DNA of 64,000 nucleotides, from positions 5,890,001 to 5,954,000 of the forward strand of contig NZ_CP041185.1 in assembly GCF_006517255.1 (NCBI RefSeq), given 5' to 3'. The number at the start of each line of letters is the position of its first letter. Position 1 is the stretch's first letter. The notes under the pieces are model-generated. The model searched no databases, was not told the DNA's origin, and saw only the letters and a program-made list of their open reading frames with translations. The DNA is from Janthinobacterium tructae. GTDB lineage: Bacteria > Pseudomonadota > Gammaproteobacteria > Burkholderiales > Burkholderiaceae_D. Position numbers and translations under genes: made by a program. This document shows, one piece after another, positions 1 through 64,000 of the stretch.

Positions 1-1
1 G

Positions 2-115
2 GCGCGGGGCTTGCGCGTGAGCCGTTTGGCCCGCGGCGTACCCGTGGGTGGCGAACTGGAATACGTCGACGCGGGCACGATTGCCCGCGCGATGCTCGAC
101 CGCAGGGCAACCTAA
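2..115 (+). CDS. recR: Recombination protein RecR, C-terminal fragment
   Basis: Only the last 37 codons are in the window; the frame is open from base 2 to the TAA at 113-115. The peptide contains [17 protein letters not shown] and ends in LDRRAT, which is the conserved Toprim C-terminus of RecR. RecR works with RecO and RecF in loading RecA at single-stranded gaps. The next gene starts 3 bases after the stop, so the two are probably co-transcribed. Identification rests on this conserved tail alone, which is highly characteristic. Confidence 0.9.
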
Positions 116-118
116 ATC

Positions 119-1336
119 ATGCAAGAGAAAACGTCGGCTGGTCCTTTGGCGGGTATTAAAGTGCTGGAACTGGGCACCCTGATCGCGGGGCCGTTCTGCG
201 CCCGCATGCTGGCCGAATTCGGCGCCGACGTGATCAAGATCGAGTCGCCCGATGGTGGCGACCCCATCCGTACCTGGCGCGTGCTGAAAGATGGCACCTC
301 GCTGTGGTGGTCGGTGCAGGCGCGCAACAAGAAAAGTCTGACCCTGAACCTGAAGTCGCCCGAGGGCCGCGCCATCGCGCGCCAGCTGGCCCTGGAAGCG
401 GACATCATCATCGAGAATTACCGCCCCGGCGTGCTGGAAAAGTGGGATCTGGGCTACGAACAGCTGAAAAAGGAAAAGCCGTCCCTGATCATGGTGCGCC
501 TGTCCGGCTTTGGCCAGACGGGGCCGATGAAGGATTTGCCCGGCTTTGGCGCGATCGGAGAATCGATGGGCGGCCTGCGCTATGTGTCCGGCTTTGCCGA
601 CCGTCCGCCCGTGCGCGTGGGCGTGTCGATTGGCGACTCGGTGGCGGCCCTGCATGGCGTGATCGGCGCCATGATGGCCTTGCGCCACCGCGACGTGACC
701 GGTGGGGTGGCTTCCGGGGAAGGGCAGATGGTCGACGTGGCCTTGTATGAATCCGTGTTCAACCTGATGGAGTCCCTGGTGCCTGAATACGATCAGGCGG
801 GCGTGGTGCGCGAGCGCACGGGCGGCTCCCTGCCCGGTATCGTGCCCTCGAATACCTACACCACGGGTGATGGCGAAAACATCGTGATTGCCGGCAATGG
901 CGACGCCATCTTCAAGCGGCTGATGCTGGCCATGGGCCGCATCGACATGGCGGGCGACCCGCAGCTGGCGCGCAACGATGGCAGGGTGGCGCGCACGCAG
1001 GAAATCGACGACGCCATCGGCGCCTGGTGCGCCACGCACACGATAGACAGCGCGCTGGCCGTGCTGAAGGCGGCCGATGTGCCGTCTGGCAAAATTTACT
1101 CCGTGCGCGATATGCTGAGCGACCCGCAATTTCTCGCCCGCGACATGTTCGAACAACACCATTTCGCCGACGGCACGCCCGTCAAATTGCCCGCCATCAG
1201 TCCGAAACTGTCCGCCACGCCGGGCAAGACGCAGTGGCTGGGGCCGACCCTGGGCCAGCACAACGATGAAGTGCTGGCGTCGCTCGGCTATGACGCGGCC
1301 GCCATCGCGCGGCTCAAGGCCGATGGGGTGGTGTAG
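119..1336 (+). CDS. Family III CoA-transferase (CaiB/BaiF type)
   Basis: This 405-residue protein has the usual length of family III CoA-transferases. It starts with the typical LAGIKVLELGTLIAGPFCAR segment and carries the family blocks GADVIKIESP, NKKSLTLNLKS and GFGQTGP. The family moves CoA between acyl-CoA and a free carboxylic acid through an aspartyl-CoA thioester. At the position matching Asp169 of formyl-CoA transferase (GQxVxVxxxD) this protein reads VDVALYES, with Glu211 in place of Asp. The start is the ATG 3 bases after recR. The substrate cannot be told from sequence. It is a cytoplasmic enzyme, with no signal peptide. Confidence 0.9.
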   Translation: MQEKTSAGPLAGIKVLELGTLIAGPFCARMLAEFGADVIKIESPDGGDPIRTWRVLKDGTSLWWSVQARNKKSLTLNLKSPEGRAIARQLALEADIIIENYRPGVLEKWDLGYEQLKKEKPSLIMVRLSGFGQTGPMKDLPGFGAIGESMGGLRYVSGFADRPPVRVGVSIGDSVAALHGVIGAMMALRHRDVTGGVASGEGQMVDVALYESVFNLMESLVPEYDQAGVVRERTGGSLPGIVPSNTYTTGDGENIVIAGNGDAIFKRLMLAMGRIDMAGDPQLARNDGRVARTQEIDDAIGAWCATHTIDSALAVLKAADVPSGKIYSVRDMLSDPQFLARDMFEQHHFADGTPVKLPAISPKLSATPGKTQWLGPTLGQHNDEVLASLGYDAAAIARLKADGVV

Positions 1337-1370
1337 GCAGGAGCAGATAGATGAATGTCGGGTAGGTCGG

Positions 1371-1496
1371 GTAGGTCGGATTAGCGGCGTAGCCGCGTAA
1401 TCCGACAACCACCACGCCACGTTACCGACACCACCACCACCACCAGCCAAGCCAACAATGTTGTCGGCTTACGCGCTTCGCGCTAAGCCGACCTAC
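1371..1496. repeat. Pair of inverted REP-like hairpins
   Basis: Two imperfect palindromes face each other in the gap between genes. The first (1371-1406) reads GTAGGTCGGATTAGCG, a short loop, then CGCGTAATCCGAC. The second (1462-1496) reads TGTCGGCTTACGCG, then CGCGCTAAGCCGACCTAC. Both begin or end with the GTAGGTCGG head typical of REP elements mobilised by RAYT (IS200/IS605-like) transposases. Between them lies a CAC-rich tract. The arrangement is BIME-like; it may also end or stabilise transcripts. Confidence 0.65.
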
Positions 1497-1516
1497 GCAA
1501 CTCACTGATACCTGTC

Positions 1517-2650
1517 ATGCATCGAATTTTCCGTACAGCGCTTGTCCTGGCATCCAGCACTATCTTCCTCTCCGCCTGTGCCAGCTTCCCGCACGACGCG
1601 CCGATTGCCGGCCTGCGCCTGATCGGCGAGCAGCGTATCGCCTTGAAACAGGCGTTCGAAGGCACCACGGTGGGCGGCTTGTCCGGCATCGACTACGATG
1701 CCGCCAACAAGAGCTGGGTGATGGAAAGCGATGACCGCTCGGAAATCAATCCGGCCCGCTTCTACCGCGCCACGCTCAGCTACGACAGTCATGCATTTAC
1801 GGGCGTGACATTAAACAGCGTGCATTTCTTCACGCAGCCCGACGGCAGCCGCTACCCGAACCTGGCACATGCCAAGCTCGATAGTGGCGAGCAGGTGCCC
1901 GACATCGAAACCATCCGCGTCGATCCGCAGGACGGCAGCCTGTGGTACGGCAGCGAAGGCAACCGCAAGGTGGGTTTGCACCCGTTCGTGCGCCACGCCG
2001 ATAGCGGCGGCCACTACCTGGCCACTTTGCCCACGCCGGCCATGTTCAAGGTCTCGCAGGAAGAAATTGGCTCGCGCAACAACATGAGCTTCGAGGCACT
2101 GTCGTTTTCCTCGGATGGCAAGAGCCTGTGGCTGGGCATGGAAGCGGCGCTGTACCAGGATGGCCCGCTGGCCACGCCCGACAACGGCTCCGTGGTGCGC
2201 ATCACGCGCCTGGACCGCGCCGGCACCGTGCTGGGCCAGTACGCGTATCCGATTGAAGCCGTGGCCTCGCGGCCCGCGCCGGGGCGCGAGGCGGACAATG
2301 GCGTGTCGGAAATCCTTGCCGTCAACGATCACCAGGTGCTGGTGGTGGAGCGGGCCGGCGTTGAGCACGCGGACGGCTTGTATTCGAACCATGTGCGCAT
2401 CTACGCGATGGACACCGATGGCGCCAGCGACATCCAGGCCATGCCGGCGCTGGCGGGCGCGAAGTACGTGCCGGCGCGCAAGCGATTGCTGCTGGACCTG
2501 GAAAAGATCGGCCTGCCCAAGGTAGACAATATCGAAGGCATCAGCTGGGGCCCGCGCCTGGAAAACGGCCGCCGCAGCCTGGTGATGATTTCCGACGATA
2601 ATTTCAACGCCCAGCAAGTCACGCAAATCCTTGCCTTCGAAGTGCTCTAG
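1517..2650 (+). CDS. Esterase-like/phytase-like lipoprotein
   Basis: A protein of 377 residues with an N-terminal lipoprotein signal: positive MHR, a hydrophobic stretch and the lipobox LSAC (Cys at about residue 21), so it is probably anchored in the outer membrane or periplasm. The body ([43 protein letters not shown]) matches the esterase-like activity of phytase family, a beta-propeller fold. Substrate specificity is not visible. Its 3' end overlaps the convergent GGDEF-EAL gene by 32 bases. The start is the only ATG placed directly before the signal peptide. Confidence 0.8.
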
Positions 2651-4778
2651 TTTCCAGGCTGGCCAGCTTGCCCGCCTGCATGGCCAGCATGGCCGTGATC
2701 GTGTCGTGCGGCGACGGGTGGCCCAGGAAATAGCCTTGCGCCATGTCGCAGCCGTATTCTTCCAGCATCAGCAACTGCTCGTCCGTCTCCACGCCCTCGG
2801 CCACCACCACCATTTTCAAGCCATGTGCCATGGCGATGATGGCACGCGTGATGGCCGCGTTTTCCGTATCCTGCGGCAAGCCGGCGATAAAGCTCTTGTC
2901 GATCTTCAAGGCCCGCACGTCGAAGCGCTTCAGATAATTCATTGAAGAATATCCTGTGCCGAAGTCGTCGATCGACAGGTACACGCCGATGCCGCGCAAT
3001 TGTTCCAGCGTCACCATGGTGGCGCGCGCATCGTCCATCAGGGTGCCTTCCGTCAATTCCAGTTCCAGCAGGCGCGCATCGAGGCCCGTGTCGGCCAGTG
3101 CCGAGAGCACGATCTGCATCAGGTTTTCATCCTTGAATTGCTTGGCCGACAGGTTCACGGCCATGCGGATGGCGCGCCCGCTGTCGCTTTGCCAGGCCTT
3201 GGCCTGGTTGCACGCCGTGCGCAGCACCCATTCGCCGATGGGCACGATCAGCCCCGTCTCTTCGGCCAGCGGGATGAATTCCGTGGGCGAAATGATGCCC
3301 CGCTCGGGATGGCGCCAGCGCACCAGCGCTTCCACGCCGACGATCTGCGTGCTGGGCACGTCGATCTGCGGCTGGTACAGCAGGTACAGCTCGTTGTTCT
3401 GCAAGGCTTTGCGCAAGCCCACTTCCATCTTGACGTGGCTCATGATTTCCATCGTCAGCGATGAGCTGTACAGCTTGGCGTTGTTCTTGCCGCAGTTCTT
3501 CGCGTGGTACATGGCCGTGTCCGCATATTTCAATAGAGAATTGCAATCCTCGCCATCTTCCGGATACAGCGAAATGCCGATGCTGGCCGTGACGAAAATC
3601 TCGTGCCCCTCGATCATGAACGGGCGTCGCATGGCTTCCTTGACCCGGTGCGCCACGTTCAGCGCGTCTTCCACCCGCTCCAGGTCGGGTATCAAAATCG
3701 TGAATTCGTCGCCGCCCAGGCGCGCCAGGTTGCTGCCGCCGAAGCTGGCCTCAAACTCGTGTTCGGCGCGCAGTACCAGGTCGCTGGGGCGGATGGTTTC
3801 GCGCAGGCGCTCGGACACCACCTTGAGCAGATGGTCGCCCACGTCGTGGCCCAGGGTGTCGTTGATGCGCTTGAAGGCATCGAGGTCCATGAACAGCACG
3901 GCGAATTTCTTGTCGTGTTCTTTCGAGCGCAGCAGTTCGCGTTCCAGGGTTTCCAGGAAGGCTTGGCGGTTGGGGATGCCCGTCAGGCTGTCGCAATAGG
4001 CGAGGCGGCGGATCTGCTCTTCCGTGCGCTTGCGCTCGCTGATGTCGCGTACCAGGCCCAGCACCTCGTCGGACCCTGTCGCCACCAGGCGCGCCTCGAA
4101 ATGGCGCGTGCTGTCTTCGTGCGTGAGCGTGTAGTCGACCGAGCCGATATGCTGCGTGGCCAGCACGGCGTGGGCCTGCTCCAGCAGGCGCGCGGCGATT
4201 TCGGGCGGCAGCACAGCGCCGATATGGCTGCCCACGCAGTCGCTGAGGGAAAAGCCGGCGCTGGCGTCGTGCCCCTGTTCATAGTCGAGATAAAAGCCTT
4301 CGCGATTCAGACGAAAGAAGGTGTCGGGGATGGCGGCCAGCACGGCACGGTTGTGCGCGTCGGCGATGCGCAGGCGGGCGATGGCGTCGCTGGCGCGCAG
4401 CACGTACAGCACGCGGTGGCCGAGGATGGGCCAGTTGATGGGCTTGGAAATGAAGTCGGTGGCGCCCACCTCGTAGGCGTGCGTGACCGCTTCCAGCTCG
4501 TCGCCGCCCGTGACCATGATGATGGGCACGGTGCCGCCCACTTCCTGGCGGCGGATTTCGCGGCACACGGCAAAGCCGTCCAGGGCCGGCATGTCGACGT
4601 CGAGCATGACCAGATCCGGCCCGCTGTGCTTGTAGCTGGCCAGCGCCTGCACGCCGTCTTCGGCCTCGATCACGTCCAGGCCTACCTGGGTGAGCATTTG
4701 CCGCATCAGCAAGCGCATCACGGGATCGTCGTCGGCGACCAGCACCAGGCCGCGTGGGGGAGGGAGGGGCGCTGTCAT
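2619..4778 (-). CDS. Response regulator with PAS, GGDEF and EAL domains
   Basis: This 719-residue protein has a receiver domain at residues 10-125 (acidic pocket ADDDP, phospho-acceptor Asp60, Lys in FISKP), a PAS-like segment at 140-250, a GGDEF domain with intact GGDEF at 355-359 and an EAL domain with intact EAL at 483-485, followed by DDFGTGYSS and EGVET. It could therefore make and degrade cyclic di-GMP, with phosphorylation of Asp60 setting the balance. It starts one base after the stop of the hybrid kinase, with AAGGAA as ribosome site, so it is probably the output of that kinase. It is cytoplasmic, with no membrane segment. Confidence 0.92.
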
Positions 4779-4779
4779 G

Positions 4780-7659
4780 TCAGTGTTCCTTCACGAGGAT
4801 GGCGCTCAGCGATTCGCGTACGGCCAGGAAGGCTTGCTGCATCTGCTGCAGCAGGGGAGCCGCGCCCTCGGTACTGCCGGCGCGGCCCAGTTTTTCCATC
4901 TCCTTGCACAGCTGCGCCAGGCCATCGGCGCCCACGTTGGCGCTGCCCGACTTGAGGCTGTGCGCCACCTTGCGCAGCGCTTGCGCATCCGCGCCGGCAA
5001 TCGCTGCGCGCATGGCGCTCAACTGGCGCGGCGTCTCGCTGGTAAAAGCCAGGATGACCCGTTCCAGCAGCGCATCGCCATCGGTGCGCGACAGGGCGCG
5101 GATGTTTTCCAGCGCCTGCCGGTTCACCGGCTGGCCCGCTGACGGGGCGGCCGATGGCGGCGTTACCTCGGGCGGCGGTTCGGGCGGCACTTCCACAGGC
5201 GCTGGCGGTGTTTGCGCCGGCGGCGCCACGCTGTGGTGCACGGTGGCCGCGCGCGGCAGGGCGATCCAGCGCGCAATCGTGTGGCCCAGGTCCTGCTGCG
5301 TAAAAGGTTTACTCAGGTAATCGTCCATGCCGGCCGCCAGGCACGCTTCGCGGTCACCCTGCAGCGCATTGGCCGTGATGGCGACGATGGGCAGCACGCG
5401 CGCGTGGCCGCACTGCTGTTCATGGCGGCGGATTTCCGCCGTGGCGGCAAAGCCGTCCATCACGGGCATCTGGCAATCCATCAATATCAGATCGAAATCC
5501 TCGGCCTGCGCCGCCTGCAAGGCTTCTTCGCCGTTGTGCGCGCACACCACGTCCAGGCCCAGGCTGTCGAGCATGGCCAGCGCCACTTCCACGTTGACTG
5601 GATTGTCCTCGGCCAGCAGCACGCGGCGGCGCTGGCGCCGGCCCACCTGACGCGCCGCGTGCGGCGGATGGATGCGCATGCCCTCGCTGGCGCGCGGCGG
5701 CGTGACGATGCAGTCGAACAGGTCGCATTCGCGGGCCGGCTTGATCAGCTGGAAGGCCACGCCCGCCTCGCGCCGCTGCACGGGATCGGCCGCCGCCTGT
5801 TCCGTGCTCAGCAGCAGTAATTTGAGGTCGGCCAGCAACGGGTCGCTCTTGATGGTGGCGGCCAGGGCCAGGCCGCTGGTGCGCGGCAATTCCATGTCGA
5901 GCAGGGCCACGGCATACGGCGTGCCTGCCTGTGCGGCCGCGCGCAGCTTGCCCAGGCAGTCGCTGGCCGTGCCGGCGCTGTCGCAGCCGATGTGCCAGCT
6001 GGCCAGCTGCCGCTCCAGCACGGCGCGCGTGGCGGGGGTGTGGTCGACGATCAAGGCGCGTAACCCTCGTGTGGTTTTCAGGTTGAAGGACGGGTCATCG
6101 TTGTCGACCCGCCGCTTATCGAAATTTACTTCGAACCAGAAGATCGATCCTTGCGTTAAAGCATTATCGACGCCGATAGTGCCGCCCATCAGCTCCACCA
6201 GCTGTTTCGAGATCGTCAAGCCCAGGCCCGTGCCGCCGTGCTTGCGCGTGGTCGAACCATCGGCCTGCGAGAACGATTCGAAGATGCGCGTCTGCGCCTC
6301 GCTCGACACGCCGATGCCCGTGTCGTGCACCTCGAAGCGCAAGCCCACGCTGGGCGCATCTTCGCTGCACACGGTCACTTTCACGGTGACCTTGCCCGTT
6401 TCCGTGAACTTGATGGCATTGCCCAGCAGATTGACGATGATCTGGCGCAAACGGTTCGGGTCGCCGCAGATGGCGATGGGAATGTCAAACGCGATATCGA
6501 ATTCCAGGCTGATGTTTTTTGCTTGCGCCTGCGGCGCGAACACGTGTTCTATGTCGTCGAGCAATTCGCGGAAATTGAAGCGGATGTATTCCACGCTCAG
6601 CTTGCCCGCCTCGATCTTGGAAAAGTCGAGGATGTCGTTGATGATCACCAGCAAATTCTGCCCCGAGCGCTGCACCATGCTCGTGTAGTGGCGCTGCTGC
6701 GGGCTCAAAGGGCTGGCCAGCAGCAGTTCCGTCATGCCCAGCACGCCATTCATCGGTGTGCGGATTTCATGGCTCATGGTGGCGAGAAACGCGCTCTTCG
6801 CCTGGCTGGCCGCCTCGGCCGCATCCTTGGCCTTTTCCAGCTGCGCCGTGCGCACGCCCACCTGGCGCTCGAGCTGGTCGCGGTAATTGGCCAGGGTACT
6901 GTCGCGGCTGTCGATCTGCGCCAGCATGTCGTTGAAGCTGTCGATCAGCACGCCCAGCTCGTCGCTGCGCTGGTGCGCGATGCGGTGGCTGTAGGTCTGG
7001 CTGCTCGACACTTTTTGCGCTGTATCAATCAGCTTGGTGATCGGCTCGGCAATCACGCTCTTGAAGCGCCGCGCCAGGAACACGGCGATCAGGAAGGACA
7101 GCACGGTAGCGCCGCCGATGGCGCCCACGTGGCGGCCGATGTCGCGCCACATGTGGTTCAGGTCTGCCTCGATCAGCACGGCGCCAATGATCTGTTGCCC
7201 CTCGCCGGGCCGGTAGACGGGACGGTACAGGCGCATGGCGGGCGCCAGGGTCGTGCCCGCACCTTGCGTGACGGGCTGCACGGCCATGTCGGCCAGCAGG
7301 GCCGGGTCCATGTCTTCCGGCGCTGCCAGGCTGTCCGCATGCTGCGGCGCGCGGTACAGGGCGAACAGGCGCCCGCCCCGGTCGAACAGGGCCGCCTGGG
7401 CCACCTCGTCGCGCGCGGCCAGCGCGGCCAGCACCTGCTCCGCCTGCGGCTGTGCCGATTTGCCCACCAGCAAGGGCACCGCGCCGGCCGCACCGATCAC
7501 GCCCGCCAGCGACAACAGTTGCTTGCCTTCATCGTTCTTGTGGTTGAGCACGGACGTCAGTGCAAACGCCACGAACACCAGCAGCAGCGCGCAGCCTGAC
7601 GACAGTACCGAGATCATGGTCAGCTTCTGGCTGATGCTGGAGCGTTGGAAATTGAACAT
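4780..7659 (-). CDS. Hybrid sensor histidine kinase (HAMP-HisKA-HATPase-REC-REC-Hpt)
   Basis: A 959-residue inner-membrane kinase of BarA-like layout. Membrane segments lie at about 17-37 and 178-198, enclosing a periplasmic sensor of about 140 residues. A HAMP domain follows, then HisKA with His297 in TMSHEIRTP, and an ATPase domain ([17 protein letters not shown]). The first receiver is probably degenerate at its acidic pocket (LIVDHTP). The second is canonical ([19 protein letters not shown]). A C-terminal Hpt domain has its His in [13 protein letters not shown] proline-rich linker precedes the Hpt. The downstream REC-GGDEF-EAL gene starts one base after this stop, a likely phosphorelay partner. 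The ligand is unknown. Confidence 0.93.
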
Positions 7660-7797
7660 GGTGGCGGCGCTTCTCCTGGCTATCCCTTGACTGTTTTTTA
7701 ATTCCTATTGGAAAAATATAGACGTGAAGACACACCCAGATATTGATGTGGGTCTAAGGGAGGAGAGGGGAGGGGAACTTATACGAGATGAAACAAA

Positions 7798-7826
7798 TAG
7801 GGCGGTCCCGCAGAACCGCCCTCAAA
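7798..7826 (-). terminator. Rho-independent terminator of cstA-yjiX
   Basis: On the minus strand the sequence AGGGCGGT, loop, ACCGCCCT is followed by a short T-rich run. It lies about 30 bases past the stop of yjiX, at the right place to end the cstA operon. Confidence 0.75.
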
Positions 7827-7851
7827 TTATTGCTGAGCAACAACACAGGAC

Positions 7852-8055
7852 TTAACAACACCCTCCGCGTTTTCCTGCGCCGCCATAGCGCGCTTCCTGC
7901 CGTTCGCGGAAGAACTCTTCATACGTCATCATCGGCTCGCCGGGATGGGTCACTTCCCGGTGCGCCACATAGGTGTCGTACTCGGGCAAGCCGCACATGA
8001 GCCGCATGCTTTGCCCCAGATACCGTCCAGCCTTGATGATTTCATCGATCATCAT
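7852..8055 (-). CDS. yjiX: YbdD/YjiX family small protein
   Basis: A 67-residue protein with the family pattern GRYLGQSMRLMCGLPEYDTY followed by HPGEPMMTYEEFFRERQ and a Cys-rich end (GGCC). This family (formerly DUF466) is almost always encoded directly after CstA/BtsT transporters and may assist them; its biochemical role is not known. The ATG overlaps the cstA stop in an ATGA, so the two are translationally coupled. A hairpin terminator follows. A second in-frame ATG one codon later is an alternative start. Confidence 0.9.
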   Translation of the reverse strand: MMIDEIIKAGRYLGQSMRLMCGLPEYDTYVAHREVTHPGEPMMTYEEFFRERQEARYGGAGKRGGCC

Positions 8056-10112
8056 TGCACCGTGGGCATGGCCTGGAACGGCGTTTCCTTGGTGCTCGGC
8101 TGGCTGTCGGCGCGCGCCTTCATGATGGTGCGGATACCGAAGAACAGCACGCTGATCACGACGATGACGAAGAAGGCGGCCAGGCCGGCGTCCAGGTAAT
8201 CGTTGAAGATGATCTGCTGCATCTGTGCCACCGACTTGGCTGGCGCCAGCAAGGTGCCTTCATCGAGCGCCGCCGAGTATTTCTTCGCATGCGCCAGGAA
8301 ACCGACGCGCGGATTGGCGTCGAAGATCTTTTGCCAGCCCGCCGTCAGGGTGCACAGCAGCAGCCAGATGGTCGGCGTGATGGTGACCCACGCATAGCGG
8401 CCTTTTTTCATCTTGAACAGCACGCAGGTGCCGAGGATCAGCGCGATGGCTGCCAGCATCTGGTTGGCGATGCCGAACAGCGGCCACAGGGTGTTGATGC
8501 CGCCCAATGGATCGACCACGCCCTGGTACAGGAAGTAGCCCCAGGCCGCCACGCACAGGCCCGTGGCCAGCAGGTTGGCGATGACGTTTTCCGTCTGTTT
8601 CAGCGCTGGCACGAAGCTGCCCAGCAAGTCTTGCAGCATGAAGCGGCCCGCACGCGTGCCCGCATCGACGGCCGTCAGGATGAACAGCGCCTCGAACAGG
8701 ATAGCGAAGTGATACCAGAAGGCCATCATGGCCTTGCCGCCGATGGCGCCCGAGAGAATCTGCGCCATGCCGACCGCCAGGGTCGGTGCGCCGCCCGCGC
8801 GCGAGATGATGCTGTGCTCGCCAACATCCTTGGCCGTTTGCGTCAGCATTTCCGGCGTCACATAGAAGCCCCATTGCGAGATCGCCTGTGCGGCGGACTC
8901 GGCTGTCGTGCCGATCAGGGCGGCCGGGCTGTTCATGGCGAAATAGATGCCCGGCTCGATGGTCGAGGCGGCCACCAGGGCCATGATGGCAACAAACGAT
9001 TCCATCAGCATGGCGCCATAGCCGATGAAGCGGGCGTGGCTTTCGTTTTCAATCATCTTCGGCGTGGTGCCCGAGGAAATCAGCGCGTGGAAGCCGGAGA
9101 CGGCGCCGCAGGCAATCGTGATGAACAGGAAGGGAAACAGATTGCCCGACCAGACCGGGCCGGAGCCGTCGATGAACTTGGTCATGGCCGGCATTTTCAG
9201 GTAAGGCGCGACGACGATGATGCCGATGGCTAGGCCCAGGATGGTGCCGATTTTCAGGAAAGTCGACAGGTAGTCGCGCGGTGCCAGCAGCAGCCACACG
9301 GGCAGGACGGAAGCGATGAAGCCGTAGCCGATCAGCATCCACGTCAGTTCCGTGCCGGTAAACGTGAACATCGGGCCCAGTACGGCCGATTCCTGCACAT
9401 ACTGGCCGCCGATGATGGCCAGCATCAGCAGCACAAAACCGATGATGGAAATTTCGCCGATGCGGCCCACGCGGATGAAGCGCGAGTACACGCCCATGAA
9501 CAGGGCGATGGGAATCGTCGCCATCACGGTGAAGCTGCCCCATGGCGAACCGGTCAGCGCCTTGACGACGATCAATGCCAGTACGGCCAGGATGATGACC
9601 ATGATCATGAAGCAGCCGAGCAGGGCGATCATGCCGGGAATTTCGCCCAGTTCAGCCTTGATCAGGTCGCCCAAGGAGCGGCCGTCGCGGCGCATGGAAA
9701 TGAACAGCACGATGAAATCCTGCACGGCGCCGGCAAACACGACGCCCGCCAAGATCCACAGCATGCCGGGCAAATAGCCCATCTGCGCGGCCAGCACGGG
9801 GCCGACCAGGGGGCCGGCGCCGGCAATCGCGGCGAAATGGTGGCCGAACAGCACATATTTGTTGGTCGGCACGTGGTCGAGGCCATCGTTGTGCTTGAAG
9901 GCCGGCGTCATGCGGCGTGCGTCCAGGCCCAGCACCTTGTCGGCGATGAACAGGCTGTAGAAACGGTAGGCGATCAGGTAGACGCAGACGGCGGCGATGA
10001 CGATCCAGATTGCGCTGATCGGTTCGCCACGTTGCAGGGCGACGACGCCCAGGGATCCGGCGCCGGCAAGCGCAAGCGCTGCCCAGCCGAGCTGTTTGAA
10101 AATGCGGTTCAT
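8052..10112 (-). CDS. cstA: Carbon starvation protein CstA family transporter
   Basis: A 686-residue polytopic inner-membrane protein with many hydrophobic segments and the CstA signatures NKYVLFGHHFAAIAGAGP near residue 85 and SSGTTPKMIENESHARFIGYG. Family members BtsT and CstA of E. coli import pyruvate; CstA is also linked to peptide uptake in starvation. The start has a strong GGAGGAA ribosome site. yjiX overlaps its end. The gene is divergent from a Cache-domain kinase and NarL-type regulator, which suggests control by an external small carboxylate, in the manner of BtsSR; that link is inference. Confidence 0.95.
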   Translation of the reverse strand: MNRIFKQLGWAALALAGAGSLGVVALQRGEPISAIWIVIAAVCVYLIAYRFYSLFIADKVLGLDARRMTPAFKHNDGLDHVPTNKYVLFGHHFAAIAGAGPLVGPVLAAQMGYLPGMLWILAGVVFAGAVQDFIVLFISMRRDGRSLGDLIKAELGEIPGMIALLGCFMIMVIILAVLALIVVKALTGSPWGSFTVMATIPIALFMGVYSRFIRVGRIGEISIIGFVLLMLAIIGGQYVQESAVLGPMFTFTGTELTWMLIGYGFIASVLPVWLLLAPRDYLSTFLKIGTILGLAIGIIVVAPYLKMPAMTKFIDGSGPVWSGNLFPFLFITIACGAVSGFHALISSGTTPKMIENESHARFIGYGAMLMESFVAIMALVAASTIEPGIYFAMNSPAALIGTTAESAAQAISQWGFYVTPEMLTQTAKDVGEHSIISRAGGAPTLAVGMAQILSGAIGGKAMMAFWYHFAILFEALFILTAVDAGTRAGRFMLQDLLGSFVPALKQTENVIANLLATGLCVAAWGYFLYQGVVDPLGGINTLWPLFGIANQMLAAIALILGTCVLFKMKKGRYAWVTITPTIWLLLCTLTAGWQKIFDANPRVGFLAHAKKYSAALDEGTLLAPAKSVAQMQQIIFNDYLDAGLAAFFVIVVISVLFFGIRTIMKARADSQPSTKETPFQAMPTVQ

Positions 10113-10210
10113 GCTTCCTCCAGAGATTGACGGGCGCTGTGCCGTGCGATGATGTGTGCTGCGGGTCCTGGTCGTCGCCAGTTTGATGTGACTTTTGGTG
10201 TATTTGCAGC

Positions 10211-10239
10211 TTATGGCAAGTATTCAGGAATCGTATAAT
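10211..10239 (+). promoter_or_regulatory. Candidate sigma-70 promoter upstream of the Cache kinase gene
   Basis: A perfect TATAAT (10234-10239) lies 17 bases after TTATGG, a weak -35. It would start transcription about 110 bases before the kinase ATG. The rest of the 245-base gap between cstA and the kinase shows no further recognisable site. Confidence 0.35.
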
Positions 10240-10357
10240 TGCCGCAAGCGCACGACTACGCAGTAACGCTCAGTATTACTACGCAGACCGATTGCCGTGC
10301 CGCGACGTAAAATCACGCATTCCCACCAGCATCGACACCGCCGGAGCGCGCCAGGCC

Positions 10358-11728
10358 ATGAAACTCAGACAGAAAGTCATCTTCCTGGCCATCACGCCGC
10401 TCATCCTTGCCCTGTGCGCCATCGCGTTTGCCGTGCGGCACCAGGCGATTACCCTGGCCGAGCAGCAGCGCGCCACCATCCAGCAAGCCTACCTGGCCAG
10501 CAAGGAAGCCGAACTCAAGCATTACGTGACCCTGGCCAGCCATTCCATCGCCTCGTTATATGGTTCGGGCCGCAAGGATGCCGCCACGCAAGAGGAAGCC
10601 AAGCGCATCCTGTCTGCCCTCAGCTATGGCGACGATGGCTACTTCTTCATCTATGATTTGCAGGGCAAGTCGCTGATGCATCCGCGCCAGCCCGAGCTGG
10701 TGGGGCAGAATCTGTGGGAGTTGCGCGACGCGGACGGCAACCTGACCATCCAGCGCCTGATGCAGCGCGCCAGGAGCGGCGGCGGCTTCGAGCGCTACAA
10801 CTGGATCAAGCCCTCGAGCAACAAGTCGGCGCCCAAGCTCGGCTATGTGATCCTGATGCCGGAATGGGGCTGGATGATGGGTACCGGTATTTACATGGAT
10901 GACGTGGACCAGGCGCTGGCCAAGGTCGACGCCCAGCAGTCGCGCAATATCCGCTCGACCATGGAGCTGATCGCCGCCATCGCCATCCTCGGTTCCCTGC
11001 TGGTGGCCGCCTGCGGCCTGGTGCTGAACCTGCGCGAATTGCGCGTGGCCGACGCCAAGCTGAAAGTACTGGCGCAGCGCGTGGTGGAATCGCAGGAAGA
11101 GGAGCGGGCGCGGCTGTCGCGCGACTTGCATGACGGCATCAGCCAGTGGCTGGTGTCGATCAAGCTGCAAATCGAGGCGGGCATCGCGCGCCTGGCCGGT
11201 AATGCCGAGCAGAAAGAAAAGGCGCCGGCCACGTTCGAGCGGGCCGCCGAGCAGCTGAACAAGGTGCTGGGCGAGGTGCGGCGCATTTCGCACAACCTGC
11301 GCCCGGCCATCCTCGACGACCTGGGCCTGGCCGCCGCGCTTGACCACCTGGTGCATGAATTTAACGACAGCAGCAGCGCGCAAGCCAGTTTCACGGCCAG
11401 CCCGGCGGCGGCGGGCGAGGGCTTGCCCGACATGGTCAATACCGTCTTGTTCCGCATCGCCCAGGAAGCGCTGACCAATTGCGAGCGCCATGCCCACGCC
11501 CGCGGCGTGGAAGTGAGTTTGCGCGAGGCGGGCAAGGCGGTGGAATTGCGCATCCAGGATAATGGCGGCGGCTTCGACTTCGACGGCATCGCCCTGCATC
11601 CGCAGCGCGGCATCGGCCTGCGCAACATGACGGAACGCATGGAAGCCATCGGCGGCAGCCTGCACATCACCTCGTCGCCGGCCGGCACCCTGGTGCTGGC
11701 GCGGCTCGCCCTTCCACCCACACACTGA
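10358..11728 (+). CDS. Cache-domain sensor histidine kinase, NarX/DegS type
   Basis: A 456-residue kinase. Membrane segments at about 8-25 and 204-224 enclose a single-Cache sensor (YFFIYDLQGKSLMHPRQPEL, then GWMMGTGIYMDDVD) of the type binding small organic acids. The HisKA_3 domain carries His258 in LSRDLHDG and the ATPase domain has the motifs TNCERHAHA and GIGLRNMTER. I chose the ATG at 10358 because it begins with the membrane segment. A longer reading from a TTG at 10292 adds 22 polar residues with no support. The regulator gene follows 17 bases later. The divergent neighbour is cstA. Confidence 0.9.
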   Translation: MKLRQKVIFLAITPLILALCAIAFAVRHQAITLAEQQRATIQQAYLASKEAELKHYVTLASHSIASLYGSGRKDAATQEEAKRILSALSYGDDGYFFIYDLQGKSLMHPRQPELVGQNLWELRDADGNLTIQRLMQRARSGGGFERYNWIKPSSNKSAPKLGYVILMPEWGWMMGTGIYMDDVDQALAKVDAQQSRNIRSTMELIAAIAILGSLLVAACGLVLNLRELRVADAKLKVLAQRVVESQEEERARLSRDLHDGISQWLVSIKLQIEAGIARLAGNAEQKEKAPATFERAAEQLNKVLGEVRRISHNLRPAILDDLGLAAALDHLVHEFNDSSSAQASFTASPAAAGEGLPDMVNTVLFRIAQEALTNCERHAHARGVEVSLREAGKAVELRIQDNGGGFDFDGIALHPQRGIGLRNMTERMEAIGGSLHITSSPAGTLVLARLALPPTH

Positions 11729-11745
11729 TTGACAGATACCGAGAC

Positions 11746-12375
11746 ATGACCAAGACGATCAACATCCTGCTGGTGGACGACCATCCCCTTGTGCGCGACG
11801 GCTTGCGCGCGCGCCTGGAGGCGGTGGCGCATTTCGACGTGGTCGCCGAGGCGGGCGGCGCCGACGAAGCCCTGGCCCAGGCGCGTGCGCACCAGGTGGA
11901 CCTCGTGTTGATGGATATCAATATGCGCGGCATCAACGGCATCGAAGCGACGGCCCTGTTCAAGCAGGCGTTTCCGCAGATTGCGGTGCTGATCCTGTCC
12001 ATGCACGACAAGCTTGAATATGTGTCGCAAGCCATCGCCGCCGGCGCGCGCGGCTATGTGCTCAAAGATGCTCCAGGGAAAGATATCGTCTTCGCCATCG
12101 AGACGGTGATGTCCGGCGGCATTTATTACAGCGCGGCCCTGGCGCGGCAGTTATCGCGCCCGCAAGTGCACGATTCCTTCCTCACCACGCGCGAGCAGCA
12201 AGTGCTGCAACACATCGCGGCGGGCCAGTCGAACAAGCAGATCGCCCGCGACCTGGACCTGAGCGTGCGCACGGTCGAGACGCACCGCCTGAACATCAAG
12301 CGCAAGCTGGGCATCGAAGGGCAGGCTGAATTGATCAAATATGCGGTCGAACATGCGCATGGCGGCGGCGCCTGA
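11746..12375 (+). CDS. NarL/FixJ-family response regulator
   Basis: A 209-residue protein. The receiver domain occupies 7-125 with the acidic pair in LLVDDHP, phospho-acceptor Asp57 in LVLMDINM and Lys in VLKDAPG. A LuxR-type helix-turn-helix follows at about 145-205 (TTREQQVLQHIAAGQSNKQI, SVRTVETHRLNIKRKL). It is the cognate partner of the kinase just upstream. Likely targets include the divergent cstA-yjiX operon, by analogy with transporter-linked systems; no operator was identified. A hairpin terminator follows. Confidence 0.93.
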   Translation: MTKTINILLVDDHPLVRDGLRARLEAVAHFDVVAEAGGADEALAQARAHQVDLVLMDINMRGINGIEATALFKQAFPQIAVLILSMHDKLEYVSQAIAAGARGYVLKDAPGKDIVFAIETVMSGGIYYSAALARQLSRPQVHDSFLTTREQQVLQHIAAGQSNKQIARDLDLSVRTVETHRLNIKRKLGIEGQAELIKYAVEHAHGGGA

Positions 12376-12425
12376 ACGGCGCTGGCGTCACAGTGTTTTT
12401 TTTCAAACCCGCATGACAGGCGGGT

Positions 12426-12448
12426 CTCCCGGGGGGAGTGTTTTTTTT
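12426..12448 (+). terminator. Rho-independent terminator after the NarL-type regulator
   Basis: A short hairpin CTCCC-GGG-GGGAG is followed by TG and eight T residues. A second weak dyad (CCCGC/GCGGG) lies just before it. The 219-base gap to the next gene holds nothing else that I recognise. Confidence 0.6.
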
Positions 12449-12594
12449 GAATATTTATTGCCAAAATTAAACTGTTTCACGGGTGAGATTCGGATAGAAT
12501 GATTCTCGCTGTCGAAATGGCATCCCTGTCGGGCCAGGGTTGCCAATGCTGGTCAGTTTATTTACTATGGCGCCCTACCCACACTGAGATACCG

Positions 12595-13767
12595 ATGTCA
12601 GCGTCTGAATCAAACCTGTTTCCGTTGGTGGGATTACAAGCAGTGGCCAATGCTCATAACGAGTGGGTCGCTGTCACCTTGCATGTACCGCAGGCCTCGA
12701 CGGCGCCGCTGCTGGCGGCGCTGGCCGCTGCCGATGCGTATGCCTTCCTTGCGCCGCTCGACTGCATCATTCCCCTGGCCGACCCGCATGGCGTGGACGA
12801 GGCCGTGCTGGCGCAACTGGCGCCGCAACGCACCATTTTCCGTTTGCCGGCGCAGTTTGCCGGCGACAAGCAAATCCAGAAAAAATGCCAGCAATGGCGC
12901 GACGCCGGCTATCGCATCCTGCTCGATGGCGCCGATGCCGGTCCCGTGGTGGCGGCGCAGGTCGACGCGCGCGCGCTGAGTTTTGACGCGGCGGGCGCCC
13001 GCCCGGCCCTGCATCAACTGCTGCCCTTGCCGGGGCCGCACCTGGCCTACAACATCGGCGACGCGGGCCAGCTTGCCGCATTGCAAGAAATCGGCGTGAG
13101 CTGGTTTGCCGGCGACTACGCCTTGCGACATGCGCGCCAGCAAAGCGAGCCGGAAGACGCTACCTCGCGCCGGCGCTTGCTGGCGCTGCTGGGCCTGCTG
13201 GCCCGCGATGCCGACGCGCACGAGCTGGAAGTGCCGCTCAAACAGGATCCATCGCTCAGCTATCATCTGTTAAAACTGGTCAATTCGGCCGCCTTCGGTT
13301 TCACGGCGCCGATTACCAGCTTCAGCCAGGCCATCACCCTGCTGGGCCGGCGCCAGCTGCAGCGCTGGCTGCAACTGCTGCTGTATGCGCGGCAACAGGA
13401 CGATGGCAAGATCCACGCGCTGCTGCCGCTGGCGGCCGTGCGCGCGGCGCAGATGGAAGCGCTGTGCCAGCTGCGCGGCGGCGACCGCGATGCGCAAGAC
13501 CTGGCCTTCATGGCGGGCGTGTTTTCTCTGCTCGACGTCCTGCTGGGCATGCCGATGGAAGAGATCATCGCTACACTGAATCTGGCACCCGAAGTCAACG
13601 ACGCCTTGCTGGAACGCAATGGCGAGCTGGGCACCTTGCTGGCGCTGGTCGAAAGCGCCACGCCGCTGCCAGAAGGCTTGCGCCGTGCCGGCATCGATGG
13701 AGAAACCTATTGGCGCAGCCTGCTACAGGCCTACCAATGGGCCATCCAGGTCAGCCGGAACCTCTAG
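12595..13767 (+). CDS. HDOD-domain protein with degenerate EAL-like N-terminus
   Basis: A 390-residue cytoplasmic protein. The C-terminal half (about 185-390) is an HDOD domain: [26 protein letters not shown], then [20 protein letters not shown]. The N-terminal half is compatible with a decayed EAL fold but has no EAL or DDFGTG motif, as in YuxH-type signalling proteins. HDOD proteins act as signalling scaffolds without known catalysis. The ATG at 12595 was preferred to an upstream ATG at 12499 because the extra 32 residues look non-coding. The PAS-GGDEF-EAL gene begins one base after the stop. Confidence 0.85.
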
Positions 13768-13768
13768 C

Positions 13769-15814
13769 ATGACATTGCTGCCGGTGTCGGATTACCTCGG
13801 TGACAGCGCCGCCCTGTGCGATGCCGTCGTGCGTTTGCGCGGTCCCGCGCTGGTGGCTGAGCTGGGCCGTATCGCCAGCGCCGTGATGGCCAGCCCGCAT
13901 GGCCAGTTTCTGCCTGCGGGCAGCATGGACGCCGCTGCATCGTCCGCGATTTTTTCCAGCGACACGCCTGCCTTGCTGCAGGAAATCAGTTTTGACGGCC
14001 ACTGCTTCGGCCACTACAGCGTGGCGGGGCGCAGCCTGTACAACGACGCCGACCGTCGCCACCTGGCCAGCCTGGCCTCGCTGACGGCCGGCGTGTTGCA
14101 GGTGCATTCGCTGGCGCAACGCTCGACCCATGCGTTTGCGCAAGTCGAAGCCTTGCTGGCGCAGCAGACGCAAATCCTCGACCAGTTGCACGAATCCGTG
14201 CTGACGATGGACTTGACGGGCTACATCACCAGCTGGAACAAGGGCGCCGAGCGCCTGTTCGGCTACACCTCGGTGGAAGCCGTGGGGCGCAACATCCTGT
14301 TCCTGTACGACGACGAAGATACGGGCTTCCACGACGCCTTCCTGGAGCAGGGAGGGCGCCTGATGGAGGTGCGCCGCCGAAAGAAGTCCGGCGAAATATT
14401 CTGGGCCAGCCTGTCCCTGTCGCCGCTGCAGGACATGGACGACAAACCCATCGGACTCATCGCTTACCTGACGGACATCACGGAACGCAAGCTGGCCGAA
14501 GAGCGATTGCACCACCTGGCCTACTACGACCCGCTGACCAGCCTGCCCAATCGCACCTTGCTGGCCAAGCTGGTAGACCAGGCCCTCTCCGTGGCGCAGC
14601 GCAGCAAGATGCTTGGCTGCGTGATGTTCATCGACCTGAACCGTTTCAAGCTGATCAACGACACCCTGGGCCGGCGCATCGGCGATGAACTGCTGCGTCA
14701 GGTCTCGCTGCGTTTCCGCAAGGTATTGCGAGACCAGGACCTGGTGGCGCGCCTGGGCGGCGACGAGTTCGCCGTGGGCCTGTTCGACATCGGCCAGCAC
14801 TTCGAGGCCAGCTTGGTGGCGCAAAAGCTGCTCGCTTCCCTGGTGCAACCGTTCCTGATCGAAGGCCACGACTTGCGCGTGGGCGCCAGCATCGGCATCA
14901 GCGTGTACCCGCAAGACGGGCAGGACGCGGAAACCCTGCTGCGCCTGGCCGACATCGCCATGTACCGCGCCAAGCAGGACAGTGGCGGCGAAGCGGAAAG
15001 CGTGGCCTTCTACAGCCAGGACATGAACCTGGGCATGCAGGCGCGCATGCGCCTGGAAATAGGCTTGCGCCAGGCATTATCGGAACAGCAACTGCTGCTG
15101 CACTACCAGCCGAAATATGCGCTGGGCAGCGGCCGCATCATCGGCGCCGAAGCGCTGGTGCGCTGGCACCACCCGCAGCACGGCATGATCCCGCCCGCCG
15201 AGTTCATTCCCCTGGCCGAATCGACGGGCCTGGTGGTGCAAGTGGGCGAATGGGTGCTGGAAGCGGCCTGCGCCCAGGCGCAGGCGTGGAAACTGGCGGG
15301 CCTGCCGCCGATCCGCCTGGCCGTCAACGTCTCCGCGCGCGAATTCACCTCGGCCCTGCCCGCCAGGGTGGCGGCGACCCTGGCCCGCTACGGCCTGGAA
15401 GCTGCCTGGCTGGAACTGGAAATCACGGAAAGCACGCTGATGCACAACATCGAGCGCGTGATCGGCATCATGGACCGCATCACGGCGCTTGGCGTGGCCC
15501 TGTCACTGGACGACTTCGGCACCGGTTATTCAAGCTTGTCCTACCTCAAGCGTTTCCCCATCGACACGCTAAAAATCGACCGCTCGTTCACCACCGGCAT
15601 CCCGACAGACGCCAGCGACTGCGCCATCGCCAGCACCATCATCAGCATCGCCCAGCAACTGCACCATAAAGTGATCGCGGAAGGCGTGGAAACGGCCGAG
15701 CAACTGGCGTTTTTGAAGAGCTCCGGCTGCGACGAAGTGCAGGGCTATCTGTTCTCGCGCCCGTTGCCAGCGCTGGAGTTCGAGAAGGCGCTGCGGGAAA
15801 ACTGGGGGCTGTAA
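13769..15814 (+). CDS. PAS-GGDEF-EAL protein (cyclic di-GMP turnover)
   Basis: A 681-residue protein without membrane segments. An N-terminal GAF-like region (about 1-125) is followed by a PAS domain ([20 protein letters not shown], then DITERK), a GGDEF domain with intact [10 protein letters not shown] and an EAL domain with intact [25 protein letters not shown] and EGVET. Both catalytic motifs look functional. The ATG at 13769 follows the HDOD stop by one base, so the two genes form an operon. The open frame extends upstream to 13619 inside the HDOD gene, but that part is out-of-frame shadow. Confidence 0.9.
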
Positions 15815-15893
15815 GGCTTCTGCTTTTGTGTCTGCGCAGGTATAGCCCCCGGCCCCGGCCGCTGGGAAAATAAGACCACGACAGTACTAGCCA

Positions 15894-15922
15894 TTGGTAA
15901 GCCACTGAGCTTTATGTATAAT
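15894..15922 (+). promoter_or_regulatory. Promoter of tRNA-Ser(UGA)
   Basis: TTGGTA (15894-15899), a 17-base spacer and a perfect TATAAT (15917-15922) lie 10 bases before the first base of the tRNA. A GC-rich GCTGCC discriminator follows, as expected for stringently controlled stable RNA genes. Confidence 0.75.
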
Positions 15923-15932
15923 GCTGCCATCA

Positions 15933-16022
15933 GGAAGCGTGGCCGAGTGGTTGAAGGCACTAGTCTTGAAAACTAGCGACGGGTTACACTGTTCGTGAGT
16001 TCGAATCTCACCGCTTCCGCCA
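15933..16022 (+). tRNA. tRNA-Ser (anticodon UGA)
   Basis: The acceptor stem GGAAGCG pairs with CGCTTCC, with discriminator G and an encoded CCA. The anticodon arm is CTAGT-CTTGAAA-ACTAG, giving anticodon TGA. A long variable arm (class II) is followed by the T arm GTGAGTTCGAATCTCAC. The gene is intact even though a prophage is integrated in it, because the prophage restores the 3' half from the anticodon loop onward. Confidence 0.97.
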
Positions 16023-16023
16023 G
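15965..16023 (+). repeat. attL of the P2-like prophage
   Basis: A 59-base block from the anticodon loop to one base past the CCA end of tRNA-Ser is repeated without mismatch at 52618-52676. The homology stops sharply on both sides, which defines the attachment core. Confidence 0.95.
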
Positions 16024-16032
16024 AAATATGAA

Positions 16033-16067
16033 AATAAGCCCTTGATTATCAAGGGCTTATTTTTTTT
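16033..16067. terminator. Terminator shared by tRNA-Ser and the integrase gene
   Basis: AATAAGCCCTTGA, a short loop, TCAAGGGCTTATT and a run of T residues follow the tRNA; A residues on the other side make it usable from both strands. It belongs to the prophage and replaces the original tRNA terminator, which now lies beyond attR. Confidence 0.8.
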
Positions 16068-16151
16068 GTGCCGTCGCCTGAACAATCCCTGATGTAAAAC
16101 TTCATTTTCAACTTAGCGCTAAGTTGCGGAAATGGTTTCCGCAACTCGCCG

Positions 16152-17210
16152 CTAGCGGGTAGGGCGGACAGCCTGGCCAATGCGCCGATAGACCTTTTCC
16201 GTGATGACTTTTTCACTATGCCCCAGCAGGGAGCTGGCGGCGCCCAGGTCGGCAATGTCGCTGGCGGAGCGCGCCCGGATATCGCGGAACTGGAAAGCCT
16301 TGATGCGGCTGGCCAGCTCCTCGTCGCCAGCCTTTAGCGCCAGTTCCGCCGCAGCTTTCCGGGCGCCATCGAAGCGCAGGCGCAAATGCCACTTCTTGAC
16401 CTGGAAGCCGTTCGGCAGCGCGACAATGAAGGTGGTGCGCGGCCGGTGCGGGCGCGCGTGGATGCGCTCGATGACCTTCGCCAGTTCGGACTTGATGCCG
16501 TCGTGCTCGAGCACGATGCGCAGCAGCTTGTTGCTCTTGCCCTGGCGCACCTGCAACGCCCCATCCTTCAAATCGCCGTCGCGCATCTTGAGCACGTCCG
16601 CAGGCCGCTGGCCGGTCAGGTAGTTCAGGTCCATGGCGTCCTGCAGCTCTTCACAGCCTGCATTCCGCACTGCGTCCCACACGGCCTTGTCGGCATAAAA
16701 GTCGCGCGGCACCTCTTTGTTTTTGCGCACGCCCCGGCATGGGTTCTCGCGCTTCGTGTAGCCCCATTCCCTTGCCATATTGAACACATGCGACAGCAAC
16801 GCGATTTCGCGGTTGGCGCGTACCTTGGCGCTGCGCGCGTCGCGGTAGCGAGCAATGTCCTGCGGCGTGATGGCGTCGATGGGCGCGCTGTCGAAGACCG
16901 GGCGAAGCTGGCTCAACGAGCTGGAGTTTTCGCGTTGCGTGCTTGGGGCCTTGCCGGGCAGGATGTCACGGACGTACTGCGCAAACACGTACTCCATGAG
17001 CGTGGCGTCGGTCGGGACTGGTTTGCACTCATATTCCGCCCACAGGCGCTTGGCCTCGACCAGATCCGTACCCAGTGGGTATTCCTTCCGATTCCCGGCG
17101 TCGTCCCGGCCATTGTAGTAATAGCCGGTCCACGTTTCGCCCGATTTCAGCTTGCGCACGCGCCGCAGCATGCGCGGTGGAAGTTTGTAGCCAGTGCTCT
17201 TAGGTCGCAT
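16152..17210 (-). CDS. int: Tyrosine-type phage integrase
   Basis: A 352-residue tyrosine recombinase. A SAM-like core-binding domain lies at about 70-155, the catalytic domain at 170-350. Catalytic residues are Arg202 (LTGQRPADVL), Lys225, Arg312 in FRDIRARSA, His331 (LLGHSEKVI) and the nucleophile Tyr341 (KVYRRIG). The first position of the usual HxxR box is Arg309 rather than His. AAGAGAAC precedes the ATG. It lies 130 bases inside attL and is the last gene of the leftward early operon. It catalyses integration at the tRNA-Ser gene. Confidence 0.93.
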   Translation of the reverse strand: MRPKSTGYKLPPRMLRRVRKLKSGETWTGYYYNGRDDAGNRKEYPLGTDLVEAKRLWAEYECKPVPTDATLMEYVFAQYVRDILPGKAPSTQRENSSSLSQLRPVFDSAPIDAITPQDIARYRDARSAKVRANREIALLSHVFNMAREWGYTKRENPCRGVRKNKEVPRDFYADKAVWDAVRNAGCEELQDAMDLNYLTGQRPADVLKMRDGDLKDGALQVRQGKSNKLLRIVLEHDGIKSELAKVIERIHARPHRPRTTFIVALPNGFQVKKWHLRLRFDGARKAAAELALKAGDEELASRIKAFQFRDIRARSASDIADLGAASSLLGHSEKVITEKVYRRIGQAVRPTR

Positions 17211-17223
17211 TGTTCTCTTTCTA

Positions 17224-17475
17224 TTAACGTACTTTGGACAGGTCCGGCGCCCAGGCCGGCGTGCTCACCAGGCTGGCGGGATTGATGCCGCTCAAGCGCA
17301 ACCTGGCGTACAGGCGCCCGATGATGGGCGCGCCGGCGCGGTTCTTGATGAAGGTCCAGCCGTTTTGCTGCAGCCATTTGATCTGATCCACTTTCCGGCA
17401 GCAGCCTGAAATGGTTTCCAGCTCTTCAGCAGTCAGGGTTTCGGACTGGATCGAATTGTCAAAAAGGTTATTCAT
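17224..17475 (-). CDS. DUF4224-type protein beside integrase
   Basis: An 83-residue protein with LTAEELETISGCCRKVDQIK and WLQQNGWTF, matching the DUF4224 family found next to phage integrases in proteobacterial prophages. A helix-turn-helix-like N-terminus makes an excisionase-like or directionality role possible, but this is inference. Its ATG overlaps the preceding gene by 8 bases and the integrase starts 13 bases after its stop. Confidence 0.7.
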   Translation of the reverse strand: MNNLFDNSIQSETLTAEELETISGCCRKVDQIKWLQQNGWTFIKNRAGAPIIGRLYARLRLSGINPASLVSTPAWAPDLSKVR

Positions 17476-17674
17476 TGGATGCCGCTTTCGTTATGGCGGG
17501 GTTGCATGCCTTGCTTTTGCTCGTTGCCAAGGCGAACGCTTCGGCTTCGGTATATTGGGGAACTTCGGCGCCGATCTTGCGGAAGTCTCTTAGCCTGCAA
17601 AATTCGTTATAGTCGGCGTCCTCGAACAAGGCCGCCACGGCAGGCAATGTGCGTTCCGCTTTCATGCTGGGCAC
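17468..17674 (-). CDS. Small early phage protein, unknown function
   Basis: A 68-residue protein that I do not recognise. It is soluble and mixed in charge, with an acidic central part (FEDADYNEFCRLRDF). It overlaps the genes on both sides by 8-13 bases within the leftward early operon, which supports real translation. An alternative ATG lies three codons downstream (MKAERTLP). Confidence 0.5.
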   Translation of the reverse strand: MPSMKAERTLPAVAALFEDADYNEFCRLRDFRKIGAEVPQYTEAEAFALATSKSKACNPAITKAASNE

Positions 17675-17895
17675 CCGACAGGCGCTGCTGCTTTCTTGAT
17701 CGCCTCAATGGCGGCCAACGGCACGGCGCGGAACATGCCCGCCCACTGGTGGTCCAGCTCGACCCACGCATGCAGCTCGCCATTGCCCACGTCGCGGCGC
17801 AGGGCGTTAACGGTGCCGGCCTGGTAGCCTTCGTCGGTATCGAAGGTCACTCGGTCACCAATCGAGACCGGCCGAGAAAATTCAGGTGTTTGCAT
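17662..17895 (-). CDS. Small early phage protein with SH3-like character
   Basis: A 77-residue protein beginning MQTPEFSRPVSIGDRVTFDT. The pattern GDRVTFDTDEGYQAGTV resembles a small beta-barrel (KOW/SH3-like) fold, but I assign no function. The ATG at 17895 is preceded by AAAGGAGTG at the right distance; a GTG three codons upstream is less likely. It starts 6 bases inside the end of the replication gene. Confidence 0.55.
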   Translation of the reverse strand: MQTPEFSRPVSIGDRVTFDTDEGYQAGTVNALRRDVGNGELHAWVELDHQWAGMFRAVPLAAIEAIKKAAAPVGCPA

Positions 17896-17900
17896 GGGTA

Positions 17901-19682
17901 TCACTCCTTTTTATATTTGCGTTGCAGATGCGCCAAATGCGCGCTTGGCCCGCCTGGCTGCCGTTTTTTGTGGTGCAGATAGATGGCTTCGGTATCAATC
18001 CGGGCGCATGGCGCGCCCTCCCTATCAAAACTCCGCCCAACATAGAAGGACGGAGCAAAATTTTTATTTTTCCCGATCGGATTTTCGATCGGATTTTTCT
18101 TGGCCCATGCCGGGCGCGAACAGTTATTTACACCAGTCCGAGGAACGGCAAGGGCCACCCCGGCCCGGTCTATCGTCCAGCGGTAGCGGGTGGACTCATA
18201 GACCGCATGCGGCTGCGCCGCCAGATACACGCCTACCGGCCTGTGCGCCTCCACCTGCTCATAGCGCCCTTCGACGCCCTCTACCCGCTTGGCAATCTGT
18301 ATCGCGGCCTGGCGGCCCACGGTAGGCCCGCCCATGGCCCGTATAAAGCGGGCGAAGTCGGCGCGCTGAGCGATGGCCGGATTGTCGGACTCCACTTTCT
18401 GCGCGGCCTGATAGGCTTCGCGGATAGGCTCAGGCGCATTGCGCACCGACTCCTCCGATAGGCGGCGGAATTCGCGCCACACGCCCACCGGCACGCCGCC
18501 GATCTGCTGGAACTGGCGAATGCCCCACACCTGCGACCAGTACGTGACGCGCTGGGAGGCGGTGAATTCCATATTGCCGAACATATCGGGCGCGATGACG
18601 TAGGTTCTGCCGTCCTCGAATACCTTGTGATCCCCCACCCCGGCGCCGTCGATGTTCTTGCTGACGTATTTGGCGATATAGCCCGCCGCCGTGCCTTTTC
18701 CGGCCTCGATCCTCACCAGCTTGACGCGGTTTTTTATGGCGCCCGGCTCGTCACGGTCTTCATGCATGGCGTAGGCGCTTATCACGCATTCCATCGCGGT
18801 CTGGTGCTCAGGCGCGACGAACAACAGCATGTGCCAGTGCGGGCATCCGTCCGTGTGCGGCTCAGCAATTCGGAAGCCGTATGGCCGGATACCGCGACGG
18901 TGCAGCGATGACCGGATACGCTTCCATACGTCCGCCAGATAGGCCTGCGCCGCGCGCGGCGTCGGGCTGCCGAATTCCGTGTACTTCGCGTTCGTGCCGC
19001 CCACCGAGTGGTATTTGCTGGGACAAGTGACCGTCCAGAACATGCCGACGTGGCGCATCTTGTCGGCCACTTCTTCGAAGCCGCGTATGCGCAGCATCAA
19101 TTCGCCTCGGCGCAGGGTTTTATTGCCCATGCCCAGCGCGGCCAGTTCGGCCAGACTGTAGACGTCGCCGTGCTCGTTGATGGCCGTGACGGCTGCCAGT
19201 GCCTTCTGGTTTGCCTCGTTTTGCGCCGCTTGTGCCAGGCACGTTTCACGGCTGACATACGGATCAGCGCGCACGTAGGTCAGGCCCAGCTGGATCGACG
19301 TGTGCTCAAAGCGACGCATCAATTCCTTGCGCAGTGCGCGGCGCCACCATGCGTGATCTGCTGCGCGCGCGATGTAGCCGCCTATCGTCTTCTTATCGTC
19401 AGGCGGCAGCACGCCGCGCCTGGCGCATATCGCATCAATTGCCGCCTTGATGGCGTGCTCATCATGCAGGCGCGCGCAGACCTCGTAGCACTCGCGGGCG
19501 GCCTGCAAGGCGGCCACCGATATTGCACCTGGCCCAGTCATGGCGCCATTGCTGTCGGCCAGCGGCAGGCGCTGATCGTCGGCCAGCACGGCATCGACTA
19601 CGCGCTGGCGCGGCACGTTCAAGCCGCCGAACATGCTCTGCACGGCGGCGGCCATGCGTGACGGTATGCCCATGGAAAGCAT
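17901..19682 (-). CDS. A: Replication endonuclease, P2 gpA family (HUH)
   Basis: A 593-residue protein with the HUH metal-binding motif in DGCPHWHMLLF (near residues 282-284) and the paired catalytic tyrosines in GYIAKYVSK (near 335 and 339). This is the layout of P2 gpA, which nicks the phage origin and stays joined to the 5' end in rolling-circle replication. The ATG overlaps the upstream stop (TGATG), so translation is coupled. By analogy with P2, the origin nick site should lie inside this gene; I could not locate it. The largest gene of the early operon. Confidence 0.92.
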   Translation of the reverse strand: MLSMGIPSRMAAAVQSMFGGLNVPRQRVVDAVLADDQRLPLADSNGAMTGPGAISVAALQAARECYEVCARLHDEHAIKAAIDAICARRGVLPPDDKKTIGGYIARAADHAWWRRALRKELMRRFEHTSIQLGLTYVRADPYVSRETCLAQAAQNEANQKALAAVTAINEHGDVYSLAELAALGMGNKTLRRGELMLRIRGFEEVADKMRHVGMFWTVTCPSKYHSVGGTNAKYTEFGSPTPRAAQAYLADVWKRIRSSLHRRGIRPYGFRIAEPHTDGCPHWHMLLFVAPEHQTAMECVISAYAMHEDRDEPGAIKNRVKLVRIEAGKGTAAGYIAKYVSKNIDGAGVGDHKVFEDGRTYVIAPDMFGNMEFTASQRVTYWSQVWGIRQFQQIGGVPVGVWREFRRLSEESVRNAPEPIREAYQAAQKVESDNPAIAQRADFARFIRAMGGPTVGRQAAIQIAKRVEGVEGRYEQVEAHRPVGVYLAAQPHAVYESTRYRWTIDRAGVALAVPRTGVNNCSRPAWAKKNPIENPIGKNKNFAPSFYVGRSFDREGAPCARIDTEAIYLHHKKRQPGGPSAHLAHLQRKYKKE

Positions 19683-20107
19683 CAATGCACCTTCCCACTT
19701 GTCTCAGGCATGCGCCCGCCATTCATACATTTCTTGACCACACTGAGATTGCCTTGCAGCTTGTCCAGTTCGACCCAGATGCGGCCGCGCTCCAATGCAT
19801 TGAATTTATTTAGGGCGTCGCGCGCACGCTCTTTTGGCATGCGCGCCGACATGACGGCTACCATGCGAGCAGCCAGCGGTACACGCGTCCAGTAGGCGGC
19901 GCGGATAGCCTCGACGTCTGCCGGTTTGGCGATCATCGCCAGCACTGCCGCAGAGCGTTCCATGCGCTGTTCGCGTGGTGTTGCATTGATCTGCGCGGAC
20001 ACAGCGTCCATTTCGGCCAGAAACGCCCTGGTTTCCAGCTCTTGCTTGGTTAGAGTAGGGCCGGCGACTGCTGCGACGGCTACCAATTCATTGGTTATGC
20101 TGCGCAT
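19682..20107 (-). CDS. Early phage protein upstream of gpA, unknown
   Basis: A 141-residue, largely helical protein (TPREQRMERSAAVLAMI, VPLAARMVAVMSARMPKERA) of unknown function. Its stop shares bases with the start of the replication gene, so it is made together with gpA and could assist replication. AGGGGGTGG precedes the ATG at 20107; the GTG two codons earlier is a weaker choice. Confidence 0.6.
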   Translation of the reverse strand: MRSITNELVAVAAVAGPTLTKQELETRAFLAEMDAVSAQINATPREQRMERSAAVLAMIAKPADVEAIRAAYWTRVPLAARMVAVMSARMPKERARDALNKFNALERGRIWVELDKLQGNLSVVKKCMNGGRMPETSGKVH

Positions 20108-20325
20108 CACCACCCCCTGATCCAGCCAAAGGCAGACATCAACACTGGCGCGAACATGACCAATCCGGTCAGCAGACCGCTGCAGAATGTTTTCAGATTC
20201 TCTTTCATTAACTTCCTCTTTTTGGGTTTGAACGAGTTCAACACACTCAAAACCTTGTCGCGCGCGGCCAGAATCTCGGCGGCAGGCTGGAAGGACAGGT
20301 GGTTGTCGATAAGGGACGCCGGCAT
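20107..20325 (-). CDS. Small early protein with a C-terminal membrane segment
   Basis: A 72-residue protein: a polar helical N-terminus, a basic stretch (FKPKKRKLMKENLK) and a hydrophobic segment at about 47-68 (GLLTGLVMFAPVLMSAFGW). AAGGACTGAACC precedes the ATG. Its stop overlaps the next gene start. The function is unknown; an inner-membrane location is likely. A shorter product from the internal ATG (MKENLKTF) is possible. Confidence 0.5.
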   Translation of the reverse strand: MPASLIDNHLSFQPAAEILAARDKVLSVLNSFKPKKRKLMKENLKTFCSGLLTGLVMFAPVLMSAFGWIRGW

Positions 20326-20328
20326 GGT

Positions 20329-20427
20329 TCAGTCCTTGATGGCGCCGATGGCCCGCAAAACGTCAGGGGTAATGACGATCAGGAGCGACAGCAGCCAGAT
20401 GCCGCAGGTTTTGGCCAGGCGCAGCAT
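20329..20427 (-). CDS. 32-residue membrane peptide
   Basis: A very short frame beginning MLRLAKTCGIWLLSLLIV and ending AIGAIKD. It is one membrane segment with a basic N-terminus. Its ATG shares bases with the stop of the upstream gene in TGATG, the same coupling seen at several junctions of this operon. That is the main reason to call it real. The function is unknown. Confidence 0.4.
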   Translation of the reverse strand: MLRLAKTCGIWLLSLLIVITPDVLRAIGAIKD

Positions 20428-20831
20428 CAGCGTGCCCATTCCTTGGCGAAGTACTTGGCCCAGTAGGTCAGCGTGCGCAACGAGTTGTTGCTGGAGTAGA
20501 CGACGCCTGCTTCGCTGGCGAACATGTAGCACAGCACAATGGGCAGCTCTCCGACCATGGCGCGCTGGTTGTCCGGCATGAAGAAGCCGCCAAGCTGCAG
20601 CGCATGCAGGTCGCTGATGATGAAGGTGATATTGGCCGCGCCGTAGGCGTGGTAGGTTTTGGCAACCTCGCGGATATAGGCGGACAGTTCCTTGACGCTG
20701 GTGCCAGCGTTGGCGTGCAGAAGGAAGCAGGTCGGCGCCACAGGCACGACGCATTTTTGTAGGGCCGGGCGGGCGGTATTCGGGGCCGGGGAGTTGTCGG
20801 CATGACTGGTGGCGTGCAGCGTGTTTTCCAT
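20427..20831 (-). CDS. Early phage protein, unknown
   Basis: A 134-residue protein without a recognised domain. The centre (CFLLHANAGTSVKELSAYIR) and the end (TYWAKYFAKEWAR) look like a folded alpha/beta protein. AAGGAAAACCG precedes the ATG. It lies between the Ogr-like gene and the replication genes, where P2-like phages keep variable small genes. The 121 bases upstream to the Ogr gene show nothing further. Confidence 0.5.
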   Translation of the reverse strand: MENTLHATSHADNSPAPNTARPALQKCVVPVAPTCFLLHANAGTSVKELSAYIREVAKTYHAYGAANITFIISDLHALQLGGFFMPDNQRAMVGELPIVLCYMFASEAGVVYSSNNSLRTLTYWAKYFAKEWAR

Positions 20832-20952
20832 CGGTTTTCCTTATTTCAGGTTGAACGAATCCCGCACGCTCAAAAAGGAGCGCTGCAGGACACAGCAAAA
20901 GAGGGGGAGTTACAGCGGCCGGGCTACGGCGGCGCGAGGATTGGGATAGTCA

Positions 20953-21216
20953 TCAGCAGCCCGCAGTCAGGTCCAGGGCCAGCTGGCTGGTGGCCGCCGT
21001 GCGCGCATGCTGGGACATCGGGATGCGGATATCCGGCTTGGGCATGGCGGACAGCGAGAGGGTGCGCAGCACTTCCAGGCCCGCCACGAAGGAGTGCCCG
21101 CAGTCCGGGTTCTGGCACATATAGGTGATTTCCTTGAACATGGCGGACATCGTGCGGCTCTTGACGGCGCGGACGGTGTATTCGCAATGCGGGCAGGGCA
21201 GGCCGATGACTCTCAT
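20953..21216 (-). CDS. ogr: Ogr/Delta-type zinc-finger late-gene activator
   Basis: An 87-residue protein starting MRVIGLPCPHCEYTVRAVKS, with a second pair CQNPDCGHSF. The Cys-X2-Cys and Cys-X4-Cys pairs spaced like this are the zinc finger of P2 Ogr and P4 Delta, which recruit RNA polymerase to the late promoters. The C-terminal tail (about 40 residues) is variable. I chose the ATG at 21216 because upstream residues of the longer frame are the shadow of the neighbouring gene. Unlike P2, it lies within the early operon rather than after gene D. Confidence 0.85.
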   Translation of the reverse strand: MRVIGLPCPHCEYTVRAVKSRTMSAMFKEITYMCQNPDCGHSFVAGLEVLRTLSLSAMPKPDIRIPMSQHARTAATSQLALDLTAGC

Positions 21217-21401
21217 TTCAGCTTTCTTTCCACTTGGTACAGGGCGCGACCGCGACCCGTCATGTTTTTTGACTGTATGCGTAAGCGCGACTTGACGAGC
21301 CATTCAGCCGCCTGATCGATACTTGCCAGCCCCTGGCGTTGGCGCACGAGTTCCAGCACCGCGCGCTCTTCGTCATTGAGGTTAATTTGATGGTCTGGCA
21401 T
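21213..21401 (-). CDS. Small helical early phage protein
   Basis: A 62-residue protein (INLNDEERAVLELVRQRQGL, then DQAAEWLVKSRLR). The pattern resembles small DNA-binding, RHH-like proteins of P2-like phages, but the assignment is tentative. It overlaps the Ogr start by 4 bases, so the two are probably translated in tandem. Confidence 0.55.
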   Translation of the reverse strand: MPDHQINLNDEERAVLELVRQRQGLASIDQAAEWLVKSRLRIQSKNMTGRGRALYQVERKLK

Positions 21402-21438
21402 TTTCTGTAACTTTAGAGTTGCTCAAAAGTGACTCGGT

Positions 21439-21642
21439 TTAAACGCTACGACGCTGTACGCTGTCGATGGTGGCGTCATCCAAGGCGATCACGGCCAGGG
21501 CTTCACGCATCACGATCTGGCGAACCAGCACCGCAAGCTCTTCGCCCTGGTAATTGGCGATCGAGGAAACGAGCTGGTGCTCATAGTCGTCGAGGCGCAG
21601 CATGACGCGGTGGCTGCGGATACGTTTTGCATCGGGGTACAT
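21439..21642 (-). CDS. Small early phage protein, possible RHH DNA-binding protein
   Basis: A 67-residue protein with RSHRVMLRLDDYEHQLVSSI followed by a helical stretch (LAVLVRQIVMREAL). A short beta strand followed by two helices is the ribbon-helix-helix pattern, so DNA binding is plausible. AAGGACAACGTC precedes the ATG. It sits second in the leftward operon from the operator, where Cox/Cro-like or regulatory proteins are expected. Confidence 0.5.
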   Translation of the reverse strand: MYPDAKRIRSHRVMLRLDDYEHQLVSSIANYQGEELAVLVRQIVMREALAVIALDDATIDSVQRRSV

Positions 21643-21652
21643 GACGTTGTCC

Positions 21653-21856
21653 TTAGTGGGTGGGTTTGGATGCGAGTTCGCGCTTGTAGTCGGCGAGGCC
21701 GCGCAGGATCAGGAGGCGCAAGAGCCATGCGCGTGACCGCTGTTGAGCTGCGGCGAGAGTTTCGATTTCCTTTACCTCGTCAGGGGCCAGACGAACGCCA
21801 AGCGGCTGGGAGGTGACGCCTTTGGTAATGCGTCCGACTTTTGACAAATTATTCAT
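21653..21856 (-). CDS. First gene of the leftward early operon, RHH-like
   Basis: A 67-residue protein (MNNLSKVGRITKGVTS, PLGVRLAPDEVKEIETLAAA). The strand LGVRLAPDEVKEIE followed by helices looks like a ribbon-helix-helix DNA-binding protein. As the gene nearest the divergent operators it occupies the position of P2 cox or lambda cro. A longer reading from 21901 would run into the operator and is rejected. No clear Shine-Dalgarno is visible. Confidence 0.55.
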   Translation of the reverse strand: MNNLSKVGRITKGVTSQPLGVRLAPDEVKEIETLAAAQQRSRAWLLRLLILRGLADYKRELASKPTH

Positions 21857-21891
21857 AATGTTATGATCTGTAATCGCTACGGAATGGCGTA

Positions 21892-21944
21892 AATATATCA
21901 CTCATTTGAGTGATTTGGAAAGGTATTTGTACTCAAATGAAGTA
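21892..21944. promoter_or_regulatory. Divergent early promoter with two operator dyads
   Basis: A perfect dyad TCACTCATTTGAGTGA lies at 21898-21913 and a related imperfect dyad TACTCAAATGAAGTA at 21930-21944. Their centres are about 31 bases apart (three helical turns). For the leftward operon, TTCCAA and TATATT (minus strand) are spaced by 17 bases, and the first dyad fills this spacer. The second dyad covers the repressor start codon. This is the expected layout of an autoregulated immunity switch; binding by the neighbouring repressor is inferred. Confidence 0.7.
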
Positions 21945-22380
21945 TTTTTTTGATCGTCTTAAGGAAGAACGGAAGCGCCTTGGCCTCAATCAGGACGAGT
22001 TCGCTGCTCTTGGTGGGGTAAAAAAAGGTGCCCAGTTCAACTATGAAAACGGCTCCCGTACGCCAGATTCTGACTATTTGGCGGCCGTTGCTGCGGCTGG
22101 AGTAGATGTGTTGTATTTGCTGACAGGAGAACATGCGCTGTCAGCGTTGCCTGCGGACGAGCATGAACTGTTGACTGGCTATCGAAGTATGGACGTTCGC
22201 GGGAAAGCAGGCGTACTTGGGATGATTAGCGGCATGAGCTCGCCAACGCCCCCGGCATCCCAAGCAGGGAATGCCCCACACGTCGAAACCCACGGCAAGA
22301 TTGGACAAAATTTCGTGGGGAACATCATTGGGCCGCAGACTTTTAATGTGGCCGGCAGCGGACGAAAAAAGGAAAAATAG
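21937..22380 (+). CDS. XRE-type phage repressor (C/CI analogue)
   Basis: A 147-residue protein with an N-terminal helix-turn-helix (RLKEERKRLGLNQDEFAALG, then SRTPDSDYLAAVAAAGVDVL) of the XRE class. The C-terminal part is short and lacks a LexA-like Ser/Lys protease, so RecA-driven self-cleavage is unlikely. In this respect it is like P2 C. It is divergent from the early operon, across the two operator dyads. I chose the ATG at 21937; the frame extends to 21910 but that would include the operator. It probably maintains lysogeny. Confidence 0.85.
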   Translation: MKYFFDRLKEERKRLGLNQDEFAALGGVKKGAQFNYENGSRTPDSDYLAAVAAAGVDVLYLLTGEHALSALPADEHELLTGYRSMDVRGKAGVLGMISGMSSPTPPASQAGNAPHVETHGKIGQNFVGNIIGPQTFNVAGSGRKKEK

Positions 22381-22534
22381 TGTGCAAATGATTTACCTTC
22401 TTATGCATATTATAATTGCTGCGTGTTTTGTCTGCATACTGCGCATACCGATTTGATGCCTGAAGGTGGCGTAACGTCAACGTCTGAGCAACTTCGGCTG
22501 GATTCTGTTAGCGATACAAAGAAAGGAACAATTG

Positions 22535-23401
22535 ATGTTTAACTTTTTGGTGATTGCTTCAGACATTACTTCATCGCGTGGTATTGTCACATTGGGAAAA
22601 GACCGTGTTTTTGGATGTACCAACACTGATATAGAGATGAAGTATGCCCCTGAAGGCGTGCTTGATCAACCTGCCTTGATGTCATTGCCGTTGGTTATCA
22701 CGAACGAGTCCAGTAGTGACCCGGCTTTTCGGGCTTTTGCTCGGGTTGGCGCGATCACCAAGATCAGGCGCGACGATTCGAATTACCACATCGAGTACCT
22801 ACTCGATTCAAACATTCCCCCTATTGCCAATGATGTCCTTGAATCACTCGGCCCTCAGTTGAACTTCGTGCCTGCGGGAAGGCGATCCTGGGGAGATTTT
22901 CACACTAATCATTGGGCAGTCAAGGACGCCGATCTCTTTCGTGTTTTGTACACTGAAGGCTTGGGGCATCGGCAGCCAACAGTCTTTACCTTACCCCAAG
23001 AACCAGTCGATCCAAATTTGGTCTCGGTGATGATGCCATTCGATGGCGGGTTTAATGGAGTTTTTGCAGTGCTGCAAAGCGTAGTAAGTGCAGCCGGGAT
23101 GCGATGCCTACGTGCCGACAATATATGGGAGCACCATGTGCTTATCCAAGATGTTGTGAAGCTTATCGCGAGTGCGAGAATTGTGATATGCGATCTGACC
23201 GGGAAGAACGCGAATGTCTTTTATGAAGCTGGGATCGCGCATGCGCTAGGTCAGGATGTGATCCTGATTGCGCAGCATGAGACCGACATTCCGTTCGATC
23301 TCCGCCACATCCGCTACGTTAAATACCTCAACAATGAAGAAGGTTTGAGGGTGTTGGCGGAAAGTGTAGGGAAACGGTTGCAAAGTCTGGTCAGCAAGTG
23401 A
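22535..23401 (+). CDS. TIR/deoxyribosyltransferase-fold cargo protein
   Basis: A 288-residue protein. The C-terminal part (about 160-285) begins with VSVMMPFDGGFNGVF and contains DLTGKNANVFYEAGIAHALG (220-239), the pattern of the nucleoside 2-deoxyribosyltransferase/TIR-like superfamily. Members act on nucleotides or NAD in signalling and defence. Glu231 in FYEAG is the likely catalytic residue. The N-terminal 150 residues are unrecognised and could be a sensor. The ATG at 22535 has GAAAGGA upstream. The gene is AT-rich and lies between the repressor and the tail gene D on the opposite strand to the late genes, so it may be expressed in the lysogen. Confidence 0.65.
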   Translation: MFNFLVIASDITSSRGIVTLGKDRVFGCTNTDIEMKYAPEGVLDQPALMSLPLVITNESSSDPAFRAFARVGAITKIRRDDSNYHIEYLLDSNIPPIANDVLESLGPQLNFVPAGRRSWGDFHTNHWAVKDADLFRVLYTEGLGHRQPTVFTLPQEPVDPNLVSVMMPFDGGFNGVFAVLQSVVSAAGMRCLRADNIWEHHVLIQDVVKLIASARIVICDLTGKNANVFYEAGIAHALGQDVILIAQHETDIPFDLRHIRYVKYLNNEEGLRVLAESVGKRLQSLVSK

Positions 23402-23566
23402 ATAGGGCCCGTACGCAGAGACTTCAGCTTGGTATTTGCATAGCTGGGCCTGTGTCAGAATTGTAGACCTGGCTTTGGAGTGACGAACTTTCGATTGGGA
23501 TTGGTTTTAAATTGGATAAATAAAATTTTCCGGTAATATTTTTTAAATTTGACAGAGGCAAAAAAT

Positions 23567-25219
23567 ATGGATTTTAATCATGGTGATCGGTCAGAGGTTT
23601 TGGACTGGGTGGCGATAAATTCTGATGTTGAAGAGCGAGATAATCTTTTAGCTTGGAAAATGAGTAATGCCAATCCTTCGCAAGCTAATATTAGCGAATG
23701 GCCTCTTCTTCCAAAAGTAATTTCCCGGCTCGAACCTCTCTGCCTAAGGAAAATGACCAGTTTTGGGGATATTGCTGCGGAAGACGACGCCGTTTTAAAC
23801 TATTTCTTGAAAACACCCGCAGTTAAAGAAATTTTGGATGGCAAAGTATTACTGGTTTTAGGTCGCAAAGGGTCTGGTAAGACTGCTCTGGTACGGCACT
23901 TTACTGAAGGTCAAAGTGGATTAAATTCTCGCGGCTTAACTCTTGGTCAATACCCTTGGAAAGTTCACGAGCAAAGAGCTGATTCTTCTGTAAATGAAGT
24001 AGACGCATATGTGGAGTCTTGGCGTTATCTTATTGCGACTCAAATAGCTGCGTTATTGTTGGCGCAGCCAAATATTGACCTGGAGACCGAGGAGGCAAAG
24101 TCTATTGCTGAGTTTTTTACTGTAAATTATGGCGGATTGTCGCCGGAACTCGGTGATATTCTTCGGCCCGGGAAATTAATGCTATCTAAAGCTTCATTCG
24201 AGCCTCAAGTTATGGGAAGTAAACTAGGGAGCGTTACCCTAGAGCGTACGAATGGAGATGCGGGGCGTGAATTGAAAGCTCTGACTGATGCGCTTTTATC
24301 TGCAGTGGAATCACTAGGTGCGCAAGTAGGTGTTGAAAAAATATATCTACATTTTGATGAGCTAGATCGTGGTTTAGTTGTACTTGATGATGCTCGGAAA
24401 AACTTGTTGATAGGGTTGATTGTCGCTGCGCGTGAAGTGTCTCGTACAACGGCTCTTAATTTCGTGAAGTGTGTGCCAATTGTTTATTTGCGTACAGATC
24501 TTTGGGAAGGTCTGAACTTTTCTGATAAAAATAAAATTTCGCAAGGGAAAACCCTTAACCTTGAGTGGGATTCGAGTTCTCTTTCCGACCTAATTAACGA
24601 ACGTATTAAGGCGATCATCGGAAGTAGTTCTAATTGGGATACTATTTCTTCGCCAAGCCTAATGCGTGGATCACAGAAGAAATGGGCGCATATTCTTGCG
24701 CGTACATTTCTGCGCCCAAGAGATGTTATTAGCTTTCTTAATATAGCCCTAAAATTGGCAGTAAAACGCGATCTCGATAAGGATGTACCGCTAATTTTGG
24801 AGAATCGGGATATTGTTGGTGCTCGTGAAAAATATTCTTCCTACCTAAAGCAAGAATTGAAGGATGAAATTATTCCTCATTGGCAATATTGGGAGGATGC
24901 ATTGAAAGCTTTTTCTGAGCTTGCCACGCAAACATTCAAGATCGATCAGTTCAGAGTGGAGTATGAAAAGAGAAAGTCCACGGGGAATTTGTTAAGTCCA
25001 GACGAGGCTATCTCTAAGTTGTATGAATTTTCTGTTGTGGGGTACGAAAGGCGCAGCGGTTATGGTGGCTCATCTTGGGTTTTTCAATATACTACCCCAG
25101 AAGCAGGGTGGGACAATGCTGCCACAAATTTGAAAGTACATGTGGGACTTAAGGAAGTAGCAAAGCTGCGAGAAGAAAGGACACCCGGTGCGAATTTGGA
25201 AGGAGGGGCCGAAAATTAA
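23567..25219 (+). CDS. P-loop ATPase of Sll1717 type (cargo)
   Basis: A 550-residue STAND/KAP-like ATPase. Walker A is GRKGSGKT at 99-106, and IYLHFDELDRG at 259-269 has the character of Walker B. A further conserved-looking segment is FLRPRDVISFLNIAL near residue 385, typical of Sll1717-family ATPases. The family often occurs in phage-defence islands; no enzymatic target is known. The ATG at 23567 with AGAGG is preferred to a TTG at 23549. The gene is strongly AT-rich compared with the phage core and follows the TIR-like gene by 165 AT-rich bases in which I see no other gene. Confidence 0.7.
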   Translation: MDFNHGDRSEVLDWVAINSDVEERDNLLAWKMSNANPSQANISEWPLLPKVISRLEPLCLRKMTSFGDIAAEDDAVLNYFLKTPAVKEILDGKVLLVLGRKGSGKTALVRHFTEGQSGLNSRGLTLGQYPWKVHEQRADSSVNEVDAYVESWRYLIATQIAALLLAQPNIDLETEEAKSIAEFFTVNYGGLSPELGDILRPGKLMLSKASFEPQVMGSKLGSVTLERTNGDAGRELKALTDALLSAVESLGAQVGVEKIYLHFDELDRGLVVLDDARKNLLIGLIVAAREVSRTTALNFVKCVPIVYLRTDLWEGLNFSDKNKISQGKTLNLEWDSSSLSDLINERIKAIIGSSSNWDTISSPSLMRGSQKKWAHILARTFLRPRDVISFLNIALKLAVKRDLDKDVPLILENRDIVGAREKYSSYLKQELKDEIIPHWQYWEDALKAFSELATQTFKIDQFRVEYEKRKSTGNLLSPDEAISKLYEFSVVGYERRSGYGGSSWVFQYTTPEAGWDNAATNLKVHVGLKEVAKLREERTPGANLEGGAEN

Positions 25220-25339
25220 CAGCGGTGCGGATCTTTTATTACATAAAGGATGGATCGCTTCGTGACAGAAAAGGTGTAAGGCACGGATATTTATAGTTTT
25301 TCGTACTGCCTCATTGCATGCTTATGCTTACGAAGGCTT

Positions 25340-26572
25340 CTAATGTTCTTCGCCGTTCTCTTTGATTATGTCGCGCACTTCTTCGATATGTTTCCAAGCA
25401 TGCAGCGCCGCTCGCTTCGCGGCCTGCTTGCTCTTGTAAAGATGCTCCAGCGTCTTGAGCGTGCCTATAGCACCAGCCTGCTCCTGCCCCGCCTTTTTCT
25501 TCTTCGCCGCCACGTCCTTCCACTTGGCCACCACGCCCGTGACGCCTTCGTCCGGGTCTTTCTCTTCCTCGCGTTCGGCCTCCACCGCTTCCGTTTTCGT
25601 CTCAAATTCCACACGCGTGGTAAAGCCGTTGCCGCCCAGGCTGTGCGTGACCTTGACTGATAGCCATTCGGTGGCGTCGATCTCGGGCTTGAAGCCCTTC
25701 ACCGTCACGGGCGATTGCGGGAACACGGCCGGGTTGCCCAGGGCCAGGCTCATTTCAAAGGTGGCCAGGCCGCGCAGGATGCGCTGCCATTCGGCCACGG
25801 CCGCCGCGCGCGCGTCCGTTTCGTTGGCGAAGGTGGTGCGCAGGCGCTTGCTGTTGCCGGGCACGCCGGCCACCACGCTGCGGCGCCGGGCGTAGCGCTC
25901 GTCATGCCAGAAGGCGCGCACGCCCGTGTAGGCGTCGCTTTCGGCGCTGTGGTAGCGGTGGCCGTCGCCCAGGGCGCGCGTGATGGGGATCACGGGCAGC
26001 GCCTTGCCGCTGGCGGTGCGGCTCTGGTTGATGGGAATGAAAAGCAGGGTGTCATTCTTGACGGTGGCCACCGCGTCGTACTTCCGGCCCAAGCGGCGCA
26101 GGAAGGCCGCATCGCTTTCGTGGGTCTGGTCGATGTGCTCGACGGCGGTATCGCGCAGGCGCGCCGACACGCCCGACGCCAGCTCGTTGCGAAAGGCGAT
26201 CGCCTCGATGATGGCGCCCAGGGTGGTCTTGTGGAAGCTGTGTTCCTGCTGCTGTTTAAACGTGTCGATCAGGTTGGCCGACCTGGCGCGCAGGGTGATG
26301 GTGTCGGGCGCGCCGCTGTGCTCCACCTCGTCCACGGTGAACTTCCCCATGTCCACCAGGCCGGACGATTGCCAGCCCAGCGCCAAGGCGATCTGCGCGC
26401 CGCGCGGCGGCAAGGCCAGCTTGCCGTCGCTGTCGTCCAGGGAAATGTCGAGCTGGTCGCTCTCGTCGCCACGGCACAGGGTCAAGGTCAGATTGATTAG
26501 CCGCGGTGAAACGATGGCCGTCAAATCCTTGTCCTCGATGCTGACCTTGAAGGCGGGGATATGCTCGCTCAT
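25340..26572 (-). CDS. D: Tail protein D (late control D)
   Basis: A 410-residue homologue of P2 gpD, the tail-tip hub protein (gp27/VgrG-like fold). It opens with AFKVSIEDKDLTAIVSPRLI and carries the block SGAPDTITLRARSANLIDTF and GRKYDAVATVKNDTLLFIP. The C-terminal tail is Lys/Glu-rich and coiled. The ATG overlaps the U stop in an ATGA. It is the last gene of the FI-D late operon. The 120-base gap to the convergent ATPase gene holds no clear terminator. Confidence 0.92.
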   Translation of the reverse strand: MSEHIPAFKVSIEDKDLTAIVSPRLINLTLTLCRGDESDQLDISLDDSDGKLALPPRGAQIALALGWQSSGLVDMGKFTVDEVEHSGAPDTITLRARSANLIDTFKQQQEHSFHKTTLGAIIEAIAFRNELASGVSARLRDTAVEHIDQTHESDAAFLRRLGRKYDAVATVKNDTLLFIPINQSRTASGKALPVIPITRALGDGHRYHSAESDAYTGVRAFWHDERYARRRSVVAGVPGNSKRLRTTFANETDARAAAVAEWQRILRGLATFEMSLALGNPAVFPQSPVTVKGFKPEIDATEWLSVKVTHSLGGNGFTTRVEFETKTEAVEAEREEEKDPDEGVTGVVAKWKDVAAKKKKAGQEQAGAIGTLKTLEHLYKSKQAAKRAALHAWKHIEEVRDIIKENGEEH

Positions 26573-27177
26573 TTGAACTTGTCCGCCGCGCTGCCGATGG
26601 CGCCGCTGATGCTGCCGCCGATCTTGTCTTTCATTTCTCTGACGACGCCGCCATATTTCGACGTGATGCCGCCGACCACATTGCCCACTACGCTGCCCAC
26701 GGCATTCTTGGCCGCGCCGGCAATGCTGCTAGTCATGCCGTCGATGCTGAGCATGTTTTTCAGGTCGCCGATGTCGCCCAGGCCGACCATGGCCAGCACG
26801 CCGTCGTCGTCGCGCTTGAGCGTAATCGAGAACTCGACGCGCCGCGCGCCGCCGCTGCCGTCAAGGATGGTGCGGCCCTCGGTCATGCTGGTGATGCGGT
26901 AGGAGCCGAGAATGCGGCCCGTGCCCTGGATCAGAATCCACGATTTACCGGTGTCCGCCATCATGCGCAGCGCATCGAGCGAGTAAAGGGAGCCGGTCAG
27001 TTCCGGCGCCACCCAGCCCGACAGGGTAATCGTGTCATCACCTGGCCCCACGTACTGGTGCGCGTCGCGCAAGCCCACGCGGGCCGTGCTGGCGTGCTTC
27101 CATTCCGTTTGCCGCTGCAGCTCGTGATAGGCCAGGGTCGGCAGGCTGAACACGAACATTCCTAAAATCATCATCAT
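26569..27177 (-). CDS. U: Tail protein U
   Basis: A 202-residue homologue of P2 gpU, which binds the tape measure/tail end. The N-terminus MMMILGMFVFSLPTLAYHEL and the segment WILIQGTGRILGSYRITSM are typical. Its C-terminus is longer than in P2 (159 residues), with a Gly-rich, repetitive tail (AAKNAVGSVVGNVVGGITSK). It overlaps gene D by 4 bases and starts 16 bases after the tape-measure stop. Confidence 0.9.
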   Translation of the reverse strand: MMMILGMFVFSLPTLAYHELQRQTEWKHASTARVGLRDAHQYVGPGDDTITLSGWVAPELTGSLYSLDALRMMADTGKSWILIQGTGRILGSYRITSMTEGRTILDGSGGARRVEFSITLKRDDDGVLAMVGLGDIGDLKNMLSIDGMTSSIAGAAKNAVGSVVGNVVGGITSKYGGVVREMKDKIGGSISGAIGSAADKFK

Positions 27178-27192
27178 GGTGGTTATTCCTTC

Positions 27193-30063
27193 TTAATCGT
27201 GGTCGCGCAGGGACGAGCGGATGCGCGCCGCCTTTTCGCGGTCGCGCTGGTCGAGCGCCGTGCTCACGGCGCGGGCGATGGCCTGCGGATCGGTGCCGGC
27301 CTGCACGTGGAAGGTGATTTCGATCTTGTCGCCCTGGATGGTCATGCCGGCGCCGAACCCGCCCTGGGACAGCGGGGCACGCGTGTCGAAGGCGCTTGCG
27401 GGTAATGCCGTGGCCGTGCCGATGGCGATGCCGGCGCCCAGTTGCGTCAGGCGCTGCGCCAGGCCCGATACCTTGGCAATGGGCGCCCCCTCGCTGCGGT
27501 CCAGGCCCACGGCCAGGCCCTGCATGGTGTAGTCGCCCAGCTGGGCAAACACGCGGCTCGGGCTGTGGATGCCCAACTTTTCCTTGAACCAGGCAATGGT
27601 GCTGGAACCGGCATTGCTGATGGCGTCCTTGACGGCACCCATGGAACCGGTGATGCCGTTGACCAGGCCGCGCAGGATGTTGGCGCCGAACTCGGTGAAC
27701 TGGGCCGGCAGCTTGATGCCGAACCAGCTCAACACGCCCGCGAACGCCTGATAAAACACGCCGACGGGTGACCAGTTGATAATCAGGGCCGTGATGTTGC
27801 CCATGCCGCCAGCGCAGACGGTGCGCAGGCGCGACCAGATATCGGCGAAGAATGCGGCGATAGGTTGCCAGGATGCGGTAATGCGCTGCAGGATGCTGGC
27901 GCCGAAGTCGGTGAACGTGGCCGGCAGCGTGATGCCGAACCAGCCCAGCACACCCGCGAAGGCACGATAGAACAGGCCCAGCGGTGACCAATTGGCGATC
28001 AAGGCGCTGACGCCGCCAATGCCGCCAGCAAAGGCTGTCTTGATGTGCGACCAGATGCCTGTGAAAAACGCCTTAATCGGTTCCCAGTATTTATAGATCA
28101 GATAGGCGGCGCCCGCAATGACCGTGATGGCGATGCCGATCGGGTTCATCAGAAGGGCGCGGCCCAGCCACAGCACAGCGCGTCCCGCCCACATGAAGGC
28201 GCCGCCCAGGCCACGCAAGATGGGCGTGAGCACGCCGCCCTTCACGCCCATCTTGGCGAACATGACGTGCAGCATGGCATACGGGCCGATCATGGCGGCA
28301 ATGCCCAGCATCAGCGGCCCGAGCACCAGCAGCAGGCCCGCCAGCACGGCGAAGGCGGTAATCATGACCTTGGCCACGGTCGGATTGCGCTCCATGAAGC
28401 CATTCAAGCGCTGCACGGCGCTGATGGCCAGTTCCAGCCCCTGCGCGTATAGCGGCAAGATTTTCTCGCCCATGGTCAGTTTCAAGTTGGCCAGCTTGGA
28501 CTGCGCCTCCAGTTCCTTGCCGGCCGCCGAGTCGCGCCCCAGCTTTTCCAGCCGGCCGATATCGGCGGCGCCACGGTTGAGTTTTTCATTTTTGTGGATC
28601 TGCACGCGCTGCAAGTACATCTGCGAATACAGGTTCGACGCGGTGCGGTTGGAAAAAATGCTGCCGATGGCGTCGAGCACCTGTTTCTTTTCCGTGATGC
28701 CCTTCTTGGCCAGTTGCGGCAACAGCACCTTTTCCAGCCATTCGAATTGGTTTTCGCGGAACAGTTCCGCGCCCAGCAGCGCGCCGGGATCGAGGAACGA
28801 GACTTGCCCCGCCTTGTCGTGCTTGACCTTGCTCTTGTCGCCAATCAGGCCGAACTCTTCCAGCTTCTTGGCCGAACGCTTCGTCGTGCGGCCCTGGTAC
28901 AAGTTCTGGTAGGCGCTCATCAGGGACGTGCCGACGCGGTTGCCGCTCATTTCCTGCACCAGCGGTTCCATCTGGTAGTAAAAGGCGTCATCCTTCAAAC
29001 CCTTGGCGGCGATGCCGCCCGTCTTGATCATGTTCAGCCATTCATTCGGCCCGACGCGCCCGCCCGTGGAGGTAATCACCTGCTGCACGATATTGGCCTG
29101 GGCTTCGAACTTTTCCTTGCTCTCCAGGCCGCCGCGCAGCTCGATGACCTTGAGCATGTCCATAAATTTGCGTTCATTGTCGGCGCCTTCGGCCTCGCCA
29201 AAGAAGGCGTGATTGGCAAACTTCATCTTGGCCAGGGTAGGGGCGACCATTTCCGCGTGGTGTACATCGGCGAAGGCGCTCATGCCGTCGCGCATCAGTT
29301 GCAGGTTGTCGAGCTGGCTGGTGCCGTAGGTTTTCATGTTGCGCGCGAAGGCGACGGCTTCAGCTGACACTTTGTCGCCCAGGCCAAGGGCGTTGACGCG
29401 GCCCACTTCCGTTTGATAGTGCTTGGCCTCGTTCAGTCCCTTGACGACGGGCGCGCCGATGACGGCGCCCGTGGCGGTCGCGCCAGCGCCGGCCATGGCC
29501 AGATTGCCCGCCTTGTTGCGCAGCTTGTCGGCATGCTGGGTGGCATTGGTGACGCGCTGCTGCTTGGTGGCCGCGTTAGCCAGCTTCTGCTGCTGCAGCG
29601 TCATGGTTTTGTTGGTGGCCTCGATCTCGCGGCGCAAGGTGCGCTCGTGGTTGGCCAGGTCTTTGGTGCCGATGCCGGCGCCCGCAAGGCGCTCGCGCAT
29701 GACCTGCAGTTGCTGGGCCTGCTGCTGGCCGGCTGTCTTCAAGGCGCCGGCCGCTTTGACGGCGGCGTTAAATTCGCGCGTCATGGCGCGCGTGGGCGCC
29801 TCCGCCTGTTTCATCTTGACGGCCAGGCCGGCCACTTTTTGTTGCGCCGCTTCCAGCTTGACGCGCGTGGCGTCCAGGCCGCCATGCAGCTCGCGGAATT
29901 TGCTGATGTTCTTTTGCTGGGCGTTCAGGTCGCGCAAGCGGTCACTGGTGGCCTTCAAGGCCTTGGCCGTGTCGCTAGAGCCGCCCATGATTTTTTTCAG
30001 CGGGCCGGTGATTTTGTCCAGCGCTGCAAACACTACCTGTAACTTCAAATCCCGACCAGCCAT
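27193..30063 (-). CDS. T: Tail tape-measure protein T
   Basis: A 956-residue protein, the longest of the tail operon, which fits a tape measure fixing tail length (P2 gpT is 815 residues). The N-terminal 220 residues are coiled-coil rich. The central domain contains the TP901/P2 tape-measure core (SAEAVAFARNMKTYGTSQ, NEWLNMIKTGG). Several hydrophobic segments lie at about 570-660. Two near-identical segments (GVLGWFGITLPATFTDFGAS and GVLSWFGIKLPAQFTEFGAN) form an internal duplication. Its ATG follows directly on the E' stop. Confidence 0.93.
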   Translation of the reverse strand: MAGRDLKLQVVFAALDKITGPLKKIMGGSSDTAKALKATSDRLRDLNAQQKNISKFRELHGGLDATRVKLEAAQQKVAGLAVKMKQAEAPTRAMTREFNAAVKAAGALKTAGQQQAQQLQVMRERLAGAGIGTKDLANHERTLRREIEATNKTMTLQQQKLANAATKQQRVTNATQHADKLRNKAGNLAMAGAGATATGAVIGAPVVKGLNEAKHYQTEVGRVNALGLGDKVSAEAVAFARNMKTYGTSQLDNLQLMRDGMSAFADVHHAEMVAPTLAKMKFANHAFFGEAEGADNERKFMDMLKVIELRGGLESKEKFEAQANIVQQVITSTGGRVGPNEWLNMIKTGGIAAKGLKDDAFYYQMEPLVQEMSGNRVGTSLMSAYQNLYQGRTTKRSAKKLEEFGLIGDKSKVKHDKAGQVSFLDPGALLGAELFRENQFEWLEKVLLPQLAKKGITEKKQVLDAIGSIFSNRTASNLYSQMYLQRVQIHKNEKLNRGAADIGRLEKLGRDSAAGKELEAQSKLANLKLTMGEKILPLYAQGLELAISAVQRLNGFMERNPTVAKVMITAFAVLAGLLLVLGPLMLGIAAMIGPYAMLHVMFAKMGVKGGVLTPILRGLGGAFMWAGRAVLWLGRALLMNPIGIAITVIAGAAYLIYKYWEPIKAFFTGIWSHIKTAFAGGIGGVSALIANWSPLGLFYRAFAGVLGWFGITLPATFTDFGASILQRITASWQPIAAFFADIWSRLRTVCAGGMGNITALIINWSPVGVFYQAFAGVLSWFGIKLPAQFTEFGANILRGLVNGITGSMGAVKDAISNAGSSTIAWFKEKLGIHSPSRVFAQLGDYTMQGLAVGLDRSEGAPIAKVSGLAQRLTQLGAGIAIGTATALPASAFDTRAPLSQGGFGAGMTIQGDKIEITFHVQAGTDPQAIARAVSTALDQRDREKAARIRSSLRDHD

Positions 30064-30177
30064 CTATTCCGCTCCGCTTCTCTGCCTGGCGCGCTCGCGC
30101 CAGGCCATCAGTTCATCAATCGTAAAACAGTCCATCGCTGCCGGCGTCCAGTGGAAGACGCCGGCAATGTCGGCCAT
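30064..30177 (-). CDS. GpE-type tail assembly protein (E' part)
   Basis: A short frame of 37 codons (MADIAGVFHWTPAAMDCFTI, then DELMAWRERARQR), matching the GpE tail-protein family. In P2 this part, E', is made only as an E+E' fusion through a -1 frameshift in E. Here its frame stays open upstream into E past the slippery site, in -1 relation. The fusion would be 143 residues, almost the 142 of P2. Independent initiation at the ATG at 30177 is possible but less likely. Like lambda G/GT, it would chaperone the tape measure. Confidence 0.85.
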   Translation of the reverse strand: MADIAGVFHWTPAAMDCFTIDELMAWRERARQRSGAE

Positions 30178-30185
30178 GGCGTCCT

Positions 30186-30494
30186 CTACTTCGCCGGGGA
30201 TACCGAAAGGCGATCGGCTTTGCTCGCCAAAAAACCGGCAACCTCTGCGCCCACGGCCAGCAGGTCGGCCGGGTCCATGTTGGCGATGTCGTGCGCGGTC
30301 AAAGTCGGTTCGGTAATGCGCGGCAGTACGATCTGCAGGGCCGACACGTTCAGGTTGGCCAGCTCGATCAGGGAAATGCCGCGCAGGGCGCCCGCCTTGG
30401 GTTTGCGTACGGTGAGCGAGGTGATGAAGGTGTCGCCGCGCTTGATCGGCTCGTCCAGTTCGATGACGGCTTGGTTTTGGGTATCGTTATTCAT
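30186..30494 (-). CDS. E: Tail assembly protein E
   Basis: A 102-residue homologue of P2 gpE (phage tail assembly chaperone). It contains IELDEPIKRGDTFITSLTVR, PKAGALRGISLIELANLNV and ends MDPADLLAVGAEVAGFLASK. The frameshift heptamer T-TTT-TTG covers codons 87-89. Ribosomes that slip there make the E+E' fusion; the others stop after SPAK. The unshifted and shifted forms are both expected to be needed for tail assembly. Confidence 0.9.
   Translation of the reverse strand: MNNDTQNQAVIELDEPIKRGDTFITSLTVRKPKAGALRGISLIELANLNVSALQIVLPRITEPTLTAHDIANMDPADLLAVGAEVAGFLASKADRLSVSPAK
30228..30234 (-). other. -1 programmed frameshift site of E/E'
   Basis: On the minus strand GGT TTT TTG GCG: a T_TTT_TTG heptamer in the correct phase at codons 87-89 of E. 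After slippage the reading continues GEQSRSPFGIPGEVEDA into MADIAG of E' without a stop. P2 uses the same heptamer. Confidence 0.9.
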
Positions 30495-30533
30495 GGTGTT
30501 GTCCTGGTAGTGTGGTGGTAAGTAAAAGGGGGA

Positions 30534-31043
30534 TTACAGGCCGATGGCCTTGCGGATGGCCGCGTTGGTGTCGCCGCCGCCAAAGTTCTCGGTGCCGCTC
30601 ATGAAGTCCAGTTCGATGACGGTGGCGCCGTCGATCATCAGCTTGTAGTAGCTGCAAGCCATGGTGTATTTGTGCGTGGTGTCGTCTCCCATCTTGGCGC
30701 CGCCCATGTCGATTTCCTTGTAACGGCCGCGCACAACCACTTCCACGGCGGCGACGGTGCCGTCATCGTCTTCCTGGTAGGCGCCGGCAAAGCGCAGTTG
30801 CACGGCGCCGTGCGTGTGGGCGCCGTACTGTTTCAGTGCTTCGGCGATCAGGCCGCCGCCGCTCCATTCCAGCGACAGCGCCTCATTGCCGAAGTCCACG
30901 GACACGGGGCCGCTCATGCCGCCGGCGCGGTACTCTTCCATCTTGCGGCTGAGTTTTGGCAAGGTGACTTCGGGCACCATGCCCATGAAGGAGACACCGT
31001 TCTGGAACAGGTTGAAGTTTTTCAGTTTGCGGGGCAGGCCCAT
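30534..31043 (-). CDS. FII: Major tail tube protein FII
   Basis: A 169-residue homologue of P2 gpFII, which forms the inner tube of the contractile tail. The start MGLPRKLKNFNLFQNGVSFM and the block ALSLEWSGGGLIAEALKQYG are characteristic; length matches P2 (172). It is followed by E after about 40 bases and preceded by FI after about 67 bases, the standard order FI-FII-E. Confidence 0.95.
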   Translation of the reverse strand: MGLPRKLKNFNLFQNGVSFMGMVPEVTLPKLSRKMEEYRAGGMSGPVSVDFGNEALSLEWSGGGLIAEALKQYGAHTHGAVQLRFAGAYQEDDDGTVAAVEVVVRGRYKEIDMGGAKMGDDTTHKYTMACSYYKLMIDGATVIELDFMSGTENFGGGDTNAAIRKAIGL

Positions 31044-31110
31044 AATTTCTCCAGTATTTCAATGCGCCCGCGCTGGCGCGGGCAGGGTGGGGATGGTGAC
31101 GCCTGTACGA

Positions 31111-32286
31111 CTACGCGGCGATGCGCGAGGCGAAGTCGGCCAGGTAGCGGTCGGTGATGCGCTGCTGGAATTTCAGGTTTTCCAGCGGCGGCACGGGCGT
31201 GTAGTCGTAGTCGATGGCCAGCTTGCCGTCTTTCAGCGCCGTCTTGTCGTTGTATTGCTCGTCATACCAGGCATGGCCGTCGATGATGTAGCCCTGCAAT
31301 TTCAAGTCGCGGAACTTGGCATTGATGCTTTCCAGCAGGTCGCGCACCAGGGACGGATGCAAGGGCACATCGACATAGGAGAAATGCGCTTCGGCGATGG
31401 TGTCGGCCAGCACCTGGGCCGTGCGCGTGTAGCTCTCGAAATAGAAGAAGCCGCCCGGCGCCTCGCAGGTGCGCGAACCCCAGAAACGGTAGCCGCCCAT
31501 GTTAATCAAGGTGGTTACTTCCTTGGCGTTGAGCACGCCGGCATCGGTGGCCGGGTCTTGCAGGTCGAAAAACACGTCCTTGGTGATGCCGGTCGGGCCG
31601 TTGATGACGACGTTGGACAGCGTCTTGTGCCAGCCCGTTTCCTCGTCGATCTTGGCGCGCAGGCCCATGGCGTAAGCGACGGCCGAAATGCTGGCCTCGG
31701 CATCGGTGGCGGTATCCCAGTTCACAAAATCCGGCCAGATGATCATGACCTCGCGCTGGCCGAACTGGCCGCGATAGGTGGTGGCCGCCGCGACGGTGGC
31801 GCAGCCATAGGCCGAGGCATACACGAAGGCGCGCAGGCGCTGTGCCACGCTGGCCATGGCGTTGGTGACGGCCTGGGTGTCGAGGCCAGGCGCGCCAAGG
31901 ATGCGCGGTTTCACGCCCAACTTGCTTTGCGCGGCCAGCAGCGCCTGGGCGCCCAGGTACTTGCCATCTGGCGATACGCCGCCCACGGCGTTGCTGGTGG
32001 TTTCCGCTTCCGTTTCGCCTTCGGCCACGCGCACCACGACGGTGAGCGGCTTGGTCTGCGCGGCGATAGCTTCCAGTGCGCGGTACAAGGTGCCCGTCTT
32101 GCCGGCCTTGCCCATGGCGGCCAGAACGTTGGTGACGAGCACCGGGGTATCGAGCGGGAAGGCCGCCGGGTCGGCATCGTCGGCCGTGGCGATCAGGCCC
32201 AGCACGGCGGTGGACACGGTGCGGATCGGGCGCGAACCCTCGTTGATTTCAATGACGCGCACGCCATGGTGGTAGTCGGTGGACAT
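31111..32286 (-). CDS. FI: Tail sheath protein FI
   Basis: A 391-residue homologue of P2 gpFI (396 residues), the contractile sheath subunit. Typical blocks are YHHGVRVIEINEGSRPIRTV at the start, TATDAEASISAVAYAMGLRA, WHKTLSNVVINGPTGITKDV and GGYRFWGSRTC. It is the first gene of the FI-D late operon. The 36 bases upstream are too short for a full late promoter, which may lie inside the fibre-assembly gene. Confidence 0.95.
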   Translation of the reverse strand: MSTDYHHGVRVIEINEGSRPIRTVSTAVLGLIATADDADPAAFPLDTPVLVTNVLAAMGKAGKTGTLYRALEAIAAQTKPLTVVVRVAEGETEAETTSNAVGGVSPDGKYLGAQALLAAQSKLGVKPRILGAPGLDTQAVTNAMASVAQRLRAFVYASAYGCATVAAATTYRGQFGQREVMIIWPDFVNWDTATDAEASISAVAYAMGLRAKIDEETGWHKTLSNVVINGPTGITKDVFFDLQDPATDAGVLNAKEVTTLINMGGYRFWGSRTCEAPGGFFYFESYTRTAQVLADTIAEAHFSYVDVPLHPSLVRDLLESINAKFRDLKLQGYIIDGHAWYDEQYNDKTALKDGKLAIDYDYTPVPPLENLKFQQRITDRYLADFASRIAA

Positions 32287-32322
32287 CGTTTGTTCTCCTG
32301 GCAGGTGGTGAATATTGGGGTA

Positions 32323-32853
32323 TTACGGGGTGACGGCTGGTGCCACGTTTGGCGTCAATGTGATGCCGGCATCGGCAAAGGCACGCCGGGCCTCGTCCGG
32401 CAGGGTGTCGGCGATGCGCTGGTATTCGGCACCGACAGCCGCTTGCAGCGCATCGAGATCGTGCGCGGCGGCGACAGCCTCGCAGATCGTGATGTCGAGC
32501 AAGCCGGTACGGGCCTGGACAATCGCTTGCACGGTGTCCGTGTCGCCGCTGGCCACGGCAGCAAAGCCAATGCCGGCCAGACGGTTGAGGATGGCGTCGC
32601 GCACCTGGCGCACGCTGGCCAGATACGGCGCTGCCAAGACTGCAAAGGAGGGCGCCGGGCGCGCGGCAATGCTCCATTTGCCACCGGATTTTTTACGGAT
32701 CGTCGCGCCAGCGCAGATCGCTTCGCGCAGCATGGCTTCATCGGCTGGCGTGACAGGAAGCGCATCGGCTGGCCAAGTCCCGGCGGCGTCATAGGCGGCG
32801 CGCAGTGCTTCGATATAAAAGCCGCCTGTTGATACTGAGAAATATTTATGCAT
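32323..32853 (-). CDS. Tail-fibre assembly-like protein
   Basis: A 176-residue protein directly after the fibre gene, at the place of P2 gene G. The beginning (MHKYFSVSTGGFYIEALRAA) and PADALPVTPADEAMLREAI follow the pattern of tail-fibre assembly chaperones, in which a beta strand segment is followed by a helical part. It starts on the stop codon of H. It probably helps the fibre to trimerise; this is inferred from position and pattern. Confidence 0.75.
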   Translation of the reverse strand: MHKYFSVSTGGFYIEALRAAYDAAGTWPADALPVTPADEAMLREAICAGATIRKKSGGKWSIAARPAPSFAVLAAPYLASVRQVRDAILNRLAGIGFAAVASGDTDTVQAIVQARTGLLDITICEAVAAAHDLDALQAAVGAEYQRIADTLPDEARRAFADAGITLTPNVAPAVTP

Positions 32854-34520
32854 TATTTTCCTGTGGCGTAGACCGTGACCACTGCGGCGCCAGGGGCGTT
32901 TGCTGTGACCACGACAGATGACAAAGTCGCGGAACCGGTGGCGTAATACATGGGGCTGACGCCGTTGCCAGACACCGCCGATACCGTCAAAAGGGCATTC
33001 GGAAATGCAATTGGGAAAGATACAATTCCGCTAGAATCGATGACAGCTTGTATCCACTGCCGAATTTCGCCACTCGGCAGGTTTTGATAGCCATTCGTCG
33101 TGAGCGACGCGGCAAAATCTCCTGAGCTGGCAAGCACGCCTGTGCCTGTTGCAATCCACGCGCCATTGCCTACATGCACCAGGACGAGCGAACCGCCAGA
33201 TTCAACGTGGCACGCATTGACAAAGCCGCCATTAGCTTGGATCGTATCGGCGCCCTGCCGGCTGATGGTGACAGGGGCCGAAGCAATACCGCCCTGGTTG
33301 GAATACGTGATGCTCGCTCCTGCAGGCAAGTCTGCACCCAGCGGCAAAGTCAAGGTAAAGCCGCCATTGCCAAAGGTATAGATAAAGCCACCCACGTGTT
33401 CTACTGTGAGCGCTGCTGCTGCCGAAAACCCGAACGATGCACCATGCCTGACGCCATTGGTGCGGACAAACTCGGCATTGACCAGTTTTTTCGACGCGTC
33501 AAACTTGGATAGCGTCGCCACCTCCTTCATGCTGTATTGCGGATGGGGATCCTTCGCTTCGGCGTGTTTGGCCAGTTGCCCCTCGCCATAGACCATTACT
33601 TTGCTGTCTTGCTCATCGACATAGGAGCGCTTGGCCAGTCGCGGGTGTGGATCAGCATCGTCCCTATGCGCAGCAAGTTGTTGCTCGCCGTAGATCATGA
33701 CCTTACCGTCCTGCTCATCGGCATAGCGTCGCACGTCAGTCATGTGGTTTTCCAACTGCTGCTCGCCATGTAGACGGACGTTATCGTCTTGCTGGTCAAC
33801 ATAGGAGCGCTTGGCCAGGCGAGGATGTGGATTATCAGCGTCCACATGCCCAGCAAGTTGTTGCTCGCTGTAGATCATGACTTTGCTATCTTGCTCATCG
33901 ACATAGTTGCGCTGCGCCAGTCGCGGGTGTGGATCAGCATCGCCCACATGCCCAGCAAGTTGTTGCTCGCTGTAGATCATGACTTTGCCGTCCTGCTCAT
34001 CGACATAGCTGCGTAGCTTGCCCAGCTCCTCGGCACCGTAGGCACGCACGGTCATAATTTGTTCATCGACATACTTGCGCGTGGCCAGCACCACAGATGG
34101 GTCGATCTTGAGTTCGATGGCCGCCGTGCTGGCGACGATCAGCACGACACGCACCACTTGCGTGCGTCCGCTCCCCTCAGTCATCACCGGTTTGTAGCTG
34201 GGCGGGCAGTTGGCAACGACGCAGAGGTCGCCGGCTTCGTCATAGATGCCGATTTCGCGCAGCCACCAACCGCCGACGTCTTCGGGGAGCACCTGTTCGA
34301 CGATGATCTGGCTGGCGTTCGCCGGATCGACTGTCAACTGGTTTAAGCCCGCGCGGCGGACCTCACGGACGAGCGCCTTTTGCTTGCGATCAGGCATCGG
34401 CAGATTGCCGTTGCCATCGCCCACGGCCATGTTTTTGAGTTTCAGTGTGCCGCCCAGGGCAATGGCGTTTGCCAGCTTGGCTTCACCCAGTTCGGTCAGG
34501 ATGGCGAAAAATGTGCTCAT
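32853..34520 (-). CDS. H: Tail fibre protein H
   Basis: A 555-residue fibre. The N-terminal 140 residues (MSTFFAILTELGEAKLANAI, DVGGWWLREIGIYDEAGDL) are the conserved P2 gpH baseplate-attachment domain. The middle (172-333) consists of 34-residue repeats. The C-terminal part (about 335-555) is a variable, Gly/Ala/Thr-rich tip with the pattern GNGGFTLTLPLGADLPAGAS, probably the receptor-binding region. It overlaps I by 4 bases and G by one base. Host range would be set by the last 200 residues. Confidence 0.9.
   Translation of the reverse strand: MSTFFAILTELGEAKLANAIALGGTLKLKNMAVGDGNGNLPMPDRKQKALVREVRRAGLNQLTVDPANASQIIVEQVLPEDVGGWWLREIGIYDEAGDLCVVANCPPSYKPVMTEGSGRTQVVRVVLIVASTAAIELKIDPSVVLATRKYVDEQIMTVRAYGAEELGKLRSYVDEQDGKVMIYSEQQLAGHVGDADPHPRLAQRNYVDEQDSKVMIYSEQQLAGHVDADNPHPRLAKRSYVDQQDDNVRLHGEQQLENHMTDVRRYADEQDGKVMIYGEQQLAAHRDDADPHPRLAKRSYVDEQDSKVMVYGEGQLAKHAEAKDPHPQYSMKEVATLSKFDASKKLVNAEFVRTNGVRHGASFGFSAAAALTVEHVGGFIYTFGNGGFTLTLPLGADLPAGASITYSNQGGIASAPVTISRQGADTIQANGGFVNACHVESGGSLVLVHVGNGAWIATGTGVLASSGDFAASLTTNGYQNLPSGEIRQWIQAVIDSSGIVSFPIAFPNALLTVSAVSGNGVSPMYYATGSATLSSVVVTANAPGAAVVTVYATGK
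33522..34007 (-). repeat. 102-bp tandem repeats within the fibre gene
   Basis: Five units of the form YVDEQDxKVMIYxEQQLAxH followed by xxDADPHPRLAKRS encode residues 172-333. Four are 34 residues long; the third unit is only 26 residues and lacks the PHPRLAKR part. At DNA level the units are close enough for slippage or recombination. The repeats probably form a trimeric coiled shaft whose length can vary. Confidence 0.85.
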
Positions 34521-35137
34521 GGATAAATAGTCAGAGTGTCAATGGTGTGGGATGTGCCGGCCTGCAAAAGAGCGCCGCGCACTTCGATGATTTCAGCGAT
34601 CCATGGATAAACGGTCATGACGTCGCCGTGATAGGCGGCCACGCCTACTTGTAGCGTGCCGCGACTTTCCAGATAAATTGCCAGCCCTGTCATGTGTCGG
34701 CTGACAGGTTTGGCGTCGGCGATCAGGCGTTCCATTTCCAGGAACATCTCATCGGTGATGCCTGAGCCGAGCACGCCCACGTCAAGGCGAAAAGTGCCGG
34801 GTACGCCTGGCGGTGCGGTCTGCCACCATTCGGTGATGCGGATCACGTAGCCCAGGGACTCGACCACGCGGCGCACGGCGGCAATCGTGCCTTTGTGCTT
34901 GTGGATGAAATAGGACGCCTTGATGGTGCCGCGCTTGATCGATTCGGGCCAGGCGTCGTCCCAGCGGTCGACGGAACAGGCCCAGGCCAGAAACGGCAGC
35001 AGGACAACCGGGCAGCGGTCGGCGTTCCACAGGTCGCGCAGTGGCACGGGCACGTTGACCAGCTCGGCGCAGGCCACGGCAATGGCGCGCTCCAGCGCCG
35101 TGGTGTTGGGCGGCAGGGTGGGCACGAGCTTATTCAT
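34517..35137 (-). CDS. I: Tail protein I
   Basis: A 206-residue homologue of P2 gpI, a baseplate wedge protein. The start MNKLVPTLPPNTTALERAIA and the block DRCPVVLLPFLAWACSVDRW are typical of the family, as are KRGTIKASYFIHKHKGT. The ATG at 35137 overlaps the J stop by 8 bases; an earlier in-frame start lies in J and is not needed. Confidence 0.92.
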   Translation of the reverse strand: MNKLVPTLPPNTTALERAIAVACAELVNVPVPLRDLWNADRCPVVLLPFLAWACSVDRWDDAWPESIKRGTIKASYFIHKHKGTIAAVRRVVESLGYVIRITEWWQTAPPGVPGTFRLDVGVLGSGITDEMFLEMERLIADAKPVSRHMTGLAIYLESRGTLQVGVAAYHGDVMTVYPWIAEIIEVRGALLQAGTSHTIDTLTIYP

Positions 35138-36041
35138 CGAGCACCACGACATTGAGCTTGATGGCCGTGCAGCGCGCGGCCTGGGTGGCGTTCAGTTCGA
35201 TGTCCGCAGCCGGGCTGGTCAAGACGACCTTGCGCACGCCCTCGACGTGGACGGCGGCGCTGCAGGCGGAACGATAGATGCTGTGCCCCAGCGGGCGGCG
35301 CGGCTGCGACACGCGCACGGCGTTGGCGCGCGCGGCGTCCAGCAGAATCGGCACCTCCGGGCCGACGCCGATAAACAAGGTGGCCTCGATCTGGTAGTCG
35401 ATGACTTGGGCGGCCTGCACCGTCAGGCGATCACCCAGGGGACGCACGTCCTCGGCGTTGAGTGCGCGCGCCACGGTGGCCAGCAGCGCGGCGTCGGCGA
35501 TGCCTGTGTCGTTGTTGGCCAGCACCGTGACTGTGACGCTTGCCGGCGCGGGGCTGGTGGCGCTCGCGTCCTTGACGTGGCCGTCGCTGCTGCGCGCGTG
35601 GAATTCATACGACGCCTTCGGGCCGGCTACGGACAGGCCGTCCGGCGCTTCCTGGATGCGCAGGCGATAGGCGTCGTTGTCTTCCATGACCGCAAGCACC
35701 GGCGGCAGGGCGTTCGGATTGGCCGGCGTGATGACCAGGCGCGCCACGTTGACGTTGGCGCCCAGCTGGTCCAGGTCGCCATCGAGGGCAAACGCCAGCA
35801 TGATGGCCTTGCCCGCTTCGTTGACGCGGTTGCGCAGGATGGTTTCCTGATAGCTGTTCTCTTCCAGCAGCTTGGTGGCCGGTTCCGACTCCAGCTCCAA
35901 CAGGGCCGTGACGGCGGCGCGCTCGGCTTCCGGCAGCAGGCTGACCAGGTGCGCCTTGCGCTTGGCCAGAATGGTTTCGAAGTCCAGCACTTCCACGACG
36001 CTGGGCGCCGGCAATTGGGTCAGGTCGATGGGCGTGCTCAT
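35130..36041 (-). CDS. J: Baseplate protein J
   Basis: A 303-residue homologue of P2 gpJ (302 residues). The start is MSTPIDLTQLPAPSVVEVLD, followed by FETILAKRKAHLVSLLPEAE and ETILRNRVNEAGKAIML. The open frame continues upstream to 36503, but that extension is the Arg/Pro/His-rich shadow of W and V and was left out. The ATG overlaps the W stop by 4 bases. Confidence 0.94.
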   Translation of the reverse strand: MSTPIDLTQLPAPSVVEVLDFETILAKRKAHLVSLLPEAERAAVTALLELESEPATKLLEENSYQETILRNRVNEAGKAIMLAFALDGDLDQLGANVNVARLVITPANPNALPPVLAVMEDNDAYRLRIQEAPDGLSVAGPKASYEFHARSSDGHVKDASATSPAPASVTVTVLANNDTGIADAALLATVARALNAEDVRPLGDRLTVQAAQVIDYQIEATLFIGVGPEVPILLDAARANAVRVSQPRRPLGHSIYRSACSAAVHVEGVRKVVLTSPAADIELNATQAARCTAIKLNVVVLDE

Positions 36042-36382
36042 ACTGTGCCGCCTTGCTTGACGGGCACGGACAGGGTGATGCCCTGGCCATTCGCCGTGCC
36101 ATCGAGCAGCAGCGCGATGGCGCCGTCCGTGTCGCGCGTGAGCTGTACGCTGGCGAGCTGCAGGCGCGGCTCCCAGCGGCGCAGGGCAAAGGCGGTGGCG
36201 GCATAGATGCGCAACTGCGTGGCGCTGTTCAGGGGCTGATCGATCAGCTCGGGCACTTCGGAACCATAGCGGCGGCGCCGGATGCGCGAACCCATCGGCG
36301 TGGTGAGAATGTCGGTCACGGACTGGCGCAGGTGGCCCAGGCCCGTCAGGCTGCGCCCGGTGGCGGCGTGCATGCCCATCAT
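36038..36382 (-). CDS. W: Baseplate protein W (gp25 family)
   Basis: A 114-residue homologue of P2 gpW/T4 gp25 (115 residues). It carries LRQSVTDILTTPMGSRIRRR and YGSEVPELIDQPLN, the invariant core of the family. It is part of the inner baseplate that nucleates sheath assembly. It overlaps V and J by 4 bases on each side. Confidence 0.95.
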   Translation of the reverse strand: MMGMHAATGRSLTGLGHLRQSVTDILTTPMGSRIRRRRYGSEVPELIDQPLNSATQLRIYAATAFALRRWEPRLQLASVQLTRDTDGAIALLLDGTANGQGITLSVPVKQGGTV

Positions 36383-36969
36383 GATTGCGGTCCGCCCGAC
36401 TTGTCGCCGCCGGCCTTGACGCCACCATGCGGATGCTTGGCCAGGCTGATGGCGCCGGCCAGTACGTCGCCGCTAGCCTTGACGCTGCCCTTGACGGTAG
36501 CACCCTGCATGACGATCAGGTTTTTCATGACGGTCAAATCGCCCGTGCAGATGGTGCTGGGCGCGTTCGACGTGACCTTGTCGGCGGTGATGGTGGCGGT
36601 GCCGCCGGGCAGCGTGGCCGTCAGGGCGTGGGCCGCGTGGTCGTACTGCACCACGGCGCCGTCGGGGTAGTGCGTGGTGTGGATGCTGTCGTTGGACTCA
36701 GGCGCGTCAAACTCCTGCGAGTACAGCGCCGGCAGGATGATGCCGCGCGTCAGGTCGCCGCCCGGGGAAAAGACGATCACCTGTTCGCCCACTGTGGGCG
36801 CCGACCAGGTTCGCGTGCTGCCGGCGCGCCGTGTGGCCCATTTCAGCCATTCAGTGGTGAGGGTTGGCCCGAGCTGGACGCGCGCCCTGGCGCCTTTGAC
36901 CTCGGCAATGGTGCCCAGGCGGATCAGGTTTTGCAGCAAGCGGAGGAGGTCGGACAGGTCGGCGTTCAT
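36379..36969 (-). CDS. V: Baseplate spike protein V
   Basis: A 196-residue homologue of P2 gpV (211 residues), the membrane-piercing spike. Typical are NLIRLGTIAEVKGARARVQL, WSAPTVGEQVIVFSPGGDLT and the beta-helical C-terminus ending in a HPHGGVKAGG motif; the His-X-His end is the iron-binding tip of P2-like spikes. It is the first gene of the V-G operon. Possible starts are 36969 and 36978. The 148 bases upstream should hold the late promoter, but no box was recognised with confidence. Confidence 0.92.
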   Translation of the reverse strand: MNADLSDLLRLLQNLIRLGTIAEVKGARARVQLGPTLTTEWLKWATRRAGSTRTWSAPTVGEQVIVFSPGGDLTRGIILPALYSQEFDAPESNDSIHTTHYPDGAVVQYDHAAHALTATLPGGTATITADKVTSNAPSTICTGDLTVMKNLIVMQGATVKGSVKASGDVLAGAISLAKHPHGGVKAGGDKSGGPQS

Positions 36970-37117
36970 GCAGTGCATGTTGCCGAAGTCCGCGTGCGGA
37001 TGCACGCGGGCGCGGGTTGATAAGTGGCTTAGTAGCTACGAATTATTATCTACATGATAATGCGGAAGAAGTTGAAATTAGTTTTGATAAATTTTCGTTT
37101 CCAAAAGTATAAATTTC

Positions 37118-37612
37118 TTAGTGATTCTCACTTTTTTTAACGATGTTGGAAATTAATTTTCCACTATGGAACAGTGAGTAACTGTCTAAATCCGTATTGT
37201 TCTCAATTCCTATTAGGTTGAGAAACCAACCTTCACTAAATTCCAAATTAAGACCGCCGTACTCATTGGTGATTCTTGCGAAAACTATAGATTTTCCGAC
37301 TAATATATTAAGCCCATAAAGCATTTTTCCATTTTTCTCATTGTTATCGTTGCTAGTGCAAATTATTTCATTTTCATGTAAAACATTCCATTCAGAATGC
37401 TTTACAAATATCACAAACTCGCCGTCAAATTGTCGTTGCTCAAGAGATAATGTAGAGTTTTTCAATGGTCGCTCCCTCCGAATTTTACCTCCGAAATAGA
37501 AGGAAACCATAGAGCCAGTGCCTGGGCCGGCGATAATTGACCAACAATCTTTCCCAATGAGTCTTTCATAGAATTCATTAGCGGAATTTACTGTGTATTT
37601 AATATCGTCCAT
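37118..37612 (-). CDS. Putative immunity protein of the RHS toxin
   Basis: A 164-residue, AT-rich, soluble protein that I do not recognise ([20 protein letters not shown] start; C-terminal [19 protein letters not shown]). Its ATG at 37612 lies 14 bases inside the 3' end of the RHS gene, so the two are coupled. A small gene right behind the variable toxin tip is the classic place of a cognate immunity gene in RHS loci. The immunity role is inferred from position; no family was identified. A start at 37630 would add six residues. Confidence 0.6.
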
Positions 37613-40600
37613 TGGCAATCTCCCTGGCAATTTCTAAAATTTCCTGATAGTTGTAATTTTGTCCACTTATTTCATCGTGAAGTATACGTTGCTTACTATC
37701 GTCGAGTCCAAATTTAGCAGCTGCGTCCTTTGCCTGTTTATTTTGATCTTGATTATTTCCTGGCATGCCTCCATCGCCTGCTCCTTTTTTCGCATTCTTC
37801 ATGCTGCATTTACCAAAAGAATCGTTTTCATTATTCCTGTTGGCGGCCTTAATTGCATCTGCAAGCTTGCTGGCAGCTTGGTAAGCTCTGTAAGTCCGAT
37901 AACCTGTATAGGCAACTCTTCCGGCAACTATTACCGCAGGTACAAAGAAAAGTTCCCCTGTTGGGTCAACATACGATAGCGGATTTCCATTTACGTATGC
38001 ATAAGTATTCGTACCGCCCGCCAATCCAATCGGATCACTCTGCAAATACCGTCCCAGTGACGCATCATAGTAACGATTCCAGTTGTACCACAACCCTGAC
38101 TCGGTATCGTAGTACTGCCCCGGGAATCCGACATGCATGCCGCCGATATTGTCGACGATGACGGTGCGGTCAAATGCGGCATTGGTGGCGCGCCAAGCGA
38201 CGGCGCCGCTGGCATTGGTCAGAACTTCAGGGCGTCCTAGATGGTCATTGTGGCTGGCGTAGAATTGGCCGCTGCGCGCCACGCCCAACAGCTCTCCGCC
38301 GAGCCAGACGTAACTGGTATTCACAGGGTTCAACTCGGCTAGCAACTCTCCTTGTAGTCCATAGATCATGAAGGTATTGCTTTTTGCGACACGCTGATTG
38401 AGCGCATTACTGCGATAAGCAACAATATTGCCATTGATGTTTATGCCGTAAATCCGGTTAAACACATCATACATATATACTCGGCTGCCATCGTATCGTG
38501 AGTCGGTGACAACATTTCCAATTGCGTCATACGTAAAATTTCGAACCTGGTTATTGCCATGCCACGATACAAGCCGGTTGCTGCTGCTATCCAATACAAA
38601 ATTGTAGGCAACATAATTGCGAATATGAACCGTACGATTGCCTGCCTGATCACTGGCAAAGTACTGCGGGTCACCATTACGCCATATATTTTTAACCCGA
38701 TCAGCCATGTCGTAATCGAGTGTCTGTGACTGCGCCGGGTTGCCGTAGTCGGTCATCTGCGTGACATTATTCACAGAGTTATATCCCATATCAACATGGT
38801 GTGGGCCACCAGCCAGTAACCTAATACGGCCATCGGCATCATAAGTAACCCTGCGCGGCTGGTTGTTTCCGAAACGCCAGGCATAACGCTTGCCGCTGAC
38901 GGGCTGATAGAGAAACGAATCAGCGATAGTGCTCCACGCGCCCTGACTGGTCACTGACGAGACACGCCCTACACCGTCATAGTGATAATTGATGACCAGA
39001 CCAGTTGGGTAGGTCATGCTAGTCAATCGGCCAACCGCATCGTAATTCCAACTTGTCGTAAATACGTTACCATAAATCGTATTTACCTGCTGGATGATTT
39101 GTCCCGCTGCGTTATAGCTATACGCAGTTTTCCCTGTACCATCGCTGAAGCCCGATAAACGTCCCTTGCCATAAGCGCCTTGATCATAGATAAATGTATC
39201 GACATAACCACCGCTGCTGCGGGTAGTCTTGCGTCCCAAGGCATCCCACGTATATTGAATGACGATGCCGGCAGAATTTGTTTCACTCATGAGGCGCCCT
39301 GCACTATCGTAGGCATATGTCGTCGTGCCCGTATCCGGACTGACGACGCTGGTAACCTGGCCAAAGCCGTTATAGGTGTAACGCGTTTGCAGCGGCCGCG
39401 GATCGGTCACTGATGCCAGGTTGCCCTGTGCATCATATTCCAGGACCGTCGTGCCGCCATCAGGCGCGGTGCTGCCCACCAGGCGGTTGGCGGCATCGTA
39501 TGTATACAGGCTGACACGCTCTTCGGCATCGCTGCTGCTCGTCAAATTGCCATTGTTATCGTAGCGTTTTTCGACACGTTGGCCATTGTTGCCCAACTGG
39601 GTGTATGGACGGCCCAATGAATCAAGAATAGTGGTACTGCTAAATTCCGTGGTGCCCACTGCGACTGGCACTGAGCCATTGATGTCGGCATAGTGCCTGG
39701 GGGAGCTGGTTTTCACAGTGTTGTCAGTTATGTTCACTGCTCTCAGCTCGACCTCACCCAGCGCGTCACCGACTGATTCCAGCCGGCCAGCTGCGTTATA
39801 TTGGTAGCGCGCCATGCTACCGTCAGGATAAGCTATCGTACTAGGCTGACGAGCATGATTGTACGTATATGTTGTTGTCCGAACACCGCCACTTATATTT
39901 TCCACAGCGGTGAGTAAATTACTCTTTTCATCATACGTGTAGTCGGTCGTAACGCCATTTACATCGACCAACCGGCTCGGAAATCCTCGTCCGTTATAGG
40001 CCGAATACTTCACTTGATGGCCTAGCGCATTAGTGACTGATGTAAGATTCGCTGCGCTATCATAGGCGTAAATTGTAGACGAAATCGCACCCGGCAAGGT
40101 TTGATTGACTGTGTACGTATTGGTTACGCCAGATGGATAATATGTATACTGATATTCAAATTTTCGTTGGCTACCCGTCAAAATATCCGTTACTGTTTCA
40201 GATGCGAGACGATTCAATCCGAATCCACTGGAAAAGTATGTATAGGCAGTACTCGAAATATTTAATCCAGAAGAATCGTAAAAGTCTACTTGGATTAAGT
40301 TATTTCCATTCCATGTGTAAATTTGTTTTTCCCCCAATGACGTACCTGCTGCATTAGTCAACTGCAACAGTTTTCCAGTCGCATCGTAAGTATAATCTTT
40401 TTTTACTCCATTCCAATCCAACGTATAGTCTACCCAGCCATTGGAGTCATAGCTTGTATGTGCATTGGCAGCGGAACATGTACTGGAAGCCGCTCGTGAA
40501 ACAGTACTTAGTTTAAGCGCACCTTGAACTGGGGCAAATGTATAGGTGGTTGTCTGATTGGTTGAATTTTTTATTGTTGTTGAATTGTGTGCGTAAGTAA

Positions 40601-41681
40601 AAGTATCATTTTCCTCGCCTCCGGTAAGTGAGCTTACATGCACACGTTTATCTGCATAATAGCTATAGGTGCTGTAGCGCTCTCCATTAATTGACAATCC
40701 TGTTAAAAGTGAATAATCAATGTTGGGGCTTTCATAGTGATATGTTCGAATATCTGGTGATGTTCCTGGTGAGGTGACGGATGAAAGTAAATTGACATTG
40801 GCGTATTGGTAGCTCCACTCATTTCCGTCTTGATCACGAGCCTTCGATACGTACCAGTCTGGATTGTAGGTGAAATCAATAAAATTACCCGCAGCATTAC
40901 TTACTCGACTTGGGAGCTTATTGTTGATGGTGTAGTTAAATTTCAGAAGGTTGACGCCGCCTCTGGTATTGATATTCTGGATTACGCCGAGCGTGGAGTA
41001 GTTATATATTAACGAATCTGTGATTAATTTATATCCATTTTCGGGGGAATATGTCATTTTCCCCATTGCGGAAGAATTATTGACGGTGTAGGTGAAGTTA
41101 TAGGCTGCATTGGATTTGAATGTATATCTTGCGCCATCAGGTAAGGTGAATACCACTGAGGTTGGCATACACTTATTTGGGTAGTCTGAACTCCGAAAGC
41201 AACCAGATGTTTGCAGTGGAGCGTAATCATAGGTGGAGTTCCAGCGATTACCGAACATCCGCGCAGAAGTATCAAAGCTTTTATAGGTTCTATCAAGTCC
41301 CATACTAAATTCGCCCTCGGCCACTATGTCATGCTCAGTCTTGAATTTCTCGCCCGTAGCAATGATCACAGGATTCGATGTCGAGGGACTTTTCCCTTCG
41401 CAATCGTTTGGTGCCGTGTTGGCATCTGAGCTTGACTTCTCCTTCGCCGGTGAACTGCGACCCCCACCCGAATTTCCATTTTTCGTACTATACGATCCAT
41501 AGGTGCGCGGTCGAGTATCGCCGTAATTTGGAAGTCGCTCGTCATTAACGTAAACCCTATCCTCATAAGCACGAGGCGGGGGATTTCCTTTTTCGTTCGC
41601 GGCGACGGCAACTGAAGTAATTCCACTCAAAACAAGTGCAGCGGATATGTTAAACCAAACATGATTTAGACAAATTTTCAA
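37599..41681 (-). CDS. Secreted RHS-repeat polymorphic toxin
   Basis: A 1360-residue protein. A Sec signal peptide (residues 1-28, hydrophobic [15 protein letters not shown] with an AxA site) is followed by a low-complexity segment, a DUF6531-like region ([18 protein letters not shown]) and about 25 RHS/YD repeats (for example [14 protein letters not shown] units). The core ends [33 protein letters not shown] at about residue 1243. A 117-residue variable tip follows, ending [20 protein letters not shown]. Tip activity is unknown. The gene is AT-rich and inserted between tail genes V and S. Confidence 0.85.
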
Positions 41682-41816
41682 AGACCCTCCGATTAGTATT
41701 CGTCAAATATAATTTCAAAGCATCAATTTGAAATGTATTTTTAAAATCTATTTTTGTCAATCTTTTATTCTTGCCCAATTTTTCCTGATGTCAGTTGAAG
41801 TTTGCATTGAAGTATC

Positions 41817-42284
41817 TTAGTTTTTTTCCGTATGACGCAGCAGAGATTCGCGTATCAACGTTCGATCCGGGTCACTCAAGCCCAGCAGCGGCCGCTCGGG
41901 GTATTTGTAGGCGGGCCCTTTTTTTGACACGCGGTCTTGCTGGCCAAACTGATGGACCCGCGCCACGCGCGCCACCCAGCCAAAGAAGCCGACTTCGATC
42001 TGGTCGCCGCTCGCCTTCACTCTCAGGTGTTTCGCGGTGCGGATCTTGGCGAACATCGCCGCCTTCTGCCGCTTGATCCGTCCATTCTTGCCCTTGAATT
42101 CCTTGCGTTGCTTGCGCGCCGGGTAGGCCGTGCCATCCGGCCCTTGCTGCGCCTTGATGCGCTGCGCCTGGCTGCGGCGCAAGTCGATGGCCACCTTGTG
42201 ATTGATGGTGCGGCGCTGGGCCGGCTGCAGCTTGGCCAGCAGGGCGCCGGCCCAGGCTTCCAACGCTTGCAGGTCGTCACTCAT
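41817..42284 (-). CDS. S: Tail completion protein S
   Basis: A 155-residue homologue of P2 gpS (150 residues; virion morphogenesis family). It contains LDLRRSQAQRI-type basic helices, GPDGTAYPARK and the end PERPLLGLSDPDRTLIRESL, all typical. I chose the ATG at 42284 (MSDDLQALEAW), which overlaps the end of R by 4 bases. The RHS cargo begins 135 bases after its stop; this gap shows no clear terminator. Confidence 0.9.
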   Translation of the reverse strand: MSDDLQALEAWAGALLAKLQPAQRRTINHKVAIDLRRSQAQRIKAQQGPDGTAYPARKQRKEFKGKNGRIKRQKAAMFAKIRTAKHLRVKASGDQIEVGFFGWVARVARVHQFGQQDRVSKKGPAYKYPERPLLGLSDPDRTLIRESLLRHTEKN

Positions 42285-42769
42285 GCTGTCGCCTCGGGCG
42301 TGCGCCATTCGGCCAGCAGGGTGTCGCCGTCATACAGCTTCCAGAACTCGTCTGCGTAGGCGGGCATGTGCTGTATCTCGGCCAGGTGCTTGATATCGAG
42401 GCGGCCCGCCTCGCCGGCCTTGACGGCCACGCGCTCGGTCAGGTCCAGCTTGATCGAAATATCGACCGTTTCATGGTTATTAAAATCGACTTCGAAGGCG
42501 ATGCCGTGCTTGCGCGTTTCCTCGTTGGCCATCAGGTCGAGCTGATGCACTTTCAGCCAGGCGATCAGGGCCACCATGATGGCGTCGGCGTCGCCCGCGT
42601 AATCGGTGACGATCAGATTGAGCTTGAAGCGGTATTCGAAGGAGAGGGAGGCGGTGGCGGTGGCCACCACGTTGCCCTCGTCGGCGAAAACCAGCAGGCG
42701 GTCGGGATCGCGCCGCAGGTCGGGGATGGCGGCGGCCAGGTGCTGGCGCAGGCTATTCGGTTTGTACAT
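42281..42769 (-). CDS. R: Tail completion protein R
   Basis: A 162-residue homologue of P2 gpR (155 residues). The start MYKPNSLRQHLAAAIPDLRR and the centre DRLLVFADEGNVVATATASL match the family closely. It takes part in the last stage of tail assembly with S. The gene overlaps the Rz reading frame by 17 bases and S by 4 bases. Confidence 0.92.
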   Translation of the reverse strand: MYKPNSLRQHLAAAIPDLRRDPDRLLVFADEGNVVATATASLSFEYRFKLNLIVTDYAGDADAIMVALIAWLKVHQLDLMANEETRKHGIAFEVDFNNHETVDISIKLDLTERVAVKAGEAGRLDIKHLAEIQHMPAYADEFWKLYDGDTLLAEWRTPEATA

Positions 42770-43265
42770 GGTAGGTGTCTCGCACGGTGTTATAGGCGTC
42801 GATGCAGGCATTCAGCTGGCGGGTGGCGTCGTCGCCGTCGCCGGCAATGGCGTCAAGAGCTGTCGCAGTCGCTGGGTCAAGTTCGGCGCGCGCTTGGTGC
42901 TGATGGCTTGCGGCAGCGGCGGAATCTGCAGTTGCGGTGCAGTGGCCGCTGGCGACGGGGATTGACAGGCGCACAGCGCCGCTGCGCACGTCATCGTTAA
43001 AACGGTCACGCTCAGTTTTTGCATGGGTTTGATCCTGGGTAAGGTGGTCGGCGCGCTGCACCAGGGCTGCGCCGGTGGCGCGTTCCAGCGTCAGCACGCG
43101 GGCGGTGGCTTGGGCCAGCGCGGTGGCGGCGGTCGTGTTGGCAGTGGCCGCCGCCCGGTGCAGTGCGGCGATGCTGGCATCCTTGCGCCAGCCCTGCGCC
43201 GTCCAGCCTGCGATGGCGCCGCACAGGAGAACGGCGGCCAGCGGGCGCCAGGTGGTCGTGCTCAC
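42753..43265 (-). CDS. Rz-like inner-membrane spanin
   Basis: A 170-residue protein with an N-terminal signal anchor (TWRPLAAVLLCGAIAGWTA) and a long helical periplasmic part (AATALAQATARVLTLERATG, then RADHLTQDQTHAKTERDRF), the layout of i-spanins (Rz, P2 LysB). It starts with GTG at 43265 inside the endolysin stop (overlap of 4 bases). The spanin complex disrupts the outer membrane at the end of lysis. A longer frame to 43403 is a shadow of the endolysin gene. Confidence 0.8.
   Translation of the reverse strand: MSTTTWRPLAAVLLCGAIAGWTAQGWRKDASIAALHRAAATANTTAATALAQATARVLTLERATGAALVQRADHLTQDQTHAKTERDRFNDDVRSGAVRLSIPVASGHCTATADSAAAASHQHQARAELDPATATALDAIAGDGDDATRQLNACIDAYNTVRDTYHVQTE
42812..43024 (-). 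CDS. Rz1-like outer-membrane lipoprotein spanin, nested in Rz
   Basis: A 70-residue protein encoded in a different frame wholly inside the Rz gene. It has a lipoprotein signal with lipobox ALCAC, leaving a mature o-spanin of about 50 residues rich in proline (SPSPAATAPQLQIPPLPQAI). Nested Rz1 genes of this sort are usual in phages of Gram-negative hosts. It pairs with the Rz-like protein across the periplasm. Confidence 0.8.
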   Translation of the reverse strand: MQKLSVTVLTMTCAAALCACQSPSPAATAPQLQIPPLPQAISTKRAPNLTQRLRQLLTPLPATATTPPAS

Positions 43266-43822
43266 ATGGCCACCCGTTCCTTGATCCAGCCGAACAGAAA
43301 ACGGCGCTGGGTCTTGTTGGCCTCCGTGATTTCCAGGTAACGCGCCGCCTGCAAGCCGTTCAAGGCGCGCAGCAGCACGGCGGCGCCATCCTGGCCGCGC
43401 CATGTCAGGAAGGTGGCCAGCGCACCCAGCGACTGCACGCCCAGGCGGCCGTCGACGAACAGAGCGGGATAGCGCGCGCCCGTGTCATTGAAACCGTTCA
43501 GCCAGCGCTGCAGGAACTCGGCCGCGCGGTGCGGCCCCATGTTGACGCCCGTGTCGATCACTTCGGCGCCGATGCCGGCGTGCAGGGCCAGCACCTGGTC
43601 GAACTTCGGTTCCGTGATGTAGCGCGCCGTGTAGATGGCGCGCGCCACCGCCACGGGCAGGTCGCGCATCGGCCCTGTGTAGCCGTTGGCGCGCGCCACC
43701 GCCACGGTGATACCGTAATTGGTTTCGCCGCCCTTGTCTTGCGGGTCGTTCACGTAGCCGCCTTCGGCGCGCAGGATGGCGTCGATAACGCGCGCGATCA
43801 GTGGATTGTCGGTGCTGGCCAT
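43262..43822 (-). CDS. Endolysin, glycoside hydrolase 108 family
   Basis: A 186-residue muramidase. The N-terminus has the GH108 signature AILRAEGGYVNDPQDKGGET followed by NYGIT, with the catalytic Glu in RAEGGY; a peptidoglycan-binding C-terminal domain (VDGRLGVQSLGALATFL) follows. It has no signal peptide, so it depends on the holin. The ATG at 43822 shares bases with the holin stop (TGATG). It takes the place of P2 gene K. Confidence 0.92.
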   Translation of the reverse strand: MASTDNPLIARVIDAILRAEGGYVNDPQDKGGETNYGITVAVARANGYTGPMRDLPVAVARAIYTARYITEPKFDQVLALHAGIGAEVIDTGVNMGPHRAAEFLQRWLNGFNDTGARYPALFVDGRLGVQSLGALATFLTWRGQDGAAVLLRALNGLQAARYLEITEANKTQRRFLFGWIKERVAM

Positions 43823-44193
43823 CAGTGTTCCTTCGCGTCTTTGACCAGCTCGGCGATGTCCTTGTCGCTGCGGCGCTGGAACCACAGGGCCACGGCGCGC
43901 GATACCCACCAGCCTGGGGCGCCGACGATCAGGTCGATGGCGGAGGCGTTGACCATGGCGCCGATGGCTGGGAGCTGGGCGCACAGCAGTTGATACACGG
44001 TGCCGCCCAGCAGGCACGAGAACACGCCCGCGCAGGCCAGGCGGGCGACGAATTCGCCCTTGTTGAAGGTGCCGTCGCTGTTCAGCGGCGGCAGCACGAT
44101 GTACAGCATGGCGGCGCCGACCATGCCCAGCGCCGCCTTGAAGCCGTACAGTTTGACCAGGGTGGCGAAACCACCAAACGATTCTGCGGACAT
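43822..44193 (-). CDS. Holin
   Basis: A 123-residue membrane protein with hydrophobic segments at about 15-35, 52-72 and 78-100 (GMVGAAMLYIVLPPL, ACAGVFSCLLGGTVYQLL) and a charged C-terminus (RRSDKDIAELVKDAKEH). It is encoded directly before the endolysin, so it is probably the pore that releases it. I chose the ATG at 44193, with GGAGTATCAAGAA in front; a start at 44232 adds 13 residues without support. No relationship to P2 Y is evident. Confidence 0.75.
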   Translation of the reverse strand: MSAESFGGFATLVKLYGFKAALGMVGAAMLYIVLPPLNSDGTFNKGEFVARLACAGVFSCLLGGTVYQLLCAQLPAIGAMVNASAIDLIVGAPGWWVSRAVALWFQRRSDKDIAELVKDAKEH

Positions 44194-44257
44194 TTCTTGA
44201 TACTCCGGGGTTAGGGGTGAGAGATTTTTCATGTGGGTAAGAAGGTGGATTGCTGCG

Positions 44258-44467
44258 TTAATCCCATAGCTGCACGATGTCAGCCACCTGGCCCGTGCTG
44301 GGCGCCGGCTCGGGCAGGGTGACGACCAGGCCGGCGGGCAGCACGGCGCCGTGGCGCGCCAGCGCGGGATTCATTTCCAGGGTGTGCTCGACGTATCCCG
44401 CGCCGTCGCCCAGGTAGCGCCACACCAGGGCGTCTACGGTGTCGTGTTGCTGCGTGCGTACCTGCAT
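44258..44467 (-). CDS. X: Tail protein X
   Basis: A 69-residue homologue of P2 gpX (67 residues), a small LysM-like tail protein. Typical are VRTQQHDTVDALVWRYLG, HTLEMNPALARHGAVLPAG and the Pro/Leu-rich end. Its ATG at 44467 overlaps the L stop by one base. Confidence 0.9.
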   Translation of the reverse strand: MQVRTQQHDTVDALVWRYLGDGAGYVEHTLEMNPALARHGAVLPAGLVVTLPEPAPSTGQVADIVQLWD

Positions 44468-44967
44468 CAGATCAATTCCACGGTCAGATGCGTGCGCCCG
44501 ACCATATCGGCAATCGCCCATTGCGCATTGCGCCGCTGCGCGCCGGGCGCCTCGTCCAGCCACTCCATGCTTTTCTTGTCGCTGACGGATGTGGCCGTGC
44601 TGTCGTAGTCGCGGTAACGCTCGATCAGATCCGCTTTGGCCGTGCTGTAGACGGCGCGCCGGTACTGCGCCAGCAGGCGGGATTCGCGGTTGATGCGCGT
44701 GGCCGGCACGTCGACCAGGGAGACGATACCGGCAGCGGCCTGCTTGCCTTGCCAGTCGGCCAGCTCGCGGTTGACCTGCAGGATGGCATCGACCACGGCT
44801 TGCACCAGGCGCGCATCGGTGACGGTGCCATCCAGGCGCATGGCGTTGCGCATATCGGTAAGCGCGACATCGGGAAACCAGCCGTCGTTCTCGATGATGC
44901 CGGGGGCCGGTGCCGGCAGCGTGGGCGTGCTGCCAGGCGGGATGGACGGGGGCAGGGCCATGAAGGA
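44467..44967 (-). CDS. L: Head completion protein L
   Basis: A 166-residue homologue of P2 gpL (169 residues). It contains DGWFPDVALTDMRNAMRLDG and AVYSTAKADLIERYRDYD, then the typical end RRNAQWAIADMVGR. It seals the head to the tail connector. I chose the ATG at 44967 (MSFMALPP); the frame runs further upstream to 45009. The 109-base gap to M is GC-rich and shows no gene. Confidence 0.92.
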   Translation of the reverse strand, partial: SFMALPPSIPPGSTPTLPAPAPGIIENDGWFPDVALTDMRNAMRLDGTVTDARLVQAVVDAILQVNRELADWQGKQAAAGIVSLVDVPATRINRESRLLAQYRRAVYSTAKADLIERYRDYDSTATSVSDKKSMEWLDEAPGAQRRNAQWAIADMVGRTHLTVELI

Positions 44968-45076
44968 CATACGGGGCGCTTTCAAAATGGGGCGGTGGAC
45001 GGGGTTCATCAGGTCAAGATTGTTGCCAATGCGTTGGCCAGAATCCCCCCGTGCCGCCGTGCTGCGGGGGATGCTC

Positions 45077-45793
45077 TTACGTGGAACCGGCCGCGCGCTT
45101 GAGGCGCCGTTCCAGCCGTTCCATATCTTTCTTGACGCCGCACGACTCCGACAGGGCGCGCGCGCGTTTCAACTGGCCCATGGCCGTTTCCGCTTGCGCC
45201 ACCAGCGCCGGGGCGATGTCGGTGTCGTCGGCCTGATCGAGCACGGCGATCATGGCCAGGCCGATGGCCTTGTGCAGCTTGGCGCGTGCCTGGTCGGGCG
45301 CGTCGCTGCCGGCCGTCAACTGTTTCACCTGGCCCAGCACCTGCGCCGCGTTCTGCGGATCGGCGGCCAGCTTGCCGTGTAAGTAGCCTTCGGCAAACTC
45401 GTCCAGCATCAGGGTGGCGATGTCGCGGCTGTAGGTATCGGGCAAGGTGAACTTGTGCGCCAGCGCGTATTCGGCCATGACCAAGGCGCGCTCATACTCG
45501 CCCGTGTCGATGTGCCACACCAGCAAGGTGGCAAACACGTCATCCTGGGCGCCCTTGCCGCCGGCCAGCACGCCGTCGATCCATTGCGCGTAATCCGGCA
45601 GCAAGGTGGCCTTGACCTCGATTTTGCGTTCGACGGACTGGATGGATTTCAGGCGACGCCGGTCGTCGGCCAGCTTGTAGAGCATCATTTCGTAAGCCGT
45701 GCCGGTGGTGACGCCTTGCGGCGGCGCGGCGCCAGCCGTGCGCTCGGCCAGCATGCGCGCGCGGTGGCGCAGGGCGGGGGACTGATTGCTCAT
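45077..45793 (-). CDS. M: Terminase small subunit/endonuclease M
   Basis: A 238-residue homologue of P2 gpM (247 residues), the terminase small subunit that cuts at cos. Typical blocks are YEMMLYKLADDRRRLKSIQS, KATLLPDYAQWIDGVL and GKGAQDDVFATLLVWHID. The ATG at 45793 shares bases with the N stop. It works with P in packaging. Confidence 0.93.
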   Translation of the reverse strand: MSNQSPALRHRARMLAERTAGAAPPQGVTTGTAYEMMLYKLADDRRRLKSIQSVERKIEVKATLLPDYAQWIDGVLAGGKGAQDDVFATLLVWHIDTGEYERALVMAEYALAHKFTLPDTYSRDIATLMLDEFAEGYLHGKLAADPQNAAQVLGQVKQLTAGSDAPDQARAKLHKAIGLAMIAVLDQADDTDIAPALVAQAETAMGQLKRARALSESCGVKKDMERLERRLKRAAGST

Positions 45794-46812
45794 CACTTGT
45801 CTTTCAGCTCGATGTTTTCCACCAGCGCGGCCAGGCCCAGGTCTTCGATCACGTAGGCGTCATTCGACGATTCGTAGTTTTCGATGCGGTCGCGCTTCGG
45901 CACGTCCTCGACGCGGCGGCGGCGCGCGCCTTCCTGGAAGTAGATCGACAGGTTGTCGAAGCGCGTGATGAGGATGGCGTTGTCCGGGAAGAACGGCACG
46001 CGCGCGGCCGGCAGCCCGCCGATGCGCTTCTGGCTGATGATGATGTCGGCCGCCAGCGTTTCCGTGGGCGCCTGCTTGGTGTTGACCAGCGGGAAGTATT
46101 TATCATTCAACAGCTTGCGCCCGACGATGGCCACCAGATTGGTGTCTTCCTGATACCACGGGTCCAGCAGGTTGACGGCATCAGTGACGGCCGCGTCCAG
46201 GTTGGCATAGTCGGCGCCGTCCACGTCGCCGATGATGACCTTGCCCGGCATGCCGTTGGCCACCAGGCCCAGCACGCGCTCGGGCGCCAGCTCGCGCAGG
46301 TGCTGCAGCCAGCCTTTATTGACGTCCTGCAGCAGCGGATTGGCGTCCAGGTCGGTGTCAGCCATGGCTTTCACGCCATTGAAGCCGATGACGATGCGGT
46401 CGAGCGTCTGGCGCGTCAGGATGGCATTGGCCACGCGCGACTGGAAGTCGGGGAACTTGGCCCAGGCGTCCAGCTTGGCGTAGTTCAAATGCGTGTCGAA
46501 GTTGGTTTGCTCGCAGCGGTACTTGGTGCCGTCCAGGGTGGACAGGTCGCGCGTCTTGCGTTCCTTGTCCTTGGTGTTGGTGCGGCCGGCAATCGGGCCG
46601 GACACGCCCAGACCCAGCTTTTCGCCTTCCTGCTCGGTCACGCCGATGATGTTGACCTTCGACAGGAACTCGCTCGATTCCTGCATCTTTGTTTCCAGCT
46701 TTTGCTGCACGCTGGGCGTGACGCTGAAGGTCTTGGCCACGTTGTCCGTGTCGTTCAATTGGCCCAGGCGGGTTTCATATTGGCCAAAGACCTGGCGCGT
46801 TTGCTTTTTCAT
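45793..46812 (-). CDS. N: Major capsid protein N
   Basis: A 339-residue homologue of P2 gpN (357 residues). It carries MKKQTRQVFGQYETRLGQLN at the start, FLSKVNIIGVTEQEGEKLGL and QTNFDTHLNYAKLDAWAKFP. The N-terminal region is expected to be cleaved by the O protease as in P2. It follows O after about 50 bases. Confidence 0.95.
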   Translation of the reverse strand: MKKQTRQVFGQYETRLGQLNDTDNVAKTFSVTPSVQQKLETKMQESSEFLSKVNIIGVTEQEGEKLGLGVSGPIAGRTNTKDKERKTRDLSTLDGTKYRCEQTNFDTHLNYAKLDAWAKFPDFQSRVANAILTRQTLDRIVIGFNGVKAMADTDLDANPLLQDVNKGWLQHLRELAPERVLGLVANGMPGKVIIGDVDGADYANLDAAVTDAVNLLDPWYQEDTNLVAIVGRKLLNDKYFPLVNTKQAPTETLAADIIISQKRIGGLPAARVPFFPDNAILITRFDNLSIYFQEGARRRRVEDVPKRDRIENYESSNDAYVIEDLGLAALVENIELKDK

Positions 46813-46861
46813 AAATCAGTGCTCCGTTGTTGAATGGGGTATTGGTGGATAGCGCGGACGC

Positions 46862-47665
46862 TTAAAACTCGGTCTGCACGGCGCCGTCGTTGCCAGTGGC
46901 GGCCGGGCGGCGCGGGCCGTTGCCGGGCGCTTCGTCCATTTGCGCCTTGAAGGCGGCCAGCTCGTCTTGCGTGGCCTGCAACGCTGTTTCGGCTTTCTCC
47001 AGACGCACCAAGGTGCCCGTGTAGTTGTCGTTGGCGGTGACGACGTGGCCAGCCAGCGCCTCGACGGCTTCGCTGATGTCGGCGAACTGCGCGGCGTCGG
47101 CGCCGGATTTATTGGAGAAGCGCGACAGCAGGTTTTTCACGGCGTCGGCCAGCTTGGTGCCATGCGGCTCGTCAAATTCCAGCGTCACCTCGACGGCCGA
47201 AGTAAACAGGTTGGCGCTTTGCTGCTTGCGGCCGGCGGAGAATTTCAGCGCCTCGGTGCCCAGGCTGGCGGGGCTGTCGGTAACGCCCAGGCCGACCAGG
47301 TAGGGCTGCGCCGAGTCGGCAAAATCGGGCTGGATTTCCAGGCTGGTGTACAGCTTTTGTTTCGCCTTGTTGATGGCGATCAGTTCGGGCGTGGGTTCGA
47401 TCTGCGCGAACAGGGCCAGTTTCTTGCCGCTGTCGGTGTCCACTTCCTCGGCTTTCACGGCGATCACGTCGCCGTAGGCCTTGAACTGGCTGTCGGGCAA
47501 GATGCCGCGAATGTGCTCCAGCCAGATGCGGGCGCCGTAGGTTTTCGGGTTGTAGGTGGCGGCGATTTGCTCGATGGTGGCGCGGTCGATGTTGCGGCCG
47601 TCCGTGGTGGCGCCTTCGGTGGCGACGCGGAAGAATTTAGATGGCTTCGTCGATGGTTTGGACAT
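46862..47665 (-). CDS. O: Capsid scaffold and maturation protease O
   Basis: A 267-residue homologue of P2 gpO (284 residues). The serine protease triad of P2 (Asp19, His48, Ser107) corresponds here to Asp22 (TTDGR), His51 (WLEHIRG) and Ser108 (KLYTSLEIQPDF), so the protease looks intact. The C-terminal half is the helical scaffold (LEKAETALQATQDELAAFKA). The start is MSKPSTKPSKFFRV at 47665. It is the first gene of the long O-S late operon and is divergent from P. Confidence 0.94.
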   Translation of the reverse strand: MSKPSTKPSKFFRVATEGATTDGRNIDRATIEQIAATYNPKTYGARIWLEHIRGILPDSQFKAYGDVIAVKAEEVDTDSGKKLALFAQIEPTPELIAINKAKQKLYTSLEIQPDFADSAQPYLVGLGVTDSPASLGTEALKFSAGRKQQSANLFTSAVEVTLEFDEPHGTKLADAVKNLLSRFSNKSGADAAQFADISEAVEALAGHVVTANDNYTGTLVRLEKAETALQATQDELAAFKAQMDEAPGNGPRRPAATGNDGAVQTEF

Positions 47666-47738
47666 GGTGGGCGTTCTCGGTTGATCGGATAACGCCATGG
47701 TCAACGTCTTGGCGCTGCGATTCAATGCGGTGCGGGTT

Positions 47739-47753
47739 GCTATGGGCCATAGC
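47739..47753. promoter_or_regulatory. Perfect dyad between the divergent late genes O and P
   Basis: GCTATGG-G-CCATAGC, seven-base arms around one base, lies in the 136-base gap between the start codons of O (leftward) and P (rightward). P2 has its Ogr-activated late promoters PO and PP here, and the activator binds a dyad upstream of the -10 region. The site is a candidate for the Ogr-type protein of this phage; the match to the P2 box itself is weak. Confidence 0.4.
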
Positions 47754-47801
47754 GACTTTTGCCTTCCCCCGCTCCGCGCGCGCGCGGCCTACGCTGGCGG
47801 C

Positions 47802-49601
47802 ATGCTAGTCATTGAACAAAAAACCGAAGAAATAATCGCCGAATTGGCCGTGCCCGAATCCGAGCCGCGCCGTGCGGCGCGCGCCCTGTACTGGAAGGGC
47901 TGGCGCATTTCGTCCATCGCCCGCCACCTCGGACTTAAGCGCAGCACCATCAATAGCTGGAAAGCGCGCGACGAATGGGACAAGGCGCAGGCCATCGAGC
48001 ACGTCGAGGCATCGGCCGAGCTGCGCCTGGTGAAACTGATCGAAAAAGAGGTCAAGAGCGGCAGCGATTACAAGGAAATCGATCTGCTGATGCGCGCCAT
48101 CGTGCAGGCGGCGCGCGTGCGCCGCTATGAGCAGCCGGGCGGCAACGAAGTCGATCTCAACCCCAAGCTGGCGAACCGCAATGCCGGGCCGAAGAAGAAG
48201 CCGACCCGCAACGACTTCAGCGAAGAACAGAAAATCCAGCTGCTCGACGCCTTCCAGGATTCGCTGTTCGACTATCAAAAAGTCTGGTATCGCAACGGCG
48301 ACCAGCGCACGCGTGCCATTTTGAAGTCGCGCCAGATCGGCGCCACCTGGTACTTTGCGCGCGAGGCGCTGGCCGACGCCATGGAGACGGGCCGCAATCA
48401 AATCTTCTTGTCCGCCTCCAAGAGCCAGGCGCACGTCTTCAAGCAATACATCGTGCAATTCGCGCGCGAGGCGGCCGGCATCGAGCTGACGGGCGACCCC
48501 ATCGTGCTGCCGAACGGCGCGCATCTGTACTTTCTTGGCACGAATGCGCGCACGGCGCAGGGCTACCACGGCAATTTCTATTTCGATGAATTCTTTTGGA
48601 CGCAGAATTTCCAGGAACTCAACAAGGTGGCCTCGGGCATGGCCATCCACAAGAAGTGGCGCAAGACCTACTTTTCAACGCCATCCTCGACCACGCACCA
48701 GGCCTATCCATTCTGGACGGGCGAGCTGTTCAACAAGCGCCGGGCCAAGGCGGACCAGGTGAATATCGATGTGAGCCACGGCCGCCTCTCGTCGGGCTTT
48801 ACGGGTGAGGACAAGATCTGGCGTCAGATCGTCACCATCCTGGACGCCGAGCGCGGCGGCTGCAACCTGTTCGATATCGACGAGCTGCGCAACTTCGAAT
48901 ACAGCCCCGACCAGTTCGACAACCTGCTGATGTGCAATTTTATCGACGACTCGGCCTCGGTGTTCCCGCTGGCCGAGCTGCAGCGCTGCATGGTCGATTC
49001 CTGGGTGGAGTGGGACGACTTCAAGCCGTTGCTGGGCCTGCGCCCGTTCGGCAACCGGCCCGTGTGGATCGGCTACGACCCGGCCTTGAACGGCGACAGC
49101 GCCGGCTGCGTCGTGCTGGCGCCGCCCATGACGGCCGGCGGCAAGTTCCGCATCCTGGAGCGCCACCAGTGGCGCGGCCAGGATTTCAAGGACCACGCCG
49201 AAGCCATCCGCCAGATGACCCAGCGTTACAACGTCGAATACATCGGCATCGACACGACCGGCATGGGGATCGGCGTGTTTCCTATCGTGCGCCAGTTCTT
49301 CCCAGCCGCGACGGCGATCAACTACTCGCCCGAAGTCAAAACGCGCATGGTGTTGAAAGCCAAAAACATCATCAGCAAAGCACGCCTGGAGTTTGACGCC
49401 GGCTGGACGGACATCGCGCAATCGTTCATGGCCATCCGCAAAACCCTTACCCCCAGCGGGCGCAACGTCACCTACGTGGCGGGGCGCACCGATGAAACCG
49501 GCCACGCCGATCTGGCATGGGCCTGCATGCATGCCCTCGATCACGAACCCTTCGAAGGCACTACCGACAACCACCAATCTTTCATGGAGATTTATTCTTG
49601 A
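47802..49601 (+). CDS. P: Terminase large subunit (ATPase) P
   Basis: A 599-residue homologue of P2 gpP (590 residues). It opens with a helix-turn-helix (GWRISSIARHLGLKRSTINS), followed by the ATPase with the P2-type P-loop LKSRQIGATWYFA near residues 170-185, the acidic motif YFDEFFWT and the RNase H-like nuclease at the C-terminus (GYDPALNGDSAG, IGIDTTGMGIGV). I chose the ATG at 47802; upstream frame belongs to the O side. The stop overlaps the start of Q in TTGA. Confidence 0.95.
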   Translation: MLVIEQKTEEIIAELAVPESEPRRAARALYWKGWRISSIARHLGLKRSTINSWKARDEWDKAQAIEHVEASAELRLVKLIEKEVKSGSDYKEIDLLMRAIVQAARVRRYEQPGGNEVDLNPKLANRNAGPKKKPTRNDFSEEQKIQLLDAFQDSLFDYQKVWYRNGDQRTRAILKSRQIGATWYFAREALADAMETGRNQIFLSASKSQAHVFKQYIVQFAREAAGIELTGDPIVLPNGAHLYFLGTNARTAQGYHGNFYFDEFFWTQNFQELNKVASGMAIHKKWRKTYFSTPSSTTHQAYPFWTGELFNKRRAKADQVNIDVSHGRLSSGFTGEDKIWRQIVTILDAERGGCNLFDIDELRNFEYSPDQFDNLLMCNFIDDSASVFPLAELQRCMVDSWVEWDDFKPLLGLRPFGNRPVWIGYDPALNGDSAGCVVLAPPMTAGGKFRILERHQWRGQDFKDHAEAIRQMTQRYNVEYIGIDTTGMGIGVFPIVRQFFPAATAINYSPEVKTRMVLKAKNIISKARLEFDAGWTDIAQSFMAIRKTLTPSGRNVTYVAGRTDETGHADLAWACMHALDHEPFEGTTDNHQSFMEIYS

Positions 49602-50662
49602 GCAAAGCACGACACTTGCGCGCGCGCGGCCGCCAGGCCCAGGGCGCACCATCAACAGCGGCCACGGCGCCGGCCGCCGCCGGCATCGAGGCGTTTTCTT
49701 TCGGCGACCCCACGCCCGTGCTCGAGCACGCCGATATCCTCGACTGCTTCGAATGCTGGAAGAACGGCCACTGGTATGAGCCACCCGTCAACCTGGCCGG
49801 CCTGGCCAAGTCCTTCAACGCGGGTGTGCACCACAGCAGCGCGATCCACTTCAAAGCCAACGTGCTGGCGTCCACCCTGATCCCCAGCAAGTATCTGTCG
49901 CGCGACGCCTTCAAGCGCATGGCCCTGGACTTCCTGACCTTCGGCAATGCCTACCTGGAAGACCGGCCCAGCCGTAGCGGCAAGGCGCTGGCGTACCAGC
50001 ATGCGCTGGCCAAGTACATGCGGCGCGGCATCGACCTGGACACGTATTTCTTCGTCAATGGCTACCAGGCCGTGCACCAGTTCGACAAGGGCCGCGTGTT
50101 TCACCTGATGGAACCGGACGTGAATCAGGAGCTGTACGGCGTGCCGCAGTACCTGAGCGCCCTGCAATCAGCCTGGCTCAACGAGGCGGCCACCCTGTTT
50201 CGCCGCAAGTACTACAAGAACGGCTCACACGCCGGCTTCGTGTTCTACATGACGGATGCCGCCGCCAACACCCAGGACGTGGACAACCTACGCCAGGCCA
50301 TGCGCGACAGCAAGGGGCCGGGCAACTTCCGCAATCTGTTCATGTACGCGCCGAACGGCAAGAAGGACGGCATCCAGATTCTGCCGGTGTCGGACGTAGC
50401 CGCCAAGGACGAGTTTTTCAACATTAAGAGCGTCACGCGCGACGACCAGCTGGCCGCGCACCGCGTGCCGCCGCAGCTGATGGGCATCCTGCCGAACAAT
50501 GCCGGCGGCTTCGGCGCCGTGGAACCGGCCGCGCGCGTCTTCGCCCGCAACGAGCTGGTGCCCCTGCAGGCGCAGTTCGAAGCGATCAACGAGTGGGCAG
50601 GCGTGGAAGTGGTGCGCTTTGCCCCGTATTACCTGGCCACGGGCGGGGAGGGCGCGGCATGA
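49598..50662 (+). CDS. Q: Portal protein Q
   Basis: A 354-residue homologue of P2 gpQ (344 residues). Typical are EAFSFGDPTPVLEHADILDC, HHSSAIHFKANVLAST, FRRKYYKNGSHAGFV and VPPQLMGILPNNAGGFGAVE. I chose the TTG at 49598, which overlaps the P stop (TTGA) and has GGAG in front; no ATG is placed well, and longer readings lie within P. It forms the head-tail connector. Confidence 0.93.
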   Translation: MSKARHLRARGRQAQGAPSTAATAPAAAGIEAFSFGDPTPVLEHADILDCFECWKNGHWYEPPVNLAGLAKSFNAGVHHSSAIHFKANVLASTLIPSKYLSRDAFKRMALDFLTFGNAYLEDRPSRSGKALAYQHALAKYMRRGIDLDTYFFVNGYQAVHQFDKGRVFHLMEPDVNQELYGVPQYLSALQSAWLNEAATLFRRKYYKNGSHAGFVFYMTDAAANTQDVDNLRQAMRDSKGPGNFRNLFMYAPNGKKDGIQILPVSDVAAKDEFFNIKSVTRDDQLAAHRVPPQLMGILPNNAGGFGAVEPAARVFARNELVPLQAQFEAINEWAGVEVVRFAPYYLATGGEGAA

Positions 50663-50874
50663 GCGATCACATCGACAACACGGACAAGATCATCTTTGCC
50701 GAGGTGGCGCGCGGCTTGGCCGCCGTGCGCGGACGGCCCGCCCTGGTGGCGCACGGCGCCTGCCACTACTGCGACGAGCCGCTGGCGCCCGGCCTGCCGT
50801 TCTGCAACGTCGATTGCCGCGACGACTACGAAAAGGAGCAGGCGGCGAAGGCGCGCGCCGGCCGTCCAGCATGA
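50659..50874 (+). CDS. Small zinc-ribbon protein after the portal gene
   Basis: A 71-residue protein (MSDHIDNTDKIIFAEVARGL) with Cys pairs in CHYCDEPLAP and CNVDC, so a Cys4 zinc finger is likely. The arrangement resembles small DksA/TraR-type or DUF2116-type zinc-ribbon proteins, but I do not assign a family. The ATG overlaps the Q stop (ATGA). The 3' end is close to a hairpin terminator. Related genes are seen next to Q in P2-like phages of betaproteobacteria, as far as I recall. Confidence 0.6.
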   Translation: MSDHIDNTDKIIFAEVARGLAAVRGRPALVAHGACHYCDEPLAPGLPFCNVDCRDDYEKEQAAKARAGRPA

Positions 50875-50948
50875 CCGCCACGCCGCGATAGCCGGCAGGG
50901 CGGGGACGCGATAGCCTAGCCGCGCCAGAGCACCCCAGCCACCGCACA

Positions 50949-50972
50949 AGCCGCCCACGAGGCGGCTTTTTC
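50949..50972 (+). terminator. Terminator of the P-Q operon
   Basis: AGCCGCC-CACGA-GGCGGCT followed by a run of T residues, 75 bases after the last gene of the operon. It separates the late genes from the cargo near attR. Confidence 0.8.
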
Positions 50973-51117
50973 ACGTCCCGAAGAATGATGTTGCTCTTGG
51001 AGTAAGAAAAAAGCCCATTTCGGCCCGGCGCGCGCAGTTGTCCCCCCTCCACACCTGCCCGCTATATAGGGGTCTTTTGACTCAAATTTGCGCCATGGCC
51101 GAAGGCGCATGAGGACT

Positions 51118-51136
51118 GGCGCGGCGGGGCGAAGAG
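51118..51136 (+). other. Candidate cos region, tentative
   Basis: The 330 bases between the P-Q terminator and the next gene hold no coding frame and lie where P2 has cos. The stretch GGCGCGGCGGGGCGAAGAG resembles the 19-base P2 cohesive end (GGCGAGGCGGGGAAAGCAC) but is on the opposite strand from the one expected relative to Q. A second GC tract (51044-51065) is another candidate. Treat the exact location as open. Confidence 0.25.
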
Positions 51137-51305
51137 GGGGCATGCGATTTGACGCGTTTTGACGCACTTTGAGCGGTTTTTCGTGCGGGTGAGATGGGCG
51201 TTTTGAATTGCCTTAAATGTCATCTGATGCCGCTTCTAACGGGCTCAAAGGTTGCCAAAGTTAGCGAAATTGGCGTGTTTAAATTTGTATGTAATAATTC
51301 TATCT

Positions 51306-52058
51306 ATGATCCCAATAGCCCTCACTAAAATTCAAGATGCGTTAGAAAAGCTTTCTCCCTACATGGATTTGCGCACTCCCATAGACGAAATGACGTTGCG
51401 CAGAATCAAAAATGATGTAGTGAAGAATATGGCTGTTGACCCATATCTTGGCTCTGTGGCACTTGGCAATATTGCACTCTTGGAGTGGAATGAGGCGGAA
51501 GTAAGTGCTCAATACGCGAATGTGTTGCGTTTGAGGAACAATTGTGAATCCAGAGCTTACTTTGCTATGGCATTGCAGGTGCTCGGCAAGTTCGAAGAAG
51601 CGTCCTACTATGCACGGGAGGCAAGCAAGCTTGCGCCAACTGATCTCGGCTTGTTCCGTGAGGCGATATTGTATACGTTCAATTCAGGGCAATTTGCAGT
51701 AGCTGCGAGTCTTTGTGAGGATTACAAAATGAGGTCACCCGCTCAGCCTTATCCCGATGAGGAAGCAATTTTTTCAGCATGCAAAGCTATGTCTAAGGCC
51801 GGATTAGACGAGGCGCTTTTGGTTAAATGCAATTCGATTGCATTTGAGTTGCTACGTGAGCGTAGGACTGCTTATGCCTCAACTACCGTTGAGAGTGACC
51901 TCCAGGATGGCTGCATAATTTACTTCATCAAACTTGATGAAAGTGTTGAGAAGGTTGATGAATTGGATCGCGAGTTAGGAGAGCGACTCTTCGACCGTAT
52001 TCCTGAGTTTGATCCTTCTAAGTATTGGGTAGGTTACGCCGTGGAGTCGTTTCAATGA
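51306..52058 (+). CDS. TPR-like cargo protein next to attR
   Basis: A 250-residue, AT-rich soluble protein. Helical repeats with TPR character are visible at about 50-130 (VALGNIALLEWNEAEVSAQY, ALQVLGKFEEASYYAREASK). I recognise no catalytic motif. I chose the ATG at 51306; upstream residues to 51252 are unlikely. Its stop overlaps the start of the HEPN gene (ATGA), so the two are made together. By position it matches the tin/old cargo site of P2, which carries phage-exclusion genes. Role inferred: regulator, sensor or antidote of the HEPN protein. Confidence 0.6.
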   Translation: MIPIALTKIQDALEKLSPYMDLRTPIDEMTLRRIKNDVVKNMAVDPYLGSVALGNIALLEWNEAEVSAQYANVLRLRNNCESRAYFAMALQVLGKFEEASYYAREASKLAPTDLGLFREAILYTFNSGQFAVAASLCEDYKMRSPAQPYPDEEAIFSACKAMSKAGLDEALLVKCNSIAFELLRERRTAYASTTVESDLQDGCIIYFIKLDESVEKVDELDRELGERLFDRIPEFDPSKYWVGYAVESFQ

Positions 52059-52489
52059 CGATTACTCATGCGGATGTGCTGGGAACAGCCAAGCGGTTAT
52101 CGGTGAGTTTGATTGCGGATCAGGACCCGTGTGAATCGGATCTGAGGAGTGTTGCTTCACGAGCTTACTATGCAAGTCTCCACGCTGCAATCGATGCACT
52201 TCCACTCGACCTTCAGCCGACTGAAGAAGAAAGCACCGGAAAGAGTTCACATCAGGCCGTGATCGATGCTGTAATTCGTTGGTCGAAAAGCGTTCGACCT
52301 GGACGTACTGAGGCCATTTTTGTAGCACGAAATTTGACTAGACTTAAGAGTGTACGTAAAAAGGCGGATTACTTTATTCAACAGGATTTTTCTGTAAATG
52401 AAGCTCGGAGCGCGTTGCATATAGCGACTCAAACTGTAGCAAGTGCTGAGAGAGCAGGAGCGCAAGCTAAAGTTGTTTTGACCGCTTAA
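52055..52489 (+). CDS. HEPN-domain protein next to attR (putative RNase toxin or effector)
   Basis: A 144-residue, mostly helical protein. It contains RAYYASLHAA, with Arg36-x6-His43, which fits the R-x(4-6)-H catalytic signature of HEPN ribonucleases, followed by SSHQAVIDAV and KKADYFIQQDF, as in small HEPN proteins. HEPN proteins act as RNases in toxin-antitoxin and abortive-infection systems. The gene is AT-rich and translationally coupled to the TPR-like gene. A partner antitoxin of the MNT type is absent. RNase activity is inferred from the motif. Confidence 0.65.
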   Translation: MTITHADVLGTAKRLSVSLIADQDPCESDLRSVASRAYYASLHAAIDALPLDLQPTEEESTGKSSHQAVIDAVIRWSKSVRPGRTEAIFVARNLTRLKSVRKKADYFIQQDFSVNEARSALHIATQTVASAERAGAQAKVVLTA

Positions 52490-52617
52490 AGTCAGGAATC
52501 GTTTCCGCATCGCCTGTCGACGTTGGCGAAAACAGGACATTGTAGGGCGGCGCAAAAGTCATGCATGCGGAATAGAAATTTACGTAACCTATTGAAATAT
52601 TAGGATTATTTTTAAGA

Positions 52618-52676
52618 CTTGAAAACTAGCGACGGGTTACACTGTTCGTGAGTTCGAATCTCACCGCTTCCGCCAG
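52618..52676 (+). repeat. attR of the P2-like prophage
   Basis: The 59 bases are identical to 15965-16023 and correspond to the 3' half of tRNA-Ser from the anticodon loop to past the CCA end. Before it lies AT-rich phage DNA, after it the original downstream region of the tRNA gene. Confidence 0.95.
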
Positions 52677-52685
52677 GAAATAAAG

Positions 52686-52708
52686 AAACCGCCTTCGGGC
52701 GGTTTTTT
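52686..52708 (+). terminator. Original terminator of tRNA-Ser, displaced by the prophage
   Basis: AAACCGCC-TTCG-GGCGGTTT followed by a T run, 10 bases after attR. Before integration it would have followed the tRNA gene directly. Confidence 0.8.
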
Positions 52709-52714
52709 ATTGCC

Positions 52715-52844
52715 TGGCGGAAGCGAGCAGGGCGCCTTCGCGCCCTGCGTGTGAGATTCGAAGGGCTGGGCCTACCGGCCCAGCCCGCCCCGAATCCTCC
52801 AACCGCTGCCGCTGCGCGGCAGCTCCGCGCGCCGTGGGCGCGCG
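52715..52844 (-). repeat. tRNA-Ser-like array of four hairpins, copy 1
   Basis: Read on the minus strand, this stretch ends CGCTTCCGCCA like a tRNA-Ser acceptor end and contains TTCGAATCTCAC like its T arm, but GC hairpins are inserted between the parts. Four perfect stems occur: 52727-52748 (9 bp), 52763-52786 (10 bp), 52805-52823 (8 bp) and 52826-52844 (8 bp). A degenerate copy lies at 55718-55779. It is not a functional tRNA. It may be a relic of earlier integrations or a tRNA-derived repeat. Confidence 0.6.
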
Positions 52845-52853
52845 TTCGTAGTT

Positions 52854-53648
52854 CTAATCAGCTTTCCGACTGAGCTGATGGATAAGGAAATCGTGCACCA
52901 CCTCCATGAATAAAACAGGAGAATCTTTGTATGCCTCGTGCCCTGCATATGGGATGTTCATGAAGGCAGAACCTTTTATTTTATTTCGTAGTTCAGCGAT
53001 GCACTTTAACGAACAAAGATGATCTTCGTCGCCACGCACCAGCAACGTTTGTGCCGTGATCTGCTTGATCAGATTGCCAGGGTAAGCGCTGTGTTTGATA
53101 TCTGTCCAGAGCGATACAACCGATTTGATCAACGTATCAAAGTCTGGTTCTGGATTGTTCTCTCTGTAGTAGGAGACTGCATCGGGAAACTTTGTCTCCC
53201 AGACATCAGCCGTCACGCCACTTAACATGGGAAGGATCGGGTCGTCCGCTTCCATTTGACTTTGAGCCGCCACAGCCACCAGTCTCTTGATCCGTGCAGG
53301 GGTTTCAGCGGCCATGCGCAAGGCAGTGATACCACCGTCACTAAAGCCCAATATGGAAAAACAATCGATGTTCAAGTGCGCCAGAATAGCTTCTACATCT
53401 GCTTGATATCGTTGATAGGTCAGGCGGGATTTTCCGAGCGTCGACTTGCCGTGTCCACGAAAATCAACGCCAATCAATCTAAATTCACTTGCAAGTTGAG
53501 CGACAATGCCATTGAAGTCTGTCAGGTTGCCTAAGCCGCCGTGCAGTAACAGCAATGGACTCCCGATCGGATTTCCTATGATTTCAAAGTATATTTCGGC
53601 ATCATCAACGGATAAGTACTGGCCTGAAGAATGAGTAAAAGTAGTCAT
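52854..53648 (-). CDS. Alpha/beta hydrolase
   Basis: A 264-residue alpha/beta-hydrolase. The oxyanion region is LLLLHGGLGNLTDF, the nucleophile elbow ILGFSDGG (Ser), the acid in LLVRGDEDHLC (Asp) and the His in IPYAGHEAY; VDFRGHGKS is also typical. The substrate is unknown. The ATG at 53648 with AGGGATAA is used; the much longer open frame to 54365 reads through an insertion sequence and is not real. The IS lies about 21 bases upstream, so the native promoter has been moved away. Confidence 0.88.
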   Translation of the reverse strand: MTTFTHSSGQYLSVDDAEIYFEIIGNPIGSPLLLLHGGLGNLTDFNGIVAQLASEFRLIGVDFRGHGKSTLGKSRLTYQRYQADVEAILAHLNIDCFSILGFSDGGITALRMAAETPARIKRLVAVAAQSQMEADDPILPMLSGVTADVWETKFPDAVSYYRENNPEPDFDTLIKSVVSLWTDIKHSAYPGNLIKQITAQTLLVRGDEDHLCSLKCIAELRNKIKGSAFMNIPYAGHEAYKDSPVLFMEVVHDFLIHQLSRKAD

Positions 53649-53742
53649 GGTGAGTTTATCCCTGCAACCTTTTGAGATAGCCCCCTGATTCCCCGGACAC
53701 AGCCTATGCGTTATTCTTACGGATAGTAATAGGACTGTGCAT

Positions 53743-54132
53743 ATGACTAGGAACAAGCAAACAATCGAAGTGGTAACGGTGAGCCAGGAGCGTCGCAGAC
53801 GCTGGTCAGCCGAGGAAAAGGCGGCACTGGTACGCGAGACGTACGAGCCGGGCATGAACGTGTCGCTGGTCGCTCGCAAGCACGGCGTGGGGGCGAGCCA
53901 GCTGTTCAACTGGCGCAAACTCGAACGCGAAGGTGCACTGATGGCGGTTACTGCCGGCGAATCGGTCGTGCCAGCGAGCGAACTGGCAGCTGCGCGCGCC
54001 CAGATCGCACAATTGCAGCGCATGCTTGGCAAGAAGACGATGGAGGCGGAAATTCTCAAGGAGGCCGTCGAGTTCGCTCGCGAAAAAAAGTGGATTGCGC
54101 GCTCGCCCTTGTTGGGCAAGGACGACCAGTGA
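53743..54132 (+). CDS. IS2-like transposase OrfA
   Basis: A 129-residue protein with the IS3-type helix-turn-helix ([39 protein letters not shown]) and a C-terminal leucine-zipper-like helix ([20 protein letters not shown]). It contains A_AAA_AAG at 54084-54090 in the right phase for a -1 shift into OrfB; the OrfAB fusion is the transposase and OrfA alone represses transposition in IS2. The ATG at 53743 has AGGA in front. Confidence 0.9.
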
Positions 54133-55001
54133 AGCCGGTTTGTTCTGCCCTTGGTGTAGCGCGCTCGCATGTTTCGCAAATGTTGATTCGGCCGGCCGAC
54201 TGGGTCGATGGCCGCACTGTACAAACGTTCCATCAACCTGCTGACGCGATCCTGGTCGACGCGGTGCGCGCCGAGATCACCGCATTGCCAACGTATGGCT
54301 ATCGCCGTGCAGGCGCTCTGGTCAATCGAACACGCGCATTGATGGGGCTGCAAACGATCAACCATAAGCGCTTTTACCGGGTGATGAAACAGAACTCTCT
54401 ACTGCTGCCCAAAGCACCTAAACGGCCCGTCAGTAGCCGCGTGCACGACGGTGTGGTGTCGGTGGCCGAATCGAACCAACGCTGGTGTTCCGACGGTTTC
54501 GAGATCGCCTGCGACAACGGCGAAGTGGTGACCGGCGTGTTCATGAAGGACTGCTGTGATCGTGAAATCATCGCGTGGCGGGCGTGGGCTGAACGTGGGT
54601 TGCCTGGCGAACCGGTACGTGACATGTTGGTGGAAGCGGTGGAAGCGCGATTTGGCCAGGCCAGTGTCGGATCGACCCGGCTGGAATTCTTGAGCGACAA
54701 CGGTGGCGCCTACCGGGCCCATGAAACGCACGCCTTGGTGCGCGCACTTGGGATTGAACCGGTGCACACGCCGGTATGCAGCCCGCAGTCGAACGGCATT
54801 GCTGAAAGCTTCGTGAACACGTTTAAACGAGACTATGTGAACTTGATGGACCGCAGCAGCGCAGAAATCGTTCTGGCTCAATTGCCAGACGCCTTTATGC
54901 ACTTCAACGAGGTCCATCCGCATTCGTCGCTGAAATGGAAATCGCCTCGCATGTTCAGGAGGGAGCTGGCGCGCCGGGCTCAGGAAAGTGGCGCTAACTA
55001 A
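54090..55001 (+). CDS. IS2-like transposase OrfB (DDE integrase)
   Basis: The frame is open from 54090, which is in -1 relation to OrfA at the A_AAA_AAG site, so it is most likely made as OrfAB. It encodes an rve-type integrase with the catalytic residues in [10 protein letters not shown] (Asp), [11 protein letters not shown] (Asp) and [19 protein letters not shown] (Glu), the order and spacing of IS3 DDE transposases. The end [17 protein letters not shown] is typical of the IS2 group. It seems functional. Confidence 0.9.
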
Positions 55002-55237
55002 ACGATTGGCTGTGTCTGGTTATACGGGGGCAAGATCACTTTTAGTTTTTGATGCACCGATCTTACGTGGGTTGAATGTCAGTTTTTGTCAGTATCTGTT
55101 CGGTATCTGGCCCTTGCTCCATCTCGCGCCCGCACGGTGCTTTCTGCTTTGACTTCTGAAAAATTCCTCCATGTCTACCTTGTCTGTTCAGAAGTACTGT
55201 GTAAAAATACAGTGTCAACTTTCAAAAAGGACACCTC

Positions 55238-55630
55238 ATGATCAAAGGCAGTTGCTGCTGTGGTTCGGTAAAGTTTGAATTGGCATCACCCCCAAGCATG
55301 ATGGGCATGTGCCACTGTTCTCGGTGTCGGAAGGCCGGAGCGAGTGCCTTGGCCTTTGTTGATAAGAATTCTTTTACTTTGCTGGAGGGGCGAGAATTTA
55401 TTCAACGATATGAACCAGAGCCTCCATTTAAATATGCAAGAACTTTTTGCAAGAATTGCGGAACTTCGTTGGGGGAAATTGGTTCAGAGAATGATTCATT
55501 TCCAATATCAGTTAACTGCCTGGATGATGACCCTGAGGTAAGAATACAATTTCATGTTTATGTTGGCTCCAAGCCTGCATGGTATGCAATTTGTGACAAT
55601 GCAAAACAGTTTCAAGAAAGTCCAACATAA
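55238..55630 (+). CDS. GFA/CENP-V family protein
   Basis: A 130-residue protein of the GFA (glutathione-dependent formaldehyde-activating enzyme-like) family. Zinc ligands are in CCCGSVKFEL, CHCSRCRK and CKNCGTSLG. The role of most members, including glutathione-S-hydroxymethyl transfer, is not well proven. AAAGGA precedes the ATG. A symmetrical terminator follows directly. The 200-base gap upstream to the IS holds nothing clear. Confidence 0.88.
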   Translation: MIKGSCCCGSVKFELASPPSMMGMCHCSRCRKAGASALAFVDKNSFTLLEGREFIQRYEPEPPFKYARTFCKNCGTSLGEIGSENDSFPISVNCLDDDPEVRIQFHVYVGSKPAWYAICDNAKQFQESPT

Positions 55631-55633
55631 ATA

Positions 55634-55664
55634 AAAAAAAGCCAGTCAGTTGACTGGTTTTTTT
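55634..55664. terminator. Bidirectional terminator after the GFA gene
   Basis: AAAAAAA-GCCAGTCA, a short loop, TGACTGG-TTTTTTT: a 7-bp stem with an A run before and a T run after, so it can work on both strands, also for the cytochrome gene that converges on it. Confidence 0.85.
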
Positions 55665-55717
55665 ATCGCACTCTTGATATTTCGAAGAATGTCGATGTTC
55701 GTTTAATGTCGCCGCAT

Positions 55718-55779
55718 CCTGCGTGTGAGATTTGAAGCGCCGGGCCTGCCGGCCCAGCCCGATCCGAATTTTCCAACTG
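55718..55779 (-). repeat. tRNA-Ser-like hairpin element, degenerate copy 2
   Basis: CCTGCGTGTGAGATTTGAAG followed by a GC hairpin and GATCCGAATTTTCCAAC. It matches copy 1 (about 52743-52802) base for base at most positions, with substitutions in the stem that keep part of the pairing, but lacks the acceptor-like end. Confidence 0.55.
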
Positions 55780-55807
55780 CAACTTCGCGACCGATCTTGT
55801 TTGAAAA

Positions 55808-56191
55808 TCATCGATTCTTCAAAATCACACCACTCATGTATTGATTCAAGTCGCGAAAATCCTGAACCTTCCATGCGTACGGCGATATTCTTACGCCATT
55901 TTCTCGCAAAGTTTTTGGAATCAAGTCGCCATTCGGGCGAAGTATGACTGATGAAATAATAACGCCCGGATAATCTTTCAGACGTTTTTTGAAGGCGGAG
56001 GTTGTAAGGTCAGGTGTGGAAGGATTGCTTTTATTCGCCAGTGGGCCGGTTCCCTTGATATCTGTTCCATGGCACATGGAGCATCGCTGTATATAGAGAT
56101 TTTTACCGTTGATATTGTCCGCGAAGGATGGTGGTGCCTGAATTGGCGATAGCATTCCTAGCGAGGCGATGAATGATATTTTGATTTTCAT
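55808..56191 (-). CDS. Small c-type cytochrome
   Basis: A 127-residue secreted protein. The signal peptide (KIKISFIASLGMLSPIQA, AxA-like site before DNING) is followed by one haem-binding motif CSMCH at 37-41 and a C-terminal region with a possible Met ligand (QYMSGVI). It is a mono-haem cytochrome c of class I type, periplasmic. Partners are not evident from the neighbours. The ATG at 56191 gives the best signal peptide; 56203 is another option. It is AT-richer than its surroundings. Confidence 0.8.
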   Translation of the reverse strand: MKIKISFIASLGMLSPIQAPPSFADNINGKNLYIQRCSMCHGTDIKGTGPLANKSNPSTPDLTTSAFKKRLKDYPGVIISSVILRPNGDLIPKTLRENGVRISPYAWKVQDFRDLNQYMSGVILKNR

Positions 56192-56393
56192 GTAGTCTTG
56201 CATCAATAAAATCTGAGTCAACTATTATATCTGCCGTTGTTTGGCTGCACCAGTTTAGTGATTCAGGAGCGAAATTATGCTGCCAGTGCTAAGGCGGCGT
56301 CGCGTGGCTCCGCTTATCTCCTCGGTTGAGCCGGCTACTACGACGTCCAGTACCTCTGCTCGTGTGCAATGCCATGGAATGACCCCGATGTGC

Positions 56394-56789
56394 TCATGTA
56401 TGCGCCATCGGCCCCTTGTTGATGGGGACGAACACTACCCATTTCTTTTGTATCGTGGGCTTTACGGTCTGGTCGCAACTTACAGCAACATTCGGTCCAG
56501 ACAGGCCATGGCTCTTCGGAACCCATTTCACGCGCAGAGATCCCGCACATTTGGCCACCAGAATCTTCCGGTTCGGCTCCATGGCTTGCCACTTTGTTCC
56601 ATTTTTTAGATTCTCTGCTGCAATGAACTGTACCGCAGCCTCCCTTATCTCAAACAATCCATGTATGTCACCTCGTGTCCTATCCTCGTCAAGCGTGCTG
56701 GCAAACACCGATGAGGCACCCGCAGCAAGAAAAAAGGCGCCAGCAATGGTGGTGTTCACGCGTTTATTCAATCGTAACGGTAGCAGCAT
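56394..56789 (-). CDS. Secreted protein, FlgA N-terminal-like
   Basis: A 131-residue protein with a signal peptide (NTTIAGAFFLAAGASSVFAS). The mature part (AAVQFIAAENLKNGTKWQAM, then LVAKCAGSLRVKWVP, GPNVAVSCDQT and KKWVVFVPI) resembles the N-terminal domain of the flagellar P-ring chaperone FlgA, but the C-terminal SAF domain is missing and no flagellar gene is near. AAGG lies in front of the ATG at 56789. An assignment to the FlgA family is tentative. The 172 bases to the cytochrome gene hold nothing recognised. Confidence 0.5.
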   Translation of the reverse strand: MLLPLRLNKRVNTTIAGAFFLAAGASSVFASTLDEDRTRGDIHGLFEIREAAVQFIAAENLKNGTKWQAMEPNRKILVAKCAGSLRVKWVPKSHGLSGPNVAVSCDQTVKPTIQKKWVVFVPINKGPMAHT

Positions 56790-57019
56790 ATTTATAATCC
56801 TTGCCAAGTTTGTTTTTTATCGGATAAGTTTCAGCGTGCCTGCTTGCGTGACCTGGCCGCTTCGGTCTTGCTGAGCGTTAAATGCGGGCATGCATCTTGT
56901 CTACGGCGCGACTGGAGCCTCATGACGCGCCAGCCTCTGCCCGCAAGACAGAACCGCCTATTGCGCCATTATTTGGCAGAAGCGGTTTCCCATACGGATC
57001 TCTTTACACTCGTGAACCA

Positions 57020-57427
57020 ATGAAAAACATCACTGTCGAATACCGTCATAACTTTCCTCTTGATCCGGCGGATGTCGTTCGCGTGTTCGATCACTCCGGC
57101 ATCAAGCGGCCCACAGGCGAGCTCCCGAGAATTGCGCGCATGTTTGCCGCGCCTTGCCTGTTGCTGTCGGCATGGGTGGATGGCGAGCTTGTGGGACTGG
57201 CCCGGTCGCTGACCGACCATGCGTATTGCTGCTATCTCTCGGACCTGGCCGTCGACAAGCACTACCAGGGCCTGGGTATCGGCAAGGAGCTGGTCAAGCG
57301 TACCCAGGCCATCATCGGCGATGAAGTGTCCCTGATATTGCTCTCCGCTCCCGATGCCATGTCCTACTATCCTACGCTCGGTTTTGAACTCGCCGGCAAT
57401 GCATACGTCATTCGGCGCAAACATTGA
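57020..57427 (+). CDS. GNAT family N-acetyltransferase
   Basis: A 135-residue acetyltransferase. The acetyl-CoA-binding motif A is VDKHYQGLGIGKELVKRTQ and the C-terminal motif B is PDAMSYYPTLGFELAG. The substrate is unknown. The ATG at 57020 begins the domain; an open frame upstream to 56882 has no support. The following gene starts about 30 bases later. Confidence 0.85.
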   Translation: MKNITVEYRHNFPLDPADVVRVFDHSGIKRPTGELPRIARMFAAPCLLLSAWVDGELVGLARSLTDHAYCCYLSDLAVDKHYQGLGIGKELVKRTQAIIGDEVSLILLSAPDAMSYYPTLGFELAGNAYVIRRKH

Positions 57428-57457
57428 GTGAGCGCTTACAAGAACTCTTGCACCCTT

Positions 57458-57928
57458 ATGATACCTGTCTACACCCTCGCCGAAGCCCTGGCACAAGACC
57501 CCGCTCGCGTCACCAGGACGCAATCGCTCACCCTCGACAGTGCCAAGCCCCTCATGGGACTGAAAGGCAGGCACGGCCTGTTTGCCTCGGACGCATGGTG
57601 GGACAGCATCAAAGCCGGCCGCATCCAGACGCAAACGGTGACGGTCAGCATCGAACGCACGTATTTCGCGGGCCAGGACAGCCGCCGTGGCGATCAGATC
57701 AACAGCTTCACCCTGCGCCTGGCTGACGGTTCGACAGTCAACGAAAGCATCTATACGCACCGCAAGCAGGACATCGCGCTGTTCGTGCCCGGCGCCATGG
57801 TGACGATGGTGTATGCGCTGGACGAACTCAAGGAACAGCCGGCTTCGGATGGCAGTGTCAATGTCGCGCGTATCGTGCTGGAAGTGTACTGCGCTTTGCC
57901 GCCACTCCGCCCATCTGCGCAGAATTGA
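57458..57928 (+). CDS. Conserved hypothetical protein
   Basis: A 156-residue soluble protein (MIPVYTLAEALAQDPARVTR start) that I do not recognise. The pattern SFTLRLADGSTVNESIYTHR followed by LFVPGAMVTMVYALDELK suggests a beta-rich fold. Codon use fits the chromosome. Two starts are possible (GTG at 57428, ATG at 57458); neither has a strong ribosome site. Confidence 0.6.
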   Translation: MIPVYTLAEALAQDPARVTRTQSLTLDSAKPLMGLKGRHGLFASDAWWDSIKAGRIQTQTVTVSIERTYFAGQDSRRGDQINSFTLRLADGSTVNESIYTHRKQDIALFVPGAMVTMVYALDELKEQPASDGSVNVARIVLEVYCALPPLRPSAQN

Positions 57929-58022
57929 TCCCGAACAAGTTTCCTGCCGAAATTCGTTTGACCGCCCCCCGCGCCAGGTCTAGAGTCGTCGACGAGACCT
58001 CAACCGACTGCATCCCCACGCC

Positions 58023-58220
58023 ATGGCCAAGCCTTTTCCCTTGAACCCCAAGAATCCCGAACGCATCTGCTGGGGTTGTGACAAGTATTGCCCGCCGGAC
58101 GCCATGCGCTGCGGCAATGGTTCCGAACGCACGCAGCATCCTATCGAGCTGTTTGGGGAAGGCTGGAATGACTGGGGGCTGGCGGCCGCTGACAAGAAAG
58201 AGGACGAAAGCAAGCCTTAA
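58023..58220 (+). CDS. DUF3079 family protein
   Basis: A 65-residue protein with KPFPLNPKNPERICWGCDKY and CPPDAMRCGNGSERTQHP, the full DUF3079 pattern with four Cys that probably bind a metal. The end WNDWGLAA is also typical. Function unknown; found mainly in betaproteobacteria and related groups. Confidence 0.85.
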   Translation: MAKPFPLNPKNPERICWGCDKYCPPDAMRCGNGSERTQHPIELFGEGWNDWGLAAADKKEDESKP

Positions 58221-58283
58221 GGCAAGCGCACCACGCGGCGCGGCGCTACAATTCCCCATCGCACCAGCGCTGAGAAAATCACC

Positions 58284-58778
58284 ATGCAAGAAACCCTGTC
58301 CCGCTGGCTGGCAAGCAGTGCCGGTGACTACACCTTGGTCGAACACCCGGCCGTGCACACCATCGATGAAGCACTGAACCACGTGCCGGCCATGTCCGGC
58401 CTGATGGTGAAAAACCTGTTCGTGCGCGACGAGAAGGGCCGGTGGCATTTTCTCGTCATCGTGCCGTTCGACAAGCGCATTGACCTGGCTGCACTGGGGC
58501 GCTTGCTGACGGTCAGCAAGTTGAGCATGGCCTCGCCCGAGCGCCTGCTGCAGCACCTGGGCATCACCCCCGGCTCCGTCAGCCTGTTTGCCTTACTGAA
58601 TGACAGCGCGCACACGGTGGAACTGGTGCTGGACCAGGCCGTATGGGAAGCTGATTCTATGCAAGCACATCCGCTGCGCAACGCGGCCACGGTGGCGCTG
58701 TCGCATGCCACCTTGGCCAGTTTCCTGGTGCATACGGGGCACGTGCCGCGCATCGTGACGGTGCCGGCGGCTGATTAA
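58284..58778 (+). CDS. YbaK/ProX-type aminoacyl-tRNA deacylase
   Basis: A 164-residue single-domain protein of the YbaK/prolyl-tRNA-synthetase-associated domain family (VEHPAVHTIDEALNH, MVKNLFVRDEKGRWHFLVIV, TPGSVSLFALLNDSAHTVEL). Free-standing members such as ProXp-ala clear alanine from mischarged tRNA-Pro. The conserved Lys in MVKNLF is present. It lies alone, convergent with a transporter remnant. Confidence 0.85.
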   Translation: MQETLSRWLASSAGDYTLVEHPAVHTIDEALNHVPAMSGLMVKNLFVRDEKGRWHFLVIVPFDKRIDLAALGRLLTVSKLSMASPERLLQHLGITPGSVSLFALLNDSAHTVELVLDQAVWEADSMQAHPLRNAATVALSHATLASFLVHTGHVPRIVTVPAAD

Positions 58779-58787
58779 ACGGTCGCC

Positions 58788-59322
58788 TCAGTGCCCGGCT
58801 ACGGGCGCGCCGCCGCTGCGCCGTCCCGGCCGGAAACCGTGCGCGCTGGCCGACCAGGCGACCGTGAAAGCCAGCACCAGCAACGCCACCATGGCCCAGG
58901 GAAAGGCGCCCGCGCCCCAGGTTTCCAGCAGGGCGCCACCCACCACGCCCGCGGCTGCAATCGCCCCATTCCACGCCACCACATTCATCGACAAGGCCAC
59001 GTCGGCGCCGAAGACGAGCCGGACCAGGTCGATGCGCCCCGTCAATCCGGCAGGGGCCACGAACGGGGCGATGGAGGTGTAGAGAATGTTGTGCGCAAGC
59101 ATTCAGGTGATGACGACGGCCAGCAAGGGGCGCACGCCCGGCGTCGTGAAAACGCGGCGCAGGGGCAGGCGCTCATGGACGGATAGTCCCGGATAGTCCG
59201 GCACCTTCGCCTGTATCCAGGCGATCATGAATAACGTCAGGGCGGAAATGATCCAGAACGCGGCGCGCCAGACGACCAGCGAACCGAGCCGGGTATCCAG
59301 CCGCGTGCCTGGCTAGGCGCTA
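58788..59322 (-). pseudogene. Remnant of an MFS transporter (DHA-type) gene
   Basis: Reading leftward from about 59322, the frame encodes TRLGSLVVWRAAFWIISALT and LPLRRVFTTPGVRPLLAVVI, then a TGA (59103-59105) where family members have Trp, then MLAHNILYTSIAPFVAPAGL. A further jump from LVRLVFG to ADVALSMNVVAWNG lacks about 60 residues that are normally present. The first half of the gene is missing altogether. Intact relatives have about 390-400 residues and 12 membrane segments. The remnant is certainly non-functional. Confidence 0.8.
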
Positions 59323-59802
59323 GGCCGTCCAGCGAAACTCCAGCACATCGTCGCCATACTTGTCCGTTTCCCCCGTCGCGGTCCAGCCCAGGTAGCGGTA
59401 AAAGCCGTAGGAGCGCGAAGCGGGATCGCTGGAGCAACCGAGGAACAGCCGTTGGTGGCCCTGCGCGCGCAGTTCCGTCATCACCAATTCCAGCAAGGTC
59501 TTGCCGATGCCCAGTCCTTCGAATTCCGGCAGCAGGGCCAGGACGATGATTTCGCCCGTGTCGCGCGCGCCAAAGCAGTAGCCGACCAGCTGGCCGTCGT
59601 GGTGGCAGACCTGGCCGGGCAGGCTGCCCGAGCGCATCATCTCGGCCCAGGATTCGGCCGTGATGCCCACTTCCGCCAGGCGTTCTCTGGAAACGGCGTT
59701 TTGCCGCGTCTTGCCGCGCAATGCGATAAAGGCCGGGGTGTCGTCCGCCTTGGCGGCATGGAAGGTGATCGATGCTGGATGTGTCGTCATGTCTGCGTTC
59801 AT
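59320..59802 (-). CDS. GNAT family N-acetyltransferase
   Basis: A 160-residue acetyltransferase with motif A in LALLPEFEGLGIGKTLLELV and motif B in SYGFYRYLGWTATGETDK. The N-terminal part (MTTHPASITFHAAKADDTPA) is normal for the family. Starts at 59802 or 59790 are possible. The gene ends at the edge of the MFS remnant and may have been brought next to it by the deletion that removed the transporter's N-terminal half. Confidence 0.85.
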   Translation of the reverse strand: MNADMTTHPASITFHAAKADDTPAFIALRGKTRQNAVSRERLAEVGITAESWAEMMRSGSLPGQVCHHDGQLVGYCFGARDTGEIIVLALLPEFEGLGIGKTLLELVMTELRAQGHQRLFLGCSSDPASRSYGFYRYLGWTATGETDKYGDDVLEFRWTA

Positions 59803-59837
59803 TGTTCGATGGTGGTGAAGGATTGACTCCCCAGGAT

Positions 59838-60497
59838 TTATTCCCAGGATTTGCGCATGATGCGCGCATGGCGCTGCCAGTCATATGCTTTTACATTGTC
59901 GATGGCCTGCTGGCCGGAATTGCCGCTATCGATGATTTCATCCTTGACGATGATCAAGTCGTTCTTATCACTCAAGCGGTATTCCCGATAGCGCTCGCAA
60001 TCCTGTGCGCGCCGGGCGATGGTAATTAATTTGCTGGCCCTCCATGCATAGCTGTCCTCATAAAAGCATTGCGCCGCGCAGCCGCAATTGGCGATGCCGC
60101 CTTCGATTCTCTGGTCGGCTATGTTGATTTCCAGATTCGGAATCGCCGATAAGGGCGCGTTGAAACTGTATTGCCGCGCTGGCGCATCCCACAGCCACAC
60201 ATCGGAACAGCGGACGCGTCCCTGGCTATCCGTGTAACCGGTCACCCACAGGTCGGCATGGCCGTCGAAATTCATGTCCAGCAGCAGCGCATGCAAGTTG
60301 CCCGTGCCGCTGCTGCTGCAGCTGCCAGCTATCCACTGCTTGCCGATTTTTAGCCGGTAAGTCTGCTTTTCATCGTGATTGACATAGCGGATATCGGCCG
60401 CTTGCCGCACTTTGCCTGTCGCGGCTTTGTCCAGGTGCAGCGTGGCGCCATAAGCCGCGGTGGAAATTAGGGATAAAAGCAAAACAATCAGTTTCAT
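59838..60497 (-). CDS. Secreted XAC2610-related protein
   Basis: A 219-residue protein with a clear signal peptide (MKLIVLLLSLISTAAYGA). The mature part contains LLLDMNFDGHADLWVTGYTD, the calcium-loop-like pattern found in XAC2610/FG-GAP-type bacterial proteins, and six or more Cys that may form disulphides. Likely periplasmic; function unknown. The 120 bases upstream to the next divergent gene hold no obvious regulatory site. Confidence 0.7.
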   Translation of the reverse strand: MKLIVLLLSLISTAAYGATLHLDKAATGKVRQAADIRYVNHDEKQTYRLKIGKQWIAGSCSSSGTGNLHALLLDMNFDGHADLWVTGYTDSQGRVRCSDVWLWDAPARQYSFNAPLSAIPNLEINIADQRIEGGIANCGCAAQCFYEDSYAWRASKLITIARRAQDCERYREYRLSDKNDLIIVKDEIIDSGNSGQQAIDNVKAYDWQRHARIMRKSWE

Positions 60498-60670
60498 GGA
60501 GATATTCTTGGGCTGGCACTTGTCGTTATGCCGGAATTAAACCGTGCGGTGAACGATCATAACGCAGGATTTGGGCAATGCACCACACCGTTCCCACACC
60601 GTTCCTATCGTGCATTCGGCGCGGAACAGTGCTGTGTACAATGCCCAAAATCCCCGAACAAGGAATCTTC

Positions 60671-61327
60671 ATGAGCGTATCGACAGCATCTTTGAATGAA
60701 GCGGGCATCCTCGCTTATAACGACGGCAATTACGCCGAGGCCTTTAAACAATTCGACGCGGCTGCGCGCACCGGCGAACCGGCCGGCCAGCATTTATTGG
60801 CCAGCCTGTATTACCAGGGCCATGGCGTGATGCAAGACGTGCCGAAAGCGGTGGAACTGTTCACGGCGGCGGCGCAAGCGGGTTTTCCCCCATCGCTGGC
60901 CAACCTGGCCCTGATGTATGCAAGCGGCGATGGCGTCGCGCAAGACATGGCGCAATCGCTCGCATATGGGCGCCAGGCGGCCGAGGCGGGCGATGGCCAG
61001 TCGCAATTCAACCTGGCGCAGGCGTACCGCAAGGGTGATGGTGTACCGCAAGACTATGCCGAAGCGGCGTTCTGGTACAAGCAGGCGGCCGAAGCCGGTT
61101 CCCTGTCGGCGCAGAATGAATATGGCTTGCTGTACGCGCAAGGGCAGGGCGTCGAGCTCGATTACGTGCAGGCGTATGCCTGGATCGCCATGCCGGCAGA
61201 GGCCGGCAGCGCGCAATCGATCAAGAACCGCGACCAGTTGCTGGAAATTCTCACGCCCTCACAGCAGCAGGCGGCACGCGCGCTGGCCGCTGAATATGCT
61301 GCGCAGTACGGCGTCAATCCCCACTAA
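60671..61327 (+). CDS. Sel1-repeat (SLR) protein
   Basis: A 218-residue protein with five Sel1-like repeats: units such as LASLYYQGHGVMQDVPKAVE, LALMYASGDGVAQDMAQSLA, LAQAYRKGDGVPQDYAEAAF and YGLLYAQGQGVELDYVQAYA, each about 36 residues. No signal peptide; likely cytoplasmic. Sel1 proteins are protein-interaction scaffolds. AAGGAATCTTC precedes the ATG at 60671. The C-terminal helix (NRDQLLEILTPSQQQAARA) is the usual cap of the family. Confidence 0.85.
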   Translation: MSVSTASLNEAGILAYNDGNYAEAFKQFDAAARTGEPAGQHLLASLYYQGHGVMQDVPKAVELFTAAAQAGFPPSLANLALMYASGDGVAQDMAQSLAYGRQAAEAGDGQSQFNLAQAYRKGDGVPQDYAEAAFWYKQAAEAGSLSAQNEYGLLYAQGQGVELDYVQAYAWIAMPAEAGSAQSIKNRDQLLEILTPSQQQAARALAAEYAAQYGVNPH

Positions 61328-61333
61328 CGGTTG

Positions 61334-62302
61334 TTAGCGGGATTTCGCCGGCAGCTTGCTGAGCACGCCGGCCGCATCGAGTTCATAGCTGTCGAAATCG
61401 CGCGCCAGGAACAATTCACCCGAGTAATGCAGCCGGGCTTCCGCTTCCAGTTCTGCCATGCCGTCCGCATTGTGATAGCGGGCGCTGAAGTGCGTCAAAA
61501 TCAGATTGGGCAGGCGCACAGCTTCGGCAAACTGCGCCACGCGCTGCACGGAACTGTGCGTGGGGCCGGGGCCCACCTTTTGCAGCATCGCTTCCGTGTA
61601 GGTGGCTTCATGCACGAGCAGCTGCGCGCCGGCACAGGCGTCCGTCAGCAACGCTGGCGTGTCGTTGTCGCCGCCGATCACCACCGTGGCGCGCTGCGTT
61701 TCCACCTGGCGGAAGGCGGTGGCGCGCAAGACCGTGCCATCGTCCAGGATCGCATCCTGGCCCGCCTGCAACAGTCCCCAGGCGGGGCCGGGCGGCGCGC
61801 CCGCTGCCTGCAGGGCCGCCTTGTCCAGCTTCCATCTGCTCGTTTCCAGCGCAAAACGGTAGCCGACGCTGGGCGCGCGGTGCGACAGTGCATGGCGCGA
61901 TATGGTCAAGCCCGCTTCCTCATGCACGACTGGCGCGCTGTCCACGTCGATGTGGATCAGCGGATACGTCAAAAATAGTTCCGTGTGCAGCAAGGTCGCG
62001 TCGATCCAGGCCTTGATGGCGGCCGGGGCGATCAGCAGCAGGGGTTTTTTGCGCCCCGTCATCGAGGCGCTGGCCAGCAAGCCCGGCAGGCCATAGCTGT
62101 GGTCGCCATGCACGTGGGTGATGCAGATGCCCACCAGGTCGTGCACGGACAAGGGCAGTCGCTGCAGCCGGTGCTGCGTGGCTTCGCCGCAATCGATCAT
62201 CCACCAGTCGCGGTTGTGCGTGGTTTGCAGGGCCAGCGACGTGACGTTGCGGTGGCGCGTGGGCACGCCGGAAGACGTGCCGAGAAAAGTCAGTTTGAAC
62301 AT
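61334..62302 (-). CDS. rnz: Ribonuclease Z
   Basis: A 322-residue metallo-beta-lactamase fold protein. Key features are FLGTSSGVPTRHRNVTSLAL at the start, the metal motif THVHGDHSYGLPGLLAS, His in SHRAPSVGYRF, VHEATYTEAM and LILTHFSARY. Length and motifs match the short RNase Z (ElaC) form that matures tRNA 3' ends. It is convergent with the Sel1 gene and starts 46 bases before the stop of the amidohydrolase gene. Confidence 0.93.
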   Translation of the reverse strand: MFKLTFLGTSSGVPTRHRNVTSLALQTTHNRDWWMIDCGEATQHRLQRLPLSVHDLVGICITHVHGDHSYGLPGLLASASMTGRKKPLLLIAPAAIKAWIDATLLHTELFLTYPLIHIDVDSAPVVHEEAGLTISRHALSHRAPSVGYRFALETSRWKLDKAALQAAGAPPGPAWGLLQAGQDAILDDGTVLRATAFRQVETQRATVVIGGDNDTPALLTDACAGAQLLVHEATYTEAMLQKVGPGPTHSSVQRVAQFAEAVRLPNLILTHFSARYHNADGMAELEAEARLHYSGELFLARDFDSYELDAAGVLSKLPAKSR

Positions 62303-62348
62303 GCCCGCATTATGCGGCAGGCGTGCCCGCTTGCCAACGCTGCTGGCC

Positions 62349-63857
62349 TCAGCCTGCCAGCGGCACGCTCAATTTGTCCTTGTAGATGCGGCCGTTTTTC
62401 ATGATCAGCAGCAGGCTTTCCTCGGGATGCGCGAGGAAATCGAGGTTTTTCGTCGGGTCGCCCTCGGCCACCAGCAAGTCGGCCAGGGCGCCTGCCGCCA
62501 GGCGGCCCAGGGCGCCCGGGTAGGGCGCGCGCTGGCCGGACAGGGCCAGCAATTGTCCATTCTGCCCCGTCGCCTGCGCCAGCAAGGTCAGGGGATCGTA
62601 AAAGCGCGTGAGTTTGGCCAATTGCCGGCCCTGCGTGGGCGTGTTTTTCGCGTTGAACAGGATATCCGTGCCCCAGCCCGTCTTGATGCCGTACTTTTGC
62701 GCCAGCGCATACGCCTTCACCGTGCCTTCCGAAACGATGGCCTGGCTGGCCTTGCGCGCCGCATCGGGGTAGACGTTCGCATCCGCATCCTGCAGGAACG
62801 GTTGCAGGCTCCACCATGTGCCCGCGTCGCGCATCATGCGCGCGGATTCGTCATCGGCCAGCTGGCCGTGCTCGATGCTGCGCACGCCCGCGCGGATGGC
62901 GCGCTGTATGCCTTTCGGCGTGTACACATGGGCCATCACATACGTGCCCCAGTCGGCGGCCGCTTCCACGCCCGCGCGCAGTTCGCGTTCCGAATACTGC
63001 GTGCTGTCGAGCGGGTCGTACATCGACGCGACGCCGCCGCCGGCCATCATCTTGACTTGTGTCGCACCCAGCATCAGCTGCTCGCGCACGCGGCGCAGCA
63101 CTTCCGCCTCGCCATCGGCGATCATGGCCATGCCCGCCGTTTCTGCCATGCCCAGCGGTGCATTCGCCGCGCGCGGGATCTCCGAGCGCAAACGGAAGTC
63201 GCCATGGCCCGAGGTTTGCGAAATCATGGCGCCGGACGGGAAGATGCGGGGACCGTCGACGATGCCTTCATCGATGGCGCGTTGTAAGGCAAAGGCGGGG
63301 CCGCCAGGATCGCGCACGGACGTGAACCCCCGCAGCAAGGTGCGCCGCGCTTCCTGCGCCGCCACCAGGTACAGATAGCCGACATCCGACGTCATGGCCG
63401 TCACCTGGTTGATGGCGGCCAGCATGGTGTGCCAGTGGGCGTCGATCAAGCCCGGCATGACCAGCTTGCCCTGGCAATCGATCACTTGCGCGCCCTCGAC
63501 TTTCTCGCCGGCCGGCAGCAGGGCGGTAATGCTTGCCCCCGTCACCAGCACATTAACACCGGAACGGGGCGCCTTGCCCGTGCCGTCGAACAGGCGCAGA
63601 TTGGTCAGCAGCAGGGGGCGTTCGGAGGTCTTGGGCTGCTGGGCAATGGCGTTGCCGGTGGACAGGCCGAGGCCGACGAAGGGCGCCAGCATGGCGGCCG
63701 CGCCGCCGAGAAATTGCCGGCGCCGCATGTCGGCCATCACCCGCTGGTGCAGGATGGTAAAGATGGTGCCGCCGCAGTCGCAGGCGCGCGGTTTCAAGCC
63801 GCGCGTTTGCCACGTATCCATCAGATGCTGCTCTTGTGCCAGTGCCATCGCCGCCAT
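62349..63857 (-). CDS. Amidohydrolase family protein with Tat-type signal
   Basis: A 502-residue imidazolonepropionase-like amidohydrolase. Metal-binding motifs are LIDAHWHTML, the Lys in TQVKMMAGGG, MAHVYTPKG, SIEHGQLADD and WGTDILFNA. A twin-arginine signal (RRRQFLGGAAAMLAPFVG) begins at about residue 45, so the protein is exported or membrane-bound. The 44 residues before it hold a Cys-X-Cys motif (RACDCGGTIF); codon use there looks coding and AAGGATGG lies upstream, so I keep the long form. Starts at 63848 or 63737 are alternatives. Substrate unknown, probably a cyclic amide or dipeptide. The last 143 bases of the window show nothing further. Confidence 0.85.
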   Translation of the reverse strand: MAAMALAQEQHLMDTWQTRGLKPRACDCGGTIFTILHQRVMADMRRRQFLGGAAAMLAPFVGLGLSTGNAIAQQPKTSERPLLLTNLRLFDGTGKAPRSGVNVLVTGASITALLPAGEKVEGAQVIDCQGKLVMPGLIDAHWHTMLAAINQVTAMTSDVGYLYLVAAQEARRTLLRGFTSVRDPGGPAFALQRAIDEGIVDGPRIFPSGAMISQTSGHGDFRLRSEIPRAANAPLGMAETAGMAMIADGEAEVLRRVREQLMLGATQVKMMAGGGVASMYDPLDSTQYSERELRAGVEAAADWGTYVMAHVYTPKGIQRAIRAGVRSIEHGQLADDESARMMRDAGTWWSLQPFLQDADANVYPDAARKASQAIVSEGTVKAYALAQKYGIKTGWGTDILFNAKNTPTQGRQLAKLTRFYDPLTLLAQATGQNGQLLALSGQRAPYPGALGRLAAGALADLLVAEGDPTKNLDFLAHPEESLLLIMKNGRIYKDKLSVPLAG

Positions 63858-64000
63858 CCTTTCATCGCTGCCGCAGCAGGAGACTGGCAGCAGGCAAAGT
63901 TAACAATAGGAAACTATTGCCATTGAAAGCCCGCAGCGTCGGCAAGTCAAGCGTGCACTTGCTTTACGGCAAAGAATGTAGCATCGGCTTGCCAGACGGT

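Follow-up and report, generated by a model that had tools for sequence, protein, structure and literature searches.

We consider it probable that gene A, a plus-strand gene of a P2-like prophage in the window (the whole stretch of 64,000 nucleotides of Janthinobacterium tructae DNA that was analysed), encodes a single-gene protein of the abortive-infection type, and that the neighbouring gene B encodes a second, independently acquired ATPase of the Sll1717 family, probably also serving in defence. The new element is the N-terminal part of gene A, an uncatalogued sensor-like module, whereas a sensor-effector protein of abortive infection and an ATPase of the Sll1717 family are both of a known kind.

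Two cargo genes in a variable prophage interval

Genes A and B are both intact and are located between the phage repressor and gene D. The names D and Ogr and the label P2-like follow the usual gene order, which we take to apply here. On basis of PHROGs the neighbours include a nicking replication protein, two tail proteins, a tape measure protein and a transcriptional regulator. The relevant features are:

20953..21303, minus strand: phage transcriptional regulator (Ogr-like), a conserved anchor of the sibling prophages
21937..22380, plus strand: phage repressor, left border of the variable interval, on the strand common to A and B
22535..23401, plus strand: gene A, 288 aa, N-terminal module followed by an NDT/TIR-like domain (ATG at 22535; full-length relatives; purifying selection)
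22535..22987, plus strand: N-terminal module of gene A, residues 1-151 (12-sequence alignment; fusions)
23012..23398, plus strand: NDT/TIR-like domain of gene A, about residues 160-288 (PADLOC, subthreshold PF05014, profile match to CAP12-type TIR)
23225..23227, plus strand: codon of Glu231 (FYE), probable catalytic residue (invariant in 34 proteins; aligned with the Glu of CAP12-type TIR)
23402..23566: gap between the stop of A and the ATG of B, 165 bases, 39% GC
23567..25219, plus strand: gene B, Sll1717-family P-loop ATPase, 550 aa from its ATG (NF047389, E 1.1e-88; alignment)
23861..23884, plus strand: Walker A motif of gene B, GRKGSGKT
25340..26572, minus strand: tail protein gene (gene D by position), right border of the variable interval

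A first reading of the letters alone (hereafter the sequence-only reading) had described two low-GC plus-strand genes between the repressor and D, and indeed the GC content is 49% for gene A and 43% for gene B, against 63% for the stretch from D to the tape measure gene. The spacing of 165 bases and the length of about 550 residues for a protein with Walker A GRKGSGKT, as given in that reading, are correct when the ATG at 23567, which is preceded by GAGG, is taken as the start of gene B; the open frame as such begins at a TTG at 23549 and comprises 556 aa. A scan of the gap between the two genes revealed no sigma-70-like site on the plus strand at the threshold used.

A search of 40 genomes of the genus revealed gene D in 18, that of the window being one of them. 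Besides the copy in the window there were 23 near-full-length copies, 20 of which were taken together with their interval (G320, G146 and G295 were excluded). In all 20 sibling prophages the regulator is followed by a gene of 67 aa, the repressor (with identities of 46-97%) and, beyond an interval of varying gene content, the end of D; neither gene A nor gene B was found in any of these intervals. A PADLOC scan of ten proteins from nine of the intervals yielded matches in five, three of them strong: a Septu pair in L261 (PtuA 3.1e-106, PtuB 9.8e-49), bSEFIR in L268 (4.7e-105) and NsnA or PD-T4-2_A in L263 (4.1e-53 and 8e-31, respectively). The other two were a protein kinase in L260 matching mad6 and PD-T4-6, where the evidence is weak or generic, and a weak PDC-M01B zinc-finger stretch in L270; the proteins scanned from the remaining four intervals had no PADLOC match. 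With conserved borders in 20 of 20 siblings, variable content in between and PADLOC matches in five of nine scanned intervals, the site has the properties of a defence hotspot of P2-like phages, and the description of A and B as prophage cargo proved to be right. As to the further content of the siblings, eight encode similar proteins of 221-233 aa (L266: 323) whose gene looks phage-like on visual inspection, and the interval of L258 is without a large plus-strand gene. Being compact, the interval between repressor and D in prophages of the Janthinobacterium group lends itself to the search for defence genes, and the proteins without PADLOC match from four of the nine intervals may represent unknown systems.

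The enzyme domain and the module of gene A

The assignment of the C-terminus of gene A to the TIR/NDT superfamily was originally based on the patterns 'MMPFD' and DLTGKNANVFYEAGIAHALG, which are found from residue 166 and at residues 220-239, respectively. The assignment holds at the level of profiles, not of structure. The domain matched the TIR effector of PADLOC (E 8.4e-8), and a profile of the domain (112 sequences given, 94 after the filter of the program) matched that of the CAP12-type TIR with a probability of 94.7% and an E-value of 5.9e-8 over 103 columns, compared to 0.1% for the reversed control. In the alignment FYE is positioned over NVILE, with Glu on Glu. The SEFIR and TIR_2 profiles that we built did not match the domain (1.7% and 0.5%); the TIR-superfamily domain with conserved Glu is recognised in gene A by its profile similarity to CAP12-type TIR. 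The score of gene A against PF05014 (13.7 bits, E 0.069) stays below the Pfam gathering threshold of 28.8 and gives no family membership; 16 of 34 diverse proteins bearing the same domain match that model at 0.01 or better. A comparison of the whole of gene A with PDB gave only weak matches, to spermidine synthase (E 0.33), CD-NTase-associated protein 12 (0.9) and Rcl (0.95). Glu231, Gly233 and Asp255 are invariant in all 34 proteins. We take the conserved Glu of the PF05014 motif to be the nucleophile, and Glu231 is the probable catalytic residue of gene A.

TIR and DrHyd domains have been described as one clade of nucleotide-processing enzymes with several NADases among them, and FRG might be a NADase as well (Iyer et al. 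2022, PMC9503650, in the sections available to us). According to the same sections, in viruses the NADase types of TIR and DrHyd are under-represented, and the DrHyd that viruses do carry is of the cyclase kind only. Therefore, a DrHyd-type NADase borne by a prophage would be unusual, or the enzyme of gene A might possibly be a cyclase.

The N-terminus of about 150 residues was noted as unrecognised in the sequence-only reading. This was correct in so far as none of 12 members had a Pfam match at 0.1, the AbiJ_NTD models included, but the segment turned out to be a recurrent module with several partners. The alignment of the 12 members has 12 invariant columns, including H126, W127, K130, D133 and L134. 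Sequences of PDB gave nothing better than E 0.21, and a literature search retrieved no title or opening abstract that describes the module, which, being unnamed, is not searchable by name. Apart from the domain of gene A, the module is fused to TIR_2, SEFIR, CAP12-type TIR and FRG domains (Pfam) and once to an apparent HEPN domain.

Surveys at the level of family, class and phylum, in each of which the window's genome was counted, showed the module in 12 of 392, 7 of 369 and 11 of 378 genomes, respectively, amounting to 26 distinct genomes besides the window's when combined. The partner in these 26 is NDT-like in 12, of TIR_2 type in four, of SEFIR type in two, FRG in two, CAP12 in one and, by eye, HEPN/Abi_C-like in one, with a fragment or no partner in four; six of the assignments were made by motif alone, and the TIR_2 and SEFIR classes overlap, as the proteins assigned to SEFIR (L030, L208) are recognised by both Pfam models, with the lower E-value for TIR_2. 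The idea that the module joins NAD-type effectors only was abandoned because of the C-terminus of L280, which by eye resembles a HEPN/Abi_C domain, going by what we presume to be the motif of that domain. Among 11 genomes searched with another alignment (A5), the window's genome was the sole match.

In a tree of 61 modules, a set biased towards the NDT-like type since the search started from gene A, 7 partner changes are needed for the 5 classes, where 4 is the minimum possible; partner types were taken from motif patterns and partly checked by Pfam. When only well-supported branches are considered, the CAP12 type needs at least two partner changes. The modules cluster strongly by partner (none of 200 shuffles gave as low a number, and 34 of the 35 NDT-like modules group together), so that the exchange of partners is real but rare. 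A module that occurs with varied effectors is the sensor-effector make-up of abortive-infection proteins. Since one uncatalogued module is attached to several suicide-type enzymes, it offers a common entry point to the question of how different defence families may detect phage: a ligand of the module, once identified, could be tested on the TIR, SEFIR, FRG and NDT-like proteins alike.

Full-length relatives of gene A are 60-89% identical. The dN/dS ratios of gene A to its two closest relatives, 0.19 and 0.17 (0.16-0.19 among the three closest sequences overall), point to purifying selection and to a gene that is maintained. Between these three sequences dN is higher in the module (0.083, 0.132 and 0.096) than in the enzyme domain (0.034, 0.034 and 0.024), as would be expected for a changing recognition part attached to a constant enzyme, although three sequences make a tiny sample. 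Among 50,697 phage records 27 match gene A, all of them in the C-terminal part only, and none matches gene B. On plasmids, gene A has neighbours such as RepB (JS666), the repABC region (Agrobacterium) and parA/parG (Serratia).

The effector-type domain of gene A, the suicide-type partners of its module and the defence genes in some of the sibling intervals support the defence role that was suggested earlier. Genes A and B are encoded on the strand of the repressor, and both would probably be expressed in the lysogen. The module of gene A probably keeps the enzyme inactive until a component of an infecting, competing phage binds to it. The NDT/TIR-like domains would then assemble and probably cleave NAD+ or a related nucleotide at its N-glycosidic bond by means of Glu231, and the consumption of this NAD+ or nucleotide would halt the infection at the expense of the cell. 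For gene B the most likely role is that of a second defence gene.

Gene B and the question of a two-gene system

Gene B is a member of the Sll1717 family, as had been read from its sequence: the score against NF047389 is 298.4 bits (E 1.1e-88) at a curated cut-off of 75, and the Walker A motif is present. Its score against the anti-phage protein DS41_1 (NF053860) is 34.6 bits, far below the cut-off of 370. The matches in PDB are weak P-loop matches, the best being an ABC-F protein (E 0.0023), with the helicase DHX8 at 0.15. A literature search on the word Sll1717 retrieved no paper; the function of the family is, as far as seen, unproven. The closest homologues are 64%, 51%, 51% and 44% identical, and no A-like gene was found near any of these four in the stretches examined.

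The sequence-only reading suggested that A and B may form a pair, with two independent defence genes as the alternative. The distribution of the two genes argues for the alternative. Within 392 genomes of the family, gene A (any part) is found in 32, gene B in 20 and both in only two, the window's own and G153, where the match to A is restricted to the C-terminal domain and has a fused ATPase (L056) at a distance of about 4 kb. None of the seven other genomes with a full-length, split or contig-cut gene A has a match to gene B. We also collected 38 distinct gene A sequences (duplicates removed; two on one plasmid, L073; the split copies L014 and L156 excluded). Flanks of 1.4 kb or more were available to either side for 26 of them, counting the window's, and flanks of 3 kb or more for 21. 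Only one of the 38, that of the window, has a homologue of gene B in its locus, flanks being uneven. Moreover, the two closest relatives of gene A resemble the window at the DNA level only within 22522-23409 and 22509-23401, which correspond to the borders of gene A itself. A conserved A-B operon was rejected on basis of this co-occurrence, and because consistent pairing is absent and the similarity stops at the borders of gene A, the two are most simply regarded as two cargo genes.

Nevertheless, four distant Sll1717-like proteins (L193, L196, L205 and L056; 778-821 aa) have an NDT/TIR-like domain N-terminal to the ATPase. These domains were detected with single sequences (E 7.8e-11 to 5.9e-8) as well as by profile (97.8% over 75 columns, against 0.3% for the reversed control), and a second, degenerate copy was seen by eye (E 0.09 in L193, above 3 in the other three). 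Domains of these two kinds thus do work together in some proteins, and a functional tie between A and B in the prophage is conceivable. The two genes might constitute the split form of such a fusion, a two-component system in which the ATPase, once triggered, would assemble and activate the NDT/TIR-like effector in trans. Their adjacency on one strand with a gap of 165 bases is in line with this, as is L155, a gene A homologue of 60% identity that is followed after 173 bases by another kind of AAA ATPase, one matching PDC-S59 (1.2e-26). We regard it as unlikely, considering that no gene B homologue was found in the loci of the remaining 37 distinct A sequences, 25 of which have flanks of 1.4 kb or more to either side, that the stretches examined around the closest gene B homologues likewise lack an A-like gene, that gene A already has an N-terminal module of its own, that A and B are unlike in GC and in relatives, and that the fused ATPases are only about 22-26% identical to gene B (38% for L205, over just 69 residues). 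A more far-reaching proposal appears similarly improbable: the module would be an undescribed general infection sensor for four or five presumed NAD-consuming effector classes (NDT/DrHyd-like, TIR_2/SEFIR, CAP12-type TIR and FRG), occasionally also HEPN-like, and the pair in the window would be a recently split or still assembling NDT/TIR-like::Sll1717 fusion with the ATPase as second trigger.

It is distinctly unlikely that A and B are accessory prophage genes with a role outside defence, for instance in the regulation or maintenance of the lysogen. The plasmid copies of gene A near replication and partition genes and the phage-like genes in some sibling intervals would fit such a role, but gene A bears an effector-type domain, the other partners of its module belong, with few exceptions, to the TIR-type or suicide-type domains, and the corresponding interval of some sibling prophages contains defence genes.

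Some copies of gene A adjoin a paralogue, A', which carries an NDT/TIR-like domain (43-58% identical to that of gene A) behind an AbiJ_NTD5 module. This arrangement occurs in four places representing about three lineages: Pseudomonas QS1027 (and its viral contig) and a similar viral contig, L087, in which the AbiJ_NTD5 module was detected by a profile built here and not by Pfam, a Sphingorhabdus plasmid and an Agrobacterium plasmid. That A' is the normal partner and the window's copy a relic of an A-A' pair is very improbable in spite of these places, as 34 of the 38 distinct gene A sequences have no A' next to them in the flanks inspected, which are uneven, L017 and L092 have A' but not A, the window's genome (6.3 Mb) has no second match to gene A at E 0.001 and the dN/dS ratios indicate that gene A is maintained.

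Comparison with known systems

For E. coli P2 the gpA-gpQ region and the fun site have been described as hotspots, and for Vibrionaceae the region between repressor and integrase (Rousset 2022, PMC9122126; Vassallo 2022, PMC9519451). The prophages analysed here likewise have a variable interval with exchangeable defence genes, located between repressor and gene D, a site of which no mention was found in the parts of these two papers available to us. With respect to a possible retron with an NDT-type effector (reverse transcriptase and msr/msd RNA), there is no Rfam match in 19500-27000, and the neighbouring genes that were scanned have other identities or none.

The C-terminal domain of gene A matches the TIR of CAP12/Pycsar-type and other TIR effectors by profile, with the Glu aligned, but no cyclase or receptor is present among the identified neighbours and the N-terminal module differs. 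The Swarozyc (DUF4062) TIR-like NADases, as presented in the accessible part of a preprint (PMC13174449), resemble our reading of gene A in being TIR/NDT-related NADases encoded by a single gene, with an auxiliary sensing domain and a role in abortive infection. Gene A, however, has no match to DUF4062, and its putative sensing part is N-terminal to the enzyme.

The AbiJ-NTD proteins carry an N-terminal module of ~100-160 aa on varied suicide-type enzymes (HEPN, TIR, NDT, REase), and this module was proposed to meet phage components and to restrain the toxin (Anantharaman et al. 2013, PMC3710099, in the sections available to us). While the module of gene A matches none of the AbiJ_NTD models of Pfam (0 of 12 members) and its partners are mostly TIR, NDT and FRG, gene A shares with the AbiJ-NTD proteins, as described in those sections, the fusion of one N-terminal module to varied suicide-type enzymes.

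Gene A, its paralogue and its N-terminal module

Gene A joins an uncatalogued N-terminal module to an NDT/TIR-like domain. In four places, representing about three lineages, it is immediately adjoined by a paralogue, A', that carries an AbiJ_NTD5 module in front of the same type of enzyme domain (L-numbers denote stretches from other genomes, contigs or plasmids):

L003 5038-5808, A'
L072 5755-6621, A'
L074 5973-6725, A'
L087 1427-2167, A'

Gene A and A' are two putative sensors that have one enzyme type in common. The N-terminal module of gene A was also found in other proteins:

L280 1501-2370, plus strand, module followed in the same protein by an apparent HEPN/Abi_C domain (judged by eye)
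L221 4668-5318, plus strand, short protein with the module at its C-terminal end and no effector
L224 4509-5147, plus strand, short protein of the same make-up

Judged by eye, a small apparent HTH frame comes after each of the two short proteins, followed in L224 by an apparent AAA ATPase.

Cargo sites of the related prophages

The repressor-D interval, the variable stretch between phage repressor and tail gene D, holds genes of 338-826 aa in the sibling prophages L253, L255, L256 and L265, none of which had a match in PADLOC, a defence-gene profile scan. Since the same interval holds defence genes elsewhere, these genes are candidates for unknown systems. In genome G273 the gene behind the repressor of the related prophage is a different gene from the gene A homologue, which lies about 6 kb away from the prophage genes:

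L154 8604-9467, plus strand, gene A homologue (66%)

By eye, this homologue adjoins an apparent integrase gene.

Two small open frames, apparently at the distal end of the window prophage, are a possible second cargo site:

Window 51252-52489, plus strand, frames of 268 aa and 154 aa

The second frame looks HEPN-like by eye.

Fusions to, and neighbourhoods with, ATPases

Gene B, the neighbour of gene A, is a Sll1717-family ATPase. The NDT/TIR-like domain also occurs in a single chain with a Sll1717-like ATPase:

L193 4200-6578, fusion
L196 4248-6584, fusion
L205 4071-6536, fusion
L056 1-2343, fusion

These fusions perhaps contain a degenerate second copy of the NDT/TIR-like domain. L155 constitutes a further neighbourhood, in which a 60% identical gene A is followed 173 bases downstream by an AAA ATPase:

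L155 4424-5668, minus strand, AAA ATPase, 414 aa

This ATPase does not match gene B; it matches PDC-S59.
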